The position numbers and the translations under genes were made by a program. From positions 1,426,001 through 1,490,000 of the forward strand of contig NZ_AP025171.1 in assembly GCF_003402535.2 (NCBI RefSeq): a DNA stretch of 64,000 nt, given 5' to 3'. The notes beneath the pieces are model-generated. The model saw only the letters and a list, made by a program, of their open reading frames with translations. It was not told the DNA's origin and ran no database searches. This document shows, piece by piece, positions 1 through 64,000 of this stretch. The stretch comes from Cupriavidus sp. P-10 (GTDB lineage: Bacteria > Pseudomonadota > Gammaproteobacteria > Burkholderiales > Burkholderiaceae). Positions within the stretch are counted from its first letter, which is position 1. Each line of letters opens with the position of its first letter.

Positions 1-656
1 AGGCTGCCCAGATAGATGTTGACTTGCGCCGGGTAGCGCTCATGCAGGTCGTAGTCGTCCAGATGATTCACCAGTCGCGCATACAGTTCGTCCCCCATGC
101 CGGCGGGCTGATCGATGGTGAAATGGACCTGCAGCGCCCCGTGTGCGGGGTCGATCTGTACGTCGGCCACCAGAAAGTCGTAGTCCGAAACGTCCTCCAG
201 AAAGGCATGCAACATGTGCCGACGCGGATCCTGCCGGGGCCGTCTCGGCCTGCCGCGGTTGCAGGTCGCGCAACACGGGACGAGATTGAGCGGGAAGATG
301 CTGAACGGCTTGTAGATGGCTTTCGGCAGGTGATGATCCAGATCCTGGATCTGGCCAAATCCGCAATAGGGGCATTCCGTCGCAAGCAACTTCAGCGCGC
401 TCCGGAGCGCTGCCAGCTTGCCATGGTCCTGGACCGCGCTGTACGCATCGTGCACTGCCTGCCTCAACTCGGCCGACAAGGCGTGGCCGAGGAGTGCCTG
501 ACCGGGACGACCCAGGGCCACCCGATACGCCTCATACAGGTCCTCGATGGCATCCTTCTCTGCCGCCGTGGCGATGGCTGGCGGCGGGGCTGCGGGAAAA
601 ACGCGGTCCAAGTCATCCCTCACCCCGGAAATGTCCGGCCTTGGCAAATTCCACAT
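1..656 (-). CDS. ptuB: HNH endonuclease, PtuB-like (Septu), 3' end outside window
   Basis: Likely the nuclease half of a Septu-type defence pair, cutting DNA when released or activated by the neighbouring ATPase. Reading leftwards from the ATG at 656, an HNH/zinc-type motif is clear: CPYC at residues 95-98, LDHHLPK at about 106-112, and NLVPCCATCN at about 124-133. The ATG lies 4 bases after the stop of the upstream ATPase gene, so the two are one transcription unit. About 218 residues are visible with no stop, which is close to the usual PtuB size, so little is probably missing. An HNH protein with paired CxxC motifs directly after an ATPase is the PtuAB layout; no reverse transcriptase (as in retron-linked PtuAB) is visible upstream. 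It could also be a generic ATPase/HNH pair outside the strict Septu family. Confidence 0.72.
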   Translation of the reverse strand, partial: MWNLPRPDISGVRDDLDRVFPAAPPPAIATAAEKDAIEDLYEAYRVALGRPGQALLGHALSAELRQAVHDAYSAVQDHGKLAALRSALKLLATECPYCGFGQIQDLDHHLPKAIYKPFSIFPLNLVPCCATCNRGRPRRPRQDPRRHMLHAFLEDVSDYDFLVADVQIDPAHGALQVHFTIDQPAGMGDELYARLVNHLDDYDLHERYPAQVNIYLGS

Positions 657-660
657 GCGG

Positions 661-2400
661 CTAGCTCTTCTGACGGTTGCTCAGGCGACTCATGACGTAG
701 GCGCGTGCCTGGTGACTCATGGCGCCATCGAGGAACAACTGTTCGAGCGCGTCGAGATCCGGCGTGCGCCTCACCAGGTGGTCCAGAATCTTGTGGAAAT
801 CGGTCGCATCCGTCTGCAGGCCGAAGACTTCGGCGGAGATCAACCCGATACTCTCACCAAACGTTTCACCGGTCATAGGCACCACTCGGGTCAGGTCGCC
901 CTCGCGACGCACCACGCGGACATGGCGCGCGAGGGATTCCTGAACCACTACCGGTGAATGCGTGGCCACCACCGCGAACGCCTTGAATTCGCGCAGGATG
1001 CCGCGCAGGGCGTGCATCAGCGCGGCCAGCAGCGGCGGATGGAGATGGGTTTCCGGCTCGTCGACCAGGACAAGAGAATAGGGTTCGATATGGGCGAGCA
1101 ACCCGGTGACAATCAGCAGGGCAATCTTGTGCCCCGTGCTGCAGGCCAGGAAGGCCGCCCTGGCATCGTCGACGGAACATTCTGCCAGCAGCAGGTGAGC
1201 GTCTTGCAGCGCCGACTCCCCGATCAGGTCAGTGGCGAACTTGTGAAGCCGATGCTGCCGGCCTTTCCCATGCACCTTCTCGAGCGAGAGGCGGAACTCA
1301 TCGGCAAGCTGCTCGATCGACTTCAAGCGCGTTCTTCCCAGACGATCGCCGCGCAACGGTTCGTCCTCGAGCGAGGCAGGGGCCGATGTGGTTCCCCTGG
1401 ACGTCGATTCTCCAATGACGTCCCGGATGCCGATGAAGCTGAACCGGCCTTCACCCCGCTCCAGATCCTTGAGGACTTGCTTGCGGTTGCGGCTGTCGGA
1501 ACCGGGCAACTTGAAACTGTCAAAGGGACTGAAGGCGACCGTGATGATGCGGGGGAAGCCGACGCCAGGCGGTTCCAGTCGACCCAGGTCAGCGAGGGGT
1601 CCCTTCGCGCGTTCCTCGAGCGTGCCAAATGCGACACGGGCCAGGCGCGCCAGCAACGTGCTTTTCCCCGACCCATTGCGTCCGACCAGTACTGCAATGC
1701 GCTCGGGCAGGAGCGGGGAGGACAAGAAATCATCCGCCGGGGCGTCGAACGCGAAGTCGACCGGCGCTTGCCAGGTGGGCATCGCAAACGAGAACGACAT
1801 GTCTTCGGCCGGCGTCCTGGCGTAGATCCCCGTAATCAAGCCTCGCGCCAGCGTCATGAAGCTGGTGCCGTCGTCGTTGTGGTCCCGGAACAGGGAGGTG
1901 GACCAGCCCGCCTCATGCTCGAACTGCGCCACCAGGGCCGGACTGTGCACGACATCCCGCAGCGCGCTCAGGACCTCGATTTTCCGCTTTTCGCCAAGTG
2001 CGTTGATGCGCTCGTAGTAGTCGAGCGACTGACCAACCGAACAGAAATCCTCGTCAAGCTTGTCGAAATCCGCGCTGAGTAGCAGGCCGTCCGCCGCCGT
2101 CTGGCCCCGCTTCAAGATCTTCACCGGGCCGAGTAGGGTCTCCTCGATGCTGCCCGAGGCATTGATGTCGAAGTAGGAAAGGTGATACTGCGTGCGAAAG
2201 CTGTGGTCATTCCAATTGTCCTGCTCGAGGACGAAGGTGGGGAATCCGGCCTTGGGGCGCGCGCCGCGAGGCTTCCGAATCTTGAACCGCTTGTTCTCCA
2301 CCGCTTTGCTCCAGAGCTGTGCCGACCGCATCATCGCACAGGAGACGTAGGCGCCATGCGTTCTCCCATCCTGAGTAGGGGGCTCAATTGGCCCGCCCAT
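661..2400 (-). CDS. ptuA: AAA/ABC-type ATPase, PtuA-like (Septu)
   Basis: ATPase partner of the HNH nuclease that follows it by 4 bases. Visible motifs: Walker A GRNGSGKST (about residues 240-248), a signature-like STGHK (421-425), Walker B LVLVDEPETHLHP (from about 443) and the H-loop ATHSP (479-483). The arrangement is that of an SMC/OLD-like AAA ATPase without a TOPRIM domain. The first 200 residues include a segment starting DNWNDHSF that resembles the N-terminal region of other defence ATPases. In Septu, PtuA forms a ring or filament that holds the HNH protein and is thought to sense infection by ATP state; that role is carried over by analogy. The start is uncertain: ATG at 2400 or the double ATG near 2331-2334. 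Confidence 0.75.
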   Translation of the reverse strand: MGGPIEPPTQDGRTHGAYVSCAMMRSAQLWSKAVENKRFKIRKPRGARPKAGFPTFVLEQDNWNDHSFRTQYHLSYFDINASGSIEETLLGPVKILKRGQTAADGLLLSADFDKLDEDFCSVGQSLDYYERINALGEKRKIEVLSALRDVVHSPALVAQFEHEAGWSTSLFRDHNDDGTSFMTLARGLITGIYARTPAEDMSFSFAMPTWQAPVDFAFDAPADDFLSSPLLPERIAVLVGRNGSGKSTLLARLARVAFGTLEERAKGPLADLGRLEPPGVGFPRIITVAFSPFDSFKLPGSDSRNRKQVLKDLERGEGRFSFIGIRDVIGESTSRGTTSAPASLEDEPLRGDRLGRTRLKSIEQLADEFRLSLEKVHGKGRQHRLHKFATDLIGESALQDAHLLLAECSVDDARAAFLACSTGHKIALLIVTGLLAHIEPYSLVLVDEPETHLHPPLLAALMHALRGILREFKAFAVVATHSPVVVQESLARHVRVVRREGDLTRVVPMTGETFGESIGLISAEVFGLQTDATDFHKILDHLVRRTPDLDALEQLFLDGAMSHQARAYVMSRLSNRQKS

Positions 2401-2466
2401 GGTGGGTGTCGACTTGATGCGCCGTTAGCATCACAATCGACCGGGACGAAGAAATGCGCCTGTCTT

Positions 2467-2482
2467 GATAATTACCATTATC
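2467..2482. promoter_or_regulatory. Inverted repeat in divergent intergenic region
   Basis: GATAATTACCATTATC is a perfect 6-4-6 inverted repeat between the divergent Septu-like operon and the recombinase gene, in a locally AT-rich patch. It is placed to act as an operator for either side, or as part of a recombinase binding site. No partner copy was noticed elsewhere in the window. Confidence 0.35.
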
Positions 2483-2555
2483 TCGATACCAACTTTAAGC
2501 CCGGAAAGCGCGCCGCTGCGGTACCATCTGACCCGCCCGCATCCGCCCATCTGCC

Positions 2556-4526
2556 GTGTCCGACCCCGTCCGCCCACCCGATTCCCGCGCCCCGACCGCC
2601 ACGCCGGACGGTGGGGCGGACCGCGTCGCAACCCCGGTACGCCGCCGGCAGCGTGCGCCGGTCGCGCCCACGCGCCTGCTCGGCCCCCATCACTTCGCGT
2701 TCTACCGCGGCGTGCTCGAAGGGGTCGATCTGGCCCGCCTGGCCGACCGCTATCTGGACACGGGACGGGATCTGCGCGTGGCGCGCGCGACCGTCGACTG
2801 GATCGCCGGGGAGCTGACCCGCGGCGTGCGTCGCCTGGCGACCCGGCCTCGCGCGGCGCAGTCCCCAACCGACGGCCACGACCACGATGCCCACCATCCG
2901 GATGCGCCGGCGCCAGGCGGGGCGGCCGGGATCCCAGGCATGGCGGGCACCCCGCCGCCGCGCCGCTGGAGCGAGGCCGCCTGGCACGCACTGTTTCATG
3001 CGCCGGCGGGCGAGAGCGCGGCCGCCCGGCAGGCCCGGTGCCAGCGCCAGCAGCGCGCACTCGAGGCGTTGCAGCCGCTGCTCGCGGCGCGTCCGGCGGC
3101 CGACGATGCCGTCGGCGGCTGGTTCACACCCGCGATCGCCCAGCGCCTGGTCGCGGTGGGTTGGACCACGCTCGGTGCGCTGCAGGCCGGCATCGCGCAG
3201 GGCGGGGCGCGCTGGTATCGGCAGATTTCCCGCATCGGCACGCACACGGCGCGACGCATCGAGGCGTGGCTGGCCGAGTTCGCGACTGAACTGGGTGCCA
3301 TCCCGCCGGCCGCGCTAGTGCCGCGGCGCAGCGCCACGGCGGCAGAGCTCGCGAGCCTGCGTCCGCCCGCCGCGATGGTGGCGCCGCTGGAGGCGCTGCT
3401 GCTGCCACCGGCGCTCGATGGCCGGCACGGCCACAATCGCGCGGCCGCTGGCAGCGAGTCGCGCATCGCCGCCCAGACCGACCTGATGGCGATCCACGCC
3501 TGGCTCGGCGTGCATCCCCCCATCGGCGGCCATACCTGGCGCGCGTACCGCACCCAGGCCGAACGGTTCCTCCTCTGGGCCGTGTTCGCCCGCGGCAAGG
3601 CCCTGTCCGACCTGACGGTCGAGGACTGCAGCGCGTATCTGGCCTTCCTGGCCGATCCGCAGCCCGCCGCGCAGTGGGTTGGGGCGCGCGGCACGCCGCG
3701 CTATCGCTTCGACTGGCGGCCGTTCGAGGGGCCGCTGTCTGCCGGCAGCGTGCGGCAGGCCTTCACCATCGTGAAGAGCCTGTGCGCCTGGCTGGTCAGT
3801 GCCCAGTACCTGCGCTACAACCCGTTCGCGCTGCTGCCCAAGCCGAAGGCGGCCAGGCAGGGCCGCATCCAGGTGGCGCGCAGCTTTACCGAGACGCAGT
3901 GGCAATTCCTGCGCAGTTTCGCCACGGGCCTGCCGCCCGACGATGCCCGCACGGCGCGGATGCAGTTCCTGTTGCGCTTCGCCTACGCCACCGGCCTGCG
4001 GATCTCGGAGCAGGCCCAGGTCACGGTCGGCGAACTGCGGCAGCAGGATCTGGCGGCCGACCAGCGCGGCATGTGGACGTTGTCGTTCGTGGGGAAGGGC
4101 ACCCGGGCCCGCGAGGTGCACGTGCCCGCACCGGTGATCGAGGCGCTGCGCGACTACCTGGCCGCGCGGGGCCTGGGCCGGGAGTTCGAGCGCCTGCACC
4201 CGGAGACGCCGCTGATCGGCCGTGTCAAGGCCGACGGCCAGGCGGGCAGGCTGTCGGTGGCGCAGCTCGATGCGATCTGGAAGGGATTCTTTGCCCAGGC
4301 GGCCGAGGTGCTGGCCACGGAGGATCCGGCCGGCGCCGCGCGCCTGGCGCAGGCCAGCGCCCACTGGCTGCGGCACACCTTCGGCTCGCACGCGATTGCG
4401 CGCGGCGTGGCGCTCGATGTGGTCCAGCACCAGCTTGGCCACGCGTCGCTCGCCACCACCTCGGTCTACGTCCATGTGGAAGACGCGCGGCGCGCGCGCG
4501 AACTCGATCGGGCCGGCATGTATTGA
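2556..4526 (+). CDS. Tyrosine recombinase / phage-type integrase with DUF3701-like N-terminus
   Basis: Site-specific recombinase that could mobilise or rearrange the island. The catalytic tyrosine-recombinase set is complete: Arg482 (ATGLRISEQ), His603 and Arg606 (HWLRHTFGSH), His629 (LGHAS) and nucleophile Tyr638 (TTSVYVHVE). A SAM-like core-binding segment lies at about residues 310-400 and an unusually long 300-residue N-terminus precedes it, with a GVLEGVDLARLADRYL segment that fits the DUF3701 extension known on some beta-proteobacterial integrases. At 656 residues it is much longer than XerC/D or simple phage integrases. It is divergent from the Septu-like operon and followed by an H-NS-like gene. 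No flanking tRNA gene or att site could be identified. Confidence 0.88.
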   Translation: MSDPVRPPDSRAPTATPDGGADRVATPVRRRQRAPVAPTRLLGPHHFAFYRGVLEGVDLARLADRYLDTGRDLRVARATVDWIAGELTRGVRRLATRPRAAQSPTDGHDHDAHHPDAPAPGGAAGIPGMAGTPPPRRWSEAAWHALFHAPAGESAAARQARCQRQQRALEALQPLLAARPAADDAVGGWFTPAIAQRLVAVGWTTLGALQAGIAQGGARWYRQISRIGTHTARRIEAWLAEFATELGAIPPAALVPRRSATAAELASLRPPAAMVAPLEALLLPPALDGRHGHNRAAAGSESRIAAQTDLMAIHAWLGVHPPIGGHTWRAYRTQAERFLLWAVFARGKALSDLTVEDCSAYLAFLADPQPAAQWVGARGTPRYRFDWRPFEGPLSAGSVRQAFTIVKSLCAWLVSAQYLRYNPFALLPKPKAARQGRIQVARSFTETQWQFLRSFATGLPPDDARTARMQFLLRFAYATGLRISEQAQVTVGELRQQDLAADQRGMWTLSFVGKGTRAREVHVPAPVIEALRDYLAARGLGREFERLHPETPLIGRVKADGQAGRLSVAQLDAIWKGFFAQAAEVLATEDPAGAARLAQASAHWLRHTFGSHAIARGVALDVVQHQLGHASLATTSVYVHVEDARRARELDRAGMY

Positions 4527-4621
4527 CCACCGCCGCCGGATTGCGCATCCTCTCTTGAATCCGGCGGCCCGCATGACCACGTGCGGCCACCCTCGACCGA
4601 CGAACCGCCCCCCGCCCGCCT

Positions 4622-4885
4622 ATGTCCCCTGAGCTTGAACGACGAGACGCCATTACCTGGATTCGCGTGCAAATGGCGCGCCATGGGTTGCATGTCGAGG
4701 ACCTGATCGCGGCCGGCTGCTTCCCGGCACCAGCCGCCGCGGTGGCGAAAGGCGTCGTCCGCTATCGCAACGCCGAGGGGCAGGGCTGGGACGGGCAGGG
4801 CGCGATGCCCGACTGGCTGCACCGTGCGGTCAACGCGGGACAACGCCTGGAGCATTTCGCGGTCAGTGATGCCGCGTTCCCGTGA
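4622..4885 (+). CDS. Short H-NS-family nucleoid protein
   Basis: The C-terminal half (YRNAEGQGWDGQGAMPDWL, followed by LEHF) is the H-NS DNA-binding domain, with the GQGAMP loop in the place of the AT-hook-like minor-groove-binding loop. The first 40 residues form a short N-terminal segment (ELERRDAITWIRVQMARHGL) too short for the full H-NS dimerisation coiled coil. At 87 residues it resembles the small H-NS-like proteins carried on Burkholderiaceae plasmids and islands. It lies 96 bases after the recombinase and is the natural candidate for silencing the AT-richer defence genes that follow. The start ATG at 4622 has no strong ribosome site. Confidence 0.82.
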   Translation: MSPELERRDAITWIRVQMARHGLHVEDLIAAGCFPAPAAAVAKGVVRYRNAEGQGWDGQGAMPDWLHRAVNAGQRLEHFAVSDAAFP

Positions 4886-5006
4886 TCAAGGCCGGCGCGG
4901 CAGGCGCAACACCGTTGCCAGGTCCGCGGCGCGCCGTACGCAGGCGAGGCGGGTCATCGCCATTCGGACGGACTTCGTGGCCGCAGGCCGTTGCGCGAGG
5001 GCATGA

Positions 5007-6377
5007 ATGGCGGATCTAGTGGCGCTGCGCCGCGTGCTGGCCCCCCTCATCAGCGGGTTGAAGGACCATGCCACGCACGAGCGCCTGCCGGAACTCTGCC
5101 TGGCACTGGGTCTGCCGCCGCCGGATCCGGAGGGATCCAAGCGGGACCGGATCGAGGCCAGCTTTGCGGCCGTCGCCGATGGGCGGCTGCCGGAGGTGGC
5201 CACCCGCCTGCTCGCGCAGCATCCCATCGACGCGGCCGTCCGCAACCGCATCCAGGATCTGATTTGGCACGATCAGACCGCGGTGGCCATCTCCAAGCGG
5301 GTGCGTCGGGAGGTGGCGCGGGCGATCCCGCTCGAAGACCTCTATCTCGATGCCGGCCGGTTCGACATCCTGCTCGACGCGCTCTGGGTCATCGAGGATG
5401 ACCCGTTTGCGGCGCTCCTGGGCAGGCCGGCGCACGGCCTGCGGACCGAGATTGAGCAGCATGTGCACCGAAATCCGGGAGACTGGTCGGTGGAGACCTT
5501 GTTCGACCGGCTGGGCGCCTTTGAGGCCAGCGACGCGCGCTTCGCGCGGTTCCTGGAAGGTCTGGCGGGTGCCGATGTGCGCCCCGACGAAGCGGCGCAG
5601 CGCGACTTCGTCGCCCGCGTGAACGTCGCGCTGCACCGGGCTGGTTGCGATTTGCGGGAGTGCGGCAGCCAGGATGGCTATCCCGAATACCGCCTGATGC
5701 CCTTGCATGATGGGGTGGCCGGGCGCCCCAAGAACCTGATCTTTGCCTCGTCGGTCAAGCCAGACCTGCGCTTTCGGGACGCCATCAATAACGACATCGA
5801 GATCGTCACGCACGCCGACCAGGTCCTCGTGTACGACCGGCCGATCTCGGTCGAGGGCTTGCGCTGGCAGGATCTGCAGGACTGGTGGCAAGAACGGGAA
5901 GCGATCGCCGATCCGGAAATCGCCAAGCGCACCCTTTATGAGCGGCTGCAAAGCAGCCTGCCCGAAAGCTCGCCACCGCAACGGACGCTGTTCAAGGGCT
6001 ATCACCGCGCGTTTGGCAGACGGATTCCCGGGCTGCCGGCCCTGCTGCCCGAGGTCTGGCTGCACTGGGATCCGCGCACGGCAAAACAGCGGGGCGCCGC
6101 AGCACTGCTGAGTCACCGGATGGATTTTCTCCTGCTGCTGCCGCATGATGTCCGGATCGTGATCGAGGTGGACGGCAAGCACCACTATGCCAAACCGGAC
6201 GGGATGGCATCCCCCCAGCGCTACGCCGACATGGCACGTTCCGACCGCGAACTGAAACTGGCCGGCTATGAGGTCTACCGGTTTGGCGCCAACGAGTTGC
6301 TCGCCGACAACGCCGAAGCGCAGATGCGGGACTTCTTTGCTGCCATGTTTGCCCGCTATCGCAGCGCGAAGCTGTAG
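5007..6377 (+). CDS. PD-(D/E)xK nuclease with AbiJ-like N-terminus (full-length copy)
   Basis: The C-terminal 170 residues form a restriction-endonuclease-like fold: Asp373 (RMDFLLLLP), then Glu387-Val-Asp-Gly-Lys391 (IEVDGKHHY), followed by a helix with YADMARSDRELKLAGYEV, like DUF559/Vsr-type nucleases. The first 90 residues (GSKRDRIEASFAAV region) recall AbiJ N-terminal modules that precede effectors in abortive-infection proteins; that match is tentative. A single gene with sensor-like N-terminus and nuclease C-terminus fits a stand-alone defence effector. A truncated second copy of its last 175 codons lies about 9.9 kb downstream at 15757-16292. It follows the H-NS-like gene by 121 bases. 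Confidence 0.72.
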   Translation: MADLVALRRVLAPLISGLKDHATHERLPELCLALGLPPPDPEGSKRDRIEASFAAVADGRLPEVATRLLAQHPIDAAVRNRIQDLIWHDQTAVAISKRVRREVARAIPLEDLYLDAGRFDILLDALWVIEDDPFAALLGRPAHGLRTEIEQHVHRNPGDWSVETLFDRLGAFEASDARFARFLEGLAGADVRPDEAAQRDFVARVNVALHRAGCDLRECGSQDGYPEYRLMPLHDGVAGRPKNLIFASSVKPDLRFRDAINNDIEIVTHADQVLVYDRPISVEGLRWQDLQDWWQEREAIADPEIAKRTLYERLQSSLPESSPPQRTLFKGYHRAFGRRIPGLPALLPEVWLHWDPRTAKQRGAAALLSHRMDFLLLLPHDVRIVIEVDGKHHYAKPDGMASPQRYADMARSDRELKLAGYEVYRFGANELLADNAEAQMRDFFAAMFARYRSAKL

Positions 6378-6459
6378 CCGCGACGGGGAGGGATTTGCCT
6401 TTGCTATGATTTCGCGGCTGAGATGGCATGTCTGGCATATCCTTTGATCAAGACCACTC

Positions 6460-7689
6460 ATGTACAAGATTCCGCGAAACATCGGTTACAACGATCTGGC
6501 GACGCTCTACGACGCGCTACAGCGGGAAGGCGCGTCGACGGCAGCAATGCCGGTTAGCTTCCCCGAAGGTGGCAAGTTTGGAATGGCCGGCCTGCTAATC
6601 CAGTGGATCGCAGCATGGGCACGCTCTGGCCCGAACCATGTCGTCTCTGTCTCCGGCGTACCGATTGAGACCGTACTGGCCAATTTGGCGGACGAGCCTC
6701 ATGGATGCGCGGCACTGTATTTTGCCTCCGGTGTCTCCGGTGCACGCGGCGTCGAGTTCGGTCCCGCGGAAGCGCGCAAGTATTTGATTCCGGGTCTGAA
6801 AGCCATGCAAGGGTCCCGGTTCAGGGACACCAATGGCAGCCGGGGGGTTCACCTCTGCTGCTACCATGGCGCGGTAAATGAATTCCTGCTGCCGTTGTAC
6901 GGCAGGCGTTCGGAAGATTCACTGCGCGACTCGGACGGCTTCCTTGTCCTGACCAAGCAGATCCTCGAGTCGTTTGAACCTCTCGCCGTTCGAGCGATGG
7001 CGCCGGACCAACTGGAGTACCTGGCCACGCTGGTCGAAGAACTATTTTCGAACACGCATGACCACGCGCGCGTCGACCAGAACGGCATGAGTTACCCGAG
7101 CGGTAATGTTAGGGGGATCTTCGCTCGTACGTTTGAGCAGAGGGCCCGCGTTGACGATTCCGGAAAAGACCTTGGCCCCCTCGGACGGTACCTGACGTGG
7201 CAGAGCACCCATAGGAAGCTCTACAAGCCACCGGTGAAGACTGTGTCGCCGGACGAGTTGCGGGAAATCCGGAACGTTCGGAAGGACGCCGTCGCACCCA
7301 GAGCAACCCGGTTCCTCGAGATCACCATCTACGATGCCGGTCCTGGACTCGCCCGAAGATGGGCGTCCCAACACGTGCAGAATTTCCGTTGGGACAAGCT
7401 CTCGATCGAGGACGAGGCGAACTACGTCAAAGCCTGCTTCCAGGCCCATGCAACGACGAAACGCAGTCGAGGATTCGGTCAAGGCCTTTCTTCGTCTCTT
7501 CAAGCCCTGAAGGCCCTGGATGCGTTCATGTCGCTGCGCACCGGGCGGCTTTTTCTCTATCAGGATTTTTCGAGGCAAGATGCGGAAGGCTTCGCGCCGA
7601 AGCATTGGGATGAAGCAAGGCCACAACTGCCCGATGTACCTGGGGCGTCTTATACGGTAGCGATTCCGCTTGCGAGGGCGAAGAAATGA
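6460..7689 (+). CDS. GHKL-family ATPase of an unnamed two-gene unit
   Basis: A GHKL (histidine-kinase/MutL/Hsp90-like) ATP-binding fold occupies about residues 180-400: N-box EELFSNTHDHA (193-203), G1 box DAGPG (292-296) and G2 box RGFGQGL (337-343). There is no His phosphoacceptor domain, no MutL or Hsp90 C-terminal domain and no membrane segment, so it is neither a normal sensor kinase nor a topoisomerase. The first 90 residues (PVSFPEGGKFGMAGLLIQ) look like a small alpha/beta domain, possibly STAS-like. The last codon overlaps an ATG (ATGA at 7686-7689) leading into the frame of the next gene, so the two proteins were made together. Its role is unknown; the position inside a defence island suggests the sensing or regulatory half of a two-protein system. 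Confidence 0.75.
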   Translation: MYKIPRNIGYNDLATLYDALQREGASTAAMPVSFPEGGKFGMAGLLIQWIAAWARSGPNHVVSVSGVPIETVLANLADEPHGCAALYFASGVSGARGVEFGPAEARKYLIPGLKAMQGSRFRDTNGSRGVHLCCYHGAVNEFLLPLYGRRSEDSLRDSDGFLVLTKQILESFEPLAVRAMAPDQLEYLATLVEELFSNTHDHARVDQNGMSYPSGNVRGIFARTFEQRARVDDSGKDLGPLGRYLTWQSTHRKLYKPPVKTVSPDELREIRNVRKDAVAPRATRFLEITIYDAGPGLARRWASQHVQNFRWDKLSIEDEANYVKACFQAHATTKRSRGFGQGLSSSLQALKALDAFMSLRTGRLFLYQDFSRQDAEGFAPKHWDEARPQLPDVPGASYTVAIPLARAKK

Positions 7690-7739
7690 GCGGTCTTTAC
7701 TCTTACCGCTGGGAGCGCCCCTCGAAGAAATCCATCTAG
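7686..7739 (+). other. 17-codon leader ORF in frame with the next gene, ended by an amber codon
   Basis: ATG at 7686 overlaps the stop of the GHKL gene as ATGA and reads MSGLYSYRWERPSKKSI before TAG at 7737-7739. The same frame then runs open straight into the 698-residue protein annotated from 7779. This is what a nonsense mutation or sequencing error near the start of the original gene would leave; programmed readthrough or a coupling peptide are other options. Confidence 0.5.
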
Positions 7740-7778
7740 GTCATTTTTTGTCCCGCAGGGTGCGCTTCAGTCCCCGAT

Positions 7779-9875
7779 ATGGCGGTCGCCTTGAACAGGG
7801 CTGCGCAGGCCGTTCTGTACCCGGATGCCGTCATTGTTGCCTGCCTGTCGGAAGACAAGGGCGCCAACCTGGCCGTGCTGACCAGCGACCGGGTACAACA
7901 AAGCATCGCACGGTTCGCGGGGAAAGCGAGTGTGCATCTCGCCGTATTCGGCGTGACGGGCGACCTCGTCGAGATAGCTCCCATCCAAACGCATTCGGCA
8001 ACGGATGCGCTCGTCACGCTGGCCGCGTTGCAAGCCCAGTGCAAAGGTATGCTAGACGCGGGCGTCCATGCCGTATTTTCCCAGAAGGGCGTGGTGGTGC
8101 CGGCTCCGCCGGGATTTGAGTTCATCAAGCCGTCCGGTGAACGATCCAGTCACTTCCTGCGTGCCGAAGAGGCGCTTTCCAACAGCGCCGCGGTCGATTT
8201 CATCGCGTTCGCACTGCTGCGAAGGATTCAGATCCAAGATTTGAAGGTGATCTTCGTGGACTCGATGGCCATCGCAAGCATTGCCTATGCGATTCGGGAG
8301 ATTCGATCACGCGCCGGTTTGCCGATGCCTCAAATCGTGAGTTTTCACTCTCACGAAGGACTGGCAGCCACGACCGTCCCTCCAAGCGGCACCTTCTTTT
8401 GCATCATTTCGGCGTCGTCCTCCCTGTCCTTGGAAAAAAAATGGCTGGAGTACACGGGATGCGCCGAGGGGGAGGTCGTTACGCTCCTGACGTTCCGCGA
8501 TGCGATCACCTCGCAACAGCCGATGTGCGCGGTCGATCGACCGCAAAATTGGCGTGATGCGCAGTTGCCTGTCGCGGGAATCCGAGGGCTGCGGATCTTT
8601 GGCGAACGGTTCCAGCCGGAACAGATGCCGGCAAAGAAAGTACTGCTGGGTCTGAAGAAGCACCGCTGCGAAAACGCGACGCTGTTGGCCGAAAGATTCC
8701 ACAACGCCCGGTTATTCTCCGTGGATGGACTCGATGACTTGGGAAAGCGCCGTGCGCTGTATGCAGACGGCGCGACGGTGCTTGCAAACGGGAATTTCGA
8801 CGATTGGCTGAAAAAGCAACTGCGATCCCGGGTGCCGGCCTCGATTCAGGGCATCATCTACCAAGATGATCCGGCCAGTCTCGCCATGGCGAACACGTGT
8901 CGCCGGATCCTGGCGGCGATGCAGGTTTCCTGGGGACTGCATAGCAGTTCGACCTTCGAGGGCAAGCTTGACGAGGTGGACAGGCATCGGGCGATACTGG
9001 TTGTCGCGGCGGTGATTGGCAAAGGCTCGACATTACTCGGCATTTCGAGAGATCTGCGTGCCAGCCATTTCGGCGCGAGGACGTATCTCTGCGGGCTGCA
9101 AGTCTGTGCGACTGATGCAAGCGCAACGTCTCTAAGAAGCAATCTCGCTCAAACGAAAGACGGAACCGCGTACTTCGGGGCCTTCCACGTGGCCGCGGTC
9201 GGAAGCGCGCTCGAGCAGTCGCTGCGGCAGGAGGCAGATATTCTGCGTCTCAAGGATTCGCGCCTTGATGTCCTGGAATATCGCTGGGCCCCGTCACGCA
9301 ATGCAGGGCTTGTGACCGACGCCTTTCTGCCTTCGTTGGTGTCCGGCAAGCATCGCTTGGTGCTGCGTCCCGATTTTGCATTCTGGAAGCCAGGGTACGT
9401 TGAGGGCGCCTCTCACGCACCCATGGTGTTGGCGACCATCGGGGCCATTCTCGAGCGGGCGAGAACGCCAACGATCGAAGAAGATGATCACCGCCTGTCT
9501 TCCGCCGCCTTCCAGCAAGTCGTGCTGGATCCGCAGAATTTCACGCGGTACAACGATGGTCTGATACAGTCGGCGCTACTGCGACAGGCCTATCCCTCCG
9601 AGCTCGACTCTTCATCGCTGCCGGAAAACAGCAGTTTCATGCTGCTATTCCTGAAAAAGCTCTTCGCGGCCCGCCACAGCCAGCAGGGTGAAGCCGCCCC
9701 TGAATTTGCCTACGCGCTCGGCGTTGGCAGGCTGAAGCTTCAACCGCGCGATCTGCAGGAGCTGGTGACGCACGTCCGCGGCATGGTGGGGCAAACACCC
9801 GGAGACGCTGAACTTATGGCGCTACTATCGCCCGAGCCGGCAAACGCGGACGGTGCGAATGCGGCCGTCATCTAG
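7779..9875 (+). CDS. Large protein with phosphoribosyltransferase-like segments, partner of GHKL ATPase
   Basis: A 698-residue protein that I cannot assign to a characterised family. Residues 119-170 (SGERSSHFLRAEE, then VIFVDSMAIASIAYAI) resemble the N-terminal part of orotate-type phosphoribosyltransferases. Residues 404-440 (ILVVAAVIGKGSTLLGIS) look like a PRTase PRPP-loop strand-loop-helix, but with Ala-Ala where active enzymes carry the two acidic residues. Residues 358-371 (GIIYQDDPASLAMA) may belong to the same fold. No membrane segment is seen. It sits immediately after the GHKL ATPase in the same operon. The annotated ATG at 7779 has no good ribosome site; the original start may be 7686, now separated by the amber codon at 7737. 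The PRTase reading is an inference from pattern only. Confidence 0.6.
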   Translation: MAVALNRAAQAVLYPDAVIVACLSEDKGANLAVLTSDRVQQSIARFAGKASVHLAVFGVTGDLVEIAPIQTHSATDALVTLAALQAQCKGMLDAGVHAVFSQKGVVVPAPPGFEFIKPSGERSSHFLRAEEALSNSAAVDFIAFALLRRIQIQDLKVIFVDSMAIASIAYAIREIRSRAGLPMPQIVSFHSHEGLAATTVPPSGTFFCIISASSSLSLEKKWLEYTGCAEGEVVTLLTFRDAITSQQPMCAVDRPQNWRDAQLPVAGIRGLRIFGERFQPEQMPAKKVLLGLKKHRCENATLLAERFHNARLFSVDGLDDLGKRRALYADGATVLANGNFDDWLKKQLRSRVPASIQGIIYQDDPASLAMANTCRRILAAMQVSWGLHSSSTFEGKLDEVDRHRAILVVAAVIGKGSTLLGISRDLRASHFGARTYLCGLQVCATDASATSLRSNLAQTKDGTAYFGAFHVAAVGSALEQSLRQEADILRLKDSRLDVLEYRWAPSRNAGLVTDAFLPSLVSGKHRLVLRPDFAFWKPGYVEGASHAPMVLATIGAILERARTPTIEEDDHRLSSAAFQQVVLDPQNFTRYNDGLIQSALLRQAYPSELDSSSLPENSSFMLLFLKKLFAARHSQQGEAAPEFAYALGVGRLKLQPRDLQELVTHVRGMVGQTPGDAELMALLSPEPANADGANAAVI

Positions 9876-10238
9876 CTTCCGGCCTTCCAGCAGACGCGTG
9901 GCTTAGTGCCTTTTAGTGCCGCGCGATGCGCCGCTGAACGGATGGCTCAGCGAGGCAAGTCCGGAACCGCCTGGGGGCCGTTCGCGCTAACGCAGAAAGG
10001 CGGAGGGCGGCTCAGTAATCCGTTCGGCACACAGCGCTGACGGAGTCATGCGTCTGCGCGGCGATCGGTATGTCTGCAGCAACCCCCTCCCTAAGTTGGG
10101 TTATGGAGAAGGGCCAGGTGCCGAAATATATCTGATAATCGCAAGTTTGACTGAATTGGCATTTTGGGATGCAATCATCCAGGATTGCGCTTGGGGGTTC
10201 GCGTCTAGACACCGAAATTGGCTCACGGAGTGTTGGGC
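9876..10238. other. Intergenic region before ABC-3C operon
   Basis: About 360 bases with no convincing gene. It separates the GHKL/PRTase unit from the ABC-3C unit and should hold the promoter for the latter. A GGAG at 10227-10230 sits 8 bases before the ATG at 10239 and decides that start. Confidence 0.5.
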
Positions 10239-11390
10239 ATGACGAGAAGAGGTTCGCGCTCGGATGCGACCGCATCCACAAGAGCAACGGTTCATCAGCT
10301 TTGCGTGGCCGTGGCGCAGTGTTTTGCGCTGAAGTCCGATCAGAAACTGCTGATAGAGCGATTGGGGGATATCACGGTCGAAGGGCATACCCAGTTTGAG
10401 GTAAAGCGGTACCACAGCAAACCTCTGACGGATGGCAGCAAGAACTTCTGGAATACGGTGTACAACTGGATGGACGCTCGGTTCCCCCGGGCCCAGTACG
10501 CCTCGCTCATCCTTTTGACGACGCAATCATTTGGCACCACGGCCCAATTGCGATACTGGAACGAGATGGATCGAGCCGGTCGACTCGACCTGCTATGCGC
10601 CATCCACGCCAATCAAGCCGACGAGTTCGAAGTGGCTCAGGGCGCCGACCCCGAGCTGAAGCGTAGCAAGGTGCTGGAGTTGCAGGACTGGATCCTCGAC
10701 CCGATTCGCCGAGACCTGCTGGAGTCAGTTGTGCCGAAGATCTACATCGAGGCATCGGCGCCGGACCTCAGCGAACTATACCAATCGATCCAGACCGAGC
10801 AGCTCCGTGTCCCAGCCGAAAACAAAGGCGCGATGATGGACGCCTTGCTCGGCTTCGTCTGTCGTGCGGATCAACCCCGGGAGGCGGCTTGGGAAATCGA
10901 TTTCCGCGATTTTGATACAAAGCTGAAAGAGTTGTACGACATTCACGGCAAAGCGACTCGATATTTTCCGGAGAAGCCTCATCCTGACCGCATATCAGAG
11001 GTGCCGACTGACACCGCTCAGGACCCGTTCGTCAGCAAGATCCTGGACATTGACTACGAAGACGTCATTCCCGAGGCGATCCACCACTATCAGAATGCGA
11101 TGACGTTGATCGAAACGCACATCCAGAGCTATCTGATTGAGCCATCCCGGTGGAAGGGCTATCACAGCGAGGTTCTCGACATCTTCAATGCGAACTACCG
11201 GAAGGCCGCACGGAACTGCGTCGATGAAATTCATGCGTCACAGGATTTCTATGATGACGTCCATGGCACCGGAGCACCGAAGTTTCCAGGCTACGACGAC
11301 TCGCCGACCTGGTTTCGCAATGGACTGCTGCACGTTGAGATGAATAACAGCCAATTGCAATGGAAGCTCAAGAAAAGAAGATCGACGTAA
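10239..11390 (+). CDS. ABC-3C system effector: Cap4-like dsDNA endonuclease
   Basis: First gene of a three-component ABC (ABC-3C) conflict system. The N-terminus has a PD-(D/E)xK arrangement, Asp44 then Glu54-Val-Lys56 (FEVKRYH), followed by SKNFWNTVYNWM, the Trp-rich helix typical of the Cap4-like dsDNA endonuclease domain. The C-terminal 150 residues would be the ABC-3C C-terminal domain that docks the effector to its partners. The next gene starts inside it (ATG at 11360, 31-base overlap), so expression is coupled. In this family the ATPase and middle component are thought to release the effector on invasion. The ATG at 10239 is preferred over the TTG at 10218 because of the GGAG 8 bases before it. 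Confidence 0.78.
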   Translation: MTRRGSRSDATASTRATVHQLCVAVAQCFALKSDQKLLIERLGDITVEGHTQFEVKRYHSKPLTDGSKNFWNTVYNWMDARFPRAQYASLILLTTQSFGTTAQLRYWNEMDRAGRLDLLCAIHANQADEFEVAQGADPELKRSKVLELQDWILDPIRRDLLESVVPKIYIEASAPDLSELYQSIQTEQLRVPAENKGAMMDALLGFVCRADQPREAAWEIDFRDFDTKLKELYDIHGKATRYFPEKPHPDRISEVPTDTAQDPFVSKILDIDYEDVIPEAIHHYQNAMTLIETHIQSYLIEPSRWKGYHSEVLDIFNANYRKAARNCVDEIHASQDFYDDVHGTGAPKFPGYDDSPTWFRNGLLHVEMNNSQLQWKLKKRRST

Positions 11391-11839
11391 TCGAAAATCT
11401 CTTTGTACTGCACAACAATCCCTTCCTGTTTTCCGAGCTATTCACCGAATTCTATGGGGCAATGGGACCACAAAAGAATGGTGTCTTGCTGGCCTATCTG
11501 GTCTTGCCCCTGGTCTTGCCGGAACAATCGAGGAAGGTGCTTTACAAGGATCGAGGCAGGACGCGTCTCATGACGTTTGCGGCGAAGCCCGAGCGCCTGT
11601 ATGGGTTGCAAGGCCGGATCGATACCTACCGTGCGCTCACCAACGTTACCCTCCAGCATCTGCTGAGCTGTGGTCGCCTGTCGATGACGGCCGACTTGTC
11701 GCTCGAAGTCTGCGGGAAAGTTGTCGACGAACCGTTAGCGCCACGCGAAGCCCTTGCCGCCTCGAGAAAACTCGGAACGATCGTTGCCCCCTATGACGTG
11801 CCGACGATCTTTCGCATGCTTGGTGTTATGTCCCTATGA
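11360..11839 (+). CDS. ABC-3C system middle component
   Basis: A 159-residue protein lying between effector and ATPase with overlaps on both sides (31 bases upstream, ATGA downstream). Size, position and content (an early LHNNPFLFSELFTEFY segment and YLVLPLVLP, ending in an IFRMLGV helix) fit the small middle component of ABC three-component systems, proposed to be an all-helical adaptor linking the ATPase to the effector. No catalytic motif is visible and none is expected. The assignment rests mostly on gene order with the DUF3732 ATPase. Confidence 0.75.
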   Translation: MEAQEKKIDVIENLFVLHNNPFLFSELFTEFYGAMGPQKNGVLLAYLVLPLVLPEQSRKVLYKDRGRTRLMTFAAKPERLYGLQGRIDTYRALTNVTLQHLLSCGRLSMTADLSLEVCGKVVDEPLAPREALAASRKLGTIVAPYDVPTIFRMLGVMSL

Positions 11840-13860
11840 AAGCCCACATCCTTCACATCGGCGTCGTCGATAAGAACGACACCGTACACGCAGTGACCTT
11901 CTCGCCTGGCGTCAACGTCATCACTGGGCGCTCGTCTACCGGCAAGAGTGCGCTGATCGAAATTTTTGACTACTGCTTTGGCAGCTCCGAGTTTACCGTG
12001 CCGGTCGGCGTGATTACTGACCGGGCGAGTCTGTACTTCACCGTGCTGATGCTCCACGATACGGCTGTCGTTCTGGCTCGCCGCCCGGACACACGGACGG
12101 CATTCCTCAAGGAGGAGCTAGAGACCGAGCGAGTCAAAGAGGCCCGCTCATTGACCAGCGCCTACTTCGAGGAGAAGTTCTTCTATTCACCCTACCTGTT
12201 TAAGAAGAACTTGATACGAAGCTTTGGCGTCTTGGTGACCGACGTGGATGAAGACCTCTCGGTTCGCGAAGCCCGTTTTAATAAAGCCCGTTCGGCACCC
12301 CCATCTGCAAGAAGCTTTACGTCGTTCATGCTGCAGCATCAGAATCTGGTCGCCAACAAGCACGCAGTCTTCTATCGCTTCGACGAGCGCGAAAAGCGCG
12401 AGCAGGCGATCGACCATTTGAAGGTGTTTCTGGGTTTTGCCAAACAGGAATATTTTCTCCTGAAACAAAAGCTCAACGAACTGGAGCAAGAAGAGCGATC
12501 GTTGAAGCGCATGGCGCCCAAGCGCGAAGCGCTGATCGACGAGGCCAAACGGAAGGTGGCCCTCGCAAGGACCGAGTACGAAGCATTGTCTGGACTATCG
12601 CTTCCGGTGGATCTGGCTACCATGTACGCAAGCCCGGCGGCCGCCAGAGACAGGATCGAAGCCATGTCAGTCGCGCTGTCGGCGGATACAGCGGGGCATG
12701 TGCGACGACGGCGTGAACTGGAGATGGAATACAGCAAAACCGTTGCTTTGCTACGGGAGCACGCCACAAACCTGGAAGGCATCGAATCGTCTATCGCCTT
12801 CGCGATTCAGTATGACCAGCGCAAGCAGGCTATTCCTCTCCCGGTAAAGACGGATTTGCACGCTAGTGCTTGCCCATTCTGCGCGACGCCCACGGAAACC
12901 GTCGAGCACAGTGCGAACGCACTAAGCTCGGCGATTGAATGGCTCAACACGGAGCTGCTCCGATCCAACTCGCGACTGGCGTCATTTGAGGAAGCACGTG
13001 CCAGGGTGAGGGATGAGATGCTCCCCGTGCAGAAGCTGGCGGCGGCGCAGGAAGGCGAGCTGAAGAGGTTAAACGCGGAACTTGCCAAGATGGGCAAGCT
13101 GAAGAGCCAGTACGAAATGGCAGTTGCGGCGAAAGGGCGTCTAGAAGAGGCACTACTCGCGCTTGCCAAGGCGATGAGCCGAAAGGATGAGAGTGATTTG
13201 GCTCAACTGCGCCGAAACATCGCCAAGCTTCAGGCAGACCTGAAGCGCAAATTCGATGTGCAAACAAAGCTTGCTCAGGCCGAAGAACGCATCGCGGAGA
13301 TTCTGGATGATCTGGGCACACGATTCGACTTCGAGGACTCGTACAAGCCGATTCGCTTGCGGTTCTCAGTTGAGACGTTTGACCTGTGGCACGAACCCGC
13401 AAAGGATAAGAAAGTCTTCCTGCGGTCAATGGGAAGCGGGGCCAACTGGCTATCCTGTCATCTTGCGCTGTTCCTCGCGTTGCATCGCTATTTTTGCGAA
13501 CTTGGAGACAAGTGCGCAATTCCACCGATCCTGTTTCTTGACCAGCCGAGCCAGGTGTACTTTCCTGCCTTGCTGGACAACGACGCCGAATTTAACGCGA
13601 TCCAAGATCCCTCGCGAACATCGGCGCATAAGGTGGACGAAGACTTGCGCGCGGTGACAAACCTGTTCGATCAGCTTGTTTGGTACTGTGAAGACACGTT
13701 CAAAGAGACTGGAATTCGTCCGCAGATCATCGTCACCGATCATGCCGATAAGCTGACGCTCGCGAACCAAGTCGAATTTGAATCGCTGGTTCGAAAGCGT
13801 TGGCGCAAGCCTGGAGAGGGCTTTATTTCGGCTGCACCGTACGGCCCTGCACTTGAGTAG
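11836..13860 (+). CDS. ABC-3C system ATPase, DUF3732 SMC-like with zinc hook
   Basis: An SMC/Rad50-like ATPase. Walker A is GRSSTGKS (31-38) within VNVITGRSSTGKSALIEI; two coiled-coil arms flank a Rad50-type zinc hook Cys346-Pro-Phe-Cys349; the signature region is MGSGANWLSCHLALFLALH; Walker B is LFLDQPSQVYFP (Asp569), the hallmark of DUF3732. The usual catalytic Glu after Walker B is Gln570, as is typical for this family, so ATP turnover is probably slow or regulated. It starts in ATGA overlap with the middle component and is the last gene of the unit. As the presumed sensor, it is expected to bind an invading nucleic-acid structure and control the nuclease two genes upstream. Confidence 0.85.
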   Translation: MKAHILHIGVVDKNDTVHAVTFSPGVNVITGRSSTGKSALIEIFDYCFGSSEFTVPVGVITDRASLYFTVLMLHDTAVVLARRPDTRTAFLKEELETERVKEARSLTSAYFEEKFFYSPYLFKKNLIRSFGVLVTDVDEDLSVREARFNKARSAPPSARSFTSFMLQHQNLVANKHAVFYRFDEREKREQAIDHLKVFLGFAKQEYFLLKQKLNELEQEERSLKRMAPKREALIDEAKRKVALARTEYEALSGLSLPVDLATMYASPAAARDRIEAMSVALSADTAGHVRRRRELEMEYSKTVALLREHATNLEGIESSIAFAIQYDQRKQAIPLPVKTDLHASACPFCATPTETVEHSANALSSAIEWLNTELLRSNSRLASFEEARARVRDEMLPVQKLAAAQEGELKRLNAELAKMGKLKSQYEMAVAAKGRLEEALLALAKAMSRKDESDLAQLRRNIAKLQADLKRKFDVQTKLAQAEERIAEILDDLGTRFDFEDSYKPIRLRFSVETFDLWHEPAKDKKVFLRSMGSGANWLSCHLALFLALHRYFCELGDKCAIPPILFLDQPSQVYFPALLDNDAEFNAIQDPSRTSAHKVDEDLRAVTNLFDQLVWYCEDTFKETGIRPQIIVTDHADKLTLANQVEFESLVRKRWRKPGEGFISAAPYGPALE

Positions 13861-13998
13861 CGCAGGAGGATCGTGAAGGGGCAACGAAGCTCCCTTTTTT
13901 TCCGGTAACAGACGCGCTGTAAAATCTTGGTCGAACCGCTGATGAACCGGCGGCCGCAGGCTTCGATCCGATATCCCCACTCAACTGTACTCCTACAA

Positions 13999-15114
13999 AT
14001 GGACCGTATTTGCTCATCCTGCTTCGCTGACGAAGATCTGCGCGCATGGATCCGAGAGGAGGGCGGACCGCGCGGCTGTAGCACCTGTCAGAAATTCGAC
14101 TCGCCAACGGCAGAGTTTCATAAGGTCGCAAGCCGTATCGAAGCATGTATCCGACGGTACTACGGGCGTGCTGTGGATCAGCTCGGATACTGCTCGGCAG
14201 AAGGCGGCTATTTGGGTCCCCACTGGGATTCGTGGGATATGCTGGAAAAGATCAATCTGGTACTGCCCAGGGATGATGGGACCCTATTTGATAGCATCGC
14301 CCGGACCATGATGGATGAAGTCTGGTGCGATTTCGATGTGGGTGCTCTCGACCCTGACGAAGCGTTGTGGACAAGTTGGCAGAGCTTCTGCGAGACAGTC
14401 AAACACGAGCGACGCTTCTTCTTTCACGCAACCGGAAGAGATGACCAGGATTCGTTATCGCCAGCGTCTCTGCTAAGCCACATTGCCACCGTGAGCGAGA
14501 ATATCGGCTTAATCACGGAGATACCCGCGGGTACTAAGTTCTGGCGCGCGCGTCCCGACATCGCCAAAGGCCAACGCGTGTCCGCCGCACAATTTGGGCC
14601 GCCGCCAGTTGAACACGCCTTGCAGAGCAATCGCATGAACCCGGCTGGTATTCCCATGCTTTATCTTGCTTCCAGCATTGCAACAGCGCTTAGGGAAACT
14701 CGGGTGGCCGCGGCGAAAGTAGGGCTTTGGCGCGCGATTCGTCCACTACGTGTTCTTGACTTGCGGACTTTGCCACCCACACCGGGCATGTTTTCAGATG
14801 CCGCCCGGATGCCAGCTCTTACTCTGAGTTTCTTGCACGACTTTGCCGCTGACATCATGAAGCCGGTGGCGAGGGACCGGCACGTCCATGTTGACTACTT
14901 GCCGTCACAGGTCGTCACCGAATTCGTGCGGGACTATCGGTTCGACGGTGGTGTCGTGGATGGAATTGCGTACGGGAGTACCGTACACCGTCGTGGCTGG
15001 AACATGGCACTGTTCCTCGGCCCAGTCGATTTGGGCCTAGCAGATCCAATGTGGGGTAGAAAGTCGCGCCCCAGCCTGGCATTTGAGCGAGCCGTGTGGG
15101 CGACGAATGTCTAG
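13999..15114 (+). CDS. RES-domain toxin with N-terminal zinc motif/HEPN-like region
   Basis: The C-terminal half is a RES domain, the NAD+-degrading ADP-ribosyltransferase-like fold seen in RES-Xre toxin pairs. Its key residues are present: Arg183 (FWRARP), Tyr222 (PMLYLA), Glu233 (ALRETR) and Ser303 (DYLPSQ). The N-terminus carries ICSSCF (Cys5, Cys8) and CSTC (Cys27, Cys30), a zinc-binding pair, then a helical region with WDSWDMLEKI that may be a HEPN-like module. At 371 residues it is about twice a simple RES toxin and no Xre antitoxin is adjacent, so this is the larger self-contained form found in defence islands. The ATG at 13999 is chosen because the zinc motif begins right after it; the frame is open upstream from a TTG at 13927. 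Confidence 0.8.
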   Translation: MDRICSSCFADEDLRAWIREEGGPRGCSTCQKFDSPTAEFHKVASRIEACIRRYYGRAVDQLGYCSAEGGYLGPHWDSWDMLEKINLVLPRDDGTLFDSIARTMMDEVWCDFDVGALDPDEALWTSWQSFCETVKHERRFFFHATGRDDQDSLSPASLLSHIATVSENIGLITEIPAGTKFWRARPDIAKGQRVSAAQFGPPPVEHALQSNRMNPAGIPMLYLASSIATALRETRVAAAKVGLWRAIRPLRVLDLRTLPPTPGMFSDAARMPALTLSFLHDFAADIMKPVARDRHVHVDYLPSQVVTEFVRDYRFDGGVVDGIAYGSTVHRRGWNMALFLGPVDLGLADPMWGRKSRPSLAFERAVWATNV

Positions 15115-15756
15115 CGACCGGCGTAGGTCGCATGGGGCAGAATGGCGAGAAGGGCCCGGTGTTTATGCTCTGCCGCGACAGGGATTCGACCCCTTGCTCT
15201 CCTGGCGCGGCACCGAGCGGGGGATTCCCGCACGGCACGTGACCTCGCTCGCTGAAACGTTCGGCGCAGGCCCCAGCGGCCCGAGGAAGTTTGGTGGGCC
15301 GCGACGCACGCGTCGCAGATGGCTGTCGTGCCAGTGCGCACAGGGCGGCCGTTTAGCCTCTACGTTGAACTGGACACCCGGATCGGCGATGAGGTGTGGC
15401 CGACTTGATCAAGCCATTGCCGGACGGGATTGTCTGCGCCATGCATTCTCACCCGCTTCCATCGAGGGGAGGCCATCGCCCGCTTGAGCCGGAGTTGTAG
15501 ACGCGCAGAGACGGAAATGTGGTCGCGGCTGCTGAACCCTCCAAGTCCCATACTCGGTGCGCGGCGGGTACTGACTCCCTATCAAAAGACTAGCGACACG
15601 TCTGCAATTTTGGATCCCGCGGATCACCTCTGCGAGGAATGTACCCTCGTAGTCGTACCTTCCGACGACCAACGTTGTTGGGTCATGGTCACACCAATGG
15701 ACTGACGGCTAACGTCGGGGCGTGTATCGGCGCGGGCCATACACTGGGCTTTGGAG
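15115..15756. other. Decayed intergenic stretch before nuclease remnant
   Basis: About 640 bases without a supportable gene. Short reading frames exist on both strands but none has a recognisable motif or a ribosome site. It ends at the point where similarity to the upstream nuclease begins, so it probably holds the break point of a rearrangement. Confidence 0.5.
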
Positions 15757-16292
15757 TCCCGGCCGAGGGCCTGCGCTGGCAGGATCTGCAGGACTGGTGG
15801 CAAGCGCGCGAAGGGATCGCCTATCCGGAAATGGCCAAGCGCGCCCTCTATGAGCGGTTGCTAAGCTGCCTGCCCGACAACTCCCCGCCGCAACGGACGC
15901 TGTTCAAGGGCTATCACCGCGCGTTTCGCACCCAGATTCCCGGACTACCAGCGCTGGTGCCCGAGGTTTGGCTGCACTGGGATCAGCGCACCGCAAAGCA
16001 GCGGGGCGCTGAAGCGCTGCTGAGTCACCGAATGGACTTTCTGCTGTTGCTGCCGCATGACGTCCGGATCGTGATCGAGGTGGACGGCAAGCACCACTAC
16101 GCTGCCGATCCAGAGGGGAAGGCCTCGGCCCAACGCTATGCGGACATGGCACGCTCCGACCGCGCGCTGAAATTGGCGGGCTATGAGGTCTACCGCTTTG
16201 GCGCCCATGAGTTGCTCGCCGACAACGCGGATGAACAAGTTCGGGAATTCTTTGTGGCCATGTTTGCCCGGTATCGCACCTTGAAAAGGTAA
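15757..16292 (+). pseudogene. 5'-truncated second copy of the PD-(D/E)xK nuclease
   Basis: From about 15757 the sequence reads EGLRWQDLQDWWQ and continues to the end of the nuclease domain, matching residues from about 284 to 454 of the 456-residue protein at 5007-6377 without a gap. The catalytic core is retained (MDFLLLLP, IEVDGKHHY). The nucleotide sequences are clearly alike by eye, in the range of 80-90 % identity. The 280-residue N-terminus is gone. A frame remains open back to 15639 but that upstream part is unrelated. It could still make a stand-alone nuclease domain if expressed, but no ribosome site is evident. Confidence 0.8.
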
Positions 16293-16377
16293 TACTGATG
16301 AGGGTGGGGAGCGCGAGAAGGTTGAGCGCCGGCGCCAGAGGCGGACCAGACCTCCAGCCGGCCGGACTACAGCAACA

Positions 16378-18159
16378 TCAACATGTGTCGTAGCCAAACA
16401 TGCACGCCGCGAGGACCTTCGTGGGTTCATAGGACCCGTATCGACCTTGCGGACGCCCGACCTCCGAGATTAGGTGAAGATGCTTGCGCGCGCGCGAACC
16501 GACGACATAGAGAAGCTTGCTAGCGGCCGCATGGCTGGTCGTTTCGCTGAAATGCGGCACCATGCCTTGAAGCAGACCAAAAGCGATAACCACGTCGAAT
16601 TCGGCGCCCTTGACGCCGTGTATGGTCGAGACGGTGATACCGGTCCGTTCACGAAACACCTTCTTGAAGAAGGACACATCGTTGATGTAGCTGGCCCCCG
16701 CTTGCCGAAGCTTGGCAATCCGCGCCTGTGAGCTGCGAAAGAATGCCGCGTGATGTTCAATCAGCGGAGGGAAGCTGTCGAGGTCGACACCAAGCCGCCC
16801 AAATAATATAGCGAACGCCTGGTGCAGGTACGCAAGTCCGTCCGTCTCGGAAATTGCGATGGCGTTGCACTCCCTCAATAGCAACCGCGGTGTCAGGGGA
16901 GAGGTGTCGACACCAAAATCTTCCAGATCGTCGATGACCTCGTTCGCCCAACGCATGCGACGAACGAGCATCCCTGGCGAAGACTCCGTCAGCAGAATCT
17001 TCGACAGCTTGAACCAGTAGTTATCCGAGTCGTTGCTAAAAGGCACGAGGCCCGGCCCGTCGAACTGTTGATCTGGCAGCATCGCCACCAGTTTGCGCGT
17101 CGTCGATGCCAGCAATGTCCACCAGGGGGCGAGCACGCAAATCTCCTCGGGGGCATGCCCTGCAGCCAGGCTCACCTGAATCAGCCGGATCAACTCGTCA
17201 TGCAGGCCAGTATGGGCGATCTGCCGGTTGTACGACACCATGCTTGGAAAGCTAGCGTTGACACCCGCGCCTTCGATGGTGGTCGCATGGACGTTGAAGT
17301 TTGAGAACTGACTGATGATTCTGTTACTCGAACGATAATTTCGGCTGAGCGCCATCTCCTCGATCGGGATCCCCGCCAGGGCACGAAACTCGGGCAGGGA
17401 AATCGCATAGCCGCCGAGCGAACCATAGATGGCCTGGTTCGGATCGCCGACGATGAACGTCTTCGTCCGTCGGGCGCCCGCACGCAGGATCGCGGCCAGC
17501 AGGCTATATTGGATCTGCTTCGTATCCTGGTACTCGTCTACGAAGATATAGGAGAAGACTTGGGAGAGAAGGGGTGCGATATGCTTCTGGTCACGCATGA
17601 GGGTATGCGCATGCCAAAGGATCAGCTCGAAATCGATCTGCCGCGCCGCTGCAAGCTCCCGAAAATACTCCTGCAAGATCTGATGGAGCGCCTCATGTTT
17701 CCAGGCATCGGCGCATCCAAGGTGGTACCCGCTTTCGTTGAAGTAGTAGTCGCAATCCCAGTGGCTGACGCCCGAATAAGGCGCGCACAGCCGCTCAAGC
17801 AGCAGTTCGCGATCATGCCTGTCCAGGACGCGGTAGCCACGCGCGAGCTCGGGCAGGTAGACGCCATACGGCTTGATGATCCATTCGAGACAGAAGGAGT
17901 GGATCGTCCCGATCCACAGGCCCGAGGTGTCGACACCCATCGCTTCGATGCGCTCCTGGATCTCGTCGGCGGCGCGATGCGTATAGGTGATGGCGACCAC
18001 AATCCGCTTGTCCGTTCGGCGGGAAAGCTCATAGGCAATCTTGTAGGTCAGCGTCCGCGTCTTGCCGCTGCCGGGGCAGGCAATGAGGAAGACGCTCGAC
18101 TCCTCCCTAACGGCGGCCGCCTGCTCCTCGTTCAGGTCCCGTGCATCCCAGGCGAACAT
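16378..18159 (-). CDS. gajB: Gabija helicase GajB, UvrD/Rep-like
   Basis: A superfamily 1A helicase and second gene of a Gabija-type pair. Motifs in order from the ATG at 18159: Q-like NEEQAAA, motif I ACPGSGKTRTL, motif II FVDEYQDT, motif III GDPNQAIYG, motif IV ALSRNYRSS, motif V STIHGVKGAEFD. The ATG shares one base with the stop of the OLD nuclease gene upstream (TGATG), so translation is coupled. The frame is open further to 18324 inside the nuclease gene, but the ATG at 18159 starts right before the helicase fold (MFAWDARDLNEEQ). At 593 residues it is longer than the Bacillus GajB (494). In Gabija, GajB is thought to sense DNA ends or help trigger GajA cutting. Confidence 0.85.
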   Translation of the reverse strand: MFAWDARDLNEEQAAAVREESSVFLIACPGSGKTRTLTYKIAYELSRRTDKRIVVAITYTHRAADEIQERIEAMGVDTSGLWIGTIHSFCLEWIIKPYGVYLPELARGYRVLDRHDRELLLERLCAPYSGVSHWDCDYYFNESGYHLGCADAWKHEALHQILQEYFRELAAARQIDFELILWHAHTLMRDQKHIAPLLSQVFSYIFVDEYQDTKQIQYSLLAAILRAGARRTKTFIVGDPNQAIYGSLGGYAISLPEFRALAGIPIEEMALSRNYRSSNRIISQFSNFNVHATTIEGAGVNASFPSMVSYNRQIAHTGLHDELIRLIQVSLAAGHAPEEICVLAPWWTLLASTTRKLVAMLPDQQFDGPGLVPFSNDSDNYWFKLSKILLTESSPGMLVRRMRWANEVIDDLEDFGVDTSPLTPRLLLRECNAIAISETDGLAYLHQAFAILFGRLGVDLDSFPPLIEHHAAFFRSSQARIAKLRQAGASYINDVSFFKKVFRERTGITVSTIHGVKGAEFDVVIAFGLLQGMVPHFSETTSHAAASKLLYVVGSRARKHLHLISEVGRPQGRYGSYEPTKVLAACMFGYDTC

Positions 18160-20297
18160 CAGGACATCTCCGCCAAGAACGGCGCGATGGCGTCCCCGGG
18201 CAACGCGCAGGCGACTGCCGTCCTGAGCGCTGGCATATCGATCTCTTTCCGACGGAAACGATCGAGCTCGATTGCGAAATGGGACAGACGCGCGTGCGCA
18301 GAGGCGTCGGTACGCCACAAACAATCCGCCCGATGCCGAAGGATCCGGGCAATCAGCGGGCGGGAGAAGGGACCATGTGCGAACAGGATCGCCCGTCGGA
18401 TGTAGTCCGGGATCACCACCTCATGGGTCAGCGCATCGGCGAGCAGGATGGCGAACCAGCCCTTTCCATCGTGCTCGGCCATCATCAGCGCCCGAAGTCC
18501 CATTTCAGGCAGGAACCTCGAGTGGAGCGTCGCAATCGATTGTGCAATGGTCGCGGGATCCTTGTAGACCCTGTCGACGACCCGGATTAGTGCCTCCTGG
18601 TTGCCAGCCGCGACAAAATCCACTTCAAACGTATGCGTTGCGTAAAACGCCGCGAGCCAGGGGTTTCCCGCGACAAAGGCGTCGAGGTCAGCCTTGCGCT
18701 CGGCACCGGATTTCTGCGAGCCGGCCGCTTTGCGTTTTCTCGCTGCCCAGGCGTCCGGATCACCGGGTTGTGGCGTCACATCGAAGAAGATCGTATCGAG
18801 GTCGGTGACGATGCCGCAGCGCTTGCGGATGCGCATGTCGTGAAACAGGACGGCCACATTCTTGAACCCGGTGCTCCGGATATTGATGACGCTGATGCCC
18901 AGCTCATCGACACTCAGGCCGAGCACCTTCTTGACGAGGATCGGGATCAGGATCTCCTCGGCATCGCCTTCCACGAGCACCACGCTCTTTGCGAAAAGCA
19001 GGTTGCTACGCACCGCGTCCAAATACCGTTGAATGCTGGTGAGCTGGGACGGCTCCAGCCCCGTCGACGGCTGGTAGGCCTCGCAGAACGAACCGTGACG
19101 TCCCAGGATGTTGACGTTGCTGACGTTACTCACCTCGGAGATGTGAGTCGAGTGCGTCGTGTAGATAATCTGGGCGTCGCGGTAGGCGATGCGATCGAAC
19201 AACGTCTTCTGAATATGCGTGTGGATATGCGCTTCCGGCTCTTCGATCAAGAGGAAATTGGCGATCGCGAGTTTTTCGCGCTGGTACTTGAATTCCAGCA
19301 GCTTCAACGTCAGGTAGATCAAGTTGGCCCCGCCCAGACTCAACTCGTGTATCGCCCCCTCATAGCCTTCCTCGGACTCGCCCACAAACAGACGCAGTGA
19401 CTGAAATAGCTTCTCGGCTTCGTTAGGCAGGTCGGACTTGATCGACAGCGAGGCAGGTGAGTAGGTCTCGCCGGCGGCATCCTTGATCGTTTCGCGGATG
19501 TGCTTGCGCACCGACTGCACGTCCTCCAAGCCTTCAATGGAGGCATTCAAGTCGTGAACCATCTGGGTGATGGGGAGCATTGCCCCCGGCGCGAGCTCGC
19601 CGCTCTTGCTCTTAAGCAGCGTGAATAGCGGGTTCGTCCGGTTGTTGTGAAACTCGGCGACGACGTCGCGCAGGGCCTGGATGAAGGTCAGCGACACCTC
19701 CTTTGTGACCGAGAGGAAACCAGGCACTTTCGCTCCAATCTCCGGGAACTCAGTCTCCGGACTGAGGACGCACTGCTCGAAGTTGCCTACGATCGATTCG
19801 TAGACCAACGGGTCGCCGAATTCCGCGCTACTTCTTCCGGTGAACACGGTCTCGTAATCATCGATCGTGATCGCGTCACGGATTCTGGCGAGGTTCTCTT
19901 TGTCGCCATTCTTTAACCCAGCCAGCTTCAGCCGAACCTCCTTCTTCGGGCGAAAGATGAGGTTATAGGTGGCCTTCGAGAGCGGCCCGTCTTCGAGAGC
20001 GGCCGTACCGTGAAGAAACAGTGCCTGCACGGCTTCGTCGGCGCTGATTTCCTCGAACTCCATACTGATAATGATCCAATGGCCCTGCCATTGTGCTAGC
20101 GCCCGGCTGAAGTCGGACTCTTCCAACCGATAGGCAGCGCGCACCATCGTGTCATCCAGGAGAAGCCGGATCGCGCGAAGAATAGTGGACTTGCCTGACC
20201 CATTTTCGCCGATGATGGTGTTGACACCCCGATGAAACCGCAGCGTTGTGCTCCGAAAATTCCGGTAGTTAACCAGGGTCAGTTTGGAAATATGCAT
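18159..20297 (-). CDS. gajA: Gabija nuclease GajA, OLD family (ATPase + TOPRIM)
   Basis: An overcoming-lysogenisation-defect (OLD) protein. The ATPase part has Walker A GENGSGKST (about 30-38), signature LSLGGANLIYL, Walker B FLLIEEPEAHIH and H-loop TTHSTHISEV. The TOPRIM part has VVLVEGDAEE (acidic Glu) and GIVTDLDTIF (Asp-x-Asp), the metal-binding residues for DNA nicking. It is followed by a UvrD helicase with a 1-base overlap, the GajAB order. At 712 residues it is longer than the reference GajA (578), because of a C-terminal extension of roughly 130 residues after TOPRIM. The promoter should lie in the 567-base gap shared with the divergent Wadjet operon. Confidence 0.86.
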   Translation of the reverse strand: MHISKLTLVNYRNFRSTTLRFHRGVNTIIGENGSGKSTILRAIRLLLDDTMVRAAYRLEESDFSRALAQWQGHWIIISMEFEEISADEAVQALFLHGTAALEDGPLSKATYNLIFRPKKEVRLKLAGLKNGDKENLARIRDAITIDDYETVFTGRSSAEFGDPLVYESIVGNFEQCVLSPETEFPEIGAKVPGFLSVTKEVSLTFIQALRDVVAEFHNNRTNPLFTLLKSKSGELAPGAMLPITQMVHDLNASIEGLEDVQSVRKHIRETIKDAAGETYSPASLSIKSDLPNEAEKLFQSLRLFVGESEEGYEGAIHELSLGGANLIYLTLKLLEFKYQREKLAIANFLLIEEPEAHIHTHIQKTLFDRIAYRDAQIIYTTHSTHISEVSNVSNVNILGRHGSFCEAYQPSTGLEPSQLTSIQRYLDAVRSNLLFAKSVVLVEGDAEEILIPILVKKVLGLSVDELGISVINIRSTGFKNVAVLFHDMRIRKRCGIVTDLDTIFFDVTPQPGDPDAWAARKRKAAGSQKSGAERKADLDAFVAGNPWLAAFYATHTFEVDFVAAGNQEALIRVVDRVYKDPATIAQSIATLHSRFLPEMGLRALMMAEHDGKGWFAILLADALTHEVVIPDYIRRAILFAHGPFSRPLIARILRHRADCLWRTDASAHARLSHFAIELDRFRRKEIDMPALRTAVACALPGDAIAPFLAEMS

Positions 20298-20864
20298 GCT
20301 TTTCCGGCCCGCCGCTTCCTTGAACGGCCTTGTCTGTTTTTAAGCAAATCGTAACGCTACGGCCTTACAGGGCGTCCAGTGCCGGTAAGAATCGGAGTTT
20401 GCGAGATTGTAGCGCGTGCAGCGCGCCCAGATTCCACCCAAATCTCGGGATTACCTGTAAGCCTGTCCGGTAATATGAAAACGGGCCTCATCACACTACT
20501 TGCCACCAGCAAGCTCAATGTTTATGCGGGTTATGGAGCGCAGGATCAAGTATCCTCCAATTGGGGGATTGACAATCGTCTTTCGCTGTGACGGATTAAA
20601 TCCAGCGCCATGCGGAGGCCATCTCCAATGTGCGGGGTAGTTTGCAGTTCCGGCGTTCTCTTCGCAATATGTCAAATCAGATCGCGGCAGGCGCTATAGT
20701 CGCGCTCTCACTAGGTAAGGCGAGGCGCTTGTGAGCGCACCAAAATGAAAAAGTCAGGTTCGACGGAACGAATCTGGCCACACTGAGTAGTCGGTAGTTC
20801 CTGGTGACGCCTACCCGTAAGCCAGTGCGGGCACGCGGCAAGAATCTGTCCGGAGAGAGAACGT
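20298..20864. other. Divergent promoter region between Gabija and Wadjet
   Basis: 567 bases without a convincing gene; a 70-codon frame at 20379-20591 has no ribosome site or recognisable content. The region is AT-richer than its surroundings and must carry promoters for both divergent systems. A purine-rich GGAG at 20852-20855 lies 9 bases before a TTG and marks the likely start of jetA. Confidence 0.5.
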
Positions 20865-22301
20865 TTGTTTAGTCACGAGACGATAACAACTCCAACGAAG
20901 ATGGCACAACTAACGAGTTTGTCGAAGCTCCCGCACGATGTTCGGCTCGTCGCCGCGGTGTCGCGCCTGATCGACCTGCATCAGAGTCGTCGTGAAACGG
21001 GCGGCGTGTACGTTCCCGAGACCCCAGAGCGGGCCGGATATATGCTGGCGGTCGCCTTCCTGATCCTCGAACTCCTGAGGGAACTCGAAATGGATCGCGG
21101 CCCGACGTTTGTCGCCTTGACGGAACTCCATGCGCGCATCCGGCAACGCGTAACGACGGTCACGGCAGACGACCTGACCTTCGTCGTCGACACGCTCGCC
21201 CGCGAGCGCGATATCCGCTACGGCGTGGAGGACGGCAAAGGCGGCTTGGAGTTTGGGCTCACGAAGGATTCGACGCCGCTTCTCGAACGAGCAAGGGATT
21301 TCAACCAGGTACAACTCACGGAGAATGGACGTCTGCTGCTGCGGGTGTCGGCCGCCAAGGAAAACTGGCTCTATACCGACGTCGACGCAGAGCGGCTGGT
21401 CGCTGCCATCGAGCGCAAGCAATTCGGCGACATTCCGCGGCTGTGTCGCAGCCTCATTCTTGAGGTGGCGTCGAAAAGCAAGCAATTGACCTCCGCCATG
21501 GAGCGGCCCACGCTCTCGGAACTGCGCGATATCCTACTGACGGAGGGCAGCGGCATCGCCGATGCCCTGCAGAAAGCGATCGAGGTGGTCAAGCGAGCCA
21601 TCAACCTGATCCACGGTACGGGCGCCCGCGAAGCATTTGACGCGTGGAAGTACACCTACGGCGTCGAGTACTCGCTGGGCAACCTCCAGACGGAAGTGGA
21701 GATGGTCATGCAGAACGTCGAGGCGCTGTCCCGGCGCTTTGTCACCTTTCTGGACACGGCGCAGCGCGCGAAGCCAGTTGGCGGCACGACCGTGGACTTC
21801 CTGTCGATCGTGAATTCATTGACTATGGTGGGTGCGTCTCCCACACCCGATCGACTGGAAGCGCTCATGGCGGGCATCATGCCTTGGGGTATGCATGGCG
21901 AGACGTTCCATCCGGTCGATTTGGTGGGGCAGGTGGACTTTACCCGCCTCGGCGAGGAGTCGGTCACCCCCGTCTCGACCTTCACCGTCGATCCGACGCA
22001 GGGTGACGCCAGCCACAATCGATTCCTCAACTTCCTGCTGCGCAATCGCGCGCTGGTGATCTCTCAACTCAAGGAACAGCCGACCCTGTTCTCTGAGATC
22101 GTGACAGGGACGGACTTCGCACTTGAGGCGGGCGAAAGTCCGGCCGACTTCTTTGGCGTGTACTCGTCGCCCGAGCAACTGGATGGCGAGGGCTTCACGA
22201 TCAAGGTCGGCCTAACCGGCAAGACCTTCCAAACTAAAATCGGCGGCACCTGGTTCTCGGGGACGGATCCGATGATGTTTCTTGAGGAGAGCACGCAATG
22301 A
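20865..22301 (+). CDS. jetA: Wadjet JetA, kleisin-like component
   Basis: First gene of a four-gene SMC operon with the JetABCD order. The protein (478 residues) is soluble and helix-rich with winged-helix-like ends, as expected of the kleisin-like subunit that bridges the JetC heads. I see no catalytic motif and identify it mainly by position, size and company. Wadjet complexes extrude and cleave circular DNA, excluding plasmids. The start is ambiguous: TTG at 20865 has a good GGAG 9 bases before it, while the ATG at 20901 has only a weak site. The last codon overlaps the jetB start as ATGA (22298-22301). Which Wadjet subtype this is cannot be settled by eye. Confidence 0.72.
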   Translation: MFSHETITTPTKMAQLTSLSKLPHDVRLVAAVSRLIDLHQSRRETGGVYVPETPERAGYMLAVAFLILELLRELEMDRGPTFVALTELHARIRQRVTTVTADDLTFVVDTLARERDIRYGVEDGKGGLEFGLTKDSTPLLERARDFNQVQLTENGRLLLRVSAAKENWLYTDVDAERLVAAIERKQFGDIPRLCRSLILEVASKSKQLTSAMERPTLSELRDILLTEGSGIADALQKAIEVVKRAINLIHGTGAREAFDAWKYTYGVEYSLGNLQTEVEMVMQNVEALSRRFVTFLDTAQRAKPVGGTTVDFLSIVNSLTMVGASPTPDRLEALMAGIMPWGMHGETFHPVDLVGQVDFTRLGEESVTPVSTFTVDPTQGDASHNRFLNFLLRNRALVISQLKEQPTLFSEIVTGTDFALEAGESPADFFGVYSSPEQLDGEGFTIKVGLTGKTFQTKIGGTWFSGTDPMMFLEESTQ

Positions 22302-23131
22302 ACATGGCCGACATGGGCGCAGCATTCGCCTACCTGCAACACTGGCGCGTCGCTTTCGGAAACCCGCCCGGGCGCAACCTGCGCGATGGCGAACGGGAAG
22401 CCGTGCGTATTCTCTCGAATTGCAACGCTGTCGATCTAGCCGCCTTCGATGAATTTCTGGCCACGCAGGGTCTGACGTTGATCGAGCGCAACGGCATGGA
22501 GTTTGGCATCCCGTCCAAATCTGGTGTGTCGAACAGTATCTGGGTGCTGACCCGCAAGCGCGGTACCAGCCTGCCCGCCTATGTCGATAGCCGCTGGTAT
22601 GTTGAGCGCATGCGTGACCGCCGGGGTGGGGACAGCGACGAAAAGCGTCACGAAACCGTGTTCTGGGTGACTCGCCTTTGGCTCACGCTGCAATGGTTCT
22701 TCTATCAGAAGATTGACCGACACCCGTCTGAGGTCAGCCGCTACCGGGAGGCCATGGTGTCCAAGCGTCTGTTCGTTGACATCCTGAAGGGCGGCATTGA
22801 GGAGATGGGAAATACTGGCCGCCCGGAAGGCGAGGCCGGGATCGTCTTCGACTACTTCTGGAAGGAAGCCAACAAGATCAACATCTGGGCGACGCGCTTC
22901 CTGACTGTGATGGAGGAGGCTGGCATGATCGAGCCCACCGGCAACAAGGAAGAATGGAGCCAGACTGTGCTCGCGGCGGTCGAGATGGCTGATGTGGCGG
23001 CAAACGAAGTCGCCTACCTGTTGCCGCCGGCGCAGCGCCCGGCGGCCTTGGAAACCGCAGCCCTGTTACTGGGTGAGTCGGTCGAGTCGGTGCAGGCCCG
23101 TCAAGCAGAACAGCAAGTACACGGAGCGTAA
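22298..23131 (+). CDS. jetB: Wadjet JetB, kite-like winged-helix component
   Basis: A 277-residue soluble protein starting in ATGA overlap with jetA and ending 5 bases before jetC. In Wadjet the second gene encodes a kite-type winged-helix dimer that binds the kleisin. The middle of the protein (HETVFWVTRLWLTLQWFFY) is aromatic-rich and the C-terminal 100 residues are helical. Assignment rests on gene order in a complete JetABCD operon rather than on a diagnostic motif. It is longer than the roughly 200-residue JetB of well-studied systems. Confidence 0.68.
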   Translation: MNMADMGAAFAYLQHWRVAFGNPPGRNLRDGEREAVRILSNCNAVDLAAFDEFLATQGLTLIERNGMEFGIPSKSGVSNSIWVLTRKRGTSLPAYVDSRWYVERMRDRRGGDSDEKRHETVFWVTRLWLTLQWFFYQKIDRHPSEVSRYREAMVSKRLFVDILKGGIEEMGNTGRPEGEAGIVFDYFWKEANKINIWATRFLTVMEEAGMIEPTGNKEEWSQTVLAAVEMADVAANEVAYLLPPAQRPAALETAALLLGESVESVQARQAEQQVHGA

Positions 23132-23136
23132 GTGGC

Positions 23137-26100
23137 ATGCCTTTAATCAATCGCATCGAAGTTTCCAACTTTATGAACAGCCGTCGCCAGGAGCCGTGGC
23201 GCCCGGATTGGGTCTACCAAGTATTCAACCCCAAGGGTGAGAATACCGCCATGAATATGCCCAATGGTCGTGGCAAGAGCACCATGATCGGCGGCACGCT
23301 TGGCATGCTGGCGGGCGACTACAAGGTATTGAACGACATCCGGCAAAAGCACTTTTCTCCGGCGTCGAATGGACACTTCACGCATCTGCGGATCGAAGTC
23401 ACGATCGCCGCCGATGACGAAGCGGGCATGGATCTGGTCGCCCAGTCGGGTGGCGATTTCTCGGGCTACCGGATGGTCTTTGGCATCTACGGCACAGCCG
23501 GGGAAGGCCGTGACTACTTTCTGTACTCCTACCGAGGCACCTTTGAAGACTGCCCGATCGGACGCCGTGACGGCCACCGCGTCACGCTGATCGGCAACAC
23601 CACCTTCCTGGAGACGCTCGACGCGCTGCCTTCGCGCTTCCCGACGACGCGCCGGGAGGGAACGCTGATCAACTGGCGCGAGCACGTTGGTGGCATCTTC
23701 GATATGGCTAGTATCGAGCAACAACTCGTCTATCAAAAGGCGAAGGGCGCCGAGGGGAGCAGCAACTACTTTGCGGTCCATTCGGGCAAGCGGCCCTACA
23801 GTGAAGCCGTGTTCTACGAGCGCCTGGCGCCGGAACTGCTCGTGGACATGATGGGCAACATTGACGAGTTCGCGGGCGAACGGGGTATCGAGGACACGAT
23901 CCACGAAAAGGTCCGCAATATTATCGGGGCCCAGAACCGCACCAAGCAGGCCGAAGAAGGCCTTAACGAAACACGGATCCTGCTTGACGAGCTGGAACGG
24001 GTGGAGAAGCAGGCCGGCGACCTCAATGCAGCAGAGCAGGAAGCGCACGCCGCGTTGACCGACGCTTCGCTGGCGCAGGCCGTCATCAAGAATTTGGCCA
24101 CGGATGATCCCCTGCCTGGCGTTCCGCTTGCTCCGCCGCCCGGTGCACCGGCGCTTGCCCGGTGGATGGTGATGCAGGATGGCGAATGGCACTTTGCCGA
24201 TCTTGGATTCGAGCAATTGACCGGGGAAAAACCGGCTGATGTCGCGACCCGAGCCGGCCGCAATCAGGTTTCACTGACCCCGCTGATGAAGCAGCGGGCG
24301 ATTGCCTGCGAGGGCAGCGGGATGGTCGAACTGCTGGTGAGCGCCTCGAAAGGCAATCCGAAGCTGTTCAAGCGCCATTTTGCGCTGGCCTTCAACGGTC
24401 TGACGAGGAACTTCCGCGAACAGTTAGACCAAGCATCGGTCGCAGCGGCGCTCAATACGGCCTTCGATTGGGCGGAAGCCAACGCCGATACGAACCCCGC
24501 TCGTCTCGAAAAAGCTCGTCTGGATATTCAGCGTGAAGAGGCTAGTGTCGAGCATGAGGCGCTTCAACGGGAGGGGACTGCACTGACCAGGGAGGCTGAG
24601 GAGCTTCGGGGCCAGTTGTCGGAGATCAACGCGCAGCAAGCCGAATACGCTCGGATGTTGGCGAGCGGGCTTTTCACCGAAGCGGAAATGCGGCAGCCGC
24701 TGAAAACCGGGCAGCGGGTCGGCGAAGTGCTTAGCGAGGCGGAAGAGAAGCTGGGCACGCATCGCGTGAAAATGGCCGAGCAAACAGACTCCTTCGAGAA
24801 GTGGCAGGAGTTCGTGGCCGAGCATGGGGACGATGCCCAGCCAAAGGCCGTGTTGGAACGGCTCGGCGACGCCTACGAAACCGCGCAAGCACAGGCCTTT
24901 GACGCCAAAATCACGAAAGATACCGCGTCCGAAGCAGCCGAGAACGCTCGACTTGAAGAGAAGGCCGCCACCGCTGCGCTGAAGGAAATCTCCGATCGCA
25001 CCGGAAAGCTGGAAGATCTCGCCCCCCGAGTCGGCGTCTTCAGGAGCGTCTTCGGGGATGAATCGCCGGATGGCCTCGCGGACCGCGTGAAGGCGGTCCT
25101 TGCCGCCGCGAGGTACCGCGACGCTGAGATCCACACTCAACGCACGAGAATGCGCGAAGGGCTGGAGGCGCTCGCAGCCTTCGAAGCGGCCCATGGTGAC
25201 GCCGTGGCGCCCGCCCAGTGGCTGGAACAGCGGACCAAACGGAGCCAGATGTTGACCGAGGAAATCCTTGGCCATCGGCATGATCTGGCGGACTTAACAG
25301 CGCGGCGGCGCGACCTCGATACCCATCCCGTGGCGGCCGGTAAGGTGGCGCGGGAAGTCCTAACCTTCGCGGGCGCAGACGCCATGCCGCTGCACACGGC
25401 AGTTGAGCAGATGGGGCTTGCAGAGGAGCGAAAGGGAAAGATCCTTTCGCTGTTCTCGGCGTTGCTGTTTTCGCCGGTCTACGCCGATGCCGGCCGCGCT
25501 GCGGCCGTGGCGTCCCAATTGGCGGAAAGAGGGATCGAATCGCCTGTCTTTGTGGCGATGGAACTCGAACAGTTCTGCACGGCGGGCGAGATCGCGTTCG
25601 ACGGCCGTGTGGCAAGTACGTGGCTCGTCGGGGTCAGGACGCGGCCAGTGGACTGCTTGCTGGATCCGACCCTGGTCGAGCGGGAAAAGACACAGCTTGC
25701 ACTCGAGATCGAACAGGTGCGCACGCTCCTCGCTGAAAAGGAGGTCGAACTCAAAGCAATGGACCCGAACTCGCCGGCGGCCCAGCAGGCATACAAGGCC
25801 AGCGATGCCGTGGCCCAGAGCTACCGCCAACTGGACAAGACGCTCGCGGATGAGCAGGCACCGCTGCGTGAGCGGCTGCCCGAACTTGAGGTACGTGCCT
25901 CTGCCGAATCCATCGAAGCCATTAAGGCGGTAATTGCTCATCGCCAGGTTTTGGGCGACGACAGCATCGAGGAATTGCTTGAGCGTTTGGTCCTCGCCAA
26001 AGACCGCCACGGGCAGGCAGAGGAGGCGATGAAAACCAGGCTCGATCAGGCTCGTGTTGCCGACCAAGCCTCCGACGAATGTCATCGGGTAGTAGCGGCG

Positions 26101-27684
26101 GCGGGTAGAGAACTCGCCGGCGCAGAGGGTGACCTTAAGCAGGTGGACGCCTTCATCCAGGCGCAGGGACCGGAGTTCATGCGGACCGCAGCTAGTGTGC
26201 GAAACAGTTTGGCGAAGGACTTGGATACCGCCAAGAAGCGGAGCGTGTTTCGGTTCGATGCCGTGGAGTCCTTTGTGACGTGCGGCGACCAACGGCCCAA
26301 AGAGATTCAGGACCGACTGGCGGAGATCCGACCTGAGCAGGAACGCGTCAGCAATGACCTCGGGTTGGTCACAAAGCGCATGGACACGCTCATTGGAGCT
26401 TCCCGCGCCTTAGAAGGCCAAGCCAGAGAGGTCGATGACGTTGTGCGCTCACTGCGGCAGAAGCAGCGTGAGTTGGTGCTGCGGGACTGCATCCCGATCA
26501 CAGTCCGGGAAGATGTGCTGATCAGCCACCCTGCGTATCAGCAGGCCGCGGAAGTACGTTTGGGCCGCGACATCGAAGCCATTGTGACCGCACTCAAGAC
26601 CCTTAATGAGCGACTTGGCGACATTAATGCCGGGGTGATCAGCCAGAATCTTGACGCTGCGCGTAGGCAGTTTGCAAGGGCACGCACGCTCTATCACGAC
26701 GAGATCGACCGCGTGAAGGGTAGCGGCATGGCGCTGATTGATGAACAGATCAAAATGGGGCTCGATGAGGCGAAGGAAAACCTCGCGGTCCTTGGCCAAC
26801 TCATTACCGGAACCCGGAGCATCTATGAGCGTAGCCGGCAGGCAAACGAACAAGCCGCTCAGTACCTCGATCAGCAATGGTCTGAGATAGGCTCGTGGTT
26901 GGGGAGCTTTACGCGCCGCCTGCCGACCAATCTCGATACCATGAAGCGGGTGTTCCGCCCGCGGCGCGACCCGGTCTCAGGCGATATCGTCAAGGCTGGA
27001 TTCGAGATCGAGGCCAAGCTCGCCGATATGTCAGATGTGAGGGCGGTGCTCGACGGTATTGTCCAGAAGGTCGAGAAGCGAGAGCGTACGCGCGAAACCT
27101 ACGCCGAAGACGAGGTGGTGCAAACGATCGCGGACAAGAACCTGCGCAAGGATATCCGAGACGAGTTTTACCGCAATGTGATCGTGGAGCCGAAGATCCG
27201 CGTGTGCTTGCCCGCGATTTCGCAACGGCCGCTGCTTCTGGAAAAGGATATGGCGTCGTCCGGGCAGGGTGTGGCGATGACCCTGCTCTGGATCGTCAAG
27301 ATGGCGGATTACGTGACCGAGCGGGAACTCGACAGGCAGAGCGTCAGCGCGGCGAACCGCAAGAAGATCCGCAGCCAGCGGACGCAGTTCGTCTTCATCG
27401 ACGGTGCATTCTCGCACTTATCGGACCCGCGCCTAATCGATGATGCGCTTAAGGGGGTGCAGGAAAGCCGTGGCAAGTTCCAGCTTCTCATTACCGGGCA
27501 CGATCCCAACTATCAGAATAAGTGGGAGTACTTCCCGACCTATGTGGTGGCCCGCGAGATCGGTGGCAACATGATGTACGCCGATAGCGAGACCCGACGG
27601 CTGCTGGAGCCGGAGGAGGTCGGGGCACGACACGGGGTCATGGAACTCGCATCGTTCCGCAAGGGCGAGGCTGCCGCGCAATGA
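23137..27684 (+). CDS. jetC: Wadjet JetC, SMC/MukB-like ATPase
   Basis: A 1515-residue SMC motor. The N-terminal head has Walker A MPNGRGKST (41-49) and the C-terminal head has a signature ASSGQGVAM (1373-1381) and Walker B FVFIDGAFSHLSD. Long Glu/Ala/Arg-rich coiled coils run between about residues 440-760 and 850-1300, with a compact middle segment near 770-850 as hinge. Walker B Asp1422 is followed by Gly1423, where most SMC ATPases have the catalytic Glu. JetC would drive DNA loop extrusion so that JetD can cut small circular DNA. It starts with ATG at 23137, 5 bases after jetB, and overlaps jetD by ATGA. Confidence 0.82.
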   Translation: MPLINRIEVSNFMNSRRQEPWRPDWVYQVFNPKGENTAMNMPNGRGKSTMIGGTLGMLAGDYKVLNDIRQKHFSPASNGHFTHLRIEVTIAADDEAGMDLVAQSGGDFSGYRMVFGIYGTAGEGRDYFLYSYRGTFEDCPIGRRDGHRVTLIGNTTFLETLDALPSRFPTTRREGTLINWREHVGGIFDMASIEQQLVYQKAKGAEGSSNYFAVHSGKRPYSEAVFYERLAPELLVDMMGNIDEFAGERGIEDTIHEKVRNIIGAQNRTKQAEEGLNETRILLDELERVEKQAGDLNAAEQEAHAALTDASLAQAVIKNLATDDPLPGVPLAPPPGAPALARWMVMQDGEWHFADLGFEQLTGEKPADVATRAGRNQVSLTPLMKQRAIACEGSGMVELLVSASKGNPKLFKRHFALAFNGLTRNFREQLDQASVAAALNTAFDWAEANADTNPARLEKARLDIQREEASVEHEALQREGTALTREAEELRGQLSEINAQQAEYARMLASGLFTEAEMRQPLKTGQRVGEVLSEAEEKLGTHRVKMAEQTDSFEKWQEFVAEHGDDAQPKAVLERLGDAYETAQAQAFDAKITKDTASEAAENARLEEKAATAALKEISDRTGKLEDLAPRVGVFRSVFGDESPDGLADRVKAVLAAARYRDAEIHTQRTRMREGLEALAAFEAAHGDAVAPAQWLEQRTKRSQMLTEEILGHRHDLADLTARRRDLDTHPVAAGKVAREVLTFAGADAMPLHTAVEQMGLAEERKGKILSLFSALLFSPVYADAGRAAAVASQLAERGIESPVFVAMELEQFCTAGEIAFDGRVASTWLVGVRTRPVDCLLDPTLVEREKTQLALEIEQVRTLLAEKEVELKAMDPNSPAAQQAYKASDAVAQSYRQLDKTLADEQAPLRERLPELEVRASAESIEAIKAVIAHRQVLGDDSIEELLERLVLAKDRHGQAEEAMKTRLDQARVADQASDECHRVVAAAGRELAGAEGDLKQVDAFIQAQGPEFMRTAASVRNSLAKDLDTAKKRSVFRFDAVESFVTCGDQRPKEIQDRLAEIRPEQERVSNDLGLVTKRMDTLIGASRALEGQAREVDDVVRSLRQKQRELVLRDCIPITVREDVLISHPAYQQAAEVRLGRDIEAIVTALKTLNERLGDINAGVISQNLDAARRQFARARTLYHDEIDRVKGSGMALIDEQIKMGLDEAKENLAVLGQLITGTRSIYERSRQANEQAAQYLDQQWSEIGSWLGSFTRRLPTNLDTMKRVFRPRRDPVSGDIVKAGFEIEAKLADMSDVRAVLDGIVQKVEKRERTRETYAEDEVVQTIADKNLRKDIRDEFYRNVIVEPKIRVCLPAISQRPLLLEKDMASSGQGVAMTLLWIVKMADYVTERELDRQSVSAANRKKIRSQRTQFVFIDGAFSHLSDPRLIDDALKGVQESRGKFQLLITGHDPNYQNKWEYFPTYVVAREIGGNMMYADSETRRLLEPEEVGARHGVMELASFRKGEAAAQ

Positions 27685-28757
27685 GTCGCGAGGACCAGTT
27701 GCTGACTGAACTGCACGCGATGCTGGACGGGCGGGCATTCCTCCAAGGCTCGGGTCTGGTGGCGAGGCTGGCAAAGCGCACGGGCTGGCATGAGTTGGAT
27801 GTGAAACAAGCCCTGGGCCGCCTGGCCCGCTCAGGGACGGTGACGGGGATCACGGTCCAGGGCGATGTGTACAAGCGGGTCGGCGTGACCGCGGCGGCGC
27901 CAGCAAAGCCCGTCCCGGTGTCCCTGACGCAATGGGAGACGGCCATGCAGCGGGCAGGGCTCAGCACCTCGGATGTCGGGGCGCTTGCAGCTTGCCACGA
28001 CAGGATTGCTGACTTCTGCGACACGGATATGGAGGCACTGGCAGCAGGGCTCCTGGCGTTACGTCGGGCTGCGCCTCAGGAGGTAGGGACACCGAAGTTT
28101 GTCCTGTCCGCCCGATATCTCCTCGGGTCGTCAAAACTCCTCGGGCAGTTGCCGGCAGCCGCGATGTCGACCTTCGGCCTAGACTTAAAGGCGCACCCCG
28201 ATGCGCCACCGTACGTCATTACGGCGGGTCCCCCAGAGCCTGAGGCGGTGGTGCTGGTCGAGAACCCACATGCCTTTGACGCAGCCGTTGCGGCCGGAGC
28301 GGCCTCCCGAGTGGCGTTTGTGGTCACCTTTGGCTACGGGCTGTCACGCAGTAGCGAGGACTTTGGCAATCAGTTGCTCGCCTCGGTCGCCTACGGCGAT
28401 GGGCTCATTGCGCTGGTCCGGGAAGGCCGACCTCCAAGTCCGGCCGCACTGCTTGAGCACCCCCGAGTCTACTTCTGGGGGGATCTCGATCGCGAGGGGC
28501 TGCGGATCTACGGCGGCCTGCGACATCGCATCCCGCAGCTAAGGCTTAGTGCGCTTTATCGCCCCATGATCACAGCCTTCCACGCCGGCGCCTCCCACCC
28601 GTACGCAAAGGCAACCTGCAAGGATAAGCAAGCCGCAAGCCAGATTGCCCCCGACGATGGTCGCGATCTCATCGAATTGTGTGGGCTTCGTGCCGTGGAT
28701 CAAGAATACGTAGGTACCGAAGACATTAGGAACCTATGCGCCCATGCATTGATCTAG
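27681..28757 (+). CDS. jetD: Wadjet JetD, TOPRIM nuclease (DUF2220-like)
   Basis: The nuclease subunit of the Wadjet complex. The C-terminal half is a TOPRIM fold: Glu194 in AVVLVENPHAF and Asp268-Leu-Asp270 in VYFWGDLDREGLRI, followed by a GLRAVDQEYV end that matches the DUF2220 tail. The first 80 residues form a winged helix (DVKQALGRLARSGTVTGI), suited to DNA binding. It begins in ATGA overlap with jetC and closes the operon. JetD in known systems cleaves plasmid DNA after loop extrusion stalls. Length (358) is close to known JetD proteins. Confidence 0.83.
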   Translation: MSREDQLLTELHAMLDGRAFLQGSGLVARLAKRTGWHELDVKQALGRLARSGTVTGITVQGDVYKRVGVTAAAPAKPVPVSLTQWETAMQRAGLSTSDVGALAACHDRIADFCDTDMEALAAGLLALRRAAPQEVGTPKFVLSARYLLGSSKLLGQLPAAAMSTFGLDLKAHPDAPPYVITAGPPEPEAVVLVENPHAFDAAVAAGAASRVAFVVTFGYGLSRSSEDFGNQLLASVAYGDGLIALVREGRPPSPAALLEHPRVYFWGDLDREGLRIYGGLRHRIPQLRLSALYRPMITAFHAGASHPYAKATCKDKQAASQIAPDDGRDLIELCGLRAVDQEYVGTEDIRNLCAHALI

Positions 28758-28762
28758 GGTTA

Positions 28763-28788
28763 GCGGCCAGCGCTTTCGGGATGGCCGC
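28763..28788 (+). terminator. Possible stem-loop after jetD
   Basis: GCGGCCA and TGGCCGC form a 7-bp perfect stem with a 12-base loop, 6 bases after the jetD stop. There is no clear T-run, so intrinsic termination is uncertain. Confidence 0.35.
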
Positions 28789-28972
28789 CACAAAAGATGT
28801 TGAAAGCTGACTCGATTCGAAGCAAGCATGCAGCATGCTGGGAGGCACGAGGGAAAAATGAGGAGATTCGCAGCGTAAGCCTGACGCCGAAGGAAGATGT
28901 CGACCAGGTCCGTTTGCCAGGCGGTACTGCAGCGAGGCATCGCGGCAGGAATCGCCGTCCAGCGCCGGAAAA

Positions 28973-29206
28973 TTAAACGTGCTGTTTCAGTTCCCTATGG
29001 TGCGCGATGGTCAAGGCGACCATGTCGCGGGGTGACAGCTTTCCAGCACGCGTCAGTGCAACAAGCAAATGGTCGGTGGCGTCCGGCGTGACATCATCAC
29101 CCACTAAACCGGTCACGGCTGCTGCCCATTCGTCGGCAAAGGTCGCCGCATAGCTAATGCCCTCTCTATGCGCCAGGTCAGCGACATAACGCGCGGTTTT
29201 GGTCAT
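28973..29206 (-). CDS. Small hypothetical protein
   Basis: A 77-residue soluble protein (begins MTKTARYVADLAHREG) rich in helix-forming residues with ATDHLLVALTRAGKLS in the middle. Codon use looks natural and it has no signal or membrane segment. No ribosome site is obvious before the ATG at 29206. I do not recognise it; the size and composition would fit an antitoxin-like or regulatory peptide, but nothing adjacent is a clear toxin. Confidence 0.5.
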   Translation of the reverse strand: MTKTARYVADLAHREGISYAATFADEWAAAVTGLVGDDVTPDATDHLLVALTRAGKLSPRDMVALTIAHHRELKQHV

Positions 29207-29402
29207 GTTTCAAAATGGAGTAGGGGGATGGCTGGACTAATGGCATACACGTCTCCCTCAACGCGGGTGAAAGAGGGGTGAAGTGCCCGAAGCCAAGGAT
29301 TCGCGTGTAGAGGGTGCTTTTGCCCACCTCACCAGCAAGCTCTGCGATCGCGACTAGACAAGATACTCACGGTGGCGGGACACTTGCCGAGTCTAAGCGC
29401 AT

Positions 29403-29615
29403 TCAATAGCGTGGCTTGCGGCGCAACGACCCTTGGAACTCGGGCGCTGGAATTCCGGCGAAAGCGCGAAGCATTTGCCTTGCCCGTTCAAGCGCCGGCA
29501 GCAAATCTTCCCGGCCTCGCAAGCCGATCAAATCTTTTCTTCTTTGCACAACCTCCGCCGTTTCAGCGGACTGCGAGGCGTCTGCTTCGCGCATAGCGTC
29601 GGGATACCTGATCAT
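29403..29615 (-). CDS. Small hypothetical protein
   Basis: A 70-residue frame (MIRYPDAMREADAS...) with a GAGG 5 bases before the ATG at 29615, a helix with KDLIGLRGREDLLPALERAR and a basic tail. Overlapping frames on the other strand make it uncertain. Function unknown. Confidence 0.38.
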   Translation of the reverse strand: MIRYPDAMREADASQSAETAEVVQRRKDLIGLRGREDLLPALERARQMLRAFAGIPAPEFQGSLRRKPRY

Positions 29616-29983
29616 CCTGTCCTCTTGGTCCAGTCTCTATTGTGTTGGCGAGCCGTTCGCAATGGCGTGTCATTCGTCGGCGCCTTGCTGGCTCATGTAG
29701 CACTCCTTGCAGACGCGCCGGTGAGCCAACGCTCCTCGGCAGACTGAAGCCTCCGAAAAGCAGCGACCAGGAACAGTTTAGCCACGAATGCCGCAGCCTA
29801 GAAGCTGGACACCACGTCCTGTCGACGCGTGGGGAATCAGTATGCTTCCCATAGCAGGCGTATCGAACAAATTCTGTCAATAACGCCTGCCGCAGGACGC
29901 CGAATGGAAAGCGAGAAATCCTTCCACTCGTCGCGCCGTCGCAACAAGAGCCGCGCAGCCCAAGGCGCGAGGGCATGCGCCTG
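29616..29983. other. Gene-poor stretch
   Basis: About 370 bases with only overlapping, motif-free reading frames on both strands. I see nothing in it that can be supported. Confidence 0.45.
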
Positions 29984-30310
29984 TCAATCCTTCTGAGCTT
30001 TTATCACGTACGCGCGCATTCGAAGTTGCCGCCGCTTCGTCAACGCTAACGACGTCGGCAAGGTATCCGGGAACGCGGCGTCCAGGTTGCTAAGCACGCC
30101 CAGCCCACGCATGACCTTGATGAGAGTCGACAACCGAACATCGCGACCGGCCTCAATGTCACCCACCGCGGTACGACCGACACCGGAGCGTTTCGCGAGC
30201 GCCTCAATAGTGATATTGCGCTCCAAACGCCGGAAGCGGAGCCGCATGCCAATCTCTTGGGCGATCTCGTCGCCTGTCAGTGCGTTTCGAATAGCAGGCA
30301 TAGTGAGCAA
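29984..30310 (-). CDS. XRE-family helix-turn-helix regulator
   Basis: A single HTH domain spans about residues 20-75: RLRFRRLERNITIEALAKRS, then GVGRTAVGDIEAG as the recognition helix. The C-terminal 35 residues are basic. Length (108) fits a HipB/antitoxin-like or autoregulatory XRE protein. It follows the nucleotidyltransferase and a frameshifted gene on the same strand, so it may be the DNA-binding partner of a toxin-antitoxin style cluster. Start is ATG at 30310 or the second ATG at 30301. Confidence 0.8.
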   Translation of the reverse strand: MLTMPAIRNALTGDEIAQEIGMRLRFRRLERNITIEALAKRSGVGRTAVGDIEAGRDVRLSTLIKVMRGLGVLSNLDAAFPDTLPTSLALTKRRQLRMRAYVIKAQKD

Positions 30311-30359
30311 AAAACGTCGATAACGCCCGCGTTGGCAGGCATAACGGTTGGCCGCAATG

Positions 30360-30748
30360 TCAGGCTCTCAGATACCACTCGTTGGGCCCATAGATGCGCA
30401 GGGTGGTGTCGACATCGCGCTTGTAGTCCATTTCCGCCGTAAAGCCGGCGTCGCGCAGCACTTGGCGTACGATCATGAGATCCGCTTGATCATTCCAATC
30501 CAGCGTGAAGATGCAGATGACATGACCGTCGTGGTATCGACGACCGATCGCGCTCGATACCTTTGCAAGAAGGATCTTCTCATCAGCGGCAAGACCCTGG
30601 ATCGTTGCCCATGATTCATCGATCTCGTGCTCGGAGCGAAAGATGCATCATTTTCCAGTGGACTCATTGGATTCGAATCACTGCACGAAGGCGCGGCCAC
30701 GTAAAGCCACACATCATCTTCGTTTAGGGACGGGCGGTCGTCTGGCAT
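30360..30748 (-). pseudogene. Frameshifted small gene
   Basis: The frame from ATG 30748 reads MPDDRPSLNEDDVWLYVAAP and continues to about SPLEND, after which a different frame carries protein-like sequence (CIFRSEHEIDESWATIQGL and then ICIFTLDWNDQADLMIVR) to a TGA at 30360-30362. The switch lies near 30643-30650 (sequence around GATGCATCA), consistent with loss of one base. Joined, it would be a protein of about 128 residues. Function unknown. It lies 25 bases after the nucleotidyltransferase stop and so was in its operon. Confidence 0.5.
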
Positions 30749-30773
30749 AGTCGCTTTCTCTATCTGCGGTGGA

Positions 30774-31682
30774 TCATGTGGGCCGGGGGCCGGTTTCCAT
30801 CGCCTCGCCCCAGTGAGGCAAGCTACATTCCACCAGTCGCTGCGTCGCGCGCGCGCGCCATGCGTATAAAGCAGATTGCGCCGGCGTCAGGTCCATACGA
30901 GCAGCCTGATGAAAAGCGTCCATAATGTATTGCGTCGGTGGAATCGCCGTCATGCGTGCCATACGGCCGGTTGCTGTCACCACGGCGGTGGAGAACTTCC
31001 GCAAGCCCAGTGGACCGGGCGGCGCCACCAATGCGGCGATCTGGGTGTCGTGACGAATCTCCACAGTCACGCCCTGCGCATTGGTGGCCTCCAGACGATC
31101 CCTTGTGACCTGACGCACGATAAACGACTTGTCCGCGGCGCGCAGCGCATTGAACGCCAGATCCTTCGCTGATTCGCTGGCGGCCCAGAGATGGAGGCTC
31201 AGGGGCGCCGGCACATTGCCGGCATTTGGCGGGGCACACAGGCGCACGCCCGCTTGTGCCGCGTACGCAAACAGTGCGCAGTCGCCGGCAACGACCACCT
31301 GGTCGTGCAGGCGGCGTCGATCCATCGCCGAGAGGATCCGCTCCAGCAGCGCCGGCACGTCGCCGACACGCAGGGCGCGGTTCATGCGGTACTGAATCGC
31401 CATCTGTTGGCGTAGCGCCCGCAAGCGGTCTTGCGCCGTGCGTTTTCCGGTCACAAACTGCTCATACATGGATTCGGTTGCGGCCGACCGGCGACCGAGG
31501 GAGCGTTGACGGTTGTCGCTGCTGGTCTGGATCAGATACTCGTGACCCTTGCTGGTCCGCCACAGCATGCCACCACTGAATGCATCGACGCGAGAGCGAG
31601 CGGCCTCGCAGGCTTCGAATACGGCCATGGCATCGATGTACTGGCGCAATGCCAGCTCGTCCAGGTCGATCCAGTACGCCAT
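30774..31682 (-). CDS. GSU2403-family nucleotidyltransferase-fold protein
   Basis: The middle of the protein (KGHEYLIQTS, then RSLGRRSAATESMYEQF and VVVAGDCALFAYAAQAGV) follows the pattern of the GSU2403/NTP_transf_8 nucleotidyltransferase fold, where the VxGxxAL segment begins the NTase core. The canonical GS motif is degenerate here (AGDCALF), so activity is doubtful. Members occur in accessory regions and are suspected toxin-type enzymes. The ATG at 31682 is preferred because the family-like sequence (MAYWIDLDELALRQYI) starts there; the frame is open to 31763. It is preceded by an unknown gene 131 bases upstream and followed by a frameshifted gene and an XRE regulator on the same strand. 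Confidence 0.68.
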   Translation of the reverse strand: MAYWIDLDELALRQYIDAMAVFEACEAARSRVDAFSGGMLWRTSKGHEYLIQTSSDNRQRSLGRRSAATESMYEQFVTGKRTAQDRLRALRQQMAIQYRMNRALRVGDVPALLERILSAMDRRRLHDQVVVAGDCALFAYAAQAGVRLCAPPNAGNVPAPLSLHLWAASESAKDLAFNALRAADKSFIVRQVTRDRLEATNAQGVTVEIRHDTQIAALVAPPGPLGLRKFSTAVVTATGRMARMTAIPPTQYIMDAFHQAARMDLTPAQSALYAWRARATQRLVECSLPHWGEAMETGPRPT

Positions 31683-31813
31683 ACCAGTACCGTGCAAAAA
31701 AGGAGGTGAGGGTGGCATCGCGCACCAAGCATTAGGCTGGCCAGCGCAATTACTTAAGAACATGAGGATGCGTCGATGGCTAGGTGTGAAGAGAAAGCGA
31801 GGAGGGCGGCCAT

Positions 31814-32308
31814 CTACTGTGATACGCGCCAGGGTTGCAGTGTCCCCAACGTAACGGCACTGCGAAAAAACTCGCGTACACGACCGCGCAGGACCGCGCC
31901 ACGCACGTCCAGATCATCGGCCATAACGTGGCAGTCTCCGTTGTCCATCGGTCCGGCTTCCAGGCCCGGGAGCTGCGTCTCGATGAGATGGCAAATCAAA
32001 ATCACCTCGTCGTCGTTCAGATCGGTTTCGCCTAGCTGGCGGCGTTGGCGTGCCAGCGCTGCTGGCCTTTCATCACTGGGCATCGTCCGCATCAGAGCCA
32101 GCAAACGGTCGTGGTGATACTGCAGGTAGTCCGCACGCAATCCGGTTTCGCCCTCGACGGGCGCCTGCGATACCACGTACATGTGGCCAGCGAACGCCAC
32201 AGGTAGCGCGATGCCCATGGCATGACTCAGTTTGCGAAGGTCGGGCGGTAGGTACTTGCCGGGCAGCACATGCCCGGAAATGGAGACTGGCCAGTTAAAT
32301 GCGCTCAT
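31814..32308 (-). CDS. Hypothetical protein upstream of nucleotidyltransferase
   Basis: A 164-residue soluble protein with a central helical segment (DYLQYHHDRLLALMRT and DDEVILICHLIETQL). No signal peptide, membrane segment or catalytic motif is visible. It lies on the same strand 131 bases before the nucleotidyltransferase and may be its operon partner. I do not recognise the family. Confidence 0.58.
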   Translation of the reverse strand: MSAFNWPVSISGHVLPGKYLPPDLRKLSHAMGIALPVAFAGHMYVVSQAPVEGETGLRADYLQYHHDRLLALMRTMPSDERPAALARQRRQLGETDLNDDEVILICHLIETQLPGLEAGPMDNGDCHVMADDLDVRGAVLRGRVREFFRSAVTLGTLQPWRVSQ

Positions 32309-32485
32309 CGTTGATGCGGTGAAGCCTGATGCGGTGGTGCGCCGCTTGGCAGCGGATCTTGCAAAACCGAGCCGGAGCGGTCGCCAGGTTGGAAGAAATC
32401 AACGCTGCGGGGACGCTGGGCTGGCCCAGCTTATGGCCGATGCAACACTGACGATCCGGTTCAGACCGAAGAAATAAAGTTGGTG

Positions 32486-32507
32486 AACTTTAACTTTAGT
32501 TGAAGTT
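32486..32507. promoter_or_regulatory. Operator-like inverted repeat upstream of XRE gene
   Basis: AACTTTAACT and AGTTGAAGTT form a 10-2-10 inverted repeat with one mismatch, 50 bases before the XRE gene at 32558. Symmetric AT-rich repeats at this spot are typical self-operators of XRE regulators. Confidence 0.55.
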
Positions 32508-32557
32508 TCAGTGCAACTGGGGCCTGAAAATTCGCTCTAGATCACTTGAGCGACTGC

Positions 32558-32848
32558 ATGGACCGGACCGAGGCGCTCAGCCACGTGCTGAGAAAAATCA
32601 GAGAAGACAAAGGGCTCACACAGCTCGTTGTCGCTGATCTCGCCTTGATGTCACCGACCTCCGTCTCCAATGTCGAAAACCACCGCAAAGGCTTGCGGAT
32701 GGCTTCCTTCTTTGATCTCTGCGACGCGCTGGGCGTCCGGGCCTCGGATGTGATCCGCCAGGCTGAGGAAGAGGCGGCCAAACATAGCGGCCGCAGCCGC
32801 TCGCAGAAGCCGCGTCTTGGCCGCCCTCCGACCAAAAAGGCGGTTTAA
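32558..32848 (+). CDS. XRE-family helix-turn-helix regulator
   Basis: The HTH occupies residues 8-60: HVLRKIREDKGLTQLVVADL, then SPTSVSNVENHRKGL. A basic tail with a GRPPTKK AT-hook-like end follows (AT hooks carry a GRP core). The ATG at 32558 is preferred to a TTG 12 bases upstream because the HTH starts normally from it. A 22-bp inverted repeat lies in its promoter region, suggesting autoregulation. It is a single gene divergent from the hypothetical/nucleotidyltransferase cluster and may control both directions. Confidence 0.8.
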   Translation: MDRTEALSHVLRKIREDKGLTQLVVADLALMSPTSVSNVENHRKGLRMASFFDLCDALGVRASDVIRQAEEEAAKHSGRSRSQKPRLGRPPTKKAV

Positions 32849-33973
32849 CATAACGATGATTATGCGACGTTTGAGTCACTTTTTGGGTGAGCCGTGCAGC
32901 ATGGCGGAAACGAATCTGGACAGGCTGCCGGAAGAGACGCACCGCAAAAGTAAGTTCCGACGATCGTAGGTCCTTCCTTGATGAATATCACGTCATCGAG
33001 CTTGACTCTTCCGAACCTGGAAAGTGCTCTCGGCAATTTCTACGCTCAGAAGCGATCCCTGTATGGCATCCCATGTCGTGACAACACTGGACGACCGATT
33101 CGGCCATCCTCGCTGCGAACAACGAAGTCGAGCGCAGCTACGGCGTACTGAACAGAAAAGCCAATTTCGCTACCGGAATTGGATGCTGGGATAAAAGATA
33201 GGCTTATAGAAGCCGGTCCACCGTAGCGTTGGCGGCAAGTACCCGCGTCCGTAAGATCAAATTAGGCACGCTGATCCGCTACAAAACTCAGTCCCAGCAA
33301 ACTGCGGCAGCCTTGCTCGAAAAGAAGATTTCTTTCCCATGAAGGCGAGAAGTGCATCAAAAATATCTTTACAGTGCCATTTATAGCGGAAGTTGCCGCG
33401 CCGGCGTCGCCCAGCACTGGTTGATTCATGACGGAAGTTACCGCCACATCCGCGCCAGCTAAGGGTTTCCGGGCATTTGTAGCAAAGTTGCCGCCACCAC
33501 CGAGAGTAGCGGAGCACCATTTGTAACGGCTTTTGTTCCGAGTCACGGCGTTCTGTTTGACTTTTCGTTCGGCTGGCGAGTTGTTCCACTTTTCCTTCTG
33601 TAAGCTGCTGCAAATTCAGTTCGCGGCTGTCCGAGACGACTTTGACCACGTCTGAACAGGTCCGAACACAAGAAATCAGACACGCGCATAGGTGCAACCC
33701 ATGGATGTATTGGCGCCTGAACATTGGTTGTCACGAAACGAACATCATCTCGTAGATTTGTTATGGCTTTGGTTCCGCTTTTTGATAAGTTCTTAGTCCG
33801 GGGATGTCCGGTCTCGGACAGACGGAAAGCCGCCAGCATGCCAGCCTTGGCAAGGGGGTACGACATTTCTATTTGGCTCAAGTACGACATTACTATTTGG
33901 GCCTAACACTAACACTTCGCATAATCTATCTTATGTTAAATGAAAGACACAGATGCGCCGTGGTCCCCGGAAC
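32849..33973. other. Long gene-poor, AT-richer segment at island edge
   Basis: About 1.1 kb with no supportable gene on either strand; frames are short, overlap and lack motifs. It contains four degenerate repeats at 33377-33540. It separates accessory DNA from the metabolic genes that start with the GntR gene and may be the right-hand edge of the island. Confidence 0.55.
33377..33540 (+). repeat. Four degenerate direct repeats, 44-51 bp apart
   Basis: A core like ATTTRTAGCGGAAGTTGCCG recurs with its first A at 33379, 33424, 33475 and 33519 (spacing 45, 51 and 44 bases). The second and third copies extend into CCGCCAC; the fourth keeps only the first half. The spacing and degeneracy look like arm-type binding sites of a recombinase or the decayed end of a mobile element, not a CRISPR array. 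Confidence 0.55.
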
Positions 33974-34786
33974 TCAGAAACCCTGGACCGCCACTGCCTC
34001 GCGGCGGATTCCACCCTTGTCCTTCTGAACACCGGATGATGACAAGGCTCGGATAGCAGCTTCGCGGGAATTCGCGATGCGCTTGTGTGCGGTCTGCAAG
34101 ACCGCATCGATGTCTCGCCTGGTGACAGCACGCTGCAGCGCACGCCAGGTCTTCAAGGAATTTTCCAGCGAGCCTGGATGGCATTCGAGCCCCAGCCGGA
34201 CATAGCGCAGGACCCGCAGCGAGATGGAGTTCAGCAGTTCCCCGACCAGCCGGTTGCTCGTCAGGTCTGCCATGGCCATGTTCGCGATGAAGGTCACGCT
34301 GATATAGGCGTCTACCGATTCTTCGACGGCCTTGCTGAACTGCGGCATGAACTTTTCGAACCAGGCGTCCAGCGCGTCCGCGCGCTCTTCCACCAGTTGC
34401 CTGAGCAGGATTTCAAACAGCGCATCCCGCACGACGTAGATATCGCGCAGATCCTGGGCGTTGGGCTCGGTGACAATGGCGCCGCGCCGCGCGCGAAACT
34501 CCACCAGGCGCTCCCGCTCCAGGATGCGCAAGGCCTCGCGCACAGGAGCGCGGCTGACTTCCAGCACCTCGCAAATGTCATTTTCAAGCAGGCGTTGGCC
34601 GGCGTGGATTACGTCGAGCGTGATCAGGCCCGCCAGCCGCACTGCAATCTGATCAGCGACCGATGCCGACCAGTCGCGCCCATGCATCAGCGCCTGCTCA
34701 ACCGCCAGCATGACCGGACTCTGCGGCGTTTGCGGCGCAAGCAGCGACTGCAGGTCTGGCGTGTTGGTAGTCTTGAGTCGAGCCAT
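33974..34786 (-). CDS. GntR-family regulator, FCD (FadR-like) type
   Basis: The winged helix lies at about residues 40-110 (GQRLLENDICEVLEVSRAPV, then EALRILERERLVEF) and is followed by the all-helical FCD ligand domain (DLRDIYVVRDALFEILL and the C-terminal helices with HKRIAN). Members sense small acids and release DNA on binding. A TTGTCGACAA palindrome lies 37 bases before its start and a near copy lies upstream of the Bug receptor at 38377-39369, so the two are probably co-regulated. An N-terminal extension of about 35 residues is unusual. Confidence 0.88.
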   Translation of the reverse strand: MARLKTTNTPDLQSLLAPQTPQSPVMLAVEQALMHGRDWSASVADQIAVRLAGLITLDVIHAGQRLLENDICEVLEVSRAPVREALRILERERLVEFRARRGAIVTEPNAQDLRDIYVVRDALFEILLRQLVEERADALDAWFEKFMPQFSKAVEESVDAYISVTFIANMAMADLTSNRLVGELLNSISLRVLRYVRLGLECHPGSLENSLKTWRALQRAVTRRDIDAVLQTAHKRIANSREAAIRALSSSGVQKDKGGIRREAVAVQGF

Positions 34787-34822
34787 GCGCGGCGCATCCT
34801 TCCGATATACGTTGTTCAGTTT

Positions 34823-34832
34823 TTGTCGACAA
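34823..34832. promoter_or_regulatory. Putative GntR operator TTGTCGACAA
   Basis: A perfect 10-bp palindrome 37 bases upstream of the GntR gene. FCD-type GntR regulators bind short palindromes of this kind; a 9/10 match is at 39509-39518. Confidence 0.55.
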
Positions 34833-34895
34833 TATTAAACCGCGCAACCGGCTGGAGGCAACCAGGACCCGTGCCTGGCATGGCTTCGTGAAGCG

Positions 34896-35939
34896 TTATG
34901 CGTTGTCCACCGGCAGAGGTGCGGCCTGCCGGCGCACGGCACCGCGTGCCGCCCTGCTTTCCTTGGGGCTGCAGCCGAATTGCACGTGATACCAGCGCGA
35001 GAATCCACTTGGCGCGGAGAATCCGAGCAGGGTCGCCACTTCGGTCAAGGGACGATCGCTTTCGATGACATGGCGCGCGGCGAGTTCGATGCGGACGTCG
35101 TTGACGATCGAAGAAAAGCTCTGCCCTTCATCCGCAAGCCGGCGTTGGACCGTTCGGCACACCACGCCCAGATGGTCCGCCACCTGTTCGATGGTGCAGC
35201 GCCCGCCGGGCAGCAGCAACAGGATGATGCGCCGCACGTCTTCGAGCATTGTCACCTGCCGGCAAATGGCGGAAGCATCTACCAACTGTTGCGCATAGCG
35301 CGCCATGGCAGGATCGGCGGAGGAATTGCGGGCATCGAGATCGGCCTTGGGGCAGATGATGCAGTTGAATTCATGGTCGAACTCTACGCAAGGCCCGAAA
35401 AACCGTTGGTGCGTACTGAGGTCGCGTGGCGCCGGATGTTCAAAGCAGACGCGCCGCGGCACCCAGTCGGGGTTGAGCAGTTGGCGTATCAACCGCACGA
35501 TGACCCCGAGTGCGAGTTCCACCCGTTGGCGTGTGGGCTGGTGTGCATTGCCGGCGATGACCGCCTCGCGAATGATCACCAGTCCGTCGCATTCCTCGAC
35601 CGCCAGCGAGAGCGCACTGTTGAGCAAGGCTTGATAGCGCATCAGGATGCGCAGCGAATCGCGCAGGGTCGCCTGGTCGCGGATCAGCAGTCCTACCGGC
35701 CCGAGATTGGACAACAGGCGCGACTCGGCCATGCATAGCCCGAAGCTCTCGTTTCCTGACAGGGTTGCGGAGGCGTGCAGCAGTCGTCCGACACGCTCCA
35801 CCGGAATCATGAGGTCCGGATCGCGCAGAACGCTAGGACTCAAGCCGGCGTCAAGGAGCATTCGCACCGGGTCCAGTCCGGCAGCCAGGGCGACCTCGCT
35901 GTAGTTGGTGAGGGCCGCGGCGCGGACCAGTGACGACAT
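34896..35939 (-). CDS. AraC-family regulator with Arabinose_bd-like N-terminus
   Basis: The C-terminal 100 residues hold the two AraC helix-turn-helices (TIEQVADHLGVVCRTVQRRL, then EVATLLGFSAPSGFSRWYHV). The N-terminal 190 residues (LLDAGLSPSVLRDPD, NLGPVGLLIRDQATLRDSL) match the PF12625-type ligand region of OruR/ArgR-like regulators. The ATG at 35939 is chosen because the family begins with this SSLVRAAAL segment; the frame is open to 36176. It is divergent from the dioxygenase gene and is the likely activator of the dioxygenase-hydrolase pair. The shared 124-base gap holds GTGACATG and CTGTCATGTACTGTCA, possible half sites. Confidence 0.86.
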   Translation of the reverse strand: MSSLVRAAALTNYSEVALAAGLDPVRMLLDAGLSPSVLRDPDLMIPVERVGRLLHASATLSGNESFGLCMAESRLLSNLGPVGLLIRDQATLRDSLRILMRYQALLNSALSLAVEECDGLVIIREAVIAGNAHQPTRQRVELALGVIVRLIRQLLNPDWVPRRVCFEHPAPRDLSTHQRFFGPCVEFDHEFNCIICPKADLDARNSSADPAMARYAQQLVDASAICRQVTMLEDVRRIILLLLPGGRCTIEQVADHLGVVCRTVQRRLADEGQSFSSIVNDVRIELAARHVIESDRPLTEVATLLGFSAPSGFSRWYHVQFGCSPKESRAARGAVRRQAAPLPVDNA

Positions 35940-36062
35940 TGCAGGGGCGAGTAAAACAGTGACATGGAATGATAAAAGCCTGTCATGTACTGTCAAGCGG
36001 GAGAAACCCGTGGCGTCCAAACTCCAAGGCGATCGACCAGCTCGACGAAGGAGACAACGCTC

Positions 36063-36974
36063 ATGATCCAACGCCTCGAAGCGGCACCCGCAGTGGTCCG
36101 CGCCACCTCGCTTGGGAATTCCATCCGGGTCGAGCCAATCACTTGCACGATCGGCGCCGAACTCGGCAACGTCCACCTTGGCGCGGCTGCCGAGGACGAC
36201 CAGCAGATGGCGGAGATCCGGGCACTGTTACTCAAGCATCGCGTGTTGTTCTTCCGCGACCAGGACATCACGCGCGCAGAGCATGTGGCCTTTGCGCGCC
36301 GCTTCGGCGAACTGGAGGACCATCCGGTGGTAGGCAGCCATCCCGACTACCCGGGACTGGTCCAGATCTACAAGACCCCGGACAGTCCTCCCGAACGCAA
36401 TGAGAATTCCTGGCATACCGATGCCACCTGGCGCGACCAGCCGCCACTGGGCTGCGTGCTGCGCTGTATCGAATGCCCGCCCGTGGGCGGCGACACGATG
36501 TGGGTCAACATGGTCGAGGCATACAACCAGTTGCCCGAGGATATCAAGGCAAAGATCGCCCCATTGCGTGCGCGGCACAGCATCGAGGCGAGCTTCGGCG
36601 CCGCGATGCCGATTGAAAAGCGTCTTGCGCTGAAGGCCCGGTACCCGGACGCCGAGCACCCCGTTGTGCGCATCCATCCCGAAACCGGGGAGAAAGTGCT
36701 GTTCGTCAATGGAAGCTTTACGACGCATTTCACCAACTTCAATGTGCCGGCGAACGTGCGCTTCGGGCTGGATAAGGCGCCAGGTGCAAGCCACCTGCTC
36801 AACTATCTGGTCAGCCAGGCCAGCATCCCCGAATACCAGGTGCGATTTCGTTGGAAGAGAAACAGCGTCGCGTTCTGGGACAACCGTTCAACCCAGCACT
36901 ATGCAGTGATGGACTATCCCCCGTGCCACCGAAAGATGGAGCGAGCCGCCATCGTTGGTGATCAACCTTACTGA
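36063..36974 (+). CDS. TauD/TfdA-family Fe(II)/2-oxoglutarate dioxygenase
   Basis: An alpha-ketoglutarate-dependent dioxygenase that would hydroxylate a small acid or sulfonate/ether-type substrate with release of succinate and CO2. The iron ligands are His118 and Asp120 (WHTDATW) and His279 (STQHYAV), with a later Arg (CHRKMER) for 2-oxoglutarate. Length (303) fits the family. AGGAGA 9 bases before the ATG at 36063 decides the start over upstream in-frame codons. A small hydrolase follows after 9 bases. Substrate cannot be inferred from sequence alone. Confidence 0.9.
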   Translation: MIQRLEAAPAVVRATSLGNSIRVEPITCTIGAELGNVHLGAAAEDDQQMAEIRALLLKHRVLFFRDQDITRAEHVAFARRFGELEDHPVVGSHPDYPGLVQIYKTPDSPPERNENSWHTDATWRDQPPLGCVLRCIECPPVGGDTMWVNMVEAYNQLPEDIKAKIAPLRARHSIEASFGAAMPIEKRLALKARYPDAEHPVVRIHPETGEKVLFVNGSFTTHFTNFNVPANVRFGLDKAPGASHLLNYLVSQASIPEYQVRFRWKRNSVAFWDNRSTQHYAVMDYPPCHRKMERAAIVGDQPY

Positions 36975-36983
36975 AAGATCGAC

Positions 36984-37574
36984 ATGACCGCTACGACACC
37001 AACCGTTCTTATCGTCCCTGGCCTGCGTGACCACGTGCCGGAACACTGGCAGACGCTGCTGGCCGCAAAGCTGCCTCGCGTCGTCAGCGTCGCCCCGCTT
37101 GAGCAGGACAAGCTGAGCTGCGCAGCCCGGGTCGAGGCAATCGACCGCGCCCTGGCCACCATCGACGGGCCGGTCATCATCGTCGCGCACAGCGCGGGCG
37201 CGATGATGGTCGCCCATTGGGCTGCGCGAGGCGCCACACGCGAGATTCTCGGCGCATTGCTGGCGGCGCCCGCGGACCTCGAGACGCCCATGCCGGCAGG
37301 CTATCCGACGACCGAGACACTGGGCGCCCAGGGCTGGCTGCCGATTCCTCGCGGCCCGTTGCCGTTTCCCAGCATTGTTGCGGCAAGCAGCAACGATCCC
37401 CTGACGCGCCTGGATCGCGCCCGCGAGCTGGCGCAGTCGTGGGGAAGCCGCCTTGTCGAGCTTGGCGAGGTCGGGCATCTGAATCCTGCCTCGGGCTATG
37501 GCGAGTGGCCGCAGGCCGAAGCGTTCATTCGCGAGCTTTCGCAAGCGAATATCCCGGCGACGGCCCGCGGATAA
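36984..37574 (+). CDS. RBBP9/YdeN-family serine hydrolase
   Basis: A 196-residue alpha/beta hydrolase of the RBBP9 type. The triad is Ser70 (VAHSAGAM), Asp138 (SSNDPL) and His165 (VGHLNPASG). It has no signal peptide and no lid. It lies 9 bases after the dioxygenase in one operon, so it may cleave a product or ester of the same pathway. Confidence 0.88.
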   Translation: MTATTPTVLIVPGLRDHVPEHWQTLLAAKLPRVVSVAPLEQDKLSCAARVEAIDRALATIDGPVIIVAHSAGAMMVAHWAARGATREILGALLAAPADLETPMPAGYPTTETLGAQGWLPIPRGPLPFPSIVAASSNDPLTRLDRARELAQSWGSRLVELGEVGHLNPASGYGEWPQAEAFIRELSQANIPATARG

Positions 37575-37581
37575 TCTGAGA

Positions 37582-37827
37582 TCAGTCCGGCTGGAAATTG
37601 ATGGATTTCAGTAGCGCGGACTGTTGTTGATAGGCCTGCTTCAAGTCCGCCATCATGTCTTCCGTGGTGGCGGCACTCCCCTGCTCCATGCCCATGTCCC
37701 TGACGCGATTCTGCACCGCTGGCTGCCTGAAATAAGCCAGCGTCACCTCGCGGATCTTTTGCTGGACGGCAGGATCGACATCCGGGCGCGACCTGAAGCC
37801 CGCGAATTCCGCGGGCGTGGCGGATAC
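37582..37827 (-). pseudogene. C-terminal remnant of a Bug-type solute-binding protein
   Basis: The minus strand reads VSATPAEFAGFRSRPDVDPA..., then VREVTLAYFRQ-like and VRDMGMEQGSAATTEDMM, to a TGA at 37582-37584, the C-terminal pattern of tripartite tricarboxylate receptors. An in-frame stop lies directly upstream, and the other 250 residues are absent. It abuts the end of another remnant. Confidence 0.65.
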
Positions 37828-37832
37828 TCAGG

Positions 37833-38303
37833 TCACGAAAATGAGGAGCCGGTGGTCTTTCGCGCCTCCAGGTCCCGATGTGCCTGCACGGCGTCTTCCA
37901 GGGCGTAGCGCTGGTTGATCCCGATGTGGATGCGGCCTGCCGCGACGTGCCCGAACAACTCATCGACCAGTTCCGCCTTTTCGGCGGGATCGGCGATGTA
38001 GTCCGCCAGGCCCGGTCGAGTCAGGTACAGCGAACCCTTGCGGGCAAGGATTTGCGGATCGAACGGCGGGATCTTGCCGGAGGCGGTACCAACGCAGACC
38101 AGCAGGCCGCGGCGCTTGAGGGAGTCCAGCGAGGACATGAACGTGGCCTTGCCCACGCTGTCGAAGACCACCGACACCCCTGCTCCGTCCGTCAGTTCCC
38201 GCACGCGGCTGGCCACGTCCTCGTGGCTGTAGTTGATGGTGTGATCGCAGCCATGGGCGCGCGCCACTTCGGCCTTGGCGTCGGTCGAAACCGTGCCGAT
38301 CAC
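37833..38303 (-). pseudogene. 5'-truncated quinone oxidoreductase (zinc-type MDR)
   Basis: Sequence VIGTVSTDAKAEVARAHGCD through GVSVVFDSVGKATFMSSL to the C-terminus is the second half of a QOR-like medium-chain reductase: NADPH-binding Rossmann core and C-terminal segment. The N-terminal catalytic domain and the first Rossmann strand are missing; upstream the frame runs into the end of the Bug gene at 38377. A 156-residue product from a GTG at 38303 would not be a working reductase. Confidence 0.75.
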
Positions 38304-38376
38304 TTTCAGCCCGAGGCCGGGCAGGCGGATGGCGCCGGCAGGAAACTGCGTGACCAGGCGAGGGGTGCGGGGCTTC

Positions 38377-39369
38377 TTATTCTTCGACCCGGATGGCTGC
38401 GTCGCTGGCGATCTTCGTCCAGACCCGCAGGTCGTTCTGGACGATCTCGCCCAGCTGCGCGGAGGACTTTACCGGAGCCGGCTCGAAGTTGAGCTTGTTC
38501 ATCAACGCCGCAATCTCGGGCGATCCCTGCACCTTGTTGACCTCGTCGGACAGGCGCTTCACGATTGCCGGACTGGTCCCTGCCGGCGCGAACATGCCGA
38601 ACCATCCCACCGTGCCGAACTTGTAGCCCTGCTCGCTCATCGTCTTGACGTTGGCAAGCTGGGGCGAGCGCACGTTGCCCACGATCGCAATGCCACGTAC
38701 CTTGCCGGATCGCAGGAATGGAACCGCCACGCTGGGATCGGTCCAGCCGATCTTCAGCACCCCCGAGGAAAGCTCGGTGAGCAGTTGGGTGGTAGTCCGG
38801 TAAGCAACGTGCTCCGTCTTCATGCCGGTCTGCTTCTTCAGCCACTCCATCGTCAGGTGCGCGGACGAACCGGTGCCCCAGCTGCCGTAGCTTATTTTGT
38901 CCGGATGCGCCTTCACGTACTCGATCAGTCCAGGCAAGTCGTTCACCGGCAGATCCGGGCTGACCAGCAGCAACACGCCACCCACCGCAGTCTGCGCGAT
39001 CGGCACGAGGCTCTTCCTGGACTCCGGGGAAATAGACTTGATGACTGCCGGCGCAACCACCATGTTGGATGCCGTCGTGTAGAGGATCGTATAGCCATCC
39101 GGTGCCGCCTTGAGGGCGGCATTGGTGCCGATCACCCCACTGCCACCCGGCCGGTTCTCCACCACCACAGGCTGCTTCAGCGATTCCGAAAGGCGTTGCG
39201 CCATGACGCGCGCCAGCGCATCGGTTCCGGATCCGGGAGATGACGGCACGATCATCTGGATCGGGCGCACAGGCCAGTTTTCCTGCGCCTGAACCGGACG
39301 TACCGCGCACAAGCCGACGATGGCCTCCGCGCATAGCGTGAGGGCAAGCCGCTTTCTGAGTAATGACAT
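38377..39369 (-). CDS. Bug-type (TTT) periplasmic solute-binding receptor
   Basis: A secreted Bug receptor: signal peptide of about 28 residues ending PVQAQ, then WPVRPIQMIVPSSPGSGTD (the conserved ligand-contact loop), VVVENRPGGSGVIGT and APDGYTILYTT. Members bind carboxylates, nicotinate or related acids with high affinity. No TctA/TctB genes are nearby. A TTGTCGACAT box lies 140 bases before its start, close to the palindrome in front of the GntR gene, so it is probably controlled by that regulator. Confidence 0.9.
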   Translation of the reverse strand: MSLLRKRLALTLCAEAIVGLCAVRPVQAQENWPVRPIQMIVPSSPGSGTDALARVMAQRLSESLKQPVVVENRPGGSGVIGTNAALKAAPDGYTILYTTASNMVVAPAVIKSISPESRKSLVPIAQTAVGGVLLLVSPDLPVNDLPGLIEYVKAHPDKISYGSWGTGSSAHLTMEWLKKQTGMKTEHVAYRTTTQLLTELSSGVLKIGWTDPSVAVPFLRSGKVRGIAIVGNVRSPQLANVKTMSEQGYKFGTVGWFGMFAPAGTSPAIVKRLSDEVNKVQGSPEIAALMNKLNFEPAPVKSSAQLGEIVQNDLRVWTKIASDAAIRVEE

Positions 39370-39508
39370 CGTTGTCTGTCCCCATCTTTTCTAGTCATTC
39401 GCCCGGTGCGCAGTTGTGCTGCCCGCCTCACCAGGCCACTGCTGCAACGGCGAGGATTCCTGACGACTCAGGCGATCGTGCGATTGATCATAGCAGTCGC
39501 ATTTTTTA

Positions 39509-39518
39509 TTGTCGACAT
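39509..39518. promoter_or_regulatory. Putative GntR operator upstream of Bug receptor
   Basis: TTGTCGACAT differs by one base from the palindrome at 34823-34832 in front of the GntR gene and lies in an AT-rich patch 140 bases before the Bug start. Confidence 0.48.
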
Positions 39519-39639
39519 AAATTATTTAGGCTGATGAGACGACCGGATTCAATTCGAGCCAGGCCCGAAATGGATCGCAACAGGTGGGGATTGCCGGGGT
39601 CCGCCAACGCGGTGGCGGACCCCCGGATGGACTGCTCCG

Positions 39640-40227
39640 CTACTTGCCTGTAGCTGGCTGTACGGACACGGCGATGGCCTCGGTATAGACCGCCTCGACC
39701 CTGTCACCCTTCTTGATGCCTTTGAGCCGCTCCGGATCGTCAACCACCAGATCCACGGTGCGACCCTTTGGTCCCTTCAGCGTGACGGTCTTGGCGCTGG
39801 TGTTGACCGCGACGACGTCGGCAGTGACGGTCACTTCGCGGCCGACCGTACCGCCCGGCTTCGCACCCGGCGCGGCACGGTCCGAGATCTCGCGCTCATT
39901 CATCGCAAGGGGCCCGCTGCCCTTCTTGAGGCTCATGGTCAGGGCCTCCCTGTACTCGATCGTGACGGTGTCGCCTACCTTGAGCTGCTCGAAGTTCCTG
40001 GCCTCCGGGCCTACGACGATATCCACGACCTTGCCGTCGCCGGATTTCAGCGAGACCGTTCGCGTCGGCGCATCGATCTTGACGATCTTGGCGGTCATTT
40101 TCGCCGTGCCGGTGGCAGTCGCCTGGCCTGCCGATTGCGTGACATCCACGCGCGTTTCAGGCTGTGCCCAGGCGGAAGCGGTAGCCACCATCATCACTGC
40201 TGCAGCCAGTACTGTTGTTCCTTTCAT
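39640..40227 (-). CDS. Secreted periplasmic protein with repeated beta modules
   Basis: Signal peptide of about 21 residues (ends AWAQ) and then two similar beta-rich units: AKIVKIDAPTRTVSLKSGDG with a later VGDTVTIEYREAL, and ADVVAVNTSAKTVTLKGPKG with a later KKGDRVEAVYTEAI. Each resembles a small DUF5666-like or OB-like module. A close paralog is at 46315-46902. The ATG at 40227 opens a clean signal peptide; the frame is open to 40272. Function unknown. Confidence 0.75.
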   Translation of the reverse strand: MKGTTVLAAAVMMVATASAWAQPETRVDVTQSAGQATATGTAKMTAKIVKIDAPTRTVSLKSGDGKVVDIVVGPEARNFEQLKVGDTVTIEYREALTMSLKKGSGPLAMNEREISDRAAPGAKPGGTVGREVTVTADVVAVNTSAKTVTLKGPKGRTVDLVVDDPERLKGIKKGDRVEAVYTEAIAVSVQPATGK

Positions 40228-40287
40228 GCTGTATCCCCTTTTGCTCTGCCTTGCGCTGCGCGGCCATGACACCAGCTGCGCTTCCCT

Positions 40288-40623
40288 TCAGCGTCCCATG
40301 CGGCGGTCATAGCTGCGTGAAACGCGATCGAGCAGGCCGCCATCGCGCGGGCTGGCGGAATTGAACTCAACCCGCACGCTGCCGTCGCCTTGCTGGCGGA
40401 CACTGGCCGTCACGGTATCGCTGTCTTTCCTGCCGACGACAGTGCCAGCCATCGCGTCCTGACTGGTGATGACCAGGCCCTGGTCCCGCATGGCATCCGC
40501 GGCCGCATAGAACGAACGGTCGTAGCTGGCAGGTGCGCCCGCAGGGGGTGGGTAGCCGTAGTAGGTGCAGCCCACCAGCGTCAGGGTGGCAGCGGCTATC
40601 AGGGCGATTCGCTTGAGCTTCAT
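40288..40623 (-). CDS. Small lipoprotein
   Basis: A 111-residue lipoprotein: signal peptide with lipobox LVGC (Cys19), then a Tyr/Pro-rich linker (TYYGYPPPAGAP) and a compact domain ending in Arg-rich SRSYDRRMGR. The ATG at 40623 has GGAGG 9 bases before it. It stands 61 bases before the secreted beta-repeat gene on the same strand and may be co-transcribed. Function unknown. Confidence 0.78.
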   Translation of the reverse strand: MKLKRIALIAAATLTLVGCTYYGYPPPAGAPASYDRSFYAAADAMRDQGLVITSQDAMAGTVVGRKDSDTVTASVRQQGDGSVRVEFNSASPRDGGLLDRVSRSYDRRMGR

Positions 40624-40752
40624 GGTGACACCCTCCATTTCCAGTGATGTACGCGGTCAAGGTCCGGTGTGCTACGCCATCAGGAGCGCCTCGAAGGATG
40701 CGTCACAGGCTTCATCGTGTGTGATGCCGGTCAGCATGTTTGTCTGCCCCCG

Positions 40753-40902
40753 TCAGCGCGGCGGCTGTGCGCCCGGCGCGTCGAAGCCGATCGTCATCGC
40801 GCCGCTTTCGATCTGTTGCAGGCGCAGCAATTGGCGGGCCGGCAGCGTCTGTGCTGCCAGCCGCGCGCTGGCGCCCTGTCCGAAAAGGTCATACAAAACC
40901 AT
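40753..40902 (-). CDS. Possible 49-residue small protein
   Basis: ATG at 40902 opens MVLYDLFGQGASARLAAQTL and continues to a TGA at 40753 with sensible codon use, in an otherwise empty 426-base gap. There is no clear ribosome site. It is reported as a candidate only. Confidence 0.32.
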   Translation of the reverse strand: MVLYDLFGQGASARLAAQTLPARQLLRLQQIESGAMTIGFDAPGAQPPR

Positions 40903-41049
40903 AGCACACGGAAGGTCTTTGCCTAAGTGAGCCGCATGAAACCCTGCTGAAGGCGCTTGCGCCCGTCGTGGCTGCGATCATAGGTCGCTTGACTACCGCG
41001 CCCAAGGGGCCGGCACTGCACATGTTGCGACGCAGTCTTTTGGTGTCGC

Positions 41050-43224
41050 TCACCGGAACCCGATGCGCCGCGCCCCTTCCCGGAACAGCGCCTCGCCATC
41101 CGCATCGAACGGGAATGTCAGCAGGAATTCGTCAAGCGTGTAGCGCGGGGCGATCCGGTAGATCGCCGCAGCCTGGGAACGCGCCTGCTCCAGCGAGTTG
41201 GCCAGCGCCAGCGTGCAGGCGGCAATCGCGTGGATATGCGGGAACACGTTGGGGCGCGCGGCGGCCTTGACGGCCCAGCCAGCGGCTTCCTCGAACTGTC
41301 CGAGTCGGACCAGCGCCATCGCCCGCGTCGCCAGCATGCCGAACAGCATCGGGTCGAACGGACTCAGCTGGCGCGACAGGTCCGACGCATCGATGGCCGC
41401 CTGCGGGTCGCCGGAAATCGAGCGGACGAACGACAGGTTGTAATGCCCCAGCGCAAAGTTGGGGCTCAGGTCGATGGATTGCTCCAGCTCGCCGACGGAC
41501 TCTTCGGGATTGCCCCGCAGCCACAGCGCGCGACCCATCGCCCAGTGGACCGCGGGGTCGCGGTCATCCGCCATCATGCCCTGCACCGCGGCTTCGTAGG
41601 CTTTGTCGATCTCCGGTCCGCGCTTCTCCCAGTTCTGGAACGCGTCCTGGAAATGCGTGAAAGACAGGCCGGCGTAGGCGCGCGAAAAGGTAGGGTCAAG
41701 CCGCAGTGCCGTCTGGAAGAAATGCCGGGCCATCTCGTTGTCGGCCCGGCGATACCGGTACATATGCCAAAGGCCGCAGTGGTACGCCTCCCACGCATCG
41801 AGCGAACCCGGTGGTTTCAGGATGGCGCGGTTTCGCTCCAGGGTCTCGATCTCGCTGGCGATGGAGGCCACGATGCGGTTGCCGACCTCTTCCAGCACGA
41901 GGAAGGCGTCGTCCAGCTTGTGGTGGAAGGTGTCAGCCCAGACGATCCGGGCGCTGCGTGTCTCGGCCAGTTCGACGGTCACCGTCAGGCGCCCTTCCCG
42001 CATGCTGACGGTGCCGCCGACGACGTAGTCGACATTCAGAGTCCGGCCGGCTTCTTCCGCGCCGACGTGCCGCTCATGCAGCGCGAACACGGTCCCCTGC
42101 GCGATGACAAACAGGCTGCGCAGCTTGGCCAGGCGCGTGATGATGTCGTGCGCCAGTGCATCGGCTGCGCCGCCGTGCGCGAGCGCCGCGGTGGAAGGAT
42201 CGATGAACGGCATCACCGCAATGGAGCCGTGCCGGGAAATTGCCGGTGAGGCGTCGGTGGCCGCAGGGGCGCTGGTGGCCTCGACCACTTCGAGCACTTC
42301 GACGACCGAGGTGCGGCCGCCTGCCCCGCCTGCCGCACTGCCCGCCGAACCGGCCATGGCCGAGCGCCAGGCATTGCGGATCGGCCGGCTGTCCAGCCCT
42401 TCGGCCTCGAACAGCCTGGTGGTGGCGGCGACATGCTCTTCCCCTTCGCGTATGCGACCCTGCCGGGCGAGCGCGGCGAGGATAGACGCGTGCACCTGCT
42501 GGTCGAATGGCGCCAGCTCGCGCCACTTGTCGAGGTAGCCAAACGTCTCTTCGTCGGCAGCGTCCTGCACGAGCTGCTCCAGCAGCGCGGTCTGGCAGGC
42601 CCGGAAACGCCGCCGTTGCGCGGTGAGCCACGCGCTGAACGCCGGGCAGCGCGCAATGTCGAGACCTTCCAGGAAATCCCCTTCGAACAGCTTCGCCAGG
42701 CCGTGCTGCCGCTCTGGCGACAGCGACGTGACGCCTGCCTCCATGGCCTGCGCCACCCCCAGCGCATCCACAAACCCGTCAGTCAGGTCCAGCCAGATCG
42801 TCTCGCCGCTGGTGCGCAGCCGCTGCCGCGCGTCGGAATCGACGAGCTTGCGGATCCGGCTCAGGCACCAGCGCAATTCGCCACGTGGATCGTTGGGCAC
42901 ATCCCACAGCAGTTCGCAGAGCTGGCTGCGCAGCACCGGCCGCGGCGCAAGCGCCAGGTACGCGAGCAGCGCGCGGACTTTCCTCGATGCCGGCAGCGAA
43001 AGCGCAACGCCATGCCGCCGGACGCGGAACGGCCCAAGCAACTGGATCTGCACCGGCGGGATGCCGGTTCCGGGCGGCAGGTTCGATTCCACGGGAATTT
43101 CCACGCCGGCTACCACGCCACCTACCACGCGCGCGGCCAAAGATCGGGACTGGAACGACCTGGAACAGACCGGAAAGGAGACTGGATCATGGACACCACC
43201 TTGCATGTGCGCAGCCGCAGTCAT
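41050..43224 (-). CDS. BTAD/SARP-type transcriptional regulator with TolB-like and TPR regions
   Basis: A large multi-domain regulator. After a disordered start, a winged helix (about 56-130; IQLLGPFRVRRHG, LSRIRKLVDSDARQRL) and a bacterial transcriptional activation domain (about 150-290) resemble SARP/AfsR proteins. A TolB-like/adenylate-cyclase-associated segment follows (SIAVMPFIDPS, VDYVVGGTVSMREGRLTV), then about five TPR units to the end. Such proteins activate neighbouring catabolic or transport genes. It is divergent from the MFS transporter, and the longest frame would overlap that gene by 36 bases, so the true start is probably a GTG near 43104 rather than 43224. Confidence 0.82.
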   Translation of the reverse strand: MTAAAHMQGGVHDPVSFPVCSRSFQSRSLAARVVGGVVAGVEIPVESNLPPGTGIPPVQIQLLGPFRVRRHGVALSLPASRKVRALLAYLALAPRPVLRSQLCELLWDVPNDPRGELRWCLSRIRKLVDSDARQRLRTSGETIWLDLTDGFVDALGVAQAMEAGVTSLSPERQHGLAKLFEGDFLEGLDIARCPAFSAWLTAQRRRFRACQTALLEQLVQDAADEETFGYLDKWRELAPFDQQVHASILAALARQGRIREGEEHVAATTRLFEAEGLDSRPIRNAWRSAMAGSAGSAAGGAGGRTSVVEVLEVVEATSAPAATDASPAISRHGSIAVMPFIDPSTAALAHGGAADALAHDIITRLAKLRSLFVIAQGTVFALHERHVGAEEAGRTLNVDYVVGGTVSMREGRLTVTVELAETRSARIVWADTFHHKLDDAFLVLEEVGNRIVASIASEIETLERNRAILKPPGSLDAWEAYHCGLWHMYRYRRADNEMARHFFQTALRLDPTFSRAYAGLSFTHFQDAFQNWEKRGPEIDKAYEAAVQGMMADDRDPAVHWAMGRALWLRGNPEESVGELEQSIDLSPNFALGHYNLSFVRSISGDPQAAIDASDLSRQLSPFDPMLFGMLATRAMALVRLGQFEEAAGWAVKAAARPNVFPHIHAIAACTLALANSLEQARSQAAAIYRIAPRYTLDEFLLTFPFDADGEALFREGARRIGFR

Positions 43225-44445
43225 CTGACCATCGCGCTAGCGGCCGGAGCGGTCTTCGCGCTGGGGCTGGGCCTGCGCCAGTCGCTGCCGCTCTTCATCA
43301 GCTTACTCAACTCTCATACCGGCGTTGGCTATGCCACCGTCAGCCTGGCCTTCGGCCTCTCGCAGCTGATGTGGGGCATGGCGCAGCCGGTGGCGGGCGC
43401 GATCGCGGACCGCTGGGGGCCGCGGCCGGTGATGATTGCCGGCGCCACGGTGTTTTCCATCGCGGTCGCGGCCACGCCGGTCGCGGATAGCGCCATCACG
43501 CTGATGCTGCTGATTGGCGTGGCCGCCGCTGCCGGGGCTGGCGCGATCGGTCCGGCCATGCTGATGTCGGCAGCGAACCGGCTGATTCCCGAGGCACACC
43601 GGGCCCTGGCGAGCGGCATCATCAACGCGGGCGGCTCGGTGGGCCAGTTCACGATCCTGCCGCTGACGCAGTTGCTGATTGGCACCGCGGGCTGGCAGCC
43701 GGCCCTGGTGCTGCTCGGCGCGGCGGGGCTGGCCGCGATCCCGGCGATCCGGGTCATTACCCGCACGGCGCCGGCGCACGCCAACGCCCATGCAGGCGCT
43801 GCGGGCGGTGGCACGGTGGGCTCGGCAACGGTGGGCTCGGCATTACGCGGCGCACTGCAAGATCCCGGCTTCTTGCTGCTCAACGCGGGCTTCTTCGCTT
43901 GTGGCTTCCACGTTGCATTCATCTCGACGCACCTGCCTGGCGTGGTCGCGCTTTGCGGAATGCCCGCCACGGTCAGTGCCTGGTCGCTGTCGCTGATCGG
44001 TCTGTGCAACATCCTGGGGAGCCTGTTTATCGGCAAGGCCATCCAGACCGTGCCGATGAAATATGCGCTGGCCGTCCTCTATTTCGCACGGGCACTGCTG
44101 ATCATGGCGTTCGTCGTGGCGCCGAAGACGCCGTTGACCTTCGCCCTGTTCGGTGCCGGACTCGGTTTCACCTACCTGTCGACCGTCCCGCCGACCATCG
44201 GCCTGGTCGCCAAACTGTGCGGCGCGCGTTACCTGGCCACGCTGTTCGGCGTCGTCATGCTGTCGCACCAGCTTGGTGGATTTCTCGGCGCCTGGCTTGG
44301 TGGCAAGGCGTTCGAGGTGACCGGCAGCTACGACTGGATGTGGCAGGCCGACATCGCGCTTTGCCTGCTTGCCGCCTTGCTGCACCTGCCGATCCGCGAG
44401 GCACGCCCCCTGCCCCTCGCTGCGGGACAGGCCCAACCCACCTGA
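43189..44445 (+). CDS. MFS transporter
   Basis: A 418-residue major facilitator with about 12 hydrophobic segments. Motif-A-like sequence lies between TM2 and TM3 (GAIADRWGPRPVMI, with the D-R-G-R/P pattern). The fold resembles the oxalate/formate or monocarboxylate antiporter branch. AGGAG 9 bases before the ATG at 43189 decides the start. A hydrolase gene follows 10 bases after its stop, and the BTAD regulator is divergent, so the three likely form one functional unit. Confidence 0.9.
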   Translation: MDTTLHVRSRSHLTIALAAGAVFALGLGLRQSLPLFISLLNSHTGVGYATVSLAFGLSQLMWGMAQPVAGAIADRWGPRPVMIAGATVFSIAVAATPVADSAITLMLLIGVAAAAGAGAIGPAMLMSAANRLIPEAHRALASGIINAGGSVGQFTILPLTQLLIGTAGWQPALVLLGAAGLAAIPAIRVITRTAPAHANAHAGAAGGGTVGSATVGSALRGALQDPGFLLLNAGFFACGFHVAFISTHLPGVVALCGMPATVSAWSLSLIGLCNILGSLFIGKAIQTVPMKYALAVLYFARALLIMAFVVAPKTPLTFALFGAGLGFTYLSTVPPTIGLVAKLCGARYLATLFGVVMLSHQLGGFLGAWLGGKAFEVTGSYDWMWQADIALCLLAALLHLPIREARPLPLAAGQAQPT

Positions 44446-44455
44446 GGAGACTGCC

Positions 44456-45286
44456 ATGCGTTCATTTCACTCGACATCCTTCGCTGCGCCGGCGCAGCCC
44501 TTCTTCCGCGAGGCGGGCACCGGACCCGGCGTCGTCTGCTTCCATGCGAATGCGAGCACCTCCGGTCAATGGCGTGCGCTGATGGAGCACCTCGCACCGA
44601 GGTTCCACGTACTGGCGCCCGATTCCTATGACGCCGGCCAGGGTCCGCGCTGGCCGTCGGACCGGGTGATTTCGCTGCGCGATGAGGTGGCGCTGATAGA
44701 GCCGGTGCTCGGCAAGGCTGGCGCATCGCTGGCAATGGTGGGGCATTCGTATGGCGCTGCGCTGGCACTGGTCGCCACGCTGGCGCAACCCGGCCGCGTG
44801 GGTGCCCTGGCGCTTTACGAGCCAACGCTGTTTTCGCTGATCGATGCGCAGCAGTCCGCGCCGAATGACGCCGATGGCATTCGCCATACCGTCGCCGATG
44901 CGGCTGCCGCGCTCGATGCAGGCAACGAGGACGCGGCTGCCGAGCACTTTATCGACTACTGGATGGGAACGGGAGCGTGGCGGCAGACACCCGGACAACG
45001 CAAGCCGCCAATCGCCGCATCGGTGAAGAATGTCCGCCGGTGGGCGCATGCGCTGTTCACGGAGCCCACGCCGCTGCAGGCATTCCGATCCCTCGACGTA
45101 CCGGTGCTCTATCTGCTCGGCAAGCGCTCGCCGCCGTCGGCGCATGCAGTGGCGCGGCTGCTGACGGCCGCGTTGCCGCACGTGGAAGTGGTGGAGTTCG
45201 CGCAACTCGGGCATATGGGCCCGTTGACGCATCCGGAGGTGGTCAATCCGGTGATCGGCGAATTCCTTGCGCGCCACCTGCGATGA
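44456..45286 (+). CDS. Alpha/beta hydrolase
   Basis: A 276-residue alpha/beta hydrolase with nucleophile Ser98 in GHSYGAAL, oxyanion-loop sequence VVCFHANAS near residue 27, and a C-terminal LGHMGPLTHPE with the catalytic His. No signal peptide. GAGGAGA lies before the ATG at 44456, 10 bases after the MFS stop, so the two are co-expressed. A role in hydrolysing the imported compound or its CoA/ester product is an inference. Confidence 0.9.
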   Translation: MRSFHSTSFAAPAQPFFREAGTGPGVVCFHANASTSGQWRALMEHLAPRFHVLAPDSYDAGQGPRWPSDRVISLRDEVALIEPVLGKAGASLAMVGHSYGAALALVATLAQPGRVGALALYEPTLFSLIDAQQSAPNDADGIRHTVADAAAALDAGNEDAAAEHFIDYWMGTGAWRQTPGQRKPPIAASVKNVRRWAHALFTEPTPLQAFRSLDVPVLYLLGKRSPPSAHAVARLLTAALPHVEVVEFAQLGHMGPLTHPEVVNPVIGEFLARHLR

Positions 45287-46162
45287 TTACAAGGCGAGCG
45301 TAAACGGCAGCAGCAGCGCATTCACCAACAGCAAGCTGAAGACGATGGCGATGGCCGCCGGGACGCCGCGGCGCCAACCATGCCCTGCGCCAGCCGCTCG
45401 CCGCGTCCACAGAAACCCCGCCCCCATGCCCAGCACGGCCAGCCCGGAAAGCACGCTCTCCGCGGTCAGCGCGGCCGGGTAGGACCTGGCGGGGCTGCTG
45501 TTGAAGGTTTCGATGTACGGCAGCGATTCCGCTCCAGGGTCTGCCGGCGCTGGCGCGGCGGCGGCAAGCGGCTGTGTGAGGGCCACCGGTTCTTGCTCGG
45601 GTTCCTGGACGGCTTGCGGCGCAGGCAATGCGGTCGCCGGCGTCCCGTCCGGTACGGCGGCGAGCGCGGGGCTCGGCAGCGCGGCTGCCGGCGCCTGGAT
45701 GGTGGGGCTAGTCTGGACTTTGGCCGTGGGCGGCGTAGACGTAGAGGCAGGCGCCCCTGAGGCACTTTTCATCGAGTCCCGTTCCCGCCAGAACCTGGCA
45801 AAAAGGCCTTCCAGGCAGCGTGCCGACTCGCAGGCATCGCGCCGGGCACGCCAGGCGGTAATGTCGGCATTATCGATCCTGCCCTTGCGCAACATCCGCT
45901 GCTGCTCGGCGTAGATGCGCTCGTAGCGCTCGGACAACCTGGAAGAATTGCAGATCAGCGCATGGCGAGCGCGTGGCCTGGGCTCGTCAGTTGCCAGCGT
46001 GCATCGCACTCCGGAACCATCCGGATTGTTGCAGCGGACCGTGGATTCGCCCGCAGGAGAGTTGCAGGCGATGTCGGAGGCCCATGCACCGCCGGCGGCG
46101 CAGAGGCACGCTGCAGCACCCGCGCAAACCATCGTGGCCAGGCGCCCTGTGATCCTCTTCAT
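45287..46162 (-). CDS. Exported LprI-like protein with C-terminal membrane segment
   Basis: Signal peptide of about 28 residues (ends AWAS), a Cys-rich domain (CNSPAGESTVRC, then CNSSRLSERYERIYAEQ and RDACESARCLEGLF) that resembles the LprI/DUF1311 fold, a long Pro/Ala/Thr-rich linker (about 135-225) and two hydrophobic segments near the C-terminus (SVLSGLAVLGMGAGFLW and AIAIVFSLLLVNALLLPF). It would sit in the inner membrane with the Cys-rich domain outside. It abuts the hydrolase stop head-on. Function unknown. Confidence 0.72.
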   Translation of the reverse strand: MKRITGRLATMVCAGAAACLCAAGGAWASDIACNSPAGESTVRCNNPDGSGVRCTLATDEPRPRARHALICNSSRLSERYERIYAEQQRMLRKGRIDNADITAWRARRDACESARCLEGLFARFWRERDSMKSASGAPASTSTPPTAKVQTSPTIQAPAAALPSPALAAVPDGTPATALPAPQAVQEPEQEPVALTQPLAAAAPAPADPGAESLPYIETFNSSPARSYPAALTAESVLSGLAVLGMGAGFLWTRRAAGAGHGWRRGVPAAIAIVFSLLLVNALLLPFTLAL

Positions 46163-46314
46163 GATGATGCCCCATCGTCAAGCGGCCCAAGGCTTTCAAG
46201 CTAGTCGCTAGCTGGCGGGTCATGCAAGTGCCGGATTTTGCAGGCCTGCGCCAGCGCACATGGCGCCAGGCAGGCCGGCAGGAATGCGCGCTGTCGTGCT
46301 CTCGCGGCAACCCG

Positions 46315-46902
46315 TCAGCGGGCGGCCTTCGGCGTCATGGAAACGGCGAACGCCTCGGTGTAAACCGCCTGAACCTGTTCGCCGCGCCGGATCGCCTTGA
46401 GCTGCTGCGGATCGCTGACATGCACGTCGACCGTCTTGCCCTTCGGGCCCTTGATCGTCACCATGCCGGTCTTGCGGTTGACGTTCACGACATCGGCAGT
46501 CACTGTTACCTCCCGCCCGATGCTGCCCCCGGGCTTGGCACCAGCCGGTGCGCGATCGATGGTCTCGCGCTCGATGGACGAGCGAATGCCGGTCTGCCGG
46601 GTCATGCTGACGGACAGCGCCTGCTTGTATTCGACGGTCATCACGTCGCCAATGCGTACCTGGTTGAAATTTCGAACATCGTCACCGACCTGCAGGTCGG
46701 TGACCTTGCCTTGCTTGTTCTTGAGGGACACCGTGCGCGTGGCGGTGTCGATGGCCACCACGGTCGCGGTGGTCTTGACAGTCTCGGTCGCCATCATCGC
46801 CCCGACGCCGGACGCGACAACCACGCTGGATTCTGGCTGTGCCAGCGCTGCAGCACTGGCCGCGGCCAGCGCGCATGCCAGGAGTAGTCTGTCGAAACGC
46901 AT
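46315..46902 (-). CDS. Secreted periplasmic protein, paralog of 39640-40227
   Basis: Signal peptide of about 21 residues (ends ALAQPES) followed by the same two-module layout as the protein at 39640-40227: ATVVAIDTATRTVSLKNKQG and ADVVNVNRKTGMVTIKGPKG, with a shared APAGAKPGG linker and GREVTVTADVV. The ATG at 46902 opens the signal peptide; the frame is open to 46971. Two such paralogs 6 kb apart point to an old local duplication. Function unknown. Confidence 0.76.
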   Translation of the reverse strand: MRFDRLLLACALAAASAAALAQPESSVVVASGVGAMMATETVKTTATVVAIDTATRTVSLKNKQGKVTDLQVGDDVRNFNQVRIGDVMTVEYKQALSVSMTRQTGIRSSIERETIDRAPAGAKPGGSIGREVTVTADVVNVNRKTGMVTIKGPKGKTVDVHVSDPQQLKAIRRGEQVQAVYTEAFAVSMTPKAAR

Positions 46903-47058
46903 GCTCGGCTCCTTTGCTCGGAGAAACGTTTTGGACTCCTGTTGGTTTAGCTCATCCACGCCAAAGTACAAGCCGCGGGGCAGCCTGGCGCATGACCGGC
47001 CTTGCGCCGGCCGCGCTGAACCCGCTGGCCGTTCCCGCGAAGCGGGAAGCGCAACCAG

Positions 47059-48063
47059 TCAGAAACGGATATCCAGCTGCCTCACCACGGCCCTCTCGCG
47101 CTCGTACTGCTCCGCCGCGAATTTCGCGTAGGCCTCGCTACTGAGGTGGACCTGCTCCAGGTCGATCGCCTCGAGCGAGCGCAGGTAGGCGGGATCCTGC
47201 GACGCCTTGTAGAACGCGTCGTGCAGCGCCTTGACCACCGCCGGATCCATGCCCTTGGGGCCGACGATGCCGACCAGCGAACTGGCCGTGATGTCGTAGC
47301 CGCGTTCCTTCAGCGTCGGCACATCCTTGAAGCGCGGGAAGCGCGCGTCGCCGACGATGGCCAGCGGCCGCACCTTGCCGGCAACGGCATACTGGCCCCA
47401 CCCGGGATCGAGCACGGCATCGATGTCGCCGCCCAGCAGGGCCATCATTTCCTCGGAACCGCCTTTGTATGGCACAAAGGTGAATTTCGCGCCGGTGGCC
47501 TTGCCAAGCTTTTCCATGGAGATATGGCCGGAACTGCCGATGCCGACAGCGCCATAGGTGACCTTGCCCGGGTTCGCCTTGGCGTGGGCCAGGAATTCCT
47601 CCAGCGTCTTCCAGGGTGCATCGGCCCGGACCACCAGCCCGTAGCGGTAGTTGGTCAGGCCGATGATGTAGGTGAAGTCCTTGAGCGGGTCGTATGGCGT
47701 CTTCTGCAGGTGCGGCATGCGGAAGATGTTCGACGCCACCATCGACAGCGTGTAGCCGTTCGGCGCTGCTGTCTGGGACATCACCTGCGCGGCAAGCGTG
47801 GCGCCGGCACCTGGCTTGTTGATCGGCACGACGCGCTGGTTCAGTTCCTTGCCGGCCGCCGCCACCAGCGTGCGCAGCGAGCCGTCAGTGGGACCGCCCG
47901 GCGGGAACGGTATCCAGAATTCGATCGGCTTGGCGGGAAAGTCCGCTGCCGCCAGCGTGGCGGGTGCATGGGCGGCCAGTCCGGCCAATGCTGCCAATGC
48001 CAGTACGCCTTGCCGGGCGACCGATCGCAGGCTCCTGCGCGTTCCACGGATGGTCATGCTCAC
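47059..48063 (-). CDS. Bug-type (TTT) periplasmic solute-binding receptor
   Basis: Signal peptide (ends TLAAADFPAKP) and Bug motifs FWIPFPPGGPTDGS, PINKPGAGATLA and APNGYTLSMV, with PYKGGSEEMMALLGGD in the hinge region. GTG at 48063 has AGGAGA 7 bases before it and is a better start than the ATG 6 bases later. It is followed on the same strand by only the secreted beta-repeat gene, so no transporter membrane proteins are linked. Ligand unknown. Confidence 0.88.
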   Translation of the reverse strand: MSMTIRGTRRSLRSVARQGVLALAALAGLAAHAPATLAAADFPAKPIEFWIPFPPGGPTDGSLRTLVAAAGKELNQRVVPINKPGAGATLAAQVMSQTAAPNGYTLSMVASNIFRMPHLQKTPYDPLKDFTYIIGLTNYRYGLVVRADAPWKTLEEFLAHAKANPGKVTYGAVGIGSSGHISMEKLGKATGAKFTFVPYKGGSEEMMALLGGDIDAVLDPGWGQYAVAGKVRPLAIVGDARFPRFKDVPTLKERGYDITASSLVGIVGPKGMDPAVVKALHDAFYKASQDPAYLRSLEAIDLEQVHLSSEAYAKFAAEQYERERAVVRQLDIRF

Positions 48064-48332
48064 GTTTCGTCTCCTGTCTGTCGTTTTGATATGCCGCGCC
48101 GGGGTATCCAGGGTGCGGTCGGTTTTATGACAAGACGTTAGTGAGTTGCGCCGACAAGACCAATTGCGGATTCGGTCAATCGCATTGGCAGGAATGTCGG
48201 CAGGAATGTCGGGAGGTATGCTGGGGCCACGCAGTGGATGGCGCCAGGTAAAGACATGACGGCCGGAGGGACCGGCCGCCGAGGAGGGAATTCGCCGGAC
48301 GCATCATGGCGGCGCGCCCGGATTGCAGAGAC

Positions 48333-49310
48333 TTATTCGACCGCGATGCCCTTGTCGCGGATGACCTTGCCCCACTTGGCATAGTCCTGGCGGATGCGCT
48401 GGCCCATCTGCGCCGGTGCCTGGTAGCTGGCAATGGCGCCTGCCTTCAGCAGCTTGTCCTGCACGTCCTTGTCGGCCAGGATCTTGCCGACTTCGCCGGA
48501 GATGCGGTCGACCACGTCCTTGGGCGTGCCCGGGGGCGCCAGCAGGCCGCCCCACGACACCGCTTCATAGCCCTTGAAGCCCTGCTCCGCAATGGTCTTG
48601 ACGTCGGGCAGCATGGCGACGCGCTGCGGCGAGCCGACGGCGATGGCGCGCAGCTTGCCGGCCTGGATATGCGGCAGCGCCGCGACCAGGTCGGCGTACA
48701 TGATGGGCACTTGCCCGCCGATGGTGTCGCTGATCGCCGGCACGCCGCCCTTGTAGGGCACGTGCTGCATCTCGAAGCCACCCATCTGCTTGAGCAGTTC
48801 CATGCTCAGGTGGCCGAAGCTGCCGGCGCCGGAGCTGGTGTAGTTGAGCTTGCCCGGCTGCGCCTTGGCCTGCGCGATCAGCTTGGGCAGGTCGGTCACG
48901 TTGGGCAGCAGCGTCGGGTTGACCACCACCACGATGGGCAGGTCATAGACCGTGGCCACCGGCGTGAAATCCTTGGTGGTGTCGTATCCCGCCTTCTTGT
49001 ACAGGAACGGTGCCAGCAGCGTCGGTGTGGCCAGCATCATCAGCGTGTAGCCGTCCGGCGCGCTCTTGGCGACCTGGGCGGCAGCGATGGAGCCCGACGC
49101 ACCGGCGCGGTTTTCCACCACCACCGGCTGCTTGAGGGCTTCGCCCAGCTTCTGGCCGACGATGCGCGATGCGGTATCCGTGGGCCCGCCCGGCGGGAAC
49201 GGCACGACCAGCTTGATGGGCTTGGCTGGCCACGATTGGGCGAAGGCGCCGCTGACCAGCAGCGGTGCGGCGGCCAGCGCCAGGATCGCGCGGCGGCGGG
49301 AGTGAACCAT
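48333..49310 (-). CDS. Bug-type (TTT) periplasmic solute-binding receptor
   Basis: Signal peptide (LALAAAPLLVSGAFAQ) and the Bug signatures VVPFPPGGPTDTAS, VVENRAGASGSIAA and APDGYTLMML, with VPYKGGVPAISDTIGG. It follows the CoA transferase gene (49439-50686) on the same strand and probably forms an operon with it, a common Bug + CaiB pairing for carboxylate uptake and activation. The frame is open upstream to a GTG at 49334; ATG at 49310 gives a cleaner signal peptide. Confidence 0.88.
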   Translation of the reverse strand: MVHSRRRAILALAAAPLLVSGAFAQSWPAKPIKLVVPFPPGGPTDTASRIVGQKLGEALKQPVVVENRAGASGSIAAAQVAKSAPDGYTLMMLATPTLLAPFLYKKAGYDTTKDFTPVATVYDLPIVVVVNPTLLPNVTDLPKLIAQAKAQPGKLNYTSSGAGSFGHLSMELLKQMGGFEMQHVPYKGGVPAISDTIGGQVPIMYADLVAALPHIQAGKLRAIAVGSPQRVAMLPDVKTIAEQGFKGYEAVSWGGLLAPPGTPKDVVDRISGEVGKILADKDVQDKLLKAGAIASYQAPAQMGQRIRQDYAKWGKVIRDKGIAVE

Positions 49311-49438
49311 ACGGGTAATGTCTCGAATACGCACTTTCTTGTTCCAGTTGAATCAGCGCAAGGCAATCCAGCCCCCTTGCCGGGCGCGCTGCGCGTGCGC
49401 CATGGGTATGCCATGGGCACGACGCGCGGCGCGAATGC

Positions 49439-50686
49439 TCAGGCGGACGCGGGTGCGTCCGGCAGCGTCAGCACGCCGCTGGCCTGCAGGGCCTGCAGCT
49501 GGTCATCGCTCATCTGCAGCAGGTTTTGCAGCACGGCGCGCGTGCCTTCGCCCAGCGTGGGCGGCGCGCTGCGGATCGGCAGGCGCTGGCCATCCAGCCG
49601 GTAAGGCGGCGCGAAGACATGGGTGGTGCCTGCAACGGGATGCGGCATCTCGCGCAGCAGGCCGCCCTGGCGGGTGCGTTCGCTGGTCAATGCCTCGTGC
49701 AGCCCGGCCACCTTGCCGCACGGAATGCCGCAGGCGCTCATGCGTTCGAGCAGCAGGTCGCGCGCAAAGCTGCGGATCAGGCCCGTGATCAGCGGGGTCA
49801 GCGTCTCGCGGTTCCTGGCGCGCTCGACATTGGTGGCGTAGCGCGGATCTTCGACGATGTCCGGGCGCTCGATCACCTGGCGGCAGAACTTGTCGAACTG
49901 GCTGTTGTTGCCCACCGCGATGATCAGCGGGCCATCGGCGGCGTCGAACATGCCGTAGGGCACGATCGACGGGTGGGCATTGCCGTAGCGGGCCGGATCG
50001 CGGCCCAGCAGCATGGCGTCCAGGCCGTAGTAGCCGGTGACCATCAGGCCGCAGTCGTACAGCGCCATTTCGATCAGCTGGCCCTTGCCCTTGCGCTCGC
50101 GGCGGAACAGTGCCGCCAGCACGGCCTGCGCGGCGTACATGCCGGTCATCAGGTCCACCACGGCCACGCCAAACTTCAGCGGCGGCGTGTCGGCTTCGCC
50201 ATTGAGCGCCATCAGCCCGGCCTCGCCCTGGATCACCAGGTCATAGCCGGGGCGCTTGGCCTCGGGGCCGCTGCTGTTGTAGCCGGAAACCGCGCAGTAG
50301 ATCAGCTCGGGCTTGATGGCCTTGAGCTGTTCGTAGCCCAGGCCCAGCTTCTCGGCACCGCCGGTCTTGAAGTTGTGGATGACCACGTCGAACTGCGGCA
50401 GCAGGTCGTAGACGATCTGCACGCCTTCCTTGCTCTGCAGGTCCAGCGTGATCGACCGCTTGTTGCGGTTCATGCTGTTGAAGTACGTGGTCTCGGTCTT
50501 GCCGATGCGCATGCCCCAGTCGCGCGTGTCGTCGCCGCGTCCGGGGTGCTCGACCTTGACGACTTCGGCGCCGAAGTCAGCCAGGACCTGGCCGCACAGC
50601 GGGCCGGCGAACACACGCGACAGATCGAGTACGCGCACGCCCTCAAGCGGGAAGTCGATGCCTTGGGATGATTCGGGCGTCTGCAA
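49439..50686 (-). CDS. CaiB/BaiF-type (family III) CoA transferase
   Basis: A 415-residue family III CoA transferase, moving CoA between carboxylic acids. Typical features: VRVLDLSRVFAGPLCGQVLA at the N-terminus, DFGAEVVKVEHPGRGDD, NRNKRSITLDL, GYDLVIQGEAG, and AVVDLMTGMYAAQA, where the Asp is the likely acyl-anhydride nucleophile. It precedes a Bug receptor gene on the same strand. A TTGTCA/TATAGG promoter lies 135 bases upstream, with two TTGACAAA repeats. Confidence 0.88.
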   Translation of the reverse strand: MQTPESSQGIDFPLEGVRVLDLSRVFAGPLCGQVLADFGAEVVKVEHPGRGDDTRDWGMRIGKTETTYFNSMNRNKRSITLDLQSKEGVQIVYDLLPQFDVVIHNFKTGGAEKLGLGYEQLKAIKPELIYCAVSGYNSSGPEAKRPGYDLVIQGEAGLMALNGEADTPPLKFGVAVVDLMTGMYAAQAVLAALFRRERKGKGQLIEMALYDCGLMVTGYYGLDAMLLGRDPARYGNAHPSIVPYGMFDAADGPLIIAVGNNSQFDKFCRQVIERPDIVEDPRYATNVERARNRETLTPLITGLIRSFARDLLLERMSACGIPCGKVAGLHEALTSERTRQGGLLREMPHPVAGTTHVFAPPYRLDGQRLPIRSAPPTLGEGTRAVLQNLLQMSDDQLQALQASGVLTLPDAPASA

Positions 50687-50821
50687 TTCTTGTCTCCTTG
50701 GGCTGTTTCGGGGTACGAGCCGTCTCTGGGAAATCGTAGCCCATGCCGGGCTGGCGCCACGCGCGGCAGGCGTGGCTGTGGTGTGGTGCGGTCAGCCCAA
50801 CATTCTTGCTTGGATAAATAG

Positions 50822-50872
50822 CCTATACAATCCCAATCGACATTGACAAAATGTTCAAGAATATTTGACAAA
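50822..50872 (-). promoter_or_regulatory. Promoter with direct repeats for CoA transferase operon
   Basis: On the minus strand TTGTCA (plus 50844-50849) and TATAGG (plus 50822-50827) are 16 bases apart, a sigma70-like layout directed at the CoA transferase. TTGACAAA (plus strand) occurs at 50843-50850 and 50865-50872, 22 bp apart, which fits a regulator binding two helical turns apart over the -35 region. Confidence 0.42.
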
Positions 50873-50895
50873 GCCCTGCGCGGGGCCCAAAAGCA

Positions 50896-50937
50896 TGGCG
50901 CCCGGGCATCCGACTGTAGCCGAGTGCCCGGGCGCCA
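50896..50937 (-). terminator. Rho-independent terminator after actP
   Basis: TGGCGCCCGGGCA (50896-50908) and TGCCCGGGCGCCA (50925-50937) form a perfect 13-bp GC-rich stem with a 16-base loop, 38 bases after the actP stop. On the minus strand it is followed by GCTTTTGG, a short T-run. Confidence 0.75.
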
Positions 50938-50974
50938 CGCTGGCTTCACATTTGCCGTGGGGTGCTTGCCTGCC

Positions 50975-52636
50975 TCAGTGGCTGGCGCCCTCCACCGCGC
51001 CGATGCCGGTCTCGGAACGCAGCTCCTGCGCTTCGAAGCCAGCCCTGTCCACGCGAGCCCGCGCCGACTTGTCCGTCACCGAGAAGAACCAGATCCCCAG
51101 GAACCCGGCCGTCATCGAGAACAGCGCCGGCGACGTGTAGGGGAACGGCGCGCTGCTGAAGTGGAACACATCCACCCACACCGCCTGGGACAGGATGGTC
51201 AGCACCACCGCCGACAACAGCCCGATGAAGCCGCCGACCGTGGCGCCGCGCGTGGTGCAGCCCTTCCACAGCACCGACATGAACAGCACCGGGAAGTTGG
51301 CCGATGCCGCCACGGCAAACGCCAGCGACACCATGAAAGCGATGTTCTGCTTCTCGAACACGATGCCGAGCACCACCGCGACCAGGCCGAGGATGATCGT
51401 GGTGATGCGCGAGACCCGCAGCTCCACCGAACTCGTCGCCTGGCCCTTCTTGAAGACCGTGGCATAGAGATCGTGCGACACGGCCGAGGCACCGGCAAGC
51501 GTCAGGCCCGCGACCACCGCGAGGATGGTGGCAAAGGCCACGGCCGAGATAAAGCCGAGGAACACATTGCCGCCCACCGCGCTGGCCAGGTGCACCGCCG
51601 CCATGTTGATGCCGCCCAGCAGCTTGCCGCTGCCGTCCTGGAAGCTGGCGTTGGTCCCCACCAGCACGATCGCGCCGAAGCCGATGATAAAGGTCAGGAT
51701 GTAGAAGTACCCGATCCACGTGGTCGCCCAGAACACCGACTTGCGCGCTTCCTTGGCATTGGGCACGGTGAAGAAGCGCATCAGCACGTGCGGCAGGCCG
51801 GCGGTGCCGAACATCAGCGCTATGCCGAACGAGATCGCGGAGACCGGGTCCTTGATGAAGTTGCCGGGGCTCATGATCGAGTCCTGCTTGGCATGGACCT
51901 CCACCGCCTTGGCGAACAGGGCCTCGGGGCTGAAGTGGTACTGTGCCAGCACCATGAACGCCATGAACGAGGCACCGCCAAGCAGCAGGCACGCCTTGAT
52001 GATCTGCACCCAGGTGGTGGCCGTCATGCCGCCGAACAGCACGTACACCATCATCAGCGCGCCGACGATGACCACGGCGACCCAGTATTCCAGCCCGAAC
52101 AGCAGCTTGATCAGCTGGCCCGCGCCGACCATCTGCGCGATCAGGTAGAACGCCACCACCACCAGCGTGCCCGATGCCGCGAACGCGCGCACCGGCGCCT
52201 GCTTGAAGCGGTAGGCGGCGACGTCGGCAAAGGTGAAGCGGCCCAGGTTGCGCAGCCGCTCCGCCATCAGGAACGTAATGACGGGCCAGCCCACCAGGAA
52301 GCCGATCGAATAGATCAGGCCGTCATAGCCGTTGGCGTACACCGCCGCGGAAATGCCCAGGAACGACGCCGCCGACATGAAGTCGCCGGCGATCGCCAGG
52401 CCGTTCTGGAAGCCGGTGATGCCACCGCCGCCCGTGTAGAACGCCGCGGCGGACTTGGTCTTGGATGCCGCCCACTTGGTGATGTACAGCGTGCCGAGAA
52501 CGAACACCATGAACATGCCGATGGCAGTCCAGTTGGTCGGCTGGCGCACGGCCTGCCCCATGTCGCCACCGGCGGCGAACACGCCGGCCGACAGCAGCAG
52601 CGCCGCGGCGGCGAGAATTGCGTGGCGTGCGTTCAT
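50975..52636 (-). CDS. actP: Cation/acetate symporter ActP (solute:sodium symporter family)
   Basis: A 553-residue SSS-family symporter: signal-like first hydrophobic segment, then about 13 transmembrane helices. Family marks include [40 protein letters not shown] and [16 protein letters not shown]. It imports acetate and other short monocarboxylates with a cation. It overlaps the upstream DUF485 gene by 4 bases (ATGA at 52633-52636), the usual YjcH-ActP layout, and ends at a strong terminator. Confidence 0.92.
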
Positions 52637-52938
52637 GCGACCTCCCGCTTGATACGTTCGGTCAGCTCGTCGTAGGTGCGGTTGGCATGCTGCACGTACA
52701 GTCCGGTGATGACCACCGTGAAGACGATCACGAACAGCCCGATCGGCATGCCCCACGTCATCACGCCCTCGCCCACCTTCCTGGCTAGCAGTTCCTTGTC
52801 GAAGGCGATCAGCAGCACGTAGCCGTAGTAGATCACCAGCATCGCTGCGGTCAGCAGCCAGCCGAGGCGCGAGCGCCTGCGCACCAGCTGCAGATAATTG
52901 GGATTGGTCTTCAGTCGCCTGACCAGATCTTCATGCAT
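52633..52938 (-). CDS. DUF485 membrane protein (YjcH-like), ActP partner
   Basis: A 101-residue protein with two transmembrane segments ([19 protein letters not shown] and [16 protein letters not shown]) and the DUF485 pattern ([16 protein letters not shown] at the N-terminus, [13 protein letters not shown] at the end). It overlaps the actP start by 4 bases. Members are the constant small partner of ActP symporters. The ATG at 52938 has AGGAGACAGGA before it. Confidence 0.9.
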
Positions 52939-53342
52939 TCCTGTCTCCTGCCATCTATGCGTGGTCTTGCCCGCTGGGTTTGGCCCGCTGGGTTTGGCCC
53001 GATGCACCCGCGGCGGGACGCCGCGAGTCCGTGCTGCATAAGTTAATGGCCGCCCCTTACCTGCTACTTACACGCGGCAGAAATCGGCCCCGGGTAAACG
53101 CTGAGTCGAGGCGTGGGACAGGATGCGCCCTGGCGGTGTCGGTTGTTGGTTTGCATGGGCGACGCATGCGCCGCAAGTCTGATCGGGCCCAACACTGTTG
53201 CGGCCGGACGCCTTGCAAAACGCGCGTGGCGGGGCGTCGGCTGCATTTGCTTTCGCACTGCATCCGGTGGCACGGCTTCTGCGTAAGTACAAGCGGACGC
53301 CCCGGCGTTCTGCCTCTCCTTACCGCAAATCGGAGTACCGCC
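52939..53342. other. Intergenic region with divergent promoters
   Basis: About 400 bases between the DUF485/actP operon and the small exported protein. Motif-free frames only; it should hold both promoters. Nothing else could be supported. Confidence 0.45.
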
Positions 53343-53729
53343 ATGATTCGACAGTTCGCCCACACGCTCTTTGCCACCGCCGCGATCGCCGTGGCCTGCA
53401 CCGCCACCATCGCCCATGCCGCCGCGCCGCGCGACAGCGGGCATGCCGGCGACAAGTACGGCTATTCCTTCCGGGGCGACATGGGCAAGGTGTCTGGCGA
53501 CGGAGCACGCGCGGCCCGCTTCGACGTTTTCACCGAGGGCGCCAGCACCGGGGCACCGCCCGCCAATGCGCAGTCCCTCTCGGGCCTGGATCGCAGCGGC
53601 GTATCGGCCGACCCGGCGCGCAAGTTCGATGTGTATTCCGATGGCTCGCTCGCGGGCATGGACCGCAGCGGTGTTTCGGCCGATCCGGCGCGCAAGTTCG
53701 ACGTCTATACCGACGGCGCGCTGGCGTAA
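53343..53729 (+). CDS. Small exported protein with C-terminal tandem repeats
   Basis: A 128-residue protein with a signal peptide of about 26 residues (ends IAHAAAP). The second half holds two near-identical 23-residue units, each with DRSGVSADPARKFDVY followed by SDG or TDG, and a related degenerate unit before them (ARAARFDVFTEG). It is probably periplasmic and soluble. ATG at 53343 is chosen because it opens the signal peptide. Function unknown. Confidence 0.72.
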   Translation: MIRQFAHTLFATAAIAVACTATIAHAAAPRDSGHAGDKYGYSFRGDMGKVSGDGARAARFDVFTEGASTGAPPANAQSLSGLDRSGVSADPARKFDVYSDGSLAGMDRSGVSADPARKFDVYTDGALA

Positions 53730-53743
53730 GATCGCATCGGCAG

Positions 53744-54781
53744 TCACTCCATCTTCAGGCCCACCGATCTGGTCATCGCCTGGTAGGTTGGCCAGGTACG
53801 TGCGATGAATCGCTGCAAGGCATCACCGGTCAAGGGAGTGTCCTGGCTGCCAAGCTGCTCGCGCACGTTCCTGACCGCCTCCGATTCGGTGACCGATTGC
53901 CGCACCAGCGTCGCCAGGCTCTCGACGATGCCGGCAGGCAAACCGGCCGGCCCCAGCAGCATATTGCATTCAGCAAGGTTGCCGAAAACTGGGTCGGAGA
54001 TGCCCTCGTCCGCCCAAGTCGGCACGTTTGGCAACTTGTTGCTGCGCGGCCCGGAAATCAGGAGAAGCGGCTTGAGCCCACCGGAAGCCAGGCCGCCCGA
54101 CATGCCCAGCAAGGACCCGGCGCCGATATCGATATGGCCCGCCAGCAGGTCGCCGATCATCGCGCCGGTCCCCTTGTAGTTGATGATGTCGAGCTGGGCC
54201 CCGGTCAGCTTCTTCAACTGCGCGACCATCAGCTGCCACCCCGAGCCTATGCCGTAGTTGCCGACGCTGACCGGGCGTTTCTGCGCGAGGGCGAGCAATT
54301 CCTTGAAGGTGGTGGCCGGCAGCCCCCGGGTCGCGACCATGACGCCGACACCGGTGCTGATCGATGCCACCGGCGTGAGGTCGCGCGAGGGATCGATGGG
54401 CGGCTTCTTCAGCAGGACCGGCGCCTGCGCCAACTGGCTGTGCAGGGTGCAAAGCAGCGTATAGCCGTCAGGCCGCGCCCGCGCCACGGTTTCTGCGGCG
54501 ATCATGCCGATGCCGCCCGGCTTGTTCTCCACCACCACCGGCGTCTTCAGCCTCGCGGAGAAGAACTCCGCGAATGCGCGCGCGGTGCTGTCGTTGGACG
54601 ATCCCGGCGCCTGCGCCGCAATGATCCGGATCGGCCGTGAAGGCCAGTCGGCGGCAAACGCACCACGTGGCAGCAGCCACGGCAGCGCAGCGGCGCCGGC
54701 AGCGGCCCCCAGCATCCGGCGCCTGCGAGGGTTGATCATCTCCGCGGGCAGGTCGCTGCCCGGTTCAGGATAGACACGCAT
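53744..54781 (-). CDS. Bug-type (TTT) periplasmic solute-binding receptor
   Basis: Bug receptor with IIAAQAPGSSNDSTAR, VVVENKPGGIGMIAA and RPDGYTLLCTL. The signal peptide carries NPRRRRMLGAAAG, a twin-arginine-like start, which is unusual in this family and could route it through Tat. GGAG lies 8 bases before the ATG at 54781. It is the last gene of the minus-strand CoA-catabolic operon, 108 bases after the malyl-CoA-lyase-like gene, so its ligand is probably the operon's substrate. Confidence 0.88.
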   Translation of the reverse strand: MRVYPEPGSDLPAEMINPRRRRMLGAAAGAAALPWLLPRGAFAADWPSRPIRIIAAQAPGSSNDSTARAFAEFFSARLKTPVVVENKPGGIGMIAAETVARARPDGYTLLCTLHSQLAQAPVLLKKPPIDPSRDLTPVASISTGVGVMVATRGLPATTFKELLALAQKRPVSVGNYGIGSGWQLMVAQLKKLTGAQLDIINYKGTGAMIGDLLAGHIDIGAGSLLGMSGGLASGGLKPLLLISGPRSNKLPNVPTWADEGISDPVFGNLAECNMLLGPAGLPAGIVESLATLVRQSVTESEAVRNVREQLGSQDTPLTGDALQRFIARTWPTYQAMTRSVGLKME

Positions 54782-54889
54782 GGATTGTCTCCGAAAGCGT
54801 CGAGCCTGCGCCGGCCGACTGGCAGCCGGCGCCCTGGCTGGCCGTCGCGATCCGCCACGGCCGGCGGGCGAGCATGTCGTTTCATGCCG

Positions 54890-55801
54890 CTACATGCCGA
54901 TCAGGTCGGCCCGTTGCACCAGGTTCCGGACGATGCGGACCGAGGCGATGTCGATCATCTTTCCCTCGTACTGCACGGCACCCAGGCCTTGCGACAGCGC
55001 TTCGTCATACGCGCGCATCATGTCGCGGGCACGCGCTACATCGGCCTCTGCCGGCGTGAAGACGTCCTGAGCCAGCGCTACCTGCGATGGATGGATGGCC
55101 CACTTTCCCGCCATGCCGAGGATCATGGCGCGGCGGGCTTCTTCTCGGAACGCTGCGGGATCGCGGAAGTCGGCGAACGGCCCATCGACGGCGTCCAGCC
55201 GGTTGGCGCGCGCCGCGATCGTCAGCCGCTGGCGCTGGTAGTGCCAGATGTCGCCCGGATATCCGCCGCTGCCGCCAATGTCCCGCATGGATACGCCCTG
55301 GCTGGCGGAGTAGTCGCCCATGCCGAAGATCAGGCACTCCAGGCGCGGCGACGACGCGGCGATCGCCTCGACGTTCATCATCGCTTCCACCTCTTCGACC
55401 AGCACATCGATACCGATGCGGTGGCGCAGCCCGAGCTTTTTCTCCATCATCGACAGCAGCTTGTCGACGAACTGCACATCCGCCGCCGACATGGCCTTGG
55501 GCAGCATGATCACGTCGAGGTTGCGGCCGGCGCCCTCCACCACCTCGATGATGTCCTCGTAGGCATACTCCGTGGTCAGGTCGTTGATCCGCACGCAGCG
55601 CGTGGACGTGCCCCAGTCCAGGCCGTTGAGCGCATCGACGATCTTGCGCCGCGCCGGCCGCTTTTCGCTCGGGGCCACGGCGTCTTCCAGGTCAAGGAAG
55701 ACGAAGTCGACGGCCATGTCCGCTGCCTTGGCCATCATCTTCTCGCTTGAGCCCGGCACGGACAGCTGGCACCGGCGCAGTCTCCTGGTTCGTTCCTGCA
55801 T
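54890..55801 (-). CDS. HpcH/CitE-family lyase, malyl/methylmalyl-CoA lyase-like
   Basis: A 303-residue (beta/alpha)8 lyase of the CitE/Mcl1 type. Key segments: RRCQLSVPGSSEKMM, DFVFLDLEDAVAPSEK (metal and CoA site acids), RCVRINDLTTEY, DVIMLPKAMSAADV, then FGMGDYSA and GMAGKWAIHPSQV. The sequence style is closest to L-malyl-CoA/beta-methylmalyl-CoA and citramalyl-CoA lyases, which split a hydroxyacyl-CoA into acetyl- or propionyl-CoA and an oxo acid. It would be the last, carbon-splitting step of the operon. Confidence 0.85.
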   Translation of the reverse strand: MQERTRRLRRCQLSVPGSSEKMMAKAADMAVDFVFLDLEDAVAPSEKRPARRKIVDALNGLDWGTSTRCVRINDLTTEYAYEDIIEVVEGAGRNLDVIMLPKAMSAADVQFVDKLLSMMEKKLGLRHRIGIDVLVEEVEAMMNVEAIAASSPRLECLIFGMGDYSASQGVSMRDIGGSGGYPGDIWHYQRQRLTIAARANRLDAVDGPFADFRDPAAFREEARRAMILGMAGKWAIHPSQVALAQDVFTPAEADVARARDMMRAYDEALSQGLGAVQYEGKMIDIASVRIVRNLVQRADLIGM

Positions 55802-55856
55802 GATGTTGTCTCCTGCTGGTTGTATTGGTCTTGCTTGCCTGCCATGCCGGCGGGCG

Positions 55857-57098
55857 CTACTGCACTACGCCACCGGCGCGCAGCGCGGCGATTTCGCGGC
55901 GATCGAAGCCGAGGTCGGCGAGGGTGCGGTCGGTGTGCTCGCCTGTCATCGGGGCGCGGCGGCGTACGCCGCCGGGGGTGGCGCTCATGCGTACCGGGCT
56001 GCCGGCAATGGTCAGCTTGCGCGGGGCGCCGGGCTGCTCGGCCTCGACCAGCATCCCGCGGACGCGGAAATGCGGATCGTTGAAAATGTCGGCGGCATCG
56101 AATACCGGACCGAATGGCACGTCCCCGCCAAGCATCTCCGCGAGCGCCCGCTTGGTGTAGCGCATGGTCCAGGCGCCGACCCCCTGCTCCACCTCCTCCC
56201 GGTACTGCACGCGCAGTGCGTTGGTGGCGAAGCGCGGATCATCCGCCCATGGCGGATGGCCCATCCGGTCTACCAGCAGCTTCCAGAATCGGTCGTTCGG
56301 CACGCCCAGGCTGATAAAGCCATCGCTCGCCGGGAACAGGCCAAACGGGCAAAGCAGCGGATGGCCATTGCCCTCCGGCCCCGGCGGCTGCGCCGTGGCG
56401 CTGTACTGGAACACCATGCGCTCGCATACTGCCAGCACGGCATCGACCATGGCCACGTCAACGAACTGGCCACGCCCGGTGCGCTGGGCATGCCAGCAGG
56501 CCGCGGCGATGCCGTAGGCCAGGAACATTGCCGGCACGATATCGCCGACCCCCGGCCCGATCTTGGTCGGCGCCCCGCCGCGCTGCGGGCCGGTGATCCC
56601 CATGATGCCGCCCATCGCCTGCGCGACGGGGTCGTAGGCGGGCCAGCCGGCATAGGTGCTTGCGCCGCTGCGTGGGTCGCCGAAGCCGCGCAATGCTGCG
56701 TAGACCAGCCTGGGGTTTTCTTCGGCGAGCCGCTCGTATCCCAGCCCGAAGCGCTCCATCACCCCGGCCCGGTAGTTCTCCACCAGCACGTCCGCACTGC
56801 GCACCAGTCGCAGCAAGGTCTCGCGGCCCGCGGCCTGCTTCAGGTCGAGCACCAGCGATTCCTTGTTGCGGTTGATGGAGCCGAAATAGCCGCCAAAGCC
56901 ACCCGATTCCATCGGCAATGCGCCCTCCAGGTGCGGACCGTTGCGCCGCGTCTGGTCACCGCCGGGCGGCTCGATCTTGATCACGCGCGCCCCCTGGTCG
57001 GCGAGCATCATCGAGCAGTACGGGCCGGCCAGCATCTGCGTCAGGTCGAGCACCAGCAAGCCGTCCAGCGCGCCGGCGGCGCCGCCATGCGCGCTCAT
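55857..57098 (-). CDS. CaiB/BaiF-type (family III) CoA transferase
   Basis: Family III CoA transferase: GLLVLDLTQMLAGPYCSMML, DQGARVIKIEPPGGDQT, INRNKESLVLDLKQ, and GPGVGDIVPAMFLAYG with the likely catalytic Asp. ATG at 57098 overlaps the stop of the MaoC gene upstream (ATGA). As the activating enzyme of the operon it would load CoA onto the imported acid. The frame is open to 57155 but the overlap start is typical of the whole operon. Confidence 0.88.
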   Translation of the reverse strand: MSAHGGAAGALDGLLVLDLTQMLAGPYCSMMLADQGARVIKIEPPGGDQTRRNGPHLEGALPMESGGFGGYFGSINRNKESLVLDLKQAAGRETLLRLVRSADVLVENYRAGVMERFGLGYERLAEENPRLVYAALRGFGDPRSGASTYAGWPAYDPVAQAMGGIMGITGPQRGGAPTKIGPGVGDIVPAMFLAYGIAAACWHAQRTGRGQFVDVAMVDAVLAVCERMVFQYSATAQPPGPEGNGHPLLCPFGLFPASDGFISLGVPNDRFWKLLVDRMGHPPWADDPRFATNALRVQYREEVEQGVGAWTMRYTKRALAEMLGGDVPFGPVFDAADIFNDPHFRVRGMLVEAEQPGAPRKLTIAGSPVRMSATPGGVRRRAPMTGEHTDRTLADLGFDRREIAALRAGGVVQ

Positions 57099-57583
57099 TG
57101 ATCGCCCCAGTGGCTCTTGCGCTTGATCAGCGCGGTGCGTTCGGCCTGGACACAAAGCTTGTCGTCCTGGTTCACGCCGTAGTGGCGGAAGCGCACGATG
57201 CCGGCATCGTCGCGCCCGGCATCCTCCCTGCCGAGCACTTCCGTAAAGGCATAGAGCGTGTCGCCGTGGAACACGGGATGCGACAGGCGGATCTTGTCGA
57301 GCCCGAGTTCGCGCAGGCAGTGCTCGGCCGTATCCTGTGCCGCCAGGCCGAGCACCATCGACAGGTTGATCCCGCCGAATACCACGCGCTGCGCGAAGAT
57401 GCCGCCGGATGCACGCCGCATGACGTCTTCGTTGAAATGGCCCTCGGCGGTGTTCATGACCATATTGGTCAGCATGACGTTGTCCATCTCCGTCACGGTC
57501 TTGCCGCGTGCGTGGCGGATCAGCATGCCGGGCTCGAAGTGCTCGAAGTAGCCGTCCGGGCTGGTGAGTGCGGAATATTTCAT
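57095..57583 (-). CDS. MaoC-like hydratase/dehydratase (second copy in operon)
   Basis: A hot-dog-fold MaoC protein of 162 residues: YFEHFEPGMLIRHARGKTVT, then DNVMLTNMVMNTAEGHFN in the active-site region, and HPVFHGDTLYAFTEV. The usual Asp/His pair of R-hydratases is modified (NxxxxNTAEGHFN), as in mesaconyl/itaconyl-CoA hydratase-like halves. It overlaps both neighbours by 4 bases. With the other MaoC gene at 58821 it could form a two-subunit hydratase. Confidence 0.86.
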   Translation of the reverse strand: MKYSALTSPDGYFEHFEPGMLIRHARGKTVTEMDNVMLTNMVMNTAEGHFNEDVMRRASGGIFAQRVVFGGINLSMVLGLAAQDTAEHCLRELGLDKIRLSHPVFHGDTLYAFTEVLGREDAGRDDAGIVRFRHYGVNQDDKLCVQAERTALIKRKSHWGDQ

Positions 57584-58818
57584 GCTGCCTCCCTTGCCGG
57601 GCCGGATTGCTTGTCGAATGCGCGGCTGGCGATCATGCCCTCCACCTCGGACTTGCCGAGCAGGCTGGTCGCGATGATGCGTTGCTGGATCTCCGAGGTG
57701 CCCTCGAAGATCTTGGTCAGCCGCGCATCGCGCCAGTAGCGCTCCACCGGGAACAGCCTGGTATAGCCGGCGCCGCCGAAGATCTGCAGCGCGGACGATG
57801 TCACCCGCTCGGCCATTTCGGAAGCGAAGTACTTCACCATCGACGCCTCCTTGTCACAGCGGCGCTCGCTGTCGATCTCGCTGCAGACGAAATAGAGCAA
57901 CTGGCGCGCGGCTTCGATCTCGGTGGCCATGGTGGCGATCTTGAAGCGGATCGCCTGGTATTCGGCGATCGGCATGCCGAACTGGCGGCGCTCCAGCGAA
58001 TAGGCGATCGCATCTTCGAGCGCGCCCTGCGCCAGGCCGATGGCCCGGGCCGCAGTATGCGCACGCGCGCCTTCCAGCCCCTTGGTCATCAGCAGGAAGG
58101 CCTTGCCCTCCGGCCCCATCAGGTTGCGCTTCGGCACCCGCACGCCGTCCAGTGCCAGTTCGAAGGTCTTCCAGCCAAAGTAGCCGATCTTGGGAATGGG
58201 CGAACCGGTCATGCCGGCCGGAAAGCTGCCGCGCGGCTTCTCGATCATGAAGCACGAGATGCCCTCCCAGCGCTTGTCCGGCGCGGGCGGCGGCGAGGTC
58301 CGGGCGAACACGATCAGGTAGTCCGCGCCATCGGCAAAGGTGCACCAGTACTTGTTGCCGGTCAGCACCCAGTCATCGCCGTCAGGCACGGCGCGGCAGG
58401 AGATCGAGGCCAGGTCGGAGCCCGTGTCGGGCTCGGACAAGGCACTGGCGTTGAGGAATTCGCCGCGCACCACGCGGGGCAGGTATTCCCGGCGCATGTC
58501 CTCAGGCATCGATTTCATGATCCAGCCGCCCTGTGCGCGGGCGACGATCGATGCCACCGACATCCAGCCGCGCGAGAGCTGCTCGCAGATCAGGCAGTAC
58601 TCGAAGATGCCAAGGCCCATGCCGCCGTACGCCTCGGGGATGGTGATGCCGAAGTACCCCATCTCGGCCATCTTGTCGCGCAGCGACATCGGGATTTCCG
58701 CATCCGGACCATCCAGCGCGTTAGCGACCGGCAGCACCTCTTTCATCGTGAACTCGCGCGCCGCATCGCGGATCATGCGACGCGCTTCCGTCATGTACCC
58801 CAGACCGTCTGCTGACAT
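57580..58818 (-). CDS. Acyl-CoA dehydrogenase
   Basis: A 412-residue flavin acyl-CoA dehydrogenase. Features: GYFGITIPEAYGGMGLG at the start, LSEPDTGSDLASISC in the FAD/substrate region, GNKYWCTFADGADY, and the C-terminal FEGTSEIQQRIIATSLLG. The sequence EGTSEIQ carries the family's usual catalytic-base region (the base itself is in the preceding loop). It would insert the double bond that one of the MaoC proteins then hydrates. ATGA overlap downstream and a 2-base gap upstream place it firmly in the operon. Confidence 0.9.
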   Translation of the reverse strand: MSADGLGYMTEARRMIRDAAREFTMKEVLPVANALDGPDAEIPMSLRDKMAEMGYFGITIPEAYGGMGLGIFEYCLICEQLSRGWMSVASIVARAQGGWIMKSMPEDMRREYLPRVVRGEFLNASALSEPDTGSDLASISCRAVPDGDDWVLTGNKYWCTFADGADYLIVFARTSPPPAPDKRWEGISCFMIEKPRGSFPAGMTGSPIPKIGYFGWKTFELALDGVRVPKRNLMGPEGKAFLLMTKGLEGARAHTAARAIGLAQGALEDAIAYSLERRQFGMPIAEYQAIRFKIATMATEIEAARQLLYFVCSEIDSERRCDKEASMVKYFASEMAERVTSSALQIFGGAGYTRLFPVERYWRDARLTKIFEGTSEIQQRIIATSLLGKSEVEGMIASRAFDKQSGPAREAA

Positions 58819-58820
58819 GC

Positions 58821-59333
58821 TTACCCCCTCATCCTGACCAGATTCGAACGCTTGAACTCGATGACCGCTTCGCCCCGCTGGTTGGTGCCATGCGTATGCC
58901 AGGTCACGATGCCGTAGCCTGGCCGGTTGCTCGCGGGCCGGCGCGATACCACCACGGAGCGGGCATAGAGCGTTTCGCCGGGATAGACCGGCCTGACGTA
59001 GGCCAGTTCATCGACGCCGAGGAAAGGACCGCCCCCCTCGGACAAGTCTTCGACCGACAGCCCGAACACGGTGTTGAACACCAGCAGCGGGTTGACCGGT
59101 ACGCCCGGATGTCCGTTCGCCTGCGCCATCGCCTCATTGGTGTACTGCGGGTTGTAGTGCAGCGTCAGCACCGAGAACATGGTGTTGTCCGCCGCGGTGA
59201 CGGTGCGGCCCCAGTGGTGGTCGAAGCGGCGGCCGGGCTCGAAGTCCTCGTAGCGGTTGCCGCGGCTGCGCAGTGTCGCGCTGGCTTTCAGGCGGGCGAC
59301 GACGGGGTCGACAGCAGTCTCGTTGGATGTCAT
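58821..59333 (-). CDS. MaoC-like hydratase/dehydratase (first copy in operon)
   Basis: A 170-residue MaoC hot-dog protein: NRYEDFEPGRRFDHHWGRTV, TAADNTMFSVLTLHYNPQY, LGVDELAYVRPVYPGETLY. The pattern YNPQYTNE near residue 70 is the place of the hydratase acid/base residues. It starts in ATGA overlap with the MmgE/PrpD gene and ends 2 bases before the dehydrogenase start. Confidence 0.88.
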   Translation of the reverse strand: MTSNETAVDPVVARLKASATLRSRGNRYEDFEPGRRFDHHWGRTVTAADNTMFSVLTLHYNPQYTNEAMAQANGHPGVPVNPLLVFNTVFGLSVEDLSEGGGPFLGVDELAYVRPVYPGETLYARSVVVSRRPASNRPGYGIVTWHTHGTNQRGEAVIEFKRSNLVRMRG

Positions 59334-60703
59334 TGGATTGCCTCAAACAGGGGTTCAACGGAAGGAAGCCGGTCCAGCGCGTCGACCACCGACACCAGCT
59401 TCGAGAACCTGGCCACGCCGATCCGTGGCACGACGATGGCTTGCGCCTTCTCGACCAGGCGCCGCCATTGCATGGCCAGGTCCGTGGCGGGCACCGCGAC
59501 ATTGGCCTGCGCGCGCAGCGTCCGGCCATCGCGGGTCATGATCTCCACGGTGGCGGCATTGCGGTCCGCTCCCGGCACCACTTCCAGCGCGATCCGCTGC
59601 CGTGCCTTGACAAAGCGCGGCGCGAGCGCTGTCTCGGTTGAATACAACGCGAGCGATGCGGTGGGCGCGCCGTCCATCGCCAGCGCCGCAAGATGCTGGA
59701 TGGAGAACTTGATCTCGAGGCCGGTCTGCGGGCTGGCGATATCGCAGACACCGCGGTGCGGACCGGACACGAAGATGGTCATGGCCTCCAGGGCATCGAG
59801 GTCGATCCGTTGCTCACGGCAGGCCGCCGCGACCGCCTCGATGGTGGAGTGCGTGAGGTAGCAGGATGCGTGGAACTTGAACAGGGTGCGTTCGATGGCC
59901 AGGCCCTGCCGTCGCTCAAACGTCTGCGGGAAAGCTGGTGCTGCTGGTGCCTGGGTGCGGCCGAAGCCCTGCTCGCATTCGATGGCGCGGGGGTTGGCGG
60001 TGAACCCGCGCGCCGCCAATCGGGCGGCCATGACGCCATTCATGGCCGCCTTGCCGGCGTGCAGCGGCTTGGCCATGGTGCCGAACATGCATTTGAGTCC
60101 CGCCGCCTGGGTCGCGGCCAGGCCGAGCGCATGCGCGGTGGCGCTTGGATCCAGGCCACCGAGCCGTGCGCATGCGGCGGCCGCGCCAAGCGTGCCGGTG
60201 GTGCCGGTCGGATGCAGGCCAAGGCGGTATTGCTCCGCGCCCACGACTTCGCCGATCCGGCTTTCCGCTTCGTGCCCCAGGATCAGCGCGCGCAGCAGGT
60301 CCCTGCCGCTGGCGCCGGTTGCCTGGGCCATCGCCAAAGCGGCAGGCGCAACCGGCACGGTCGGATGGCCATGCATGGCCGAGGCGACGTCGTCAAAATC
60401 CAGCGCATGTCCGGCGGCACCATTGATCAGCGCGGCCTGTGCAGCCTCCGCGCGCAGCCGGCTGCCCAGCAGGGCGCAAGGCAGATCACGCGAGCCGCTG
60501 GCATACTCGGCCGCGAGCATTTCCACCAAGGGCTCGTGCGCCGCGGCGATGGTGACCGCGATCCAGTCGAGCATGGCATGCCTTGCCCAGGCGAACGCCG
60601 GCGCGCCGATGCCGGCATCGTCGACCGTGCTGACCCAGTGGGCCAGCGCGTGGGTAAAGCCGCCGCTGCCCGCCGCATTTTCGATAATGTTGTCGGTTTC
60701 CAC
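59330..60703 (-). CDS. MmgE/PrpD-family protein
   Basis: A 457-residue MmgE/PrpD member, the fold of 2-methylcitrate dehydratase and cis-aconitate decarboxylase. Visible marks: GAAGHALDFDDVASAMHGHP near residue 95-115 (the DDxxxxxxxHP active-site motif), GEVVGAEQYRLGLHPTGTTG and AATQAAGLKCMFGTMAKPLH with AGKAAMNG. It is the first gene of the operon, starting 79 bases after the nearer of two ATCACATATGTGAT palindromes. It would act on a tricarboxylate- or dicarboxylate-type intermediate. Confidence 0.9.
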   Translation of the reverse strand: METDNIIENAAGSGGFTHALAHWVSTVDDAGIGAPAFAWARHAMLDWIAVTIAAAHEPLVEMLAAEYASGSRDLPCALLGSRLRAEAAQAALINGAAGHALDFDDVASAMHGHPTVPVAPAALAMAQATGASGRDLLRALILGHEAESRIGEVVGAEQYRLGLHPTGTTGTLGAAAACARLGGLDPSATAHALGLAATQAAGLKCMFGTMAKPLHAGKAAMNGVMAARLAARGFTANPRAIECEQGFGRTQAPAAPAFPQTFERRQGLAIERTLFKFHASCYLTHSTIEAVAAACREQRIDLDALEAMTIFVSGPHRGVCDIASPQTGLEIKFSIQHLAALAMDGAPTASLALYSTETALAPRFVKARQRIALEVVPGADRNAATVEIMTRDGRTLRAQANVAVPATDLAMQWRRLVEKAQAIVVPRIGVARFSKLVSVVDALDRLPSVEPLFEAIQ

Positions 60704-60781
60704 TCGGTGACATCGCCGCGCTAGCGGGGCGTAGTGTTGTTGTCGATGGACCGAGTATTGGCGATCGCTGACAGGGGCGGT

Positions 60782-60830
60782 ATCACATATGTGATGAATC
60801 CAGGCCCCGGCGATCGATCACATATGTGAT
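60782..60830. promoter_or_regulatory. Two identical 14-bp palindromes, likely IclR operators
   Basis: ATCACATATGTGAT is present twice, at 60782-60795 and 60817-60830, 35 bp centre to centre, each followed by GAA or GAAA. They lie between the IclR gene stop and the MmgE/PrpD start, in the promoter of the operon 60703 to 53744. Perfect paired palindromes near an IclR gene are the classic binding pattern of that family. Confidence 0.7.
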
Positions 60831-60856
60831 GAAAGGCGCCCCGCGGCGAAAGCGCT

Positions 60857-61594
60857 CTAGCAGTCGTTGGCGACGGCGAGCACGGCGGCCAGCAGCTTCT
60901 TGCGACGTGCATGCAGCCGCGCAACCGGGCCACCGGTACCAATGCCGAGCCATTGCCCGCGTATTGGCGTTGCCACCAGCGTGGCGATCACGCCCGCGCC
61001 CGGCGTGGCCAGGCTTGCCGACTCGTAGTAGCCGTGGCGGCGCGCCTGCTCCACGGCGCGCATGACCTCGGCGGGCCGTGCCGGCTGCTCGCCGGGCGCT
61101 GCCTCGGCGTTGTAGCGGCGCAGCAGGCGGCCGATCTCTTCGTCGTCCATCCGGCTCATCAGCATGATGCCGATCGCGGTGCGGTGCATCGGGCGGATCG
61201 TGCCGGACGACACCGACAAGCGCAGCGCGTGGCTGGATTCGATGACGGATAGGTACTGCAGCATGTTGCCGCTTTGCCGGCCGAGCAGCACCGTCTCGCC
61301 GGTTTCACTCGACAGTCTGCGCATCGCATCATGGACCGAGGCGCCGGGACCCTGCTTGCGGGTGGTCCAGCCGCACAGGAACGCGACCCGCACCGAGGGG
61401 CAATAGCTCCGGTTCTGCGCGTCGAACTCCATGTAGCCGCGCCCCACCATGGTTCGCAGCAGCATCGAGACGCTGGATTGCGGGATGCCGAGGCGCTCGG
61501 CGATCTCGCCGACGCGCAATGGCCGGCGCACGCGCTCGAACAATTCGAGCAGATCGAATACACGATTGGCGGACTTGACCATCCCGCTGTCCAT
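60857..61594 (-). CDS. IclR-family regulator
   Basis: A 245-residue IclR regulator: N-terminal winged helix (RVFDLLELFERVRRPLRVGE, then LGIPQSSVSMLLRTMVGRGY) and the IclR effector domain (VSSGTIRPMHRTAIGIML with a conserved RMDDEEIG, and ARRHGYYESASLATPGAGV). It is divergent from the Bug receptor at 61749 and upstream of the MmgE/PrpD operon on the same strand, so it probably controls both through the gap at 61595-61748 and the twin palindromes. AGGAGACACC before the ATG at 61594 fixes the start. Confidence 0.9.
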   Translation of the reverse strand: MDSGMVKSANRVFDLLELFERVRRPLRVGEIAERLGIPQSSVSMLLRTMVGRGYMEFDAQNRSYCPSVRVAFLCGWTTRKQGPGASVHDAMRRLSSETGETVLLGRQSGNMLQYLSVIESSHALRLSVSSGTIRPMHRTAIGIMLMSRMDDEEIGRLLRRYNAEAAPGEQPARPAEVMRAVEQARRHGYYESASLATPGAGVIATLVATPIRGQWLGIGTGGPVARLHARRKKLLAAVLAVANDC

Positions 61595-61748
61595 GACGGT
61601 GTCTCCTTGACCACCTGCGGTGGCCGCTTGGCTTTTGCCGGCAGGATAGCAGCCCGGACCGCCCGAGATTCGTCCTAACCGACGATGCCCACGCTTCGGC
61701 CCAAACCCTATCCTCCTCGAAAACGAAAATCATATCGGAGACAAAACC

Positions 61749-62738
61749 ATGGATCAGGACAGGCGCCGCGCGTTGTGGCAGATCGGTATTGGCATTGCCG
61801 CAGGTCCTTTCGCTCCGCTCGGGCTGGGCACCGCCTTCGCGCAGGACAGTGCCTATCCGTCGCGGCCAGTCCGCGTCGTCTTGCCCTATGCGGCTGGCGG
61901 CTCCAGTGACGTGGCGTTCCGCGTGCTGGCCGATGGCCTGTCGAAGGCCTGGGGCAAGCCGGTGATCGTGGACAACCGCCCCGGTGCCGGCGGCATGATC
62001 GGTGCGGATGTGGTCGCCAAGTCGGCGCCTGACGGGTACACCCTGCTAGCCACGCTGACCAACCTGGTGCAGGCGCCGGTGCTGTTCGGCAAGTCTCCCT
62101 ACAACGCCGAGAAAGACTTCGTTCCCATCGCGGAACTCGCGACCCTGAACCTGGTGTGGGTGGTGCAGAAAGACCTGCCGGTGCGGGATATCAAGGGCCT
62201 CATCGAGTACGCGAAGAAGCAGGGTCGGCCGCTGCCCTACGGCACCTATGCCGTGGGCGGCACCGGACATCTGCTGATGGAAACCTTCGGCCGCGAGCAC
62301 AAGCTGCCGCTGGTACACGTGCCCTATAAGGGCGAGGCGCCGCTGGTCAATGACCTGCTCGGCGGGCAGGTACAGGTCGGGGTGATCGGGCCGGGCAATG
62401 CCAGGCAGCACACTGGCAGGCTGCGCGCCATTGCTGTCAGCGGCGTCAGTCGTCCTCCGCAATTGCCTGACGTGCCGACGTTCAAGGAGCAAGGCTTTGG
62501 CGGCATGGAGCGCCAGGGCTGGTTCGGCCTGTTCGCGCCCGCCGGCACGTCTGCGGCCATCGTCGAGAAGGTCAGTGCCGACGTGAACCGGCTGATGGTC
62601 CCCGCCACGCGGGCGCGCGTAGCGGAAACCGGTTACGTTCTCACCGGTGGCACGCCGGCGGCGTTCGCCAGCACGGTGAAGGCCGACGACAAGTTCTGGC
62701 GGGAAGCGATCAGGGCGTCGAACATCAGCCTTGAGTGA
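61749..62738 (+). CDS. Bug-type (TTT) periplasmic solute-binding receptor
   Basis: Signal peptide (ends LGTAFAQDS) with an N-terminal DRRRALWQIG (Tat-like pair), then VVLPYAAGGSSDVAFR, VIVDNRPGAGGMIGAD and APDGYTLLATL; VPYKGEAPLVNDLLGG in the hinge. Divergent from the IclR gene, 154 bases apart. CGGAGAC precedes the ATG at 61749. Likely feeds the MmgE/PrpD operon with its substrate, next to a second Bug at the operon's other end. Confidence 0.9.
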   Translation: MDQDRRRALWQIGIGIAAGPFAPLGLGTAFAQDSAYPSRPVRVVLPYAAGGSSDVAFRVLADGLSKAWGKPVIVDNRPGAGGMIGADVVAKSAPDGYTLLATLTNLVQAPVLFGKSPYNAEKDFVPIAELATLNLVWVVQKDLPVRDIKGLIEYAKKQGRPLPYGTYAVGGTGHLLMETFGREHKLPLVHVPYKGEAPLVNDLLGGQVQVGVIGPGNARQHTGRLRAIAVSGVSRPPQLPDVPTFKEQGFGGMERQGWFGLFAPAGTSAAIVEKVSADVNRLMVPATRARVAETGYVLTGGTPAAFASTVKADDKFWREAIRASNISLE

Positions 62739-62770
62739 GTTGCACGCCGCGCCTGCGGTGCGAGTGAAGC

Positions 62771-64000
62771 CTACCCGTACTTGCCGCCGGGCAGCGCCAT
62801 CTCGATCGCGCTGATCAGTTCCTGCAAGCGCAGCGGCTTTGCGCAGACCGCATCGAAGCCGGATTCTATCGCCAGCCGCCGGTCTTGCTGGCGCGTGAAG
62901 GCGGTCAGGGCGATGGCCGGCACGCGGGCGCGGGATGCGACCACCTCCTGCGCGCGCACTTCGCGGACCAGTTCATTGCCGTCCCGCCCGGGCAAGCCGA
63001 TATCGCTGATGATCAGGTCCGGCATGGCGTTGGCCAGCTGGGCCAGCGCGTCGTCGCCGTCGCGGGCGGTGCGGACATGGGCGCCGAAGCCGGCCAGGAT
63101 GGTGCTCAGGGCCGCCGCCGCATCGCTGTCGTCTTCCACCAGCACGATATCCAGGCCGTCCAGCCGCGTCGGTGTCTCCGGTGCACCATGGCTGGCGCCG
63201 CCAGTGGCTTCGTCATCGTCCGGCTCGGCGGTGGGCGCCAGTAGCGGAATGGTGATCTCGAACGTGGCGCCGCGGCCTGTTCCTTCGCTGCAGGCCTGGA
63301 CTGTGCCACCGTGCATCTCGGCAATGCGCTTGACGATGGCCAGCCCGAGGCCCAGGCCGCCATGCCCGCGCCGGTTCGCGCCTTCGCTCTGGGTGAAGCG
63401 GTCGAACAGGAAGGGCAGGAACTCCGGATCGATGCCACGGCCGGCGTCGACCACGGACAAGCTCAACGTGTCCGCATCGGACTTCGCGCTCACGCGGACG
63501 GTGGCGCCTTCAGGCGAGGACTTGATCGCGTTGGAGATAAGGTTCCACAGGATCTGCTGGAAGCGTGCCGGATCGATCCATGCGGCCGGCACCAGGTCAG
63601 GCGCAATGTCCGCCTCCAGCGACAGCTGCTTCTCGCCTGCCATCAGCTGCATGCTGTCGAGTGCGGCGCGGATGACGGTGGCCGGGTTGGCCATCTCGCG
63701 CTCCAGCTTCATCTTGCCGACGTTGAGCAGCGACACGTCGACCAGGTCGGCCACCAGCCGCTGCTGGATGGCGACATTGCGTTCGACCGCGGCCAGCCCG
63801 CGGCGCCCTTCCTCGTTGCTCACGTGGCGGCCCAGCACGTGGGTCCAGACCGAGATCACATTGAGCGGGTTGCGCAGTTCGTGCGACAGGATGGCGATGA
63901 ACTCGTCCTTCATGCGGTTCAGGCGTTCGACGCCGGCACGCGCTGCCTGTTCGCGTTCGATCAGCTGCTCCTGCTGGTGTTCGAGGCGGATCCGTTCGGT
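62771..64000 (-). CDS. Hybrid sensor histidine kinase with C-terminal receiver domain (5' end outside window)
   Basis: The visible 409 residues hold a coiled-coil lead-in (RIRLEHQQEQLIEREQ), the HisKA phosphoacceptor box (FIAILSHELRNPLNVI, His is the phosphorylated residue), a HATPase domain (N-box WNLISNAIKSS, G1 DAGRGI, G2 GLGLGLAIVK) and a receiver domain (DIVLVEDDSDAA, acceptor Asp in LIISDIGLPGRDGNE, conserved Thr/Ala and Lys in CAKPLRL). Sensory part is beyond 64000. It ends at a TAG-type stop at 62771, 32 bases from the Bug gene stop, convergent. Confidence 0.92.
   Translation of the reverse strand, partial: TERIRLEHQQEQLIEREQAARAGVERLNRMKDEFIAILSHELRNPLNVISVWTHVLGRHVSNEEGRRGLAAVERNVAIQQRLVADLVDVSLLNVGKMKLEREMANPATVIRAALDSMQLMAGEKQLSLEADIAPDLVPAAWIDPARFQQILWNLISNAIKSSPEGATVRVSAKSDADTLSLSVVDAGRGIDPEFLPFLFDRFTQSEGANRRGHGGLGLGLAIVKRIAEMHGGTVQACSEGTGRGATFEITIPLLAPTAEPDDDEATGGASHGAPETPTRLDGLDIVLVEDDSDAAAALSTILAGFGAHVRTARDGDDALAQLANAMPDLIISDIGLPGRDGNELVREVRAQEVVASRARVPAIALTAFTRQQDRRLAIESGFDAVCAKPLRLQELISAIEMALPGGKYG

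Follow-up and report, generated by a model that had tools for sequence, protein, structure and literature searches.

A GHKL protein and its OPRT-like partner in Cupriavidus sp. P-10 form a member of the candidate defence system PDC-M65

Relation to described systems

In VapKSC, as described in the available text of PMC13373217, a SpoIIAB-like kinase controls an anti-phage effector, and the same source provides a precedent for aromatic ssDNA contacts in W68 of CapK and F54 of VapK. Like the first gene of the pair analysed here (A), VapKSC and CapK–CapS encode a SpoIIAB-like GHKL protein; in each case its gene shares an operon with the presumed target and lies close to defence genes. However, the partners reported in that source are a STAS protein and a PIN toxin, in VapKSC encoded by separate antitoxin and toxin genes, whereas neither is recognised here: the gene after A is B, which has no Pfam match, and A would act on an OPRT-derived protein of 700 aa. 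Other described systems contain a PRTase-type protein. The DprA-PRTase operon of P2-like phages (PMC9122126, available text) is anti-phage and has DprA as the partner, and in the accessible descriptions of retrons with PRTase effectors the partner is a reverse transcriptase, both likenesses being of architecture. As far as its figure legends go, the DefensePredictor study of E. coli systems (PMC13092281) presents a PRTase domain in validated systems and a HATPase in another figure. In VcSduA, a GHKL-Shedu protein, the GHKL ATPase is required in defence; the available part of PMC12137116 describes a fused nuclease and no PRTase. No characterised defence pair of a GHKL protein with a PRTase was seen in the literature searched.

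The A–B pair lies within 64,000 nucleotides of the Cupriavidus sp. P-10 genome (contig NZ_AP025171.1, positions 1,426,001 to 1,490,000), referred to here as the window (Table 1). A sequence-only reading had proposed it as an undescribed pairing, a proposal that fails because PADLOC-DB 2.0 already holds the PDC-M65A/B pairing and both of its models match. Model PDLC04764 (PDC-M65A) matches A with an E value of 6.5e-21 and 72.7 bits, the best stretch spanning model positions 183–350 of 398 alone, and PDLC04765 (PDC-M65B) matches B in two stretches with an E value of 1.6e-65 and 219.7 bits. The B match adjoins the A match, the two ORFs being 89 nt apart. The window locus is therefore a new member of the listed candidate defence system PDC-M65, as assigned from PADLOC's individual models, and an entirely unlisted system is ruled out. 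Order and adjacency of A and B are the same in the window as in its relatives, from which this copy differs by a stop at B codon 18.

The listing derives from the Payne 2024 preprint, as cited in PMC12988326, and is said in the literature to rest on embedding in defence loci. The name 'PDC-M65' is absent from the literature searched, and no characterised system containing both proteins was found; PDC-M65 thus appears to be uncharacterised, a bare database name. What is new here is the architecture of B, with two OPRT-like domains in tandem and a C-terminal domain that is strongly conserved, and the absence from the family of the domain 2 PRPP-loop acids that three distant GHKL + PRTase pairs have kept.

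Table 1. Features of the A–B locus, in window coordinates
Feature	Position	Strand	Details
Gene A (PDC-M65A)	6460..7689	+	409-aa ORF
A domains		+	N-terminal alpha/beta about residues 1-128; GHKL ATPase about 150-405
A N box VEELFSNTHDHAR, residues 192-204	7033..7071	+	N198 99%, E194 89% of 76 homologues
A G1 box IYDAGPGLA, residues 290-298	7327..7353	+	D292 97%, G294 97%, G296 99% of 76
A G2 region HATTKRSRGFGQGLSSS, residues 330-346	7447..7497	+	G340 97%, G342 99%, L343 97% of 76
Family B start position, ATGA overlapping A stop (7686-7689)	7686..7736	+	17-codon reading here; homologues begin here
In-frame TAG interrupting B at codon 18	7737..7739	+	sequence reading; one TAG inside profile match
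Gene B open frame (PDC-M65B), 698 aa	7779..9875	+	without about 31 family N-terminal residues
B OPRT-like domain 1 (residues ~98-272)	8070..8594	+	AF2 strand/helix order; profile match to PyrE-like protein
B domain 1 PRPP-loop position, Ser-rich ISASSS loop	8406-8429	+	S211 in 79/79
B OPRT-like domain 2 (residues ~296-477)	8664..9209	+	
B degenerate PRPP loop LVVAAVIGKGSTL, residues 407-419	8997..9035	+	D/E at 410 or 411 in 0/79 members
B helical C-terminal domain	9210..9851	+	most conserved part; F588 R590 N592 D593 G594 Q597 S618 in 79/79
B C-terminal motif FTRYNDGLIQSALLRQA	9540-9590	+	within the C-terminal domain

Domain architecture of the two proteins

Consistent with the sequence-only reading, A carries a GHKL ATP site. 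The Bergerat motifs E194xxxN198, D292xGxG296 and G340xG342L343 are kept in 89–99% of 76 homologues, and the N, G1 and G2 boxes follow one another in order on a Bergerat fold, as in the GHKL superfamily. The GHKL domain is nearest to that of SpoIIAB, and RsbW-like domains are also matched. The same reading saw no kinase, MutL or Hsp90 partner domains, and indeed no DHp, MutL or Hsp90 part is recognised: window A has no Pfam match, and the model matches cover the catalytic domain with none for DHp, where a missed match is possible.

The PRTase-like fold proposed for the 698-residue B is borne out by AlphaFold2 modelling of an intact relative (P0002) combined with PDB comparison, which predict a type-I PRTase fold with its alpha/beta core; the PDB comparison rows concern this PRTase part and not the C-terminal domain. 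The Foldseek list also includes an unrelated long chain, 9rl4 (3.7e-4, probability 0.66). The B profile matches a 193-aa PyrE-like protein, which supports the first OPRT-like domain; hhalign support for that domain is weak or none. Against PRTases of the same genome (6 of 13 loci dropped, with no PRPP motif detected), hhalign finds no match to domain 1, and domain 2 receives P 0.021. Pfam gives no match for window B and weak family matches to PRTase-CE (0.019 in 1 of 48 members; 0.076 in L114), a name absent from the literature searched, and sequence searches for solved relatives yield two rows at E 0.5 in one search and none in another.

Compared with PyrE, a type I PRTase, B is tandem, fused to two extra domains and devoid of PRPP-loop acids in 79 of 79 members. 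As the sequence-only reading had seen, alanines (A410, A411) occupy their place in domain 2 of the window protein. Across all 79 members positions 410 and 411 are confined to A, G, S, T, V or P, an acid occurs at position 412 in a single member (L059), and none has an acid at positions 210–213 of domain 1. The two adjacent acids of active type I phosphoribosyltransferases are thus missing, and an active PRTase is ruled out for window B by their loss. Glycine and serine loops are retained despite it. Since the acids are gone, the OPRT-derived domains would bind a phosphoribosyl or nucleotide-like ligand rather than turn it over.

Three sister pairs of a GHKL protein and a tandem PRTase, on plasmid pHG1 of Cupriavidus necator H16 (L141) and in G648 (L134) and G068 (L009), share the two-gene order, the OPRT-like domains and the GHKL partner with the window family. 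However, they keep canonical acids in the domain 2 PRPP loop (LDDVFITG, IDDVAYGS and FDDKIVSG), carry a second CxxC after domain 2 and do not keep the RYNDG motif. Because of these acids, their ligand and chemistry may differ from those of PDC-M65.

The C-terminal domain of B occurs in no other architecture among the best 120 of 125 matches, nearly all of which are 700–750 aa long, and none of these best 120 contains a Pfam domain.

The interrupted start of gene B

The ATGA coupling of the two genes, put forward from the sequence alone, stands in part. The ATG does overlap the A stop, yet the 698-aa protein cannot begin there, because the reading from this ATG ends at the TAG after 17 codons; the 698-aa frame begins 89 nt past the A stop. 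Homologues of B start at the overlap and read through the position of the window's TAG, and a whole-genome profile search independently reports one TAG within window B. Among 76 A–B pairs, the window included and starts set mechanically, a possible B start lies at most 29 nt after the A stop in 74, the exceptions being the window (89 nt) and L058; the −4 overlap is the commonest spacing (28 of 76). In L058, A itself is split in two pieces. With a TAG at codon 18, B starts late and the window copy is N-truncated, perhaps inactive.

Window B is thus N-truncated or decaying. That the whole window pair is a pseudogene remnant, B not makeable in full and A left over, seems quite possible, if somewhat short of an even chance. 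Both the TAG and the lack of a B start near the A stop, unlike in 74 of 76 pairs, fit such a remnant. Against this, the frame stays open over the other 698 codons and retains the invariant residues, the TAG may be a sequencing error, and in Spirosoma the N-terminal module of B is a separate gene, so that a late start may still yield a working core. As its B is interrupted, the window strain is ill suited to testing with phages.

Linkage, defence setting and proposed role

A and B form a two-gene unit that is real and family-wide, in agreement with the coupling first proposed. In 75 of 78 genome loci, A directly precedes B on the same strand; the remaining three have the B start too near a contig end for A to fit (3 nt away in L039, 310 nt in L073 and 166 nt in L075). 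The recurrent unit is A–B, and any third gene accompanies it in at most 13 of the 78 loci. The A and B distances correlate (Mantel r 0.93, a value that none of 999 permutations reached). By the PADLOC models, A and B are carried by the same 6 of 398 phylum genomes, and in each of the 8 of 399 order genomes that contain B an A-like gene lies next to it, seven from the A search and the eighth (G068) from reading the locus. The B search returned 48 proteins at E≤0.001, window B included. The pair occurs in scattered bacteria as linked, sparse accessory genes, and not as mainly unlinked housekeeping genes. No homologue was found in phage records, none of 89 pattern-fitting stretches in viral contigs was confirmed, the sister type was found in neither, and blastn of E. 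coli genomes with the Pantoea agglomerans pair gave no match at the DNA level.

The defence island described from the window sequence is present, with an AbiJ_NTD3-DUF559 protein upstream of the pair and a Lamassu-like LmuA/C/B set, HEPN-RES, Gabija and a JetD-ending operon downstream. Elsewhere, 16 of 78 loci have hsd genes (type I R-M) no more than 10 kb away and 13 have them adjacent, as labelled by cluster (12 of 12 HsdM with NPP[FYW], 12 of 12 HsdR with DExH). Qat, TIR genes and dgt are further neighbours of the pair, and BREX, Hachiman, Gabija and TIR models are also found around it. A defence role for the pair is likely. Taking the computed features together, we infer that PDC-M65 is a defence pair in which A is an ATP-dependent switch controlling the dead OPRT-derived core of B, a proposal about as apt to be right as wrong. 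A would be a GHKL protein of the SpoIIAB/RsbW kind that works as an ATP switch or a serine kinase and has an N-terminal domain of its own, and B its obligate partner, comprising an N-terminal module, the two OPRT-derived domains and a C-terminal domain whose fixed R-x-N-D-G-x-x-Q...R...E...G-E motif may carry the output. The A–B complex would most likely read a phage-induced change, either in the nucleotide pool or in DNA sensed through A; ATP binding or phosphorylation by A would then release or arm B, which would block phage growth, probably by damaging the cell's own metabolism.

A more specific possibility, rather unlikely in our estimate, is a guard of the nucleotide pool, in which the tandem OPRT pseudoenzyme gauges a pyrimidine nucleotide or PRPP depleted or altered by phages, A is a chaperone-like ATPase required for the conformational change, and thyX, in the loci that have it, belongs to the circuit. 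The OPRT ancestry of B, the loss of acids with glycine and serine loops kept, and a PyrE-like CxxCxxG/N between its two domains (33 of 79 by regular expression) point that way, as does thyX next to the pair in five loci, once with dgt. However, these five are all alphaproteobacterial, and with canonical acids kept in the sister pairs the ligand and chemistry may differ.

Alternatively, A could be a ssDNA-activated serine kinase of the VapK type that phosphorylates an invariant serine of B and frees a toxic activity. We consider this unlikely. It accords with the SpoIIAB likeness, with B serines S191, S211 and S618 present in 79 of 79 members, and with W53 of A (84% of 76 homologues), the candidate for an activating aromatic residue between the N-domain and the GHKL domain, putatively equivalent to W68 of CapK or F54 of VapK. 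Against it, comparison by hhalign with seven STAS domains of the same genome gives P 0.14 over 8 columns for A residues 1–128, where divergent folds may escape, and no signal for the B N-domain; lacking a Pfam match, window B receives no STAS or PIN assignment. Improbable, too, is a selfish or plasmid-maintenance (toxin–antitoxin-like) or metabolic regulatory pair that gathers in islands: it would suit the sparse spread, the occurrence on at least 10 of 72,556 plasmid records, the interrupted copies (B in the window and G760, A in L038 and L058), which fit a costly module, and the many genome loci and 6 of 9 viewed plasmid copies with no annotated defence neighbour, but the repeated adjacency to unrelated defence systems and the reported basis of the PDC listing speak against it.

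Returning to the ATP-dependent switch, its fullest form, which we regard as doubtful, is an immune switch unlike those in the literature searched: a pyrE-type duplicate that has lost catalysis and gauges nucleotides, a SpoIIAB-like ATPase or kinase that arms it, a novel RxNDGxxQ effector domain at the C terminus, and a sister family whose PRPP loop still looks functional. In that case the passage from enzyme to sensor could be traced. PDC-M65 in any case gains a testable anatomy, in its ATP-site residues, the enzyme origin of B, the dead loop, the invariant C-terminal residues and the catalytic-looking relatives. Were defence shown, it would place an OPRT pseudoenzyme in immunity and make pyrimidine-pool sensing of phage infection directly testable. 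The sister copy on pHG1 lies close to avs1b and avs1c.

Family membership and pairing of A and B

Both proteins of the window pair match PADLOC-DB 2.0 models, the GHKL ATPase A that of PDC-M65A (6.5e-21) and its PRTase-fold partner B that of PDC-M65B (1.6e-65), so the pairing that the sequence-only reading had taken for undescribed is already listed, as PDC-M65. The window pair almost certainly belongs to this family. PDC names are given to candidates that a 'guilt-by-embedding' screen yielded (Payne 2024, a preprint, as cited in PMC12988326); PMC12988326 and PMC10855318 describe such candidates as unvalidated. The name PDC-M65 is absent from the literature searched, which left out the source preprint and subscription papers. 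The window locus adds a new member to this listed candidate, which is uncharacterised so far as found; new here are the anatomy of B, a sister type with intact loops, a link to thyX and an interrupted copy.

The best 80 of 140 relative-encoding stretches were retained and comprise 78 distinct loci, whose hosts are Pseudomonadota and Bacteroidota, with single loci labelled Planctomyces, Verrucomicrobiales, Parachlamydiaceae, Obscuribacterales and Syntrophobacterales. In 75 of the 78 loci, A immediately precedes B on the same strand. No A is detected in L039, L073 and L075, where the contig ends 3, 310 and 166 nt from the start of B and therefore leaves no space for it. Within the order, B is matched in 8 of 399 genomes, seven of which also match A at E ≤ 0.001; in the eighth, G068 (locus L009), an A-like gene that falls below the threshold of the A search adjoins B. 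With the PADLOC models, 6 of 398 genomes of the phylum carry A and the same 6 give a strong B match. Fifteen further weak B matches in these 398 genomes all come from one family, f79; the two inspected singly are a 193-aa Pribosyltran protein (L116) and a distant true relative (L114). The distance matrices of A and B agree with r 0.93, a value reached in 0 of 999 permutations, and the two proteins very probably form an obligate functional unit.

Interrupted, split and sister copies

Both open reading frames claimed by the sequence-only reading are present, as is the ATGA (7686–7689) by which it coupled them, but the 698-aa protein cannot use this overlap because a stop codon intervenes: the frame read from the ATGA runs for 17 codons to a TAG at 7737–7739, and the 698-aa frame opens 89 nt past the stop of A. 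Sequence comparison shows that B homologues begin at the overlap and read through the TAG position with a conserved N-terminus, and a whole-genome profile search places one TAG within the window B match (model positions 1–735). With mechanically assigned starts, B can begin at most 29 nt past the A stop in 74 of 76 pairs, the exceptions being the window and L058, whose A is in two pieces; the commonest spacing is a −4 overlap (28/76). Coupling of A and B is a family trait, lost in the window copy. Since the remaining frame of window B is open and retains the invariant residues, the interruption looks recent; a late start of B, or a sequencing error at the TAG, is possible. Intact copies are found elsewhere.

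Coordinates of the window pair, sister pairs and copies in pieces
Feature	Location	Strand	Remarks
A	window 6460–7689	+	409-aa ORF
B as open frame	window 7779–9875	+	698-aa ORF
Sister GHKL + tandem OPRT pair	L141 6626–10043		Cupriavidus necator H16 pHG1
Sister GHKL + tandem OPRT pair	L134 2040–5281		genome G648
Sister GHKL + tandem OPRT pair	L009 2–3183		genome G068; gene cut by locus end
B in pieces	L168 7597–9923		Spirosoma; N-terminal module as own gene
B interrupted	L135 6352–8540		genome G760
A in two pieces	L038 187–1373
A in two pieces	L058 8765–9993

In the Spirosoma copy the N-terminal module of B is a separate gene ahead of the rest (7597–8013, matching profile 1–132), so the module that is cut short in the window can stand apart from the rest of B in other copies. 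The two-piece A in L038 and L058 may reflect a split gene, decay or sequencing error.

In the sister pairs, a GHKL gene is followed by a B-profile match (G648 1e-30, G068 1e-27, pHG1 5e-14) whose second OPRT-like domain carries canonical PRPP-loop acids (LDDVFITG, FDDKIVSG and IDDVAYGS, respectively). CxxC motifs stand behind both OPRT-like domains. The RYNDG motif of PDC-M65 B is not kept. The pHG1 pair is two genes from avs1b/avs1c, with one opposite-strand gene between. The sister type suggests an ancestor with a PRPP-competent domain, later lost in PDC-M65 proper; the reverse direction is possible.

Gene neighbourhoods and putative function

The window order is AbiJ_NTD3-DUF559, A–B, LmuA/LmuC/LmuB, HEPN-RES, Gabija and a JetD-ending operon. 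G+C is 0.55–0.63 at 6–40 kb, against 0.65–0.69 beyond 40 kb and 0.69–0.71 at 2–6 kb, and the low-G+C stretch follows a gene for a tyrosine recombinase. In the wider set, 16 of 78 loci have hsd genes within 10 kb of the pair and 13 have them adjoining it, as labelled from sequence clusters and tallies (12/12 HsdM and 12/12 HsdR motif-checked, HsdS by cluster alone); L059 is the sole case of a pair between an HsdS piece and HsdR. PADLOC matches at E ≤ 1e-20 among 198 neighbours include R-M I, BREX, Gabija, Hachiman and TIR types in the 25 commonest families listed per half. Among nine of 10 plasmid copies viewed, genes annotated as Qat come after the pair on pBJ86, the pair lies among TIR genes, thyX and dgt in NZLR1 and nucleases lie upstream in Spirosoma; the other six show no annotated defence genes.

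An anti-phage role is likely, although its neighbours also include TonB receptors, dehydrogenases and other metabolic genes and the neighbour counts are raw. The FAD-dependent thymidylate synthase gene thyX adjoins the pair in five alphaproteobacterial loci (L040, L043, L045, L145, L166), once with dgt nearby; Pfam gives Thy1 for the L043 neighbour and for 3 of 94 neighbours. These genes would point to a pyrimidine theme. In the proposed mechanism, A would be an ATP-dependent switch controlling B, the dead OPRT domains of B would bind a putative nucleotide-like ligand and its C-terminal domain would deliver the output. The chances that A acts on B as an ATP switch or kinase are about even, and nucleotide sensing by B is a tentative proposal. 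VapK-like phosphorylation, by analogy with VapK/CapK as described in PMC13373217, is unlikely.

The AbiJ_NTD3-DUF559 protein (5007–6377, +) has its C-terminal portion repeated 10 kb downstream (15639–16292, +), with 74% identity in protein and 86% across 522 nt. The two copies flank the PDC-M65/Lamassu segment, which may have entered by recombination between them. A HEPN_RES_NTD1 + RES fusion (13927–15114, +) between the Lamassu-like and Gabija genes has no PADLOC match at 0.1. The four-gene operon at 20865–28757 (+) ends in a JetD-like gene (PADLOC 1.4e-15, Pfam JetD_C 6.4e-8), its first three genes (478, 277 and 1515 aa) having no Pfam or PADLOC match at 1e-5, and is possibly a divergent Wadjet-type system. 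An AAA ATPase (661–2400, −) matches the PDC-M01A and PtuA models. Just past the right end of the window (G000:C2:1492333-1493863, same genome), two HATPase_c_2 (RsbW-like) and two STAS genes lie together, in an arrangement resembling that of an anti-sigma switch.
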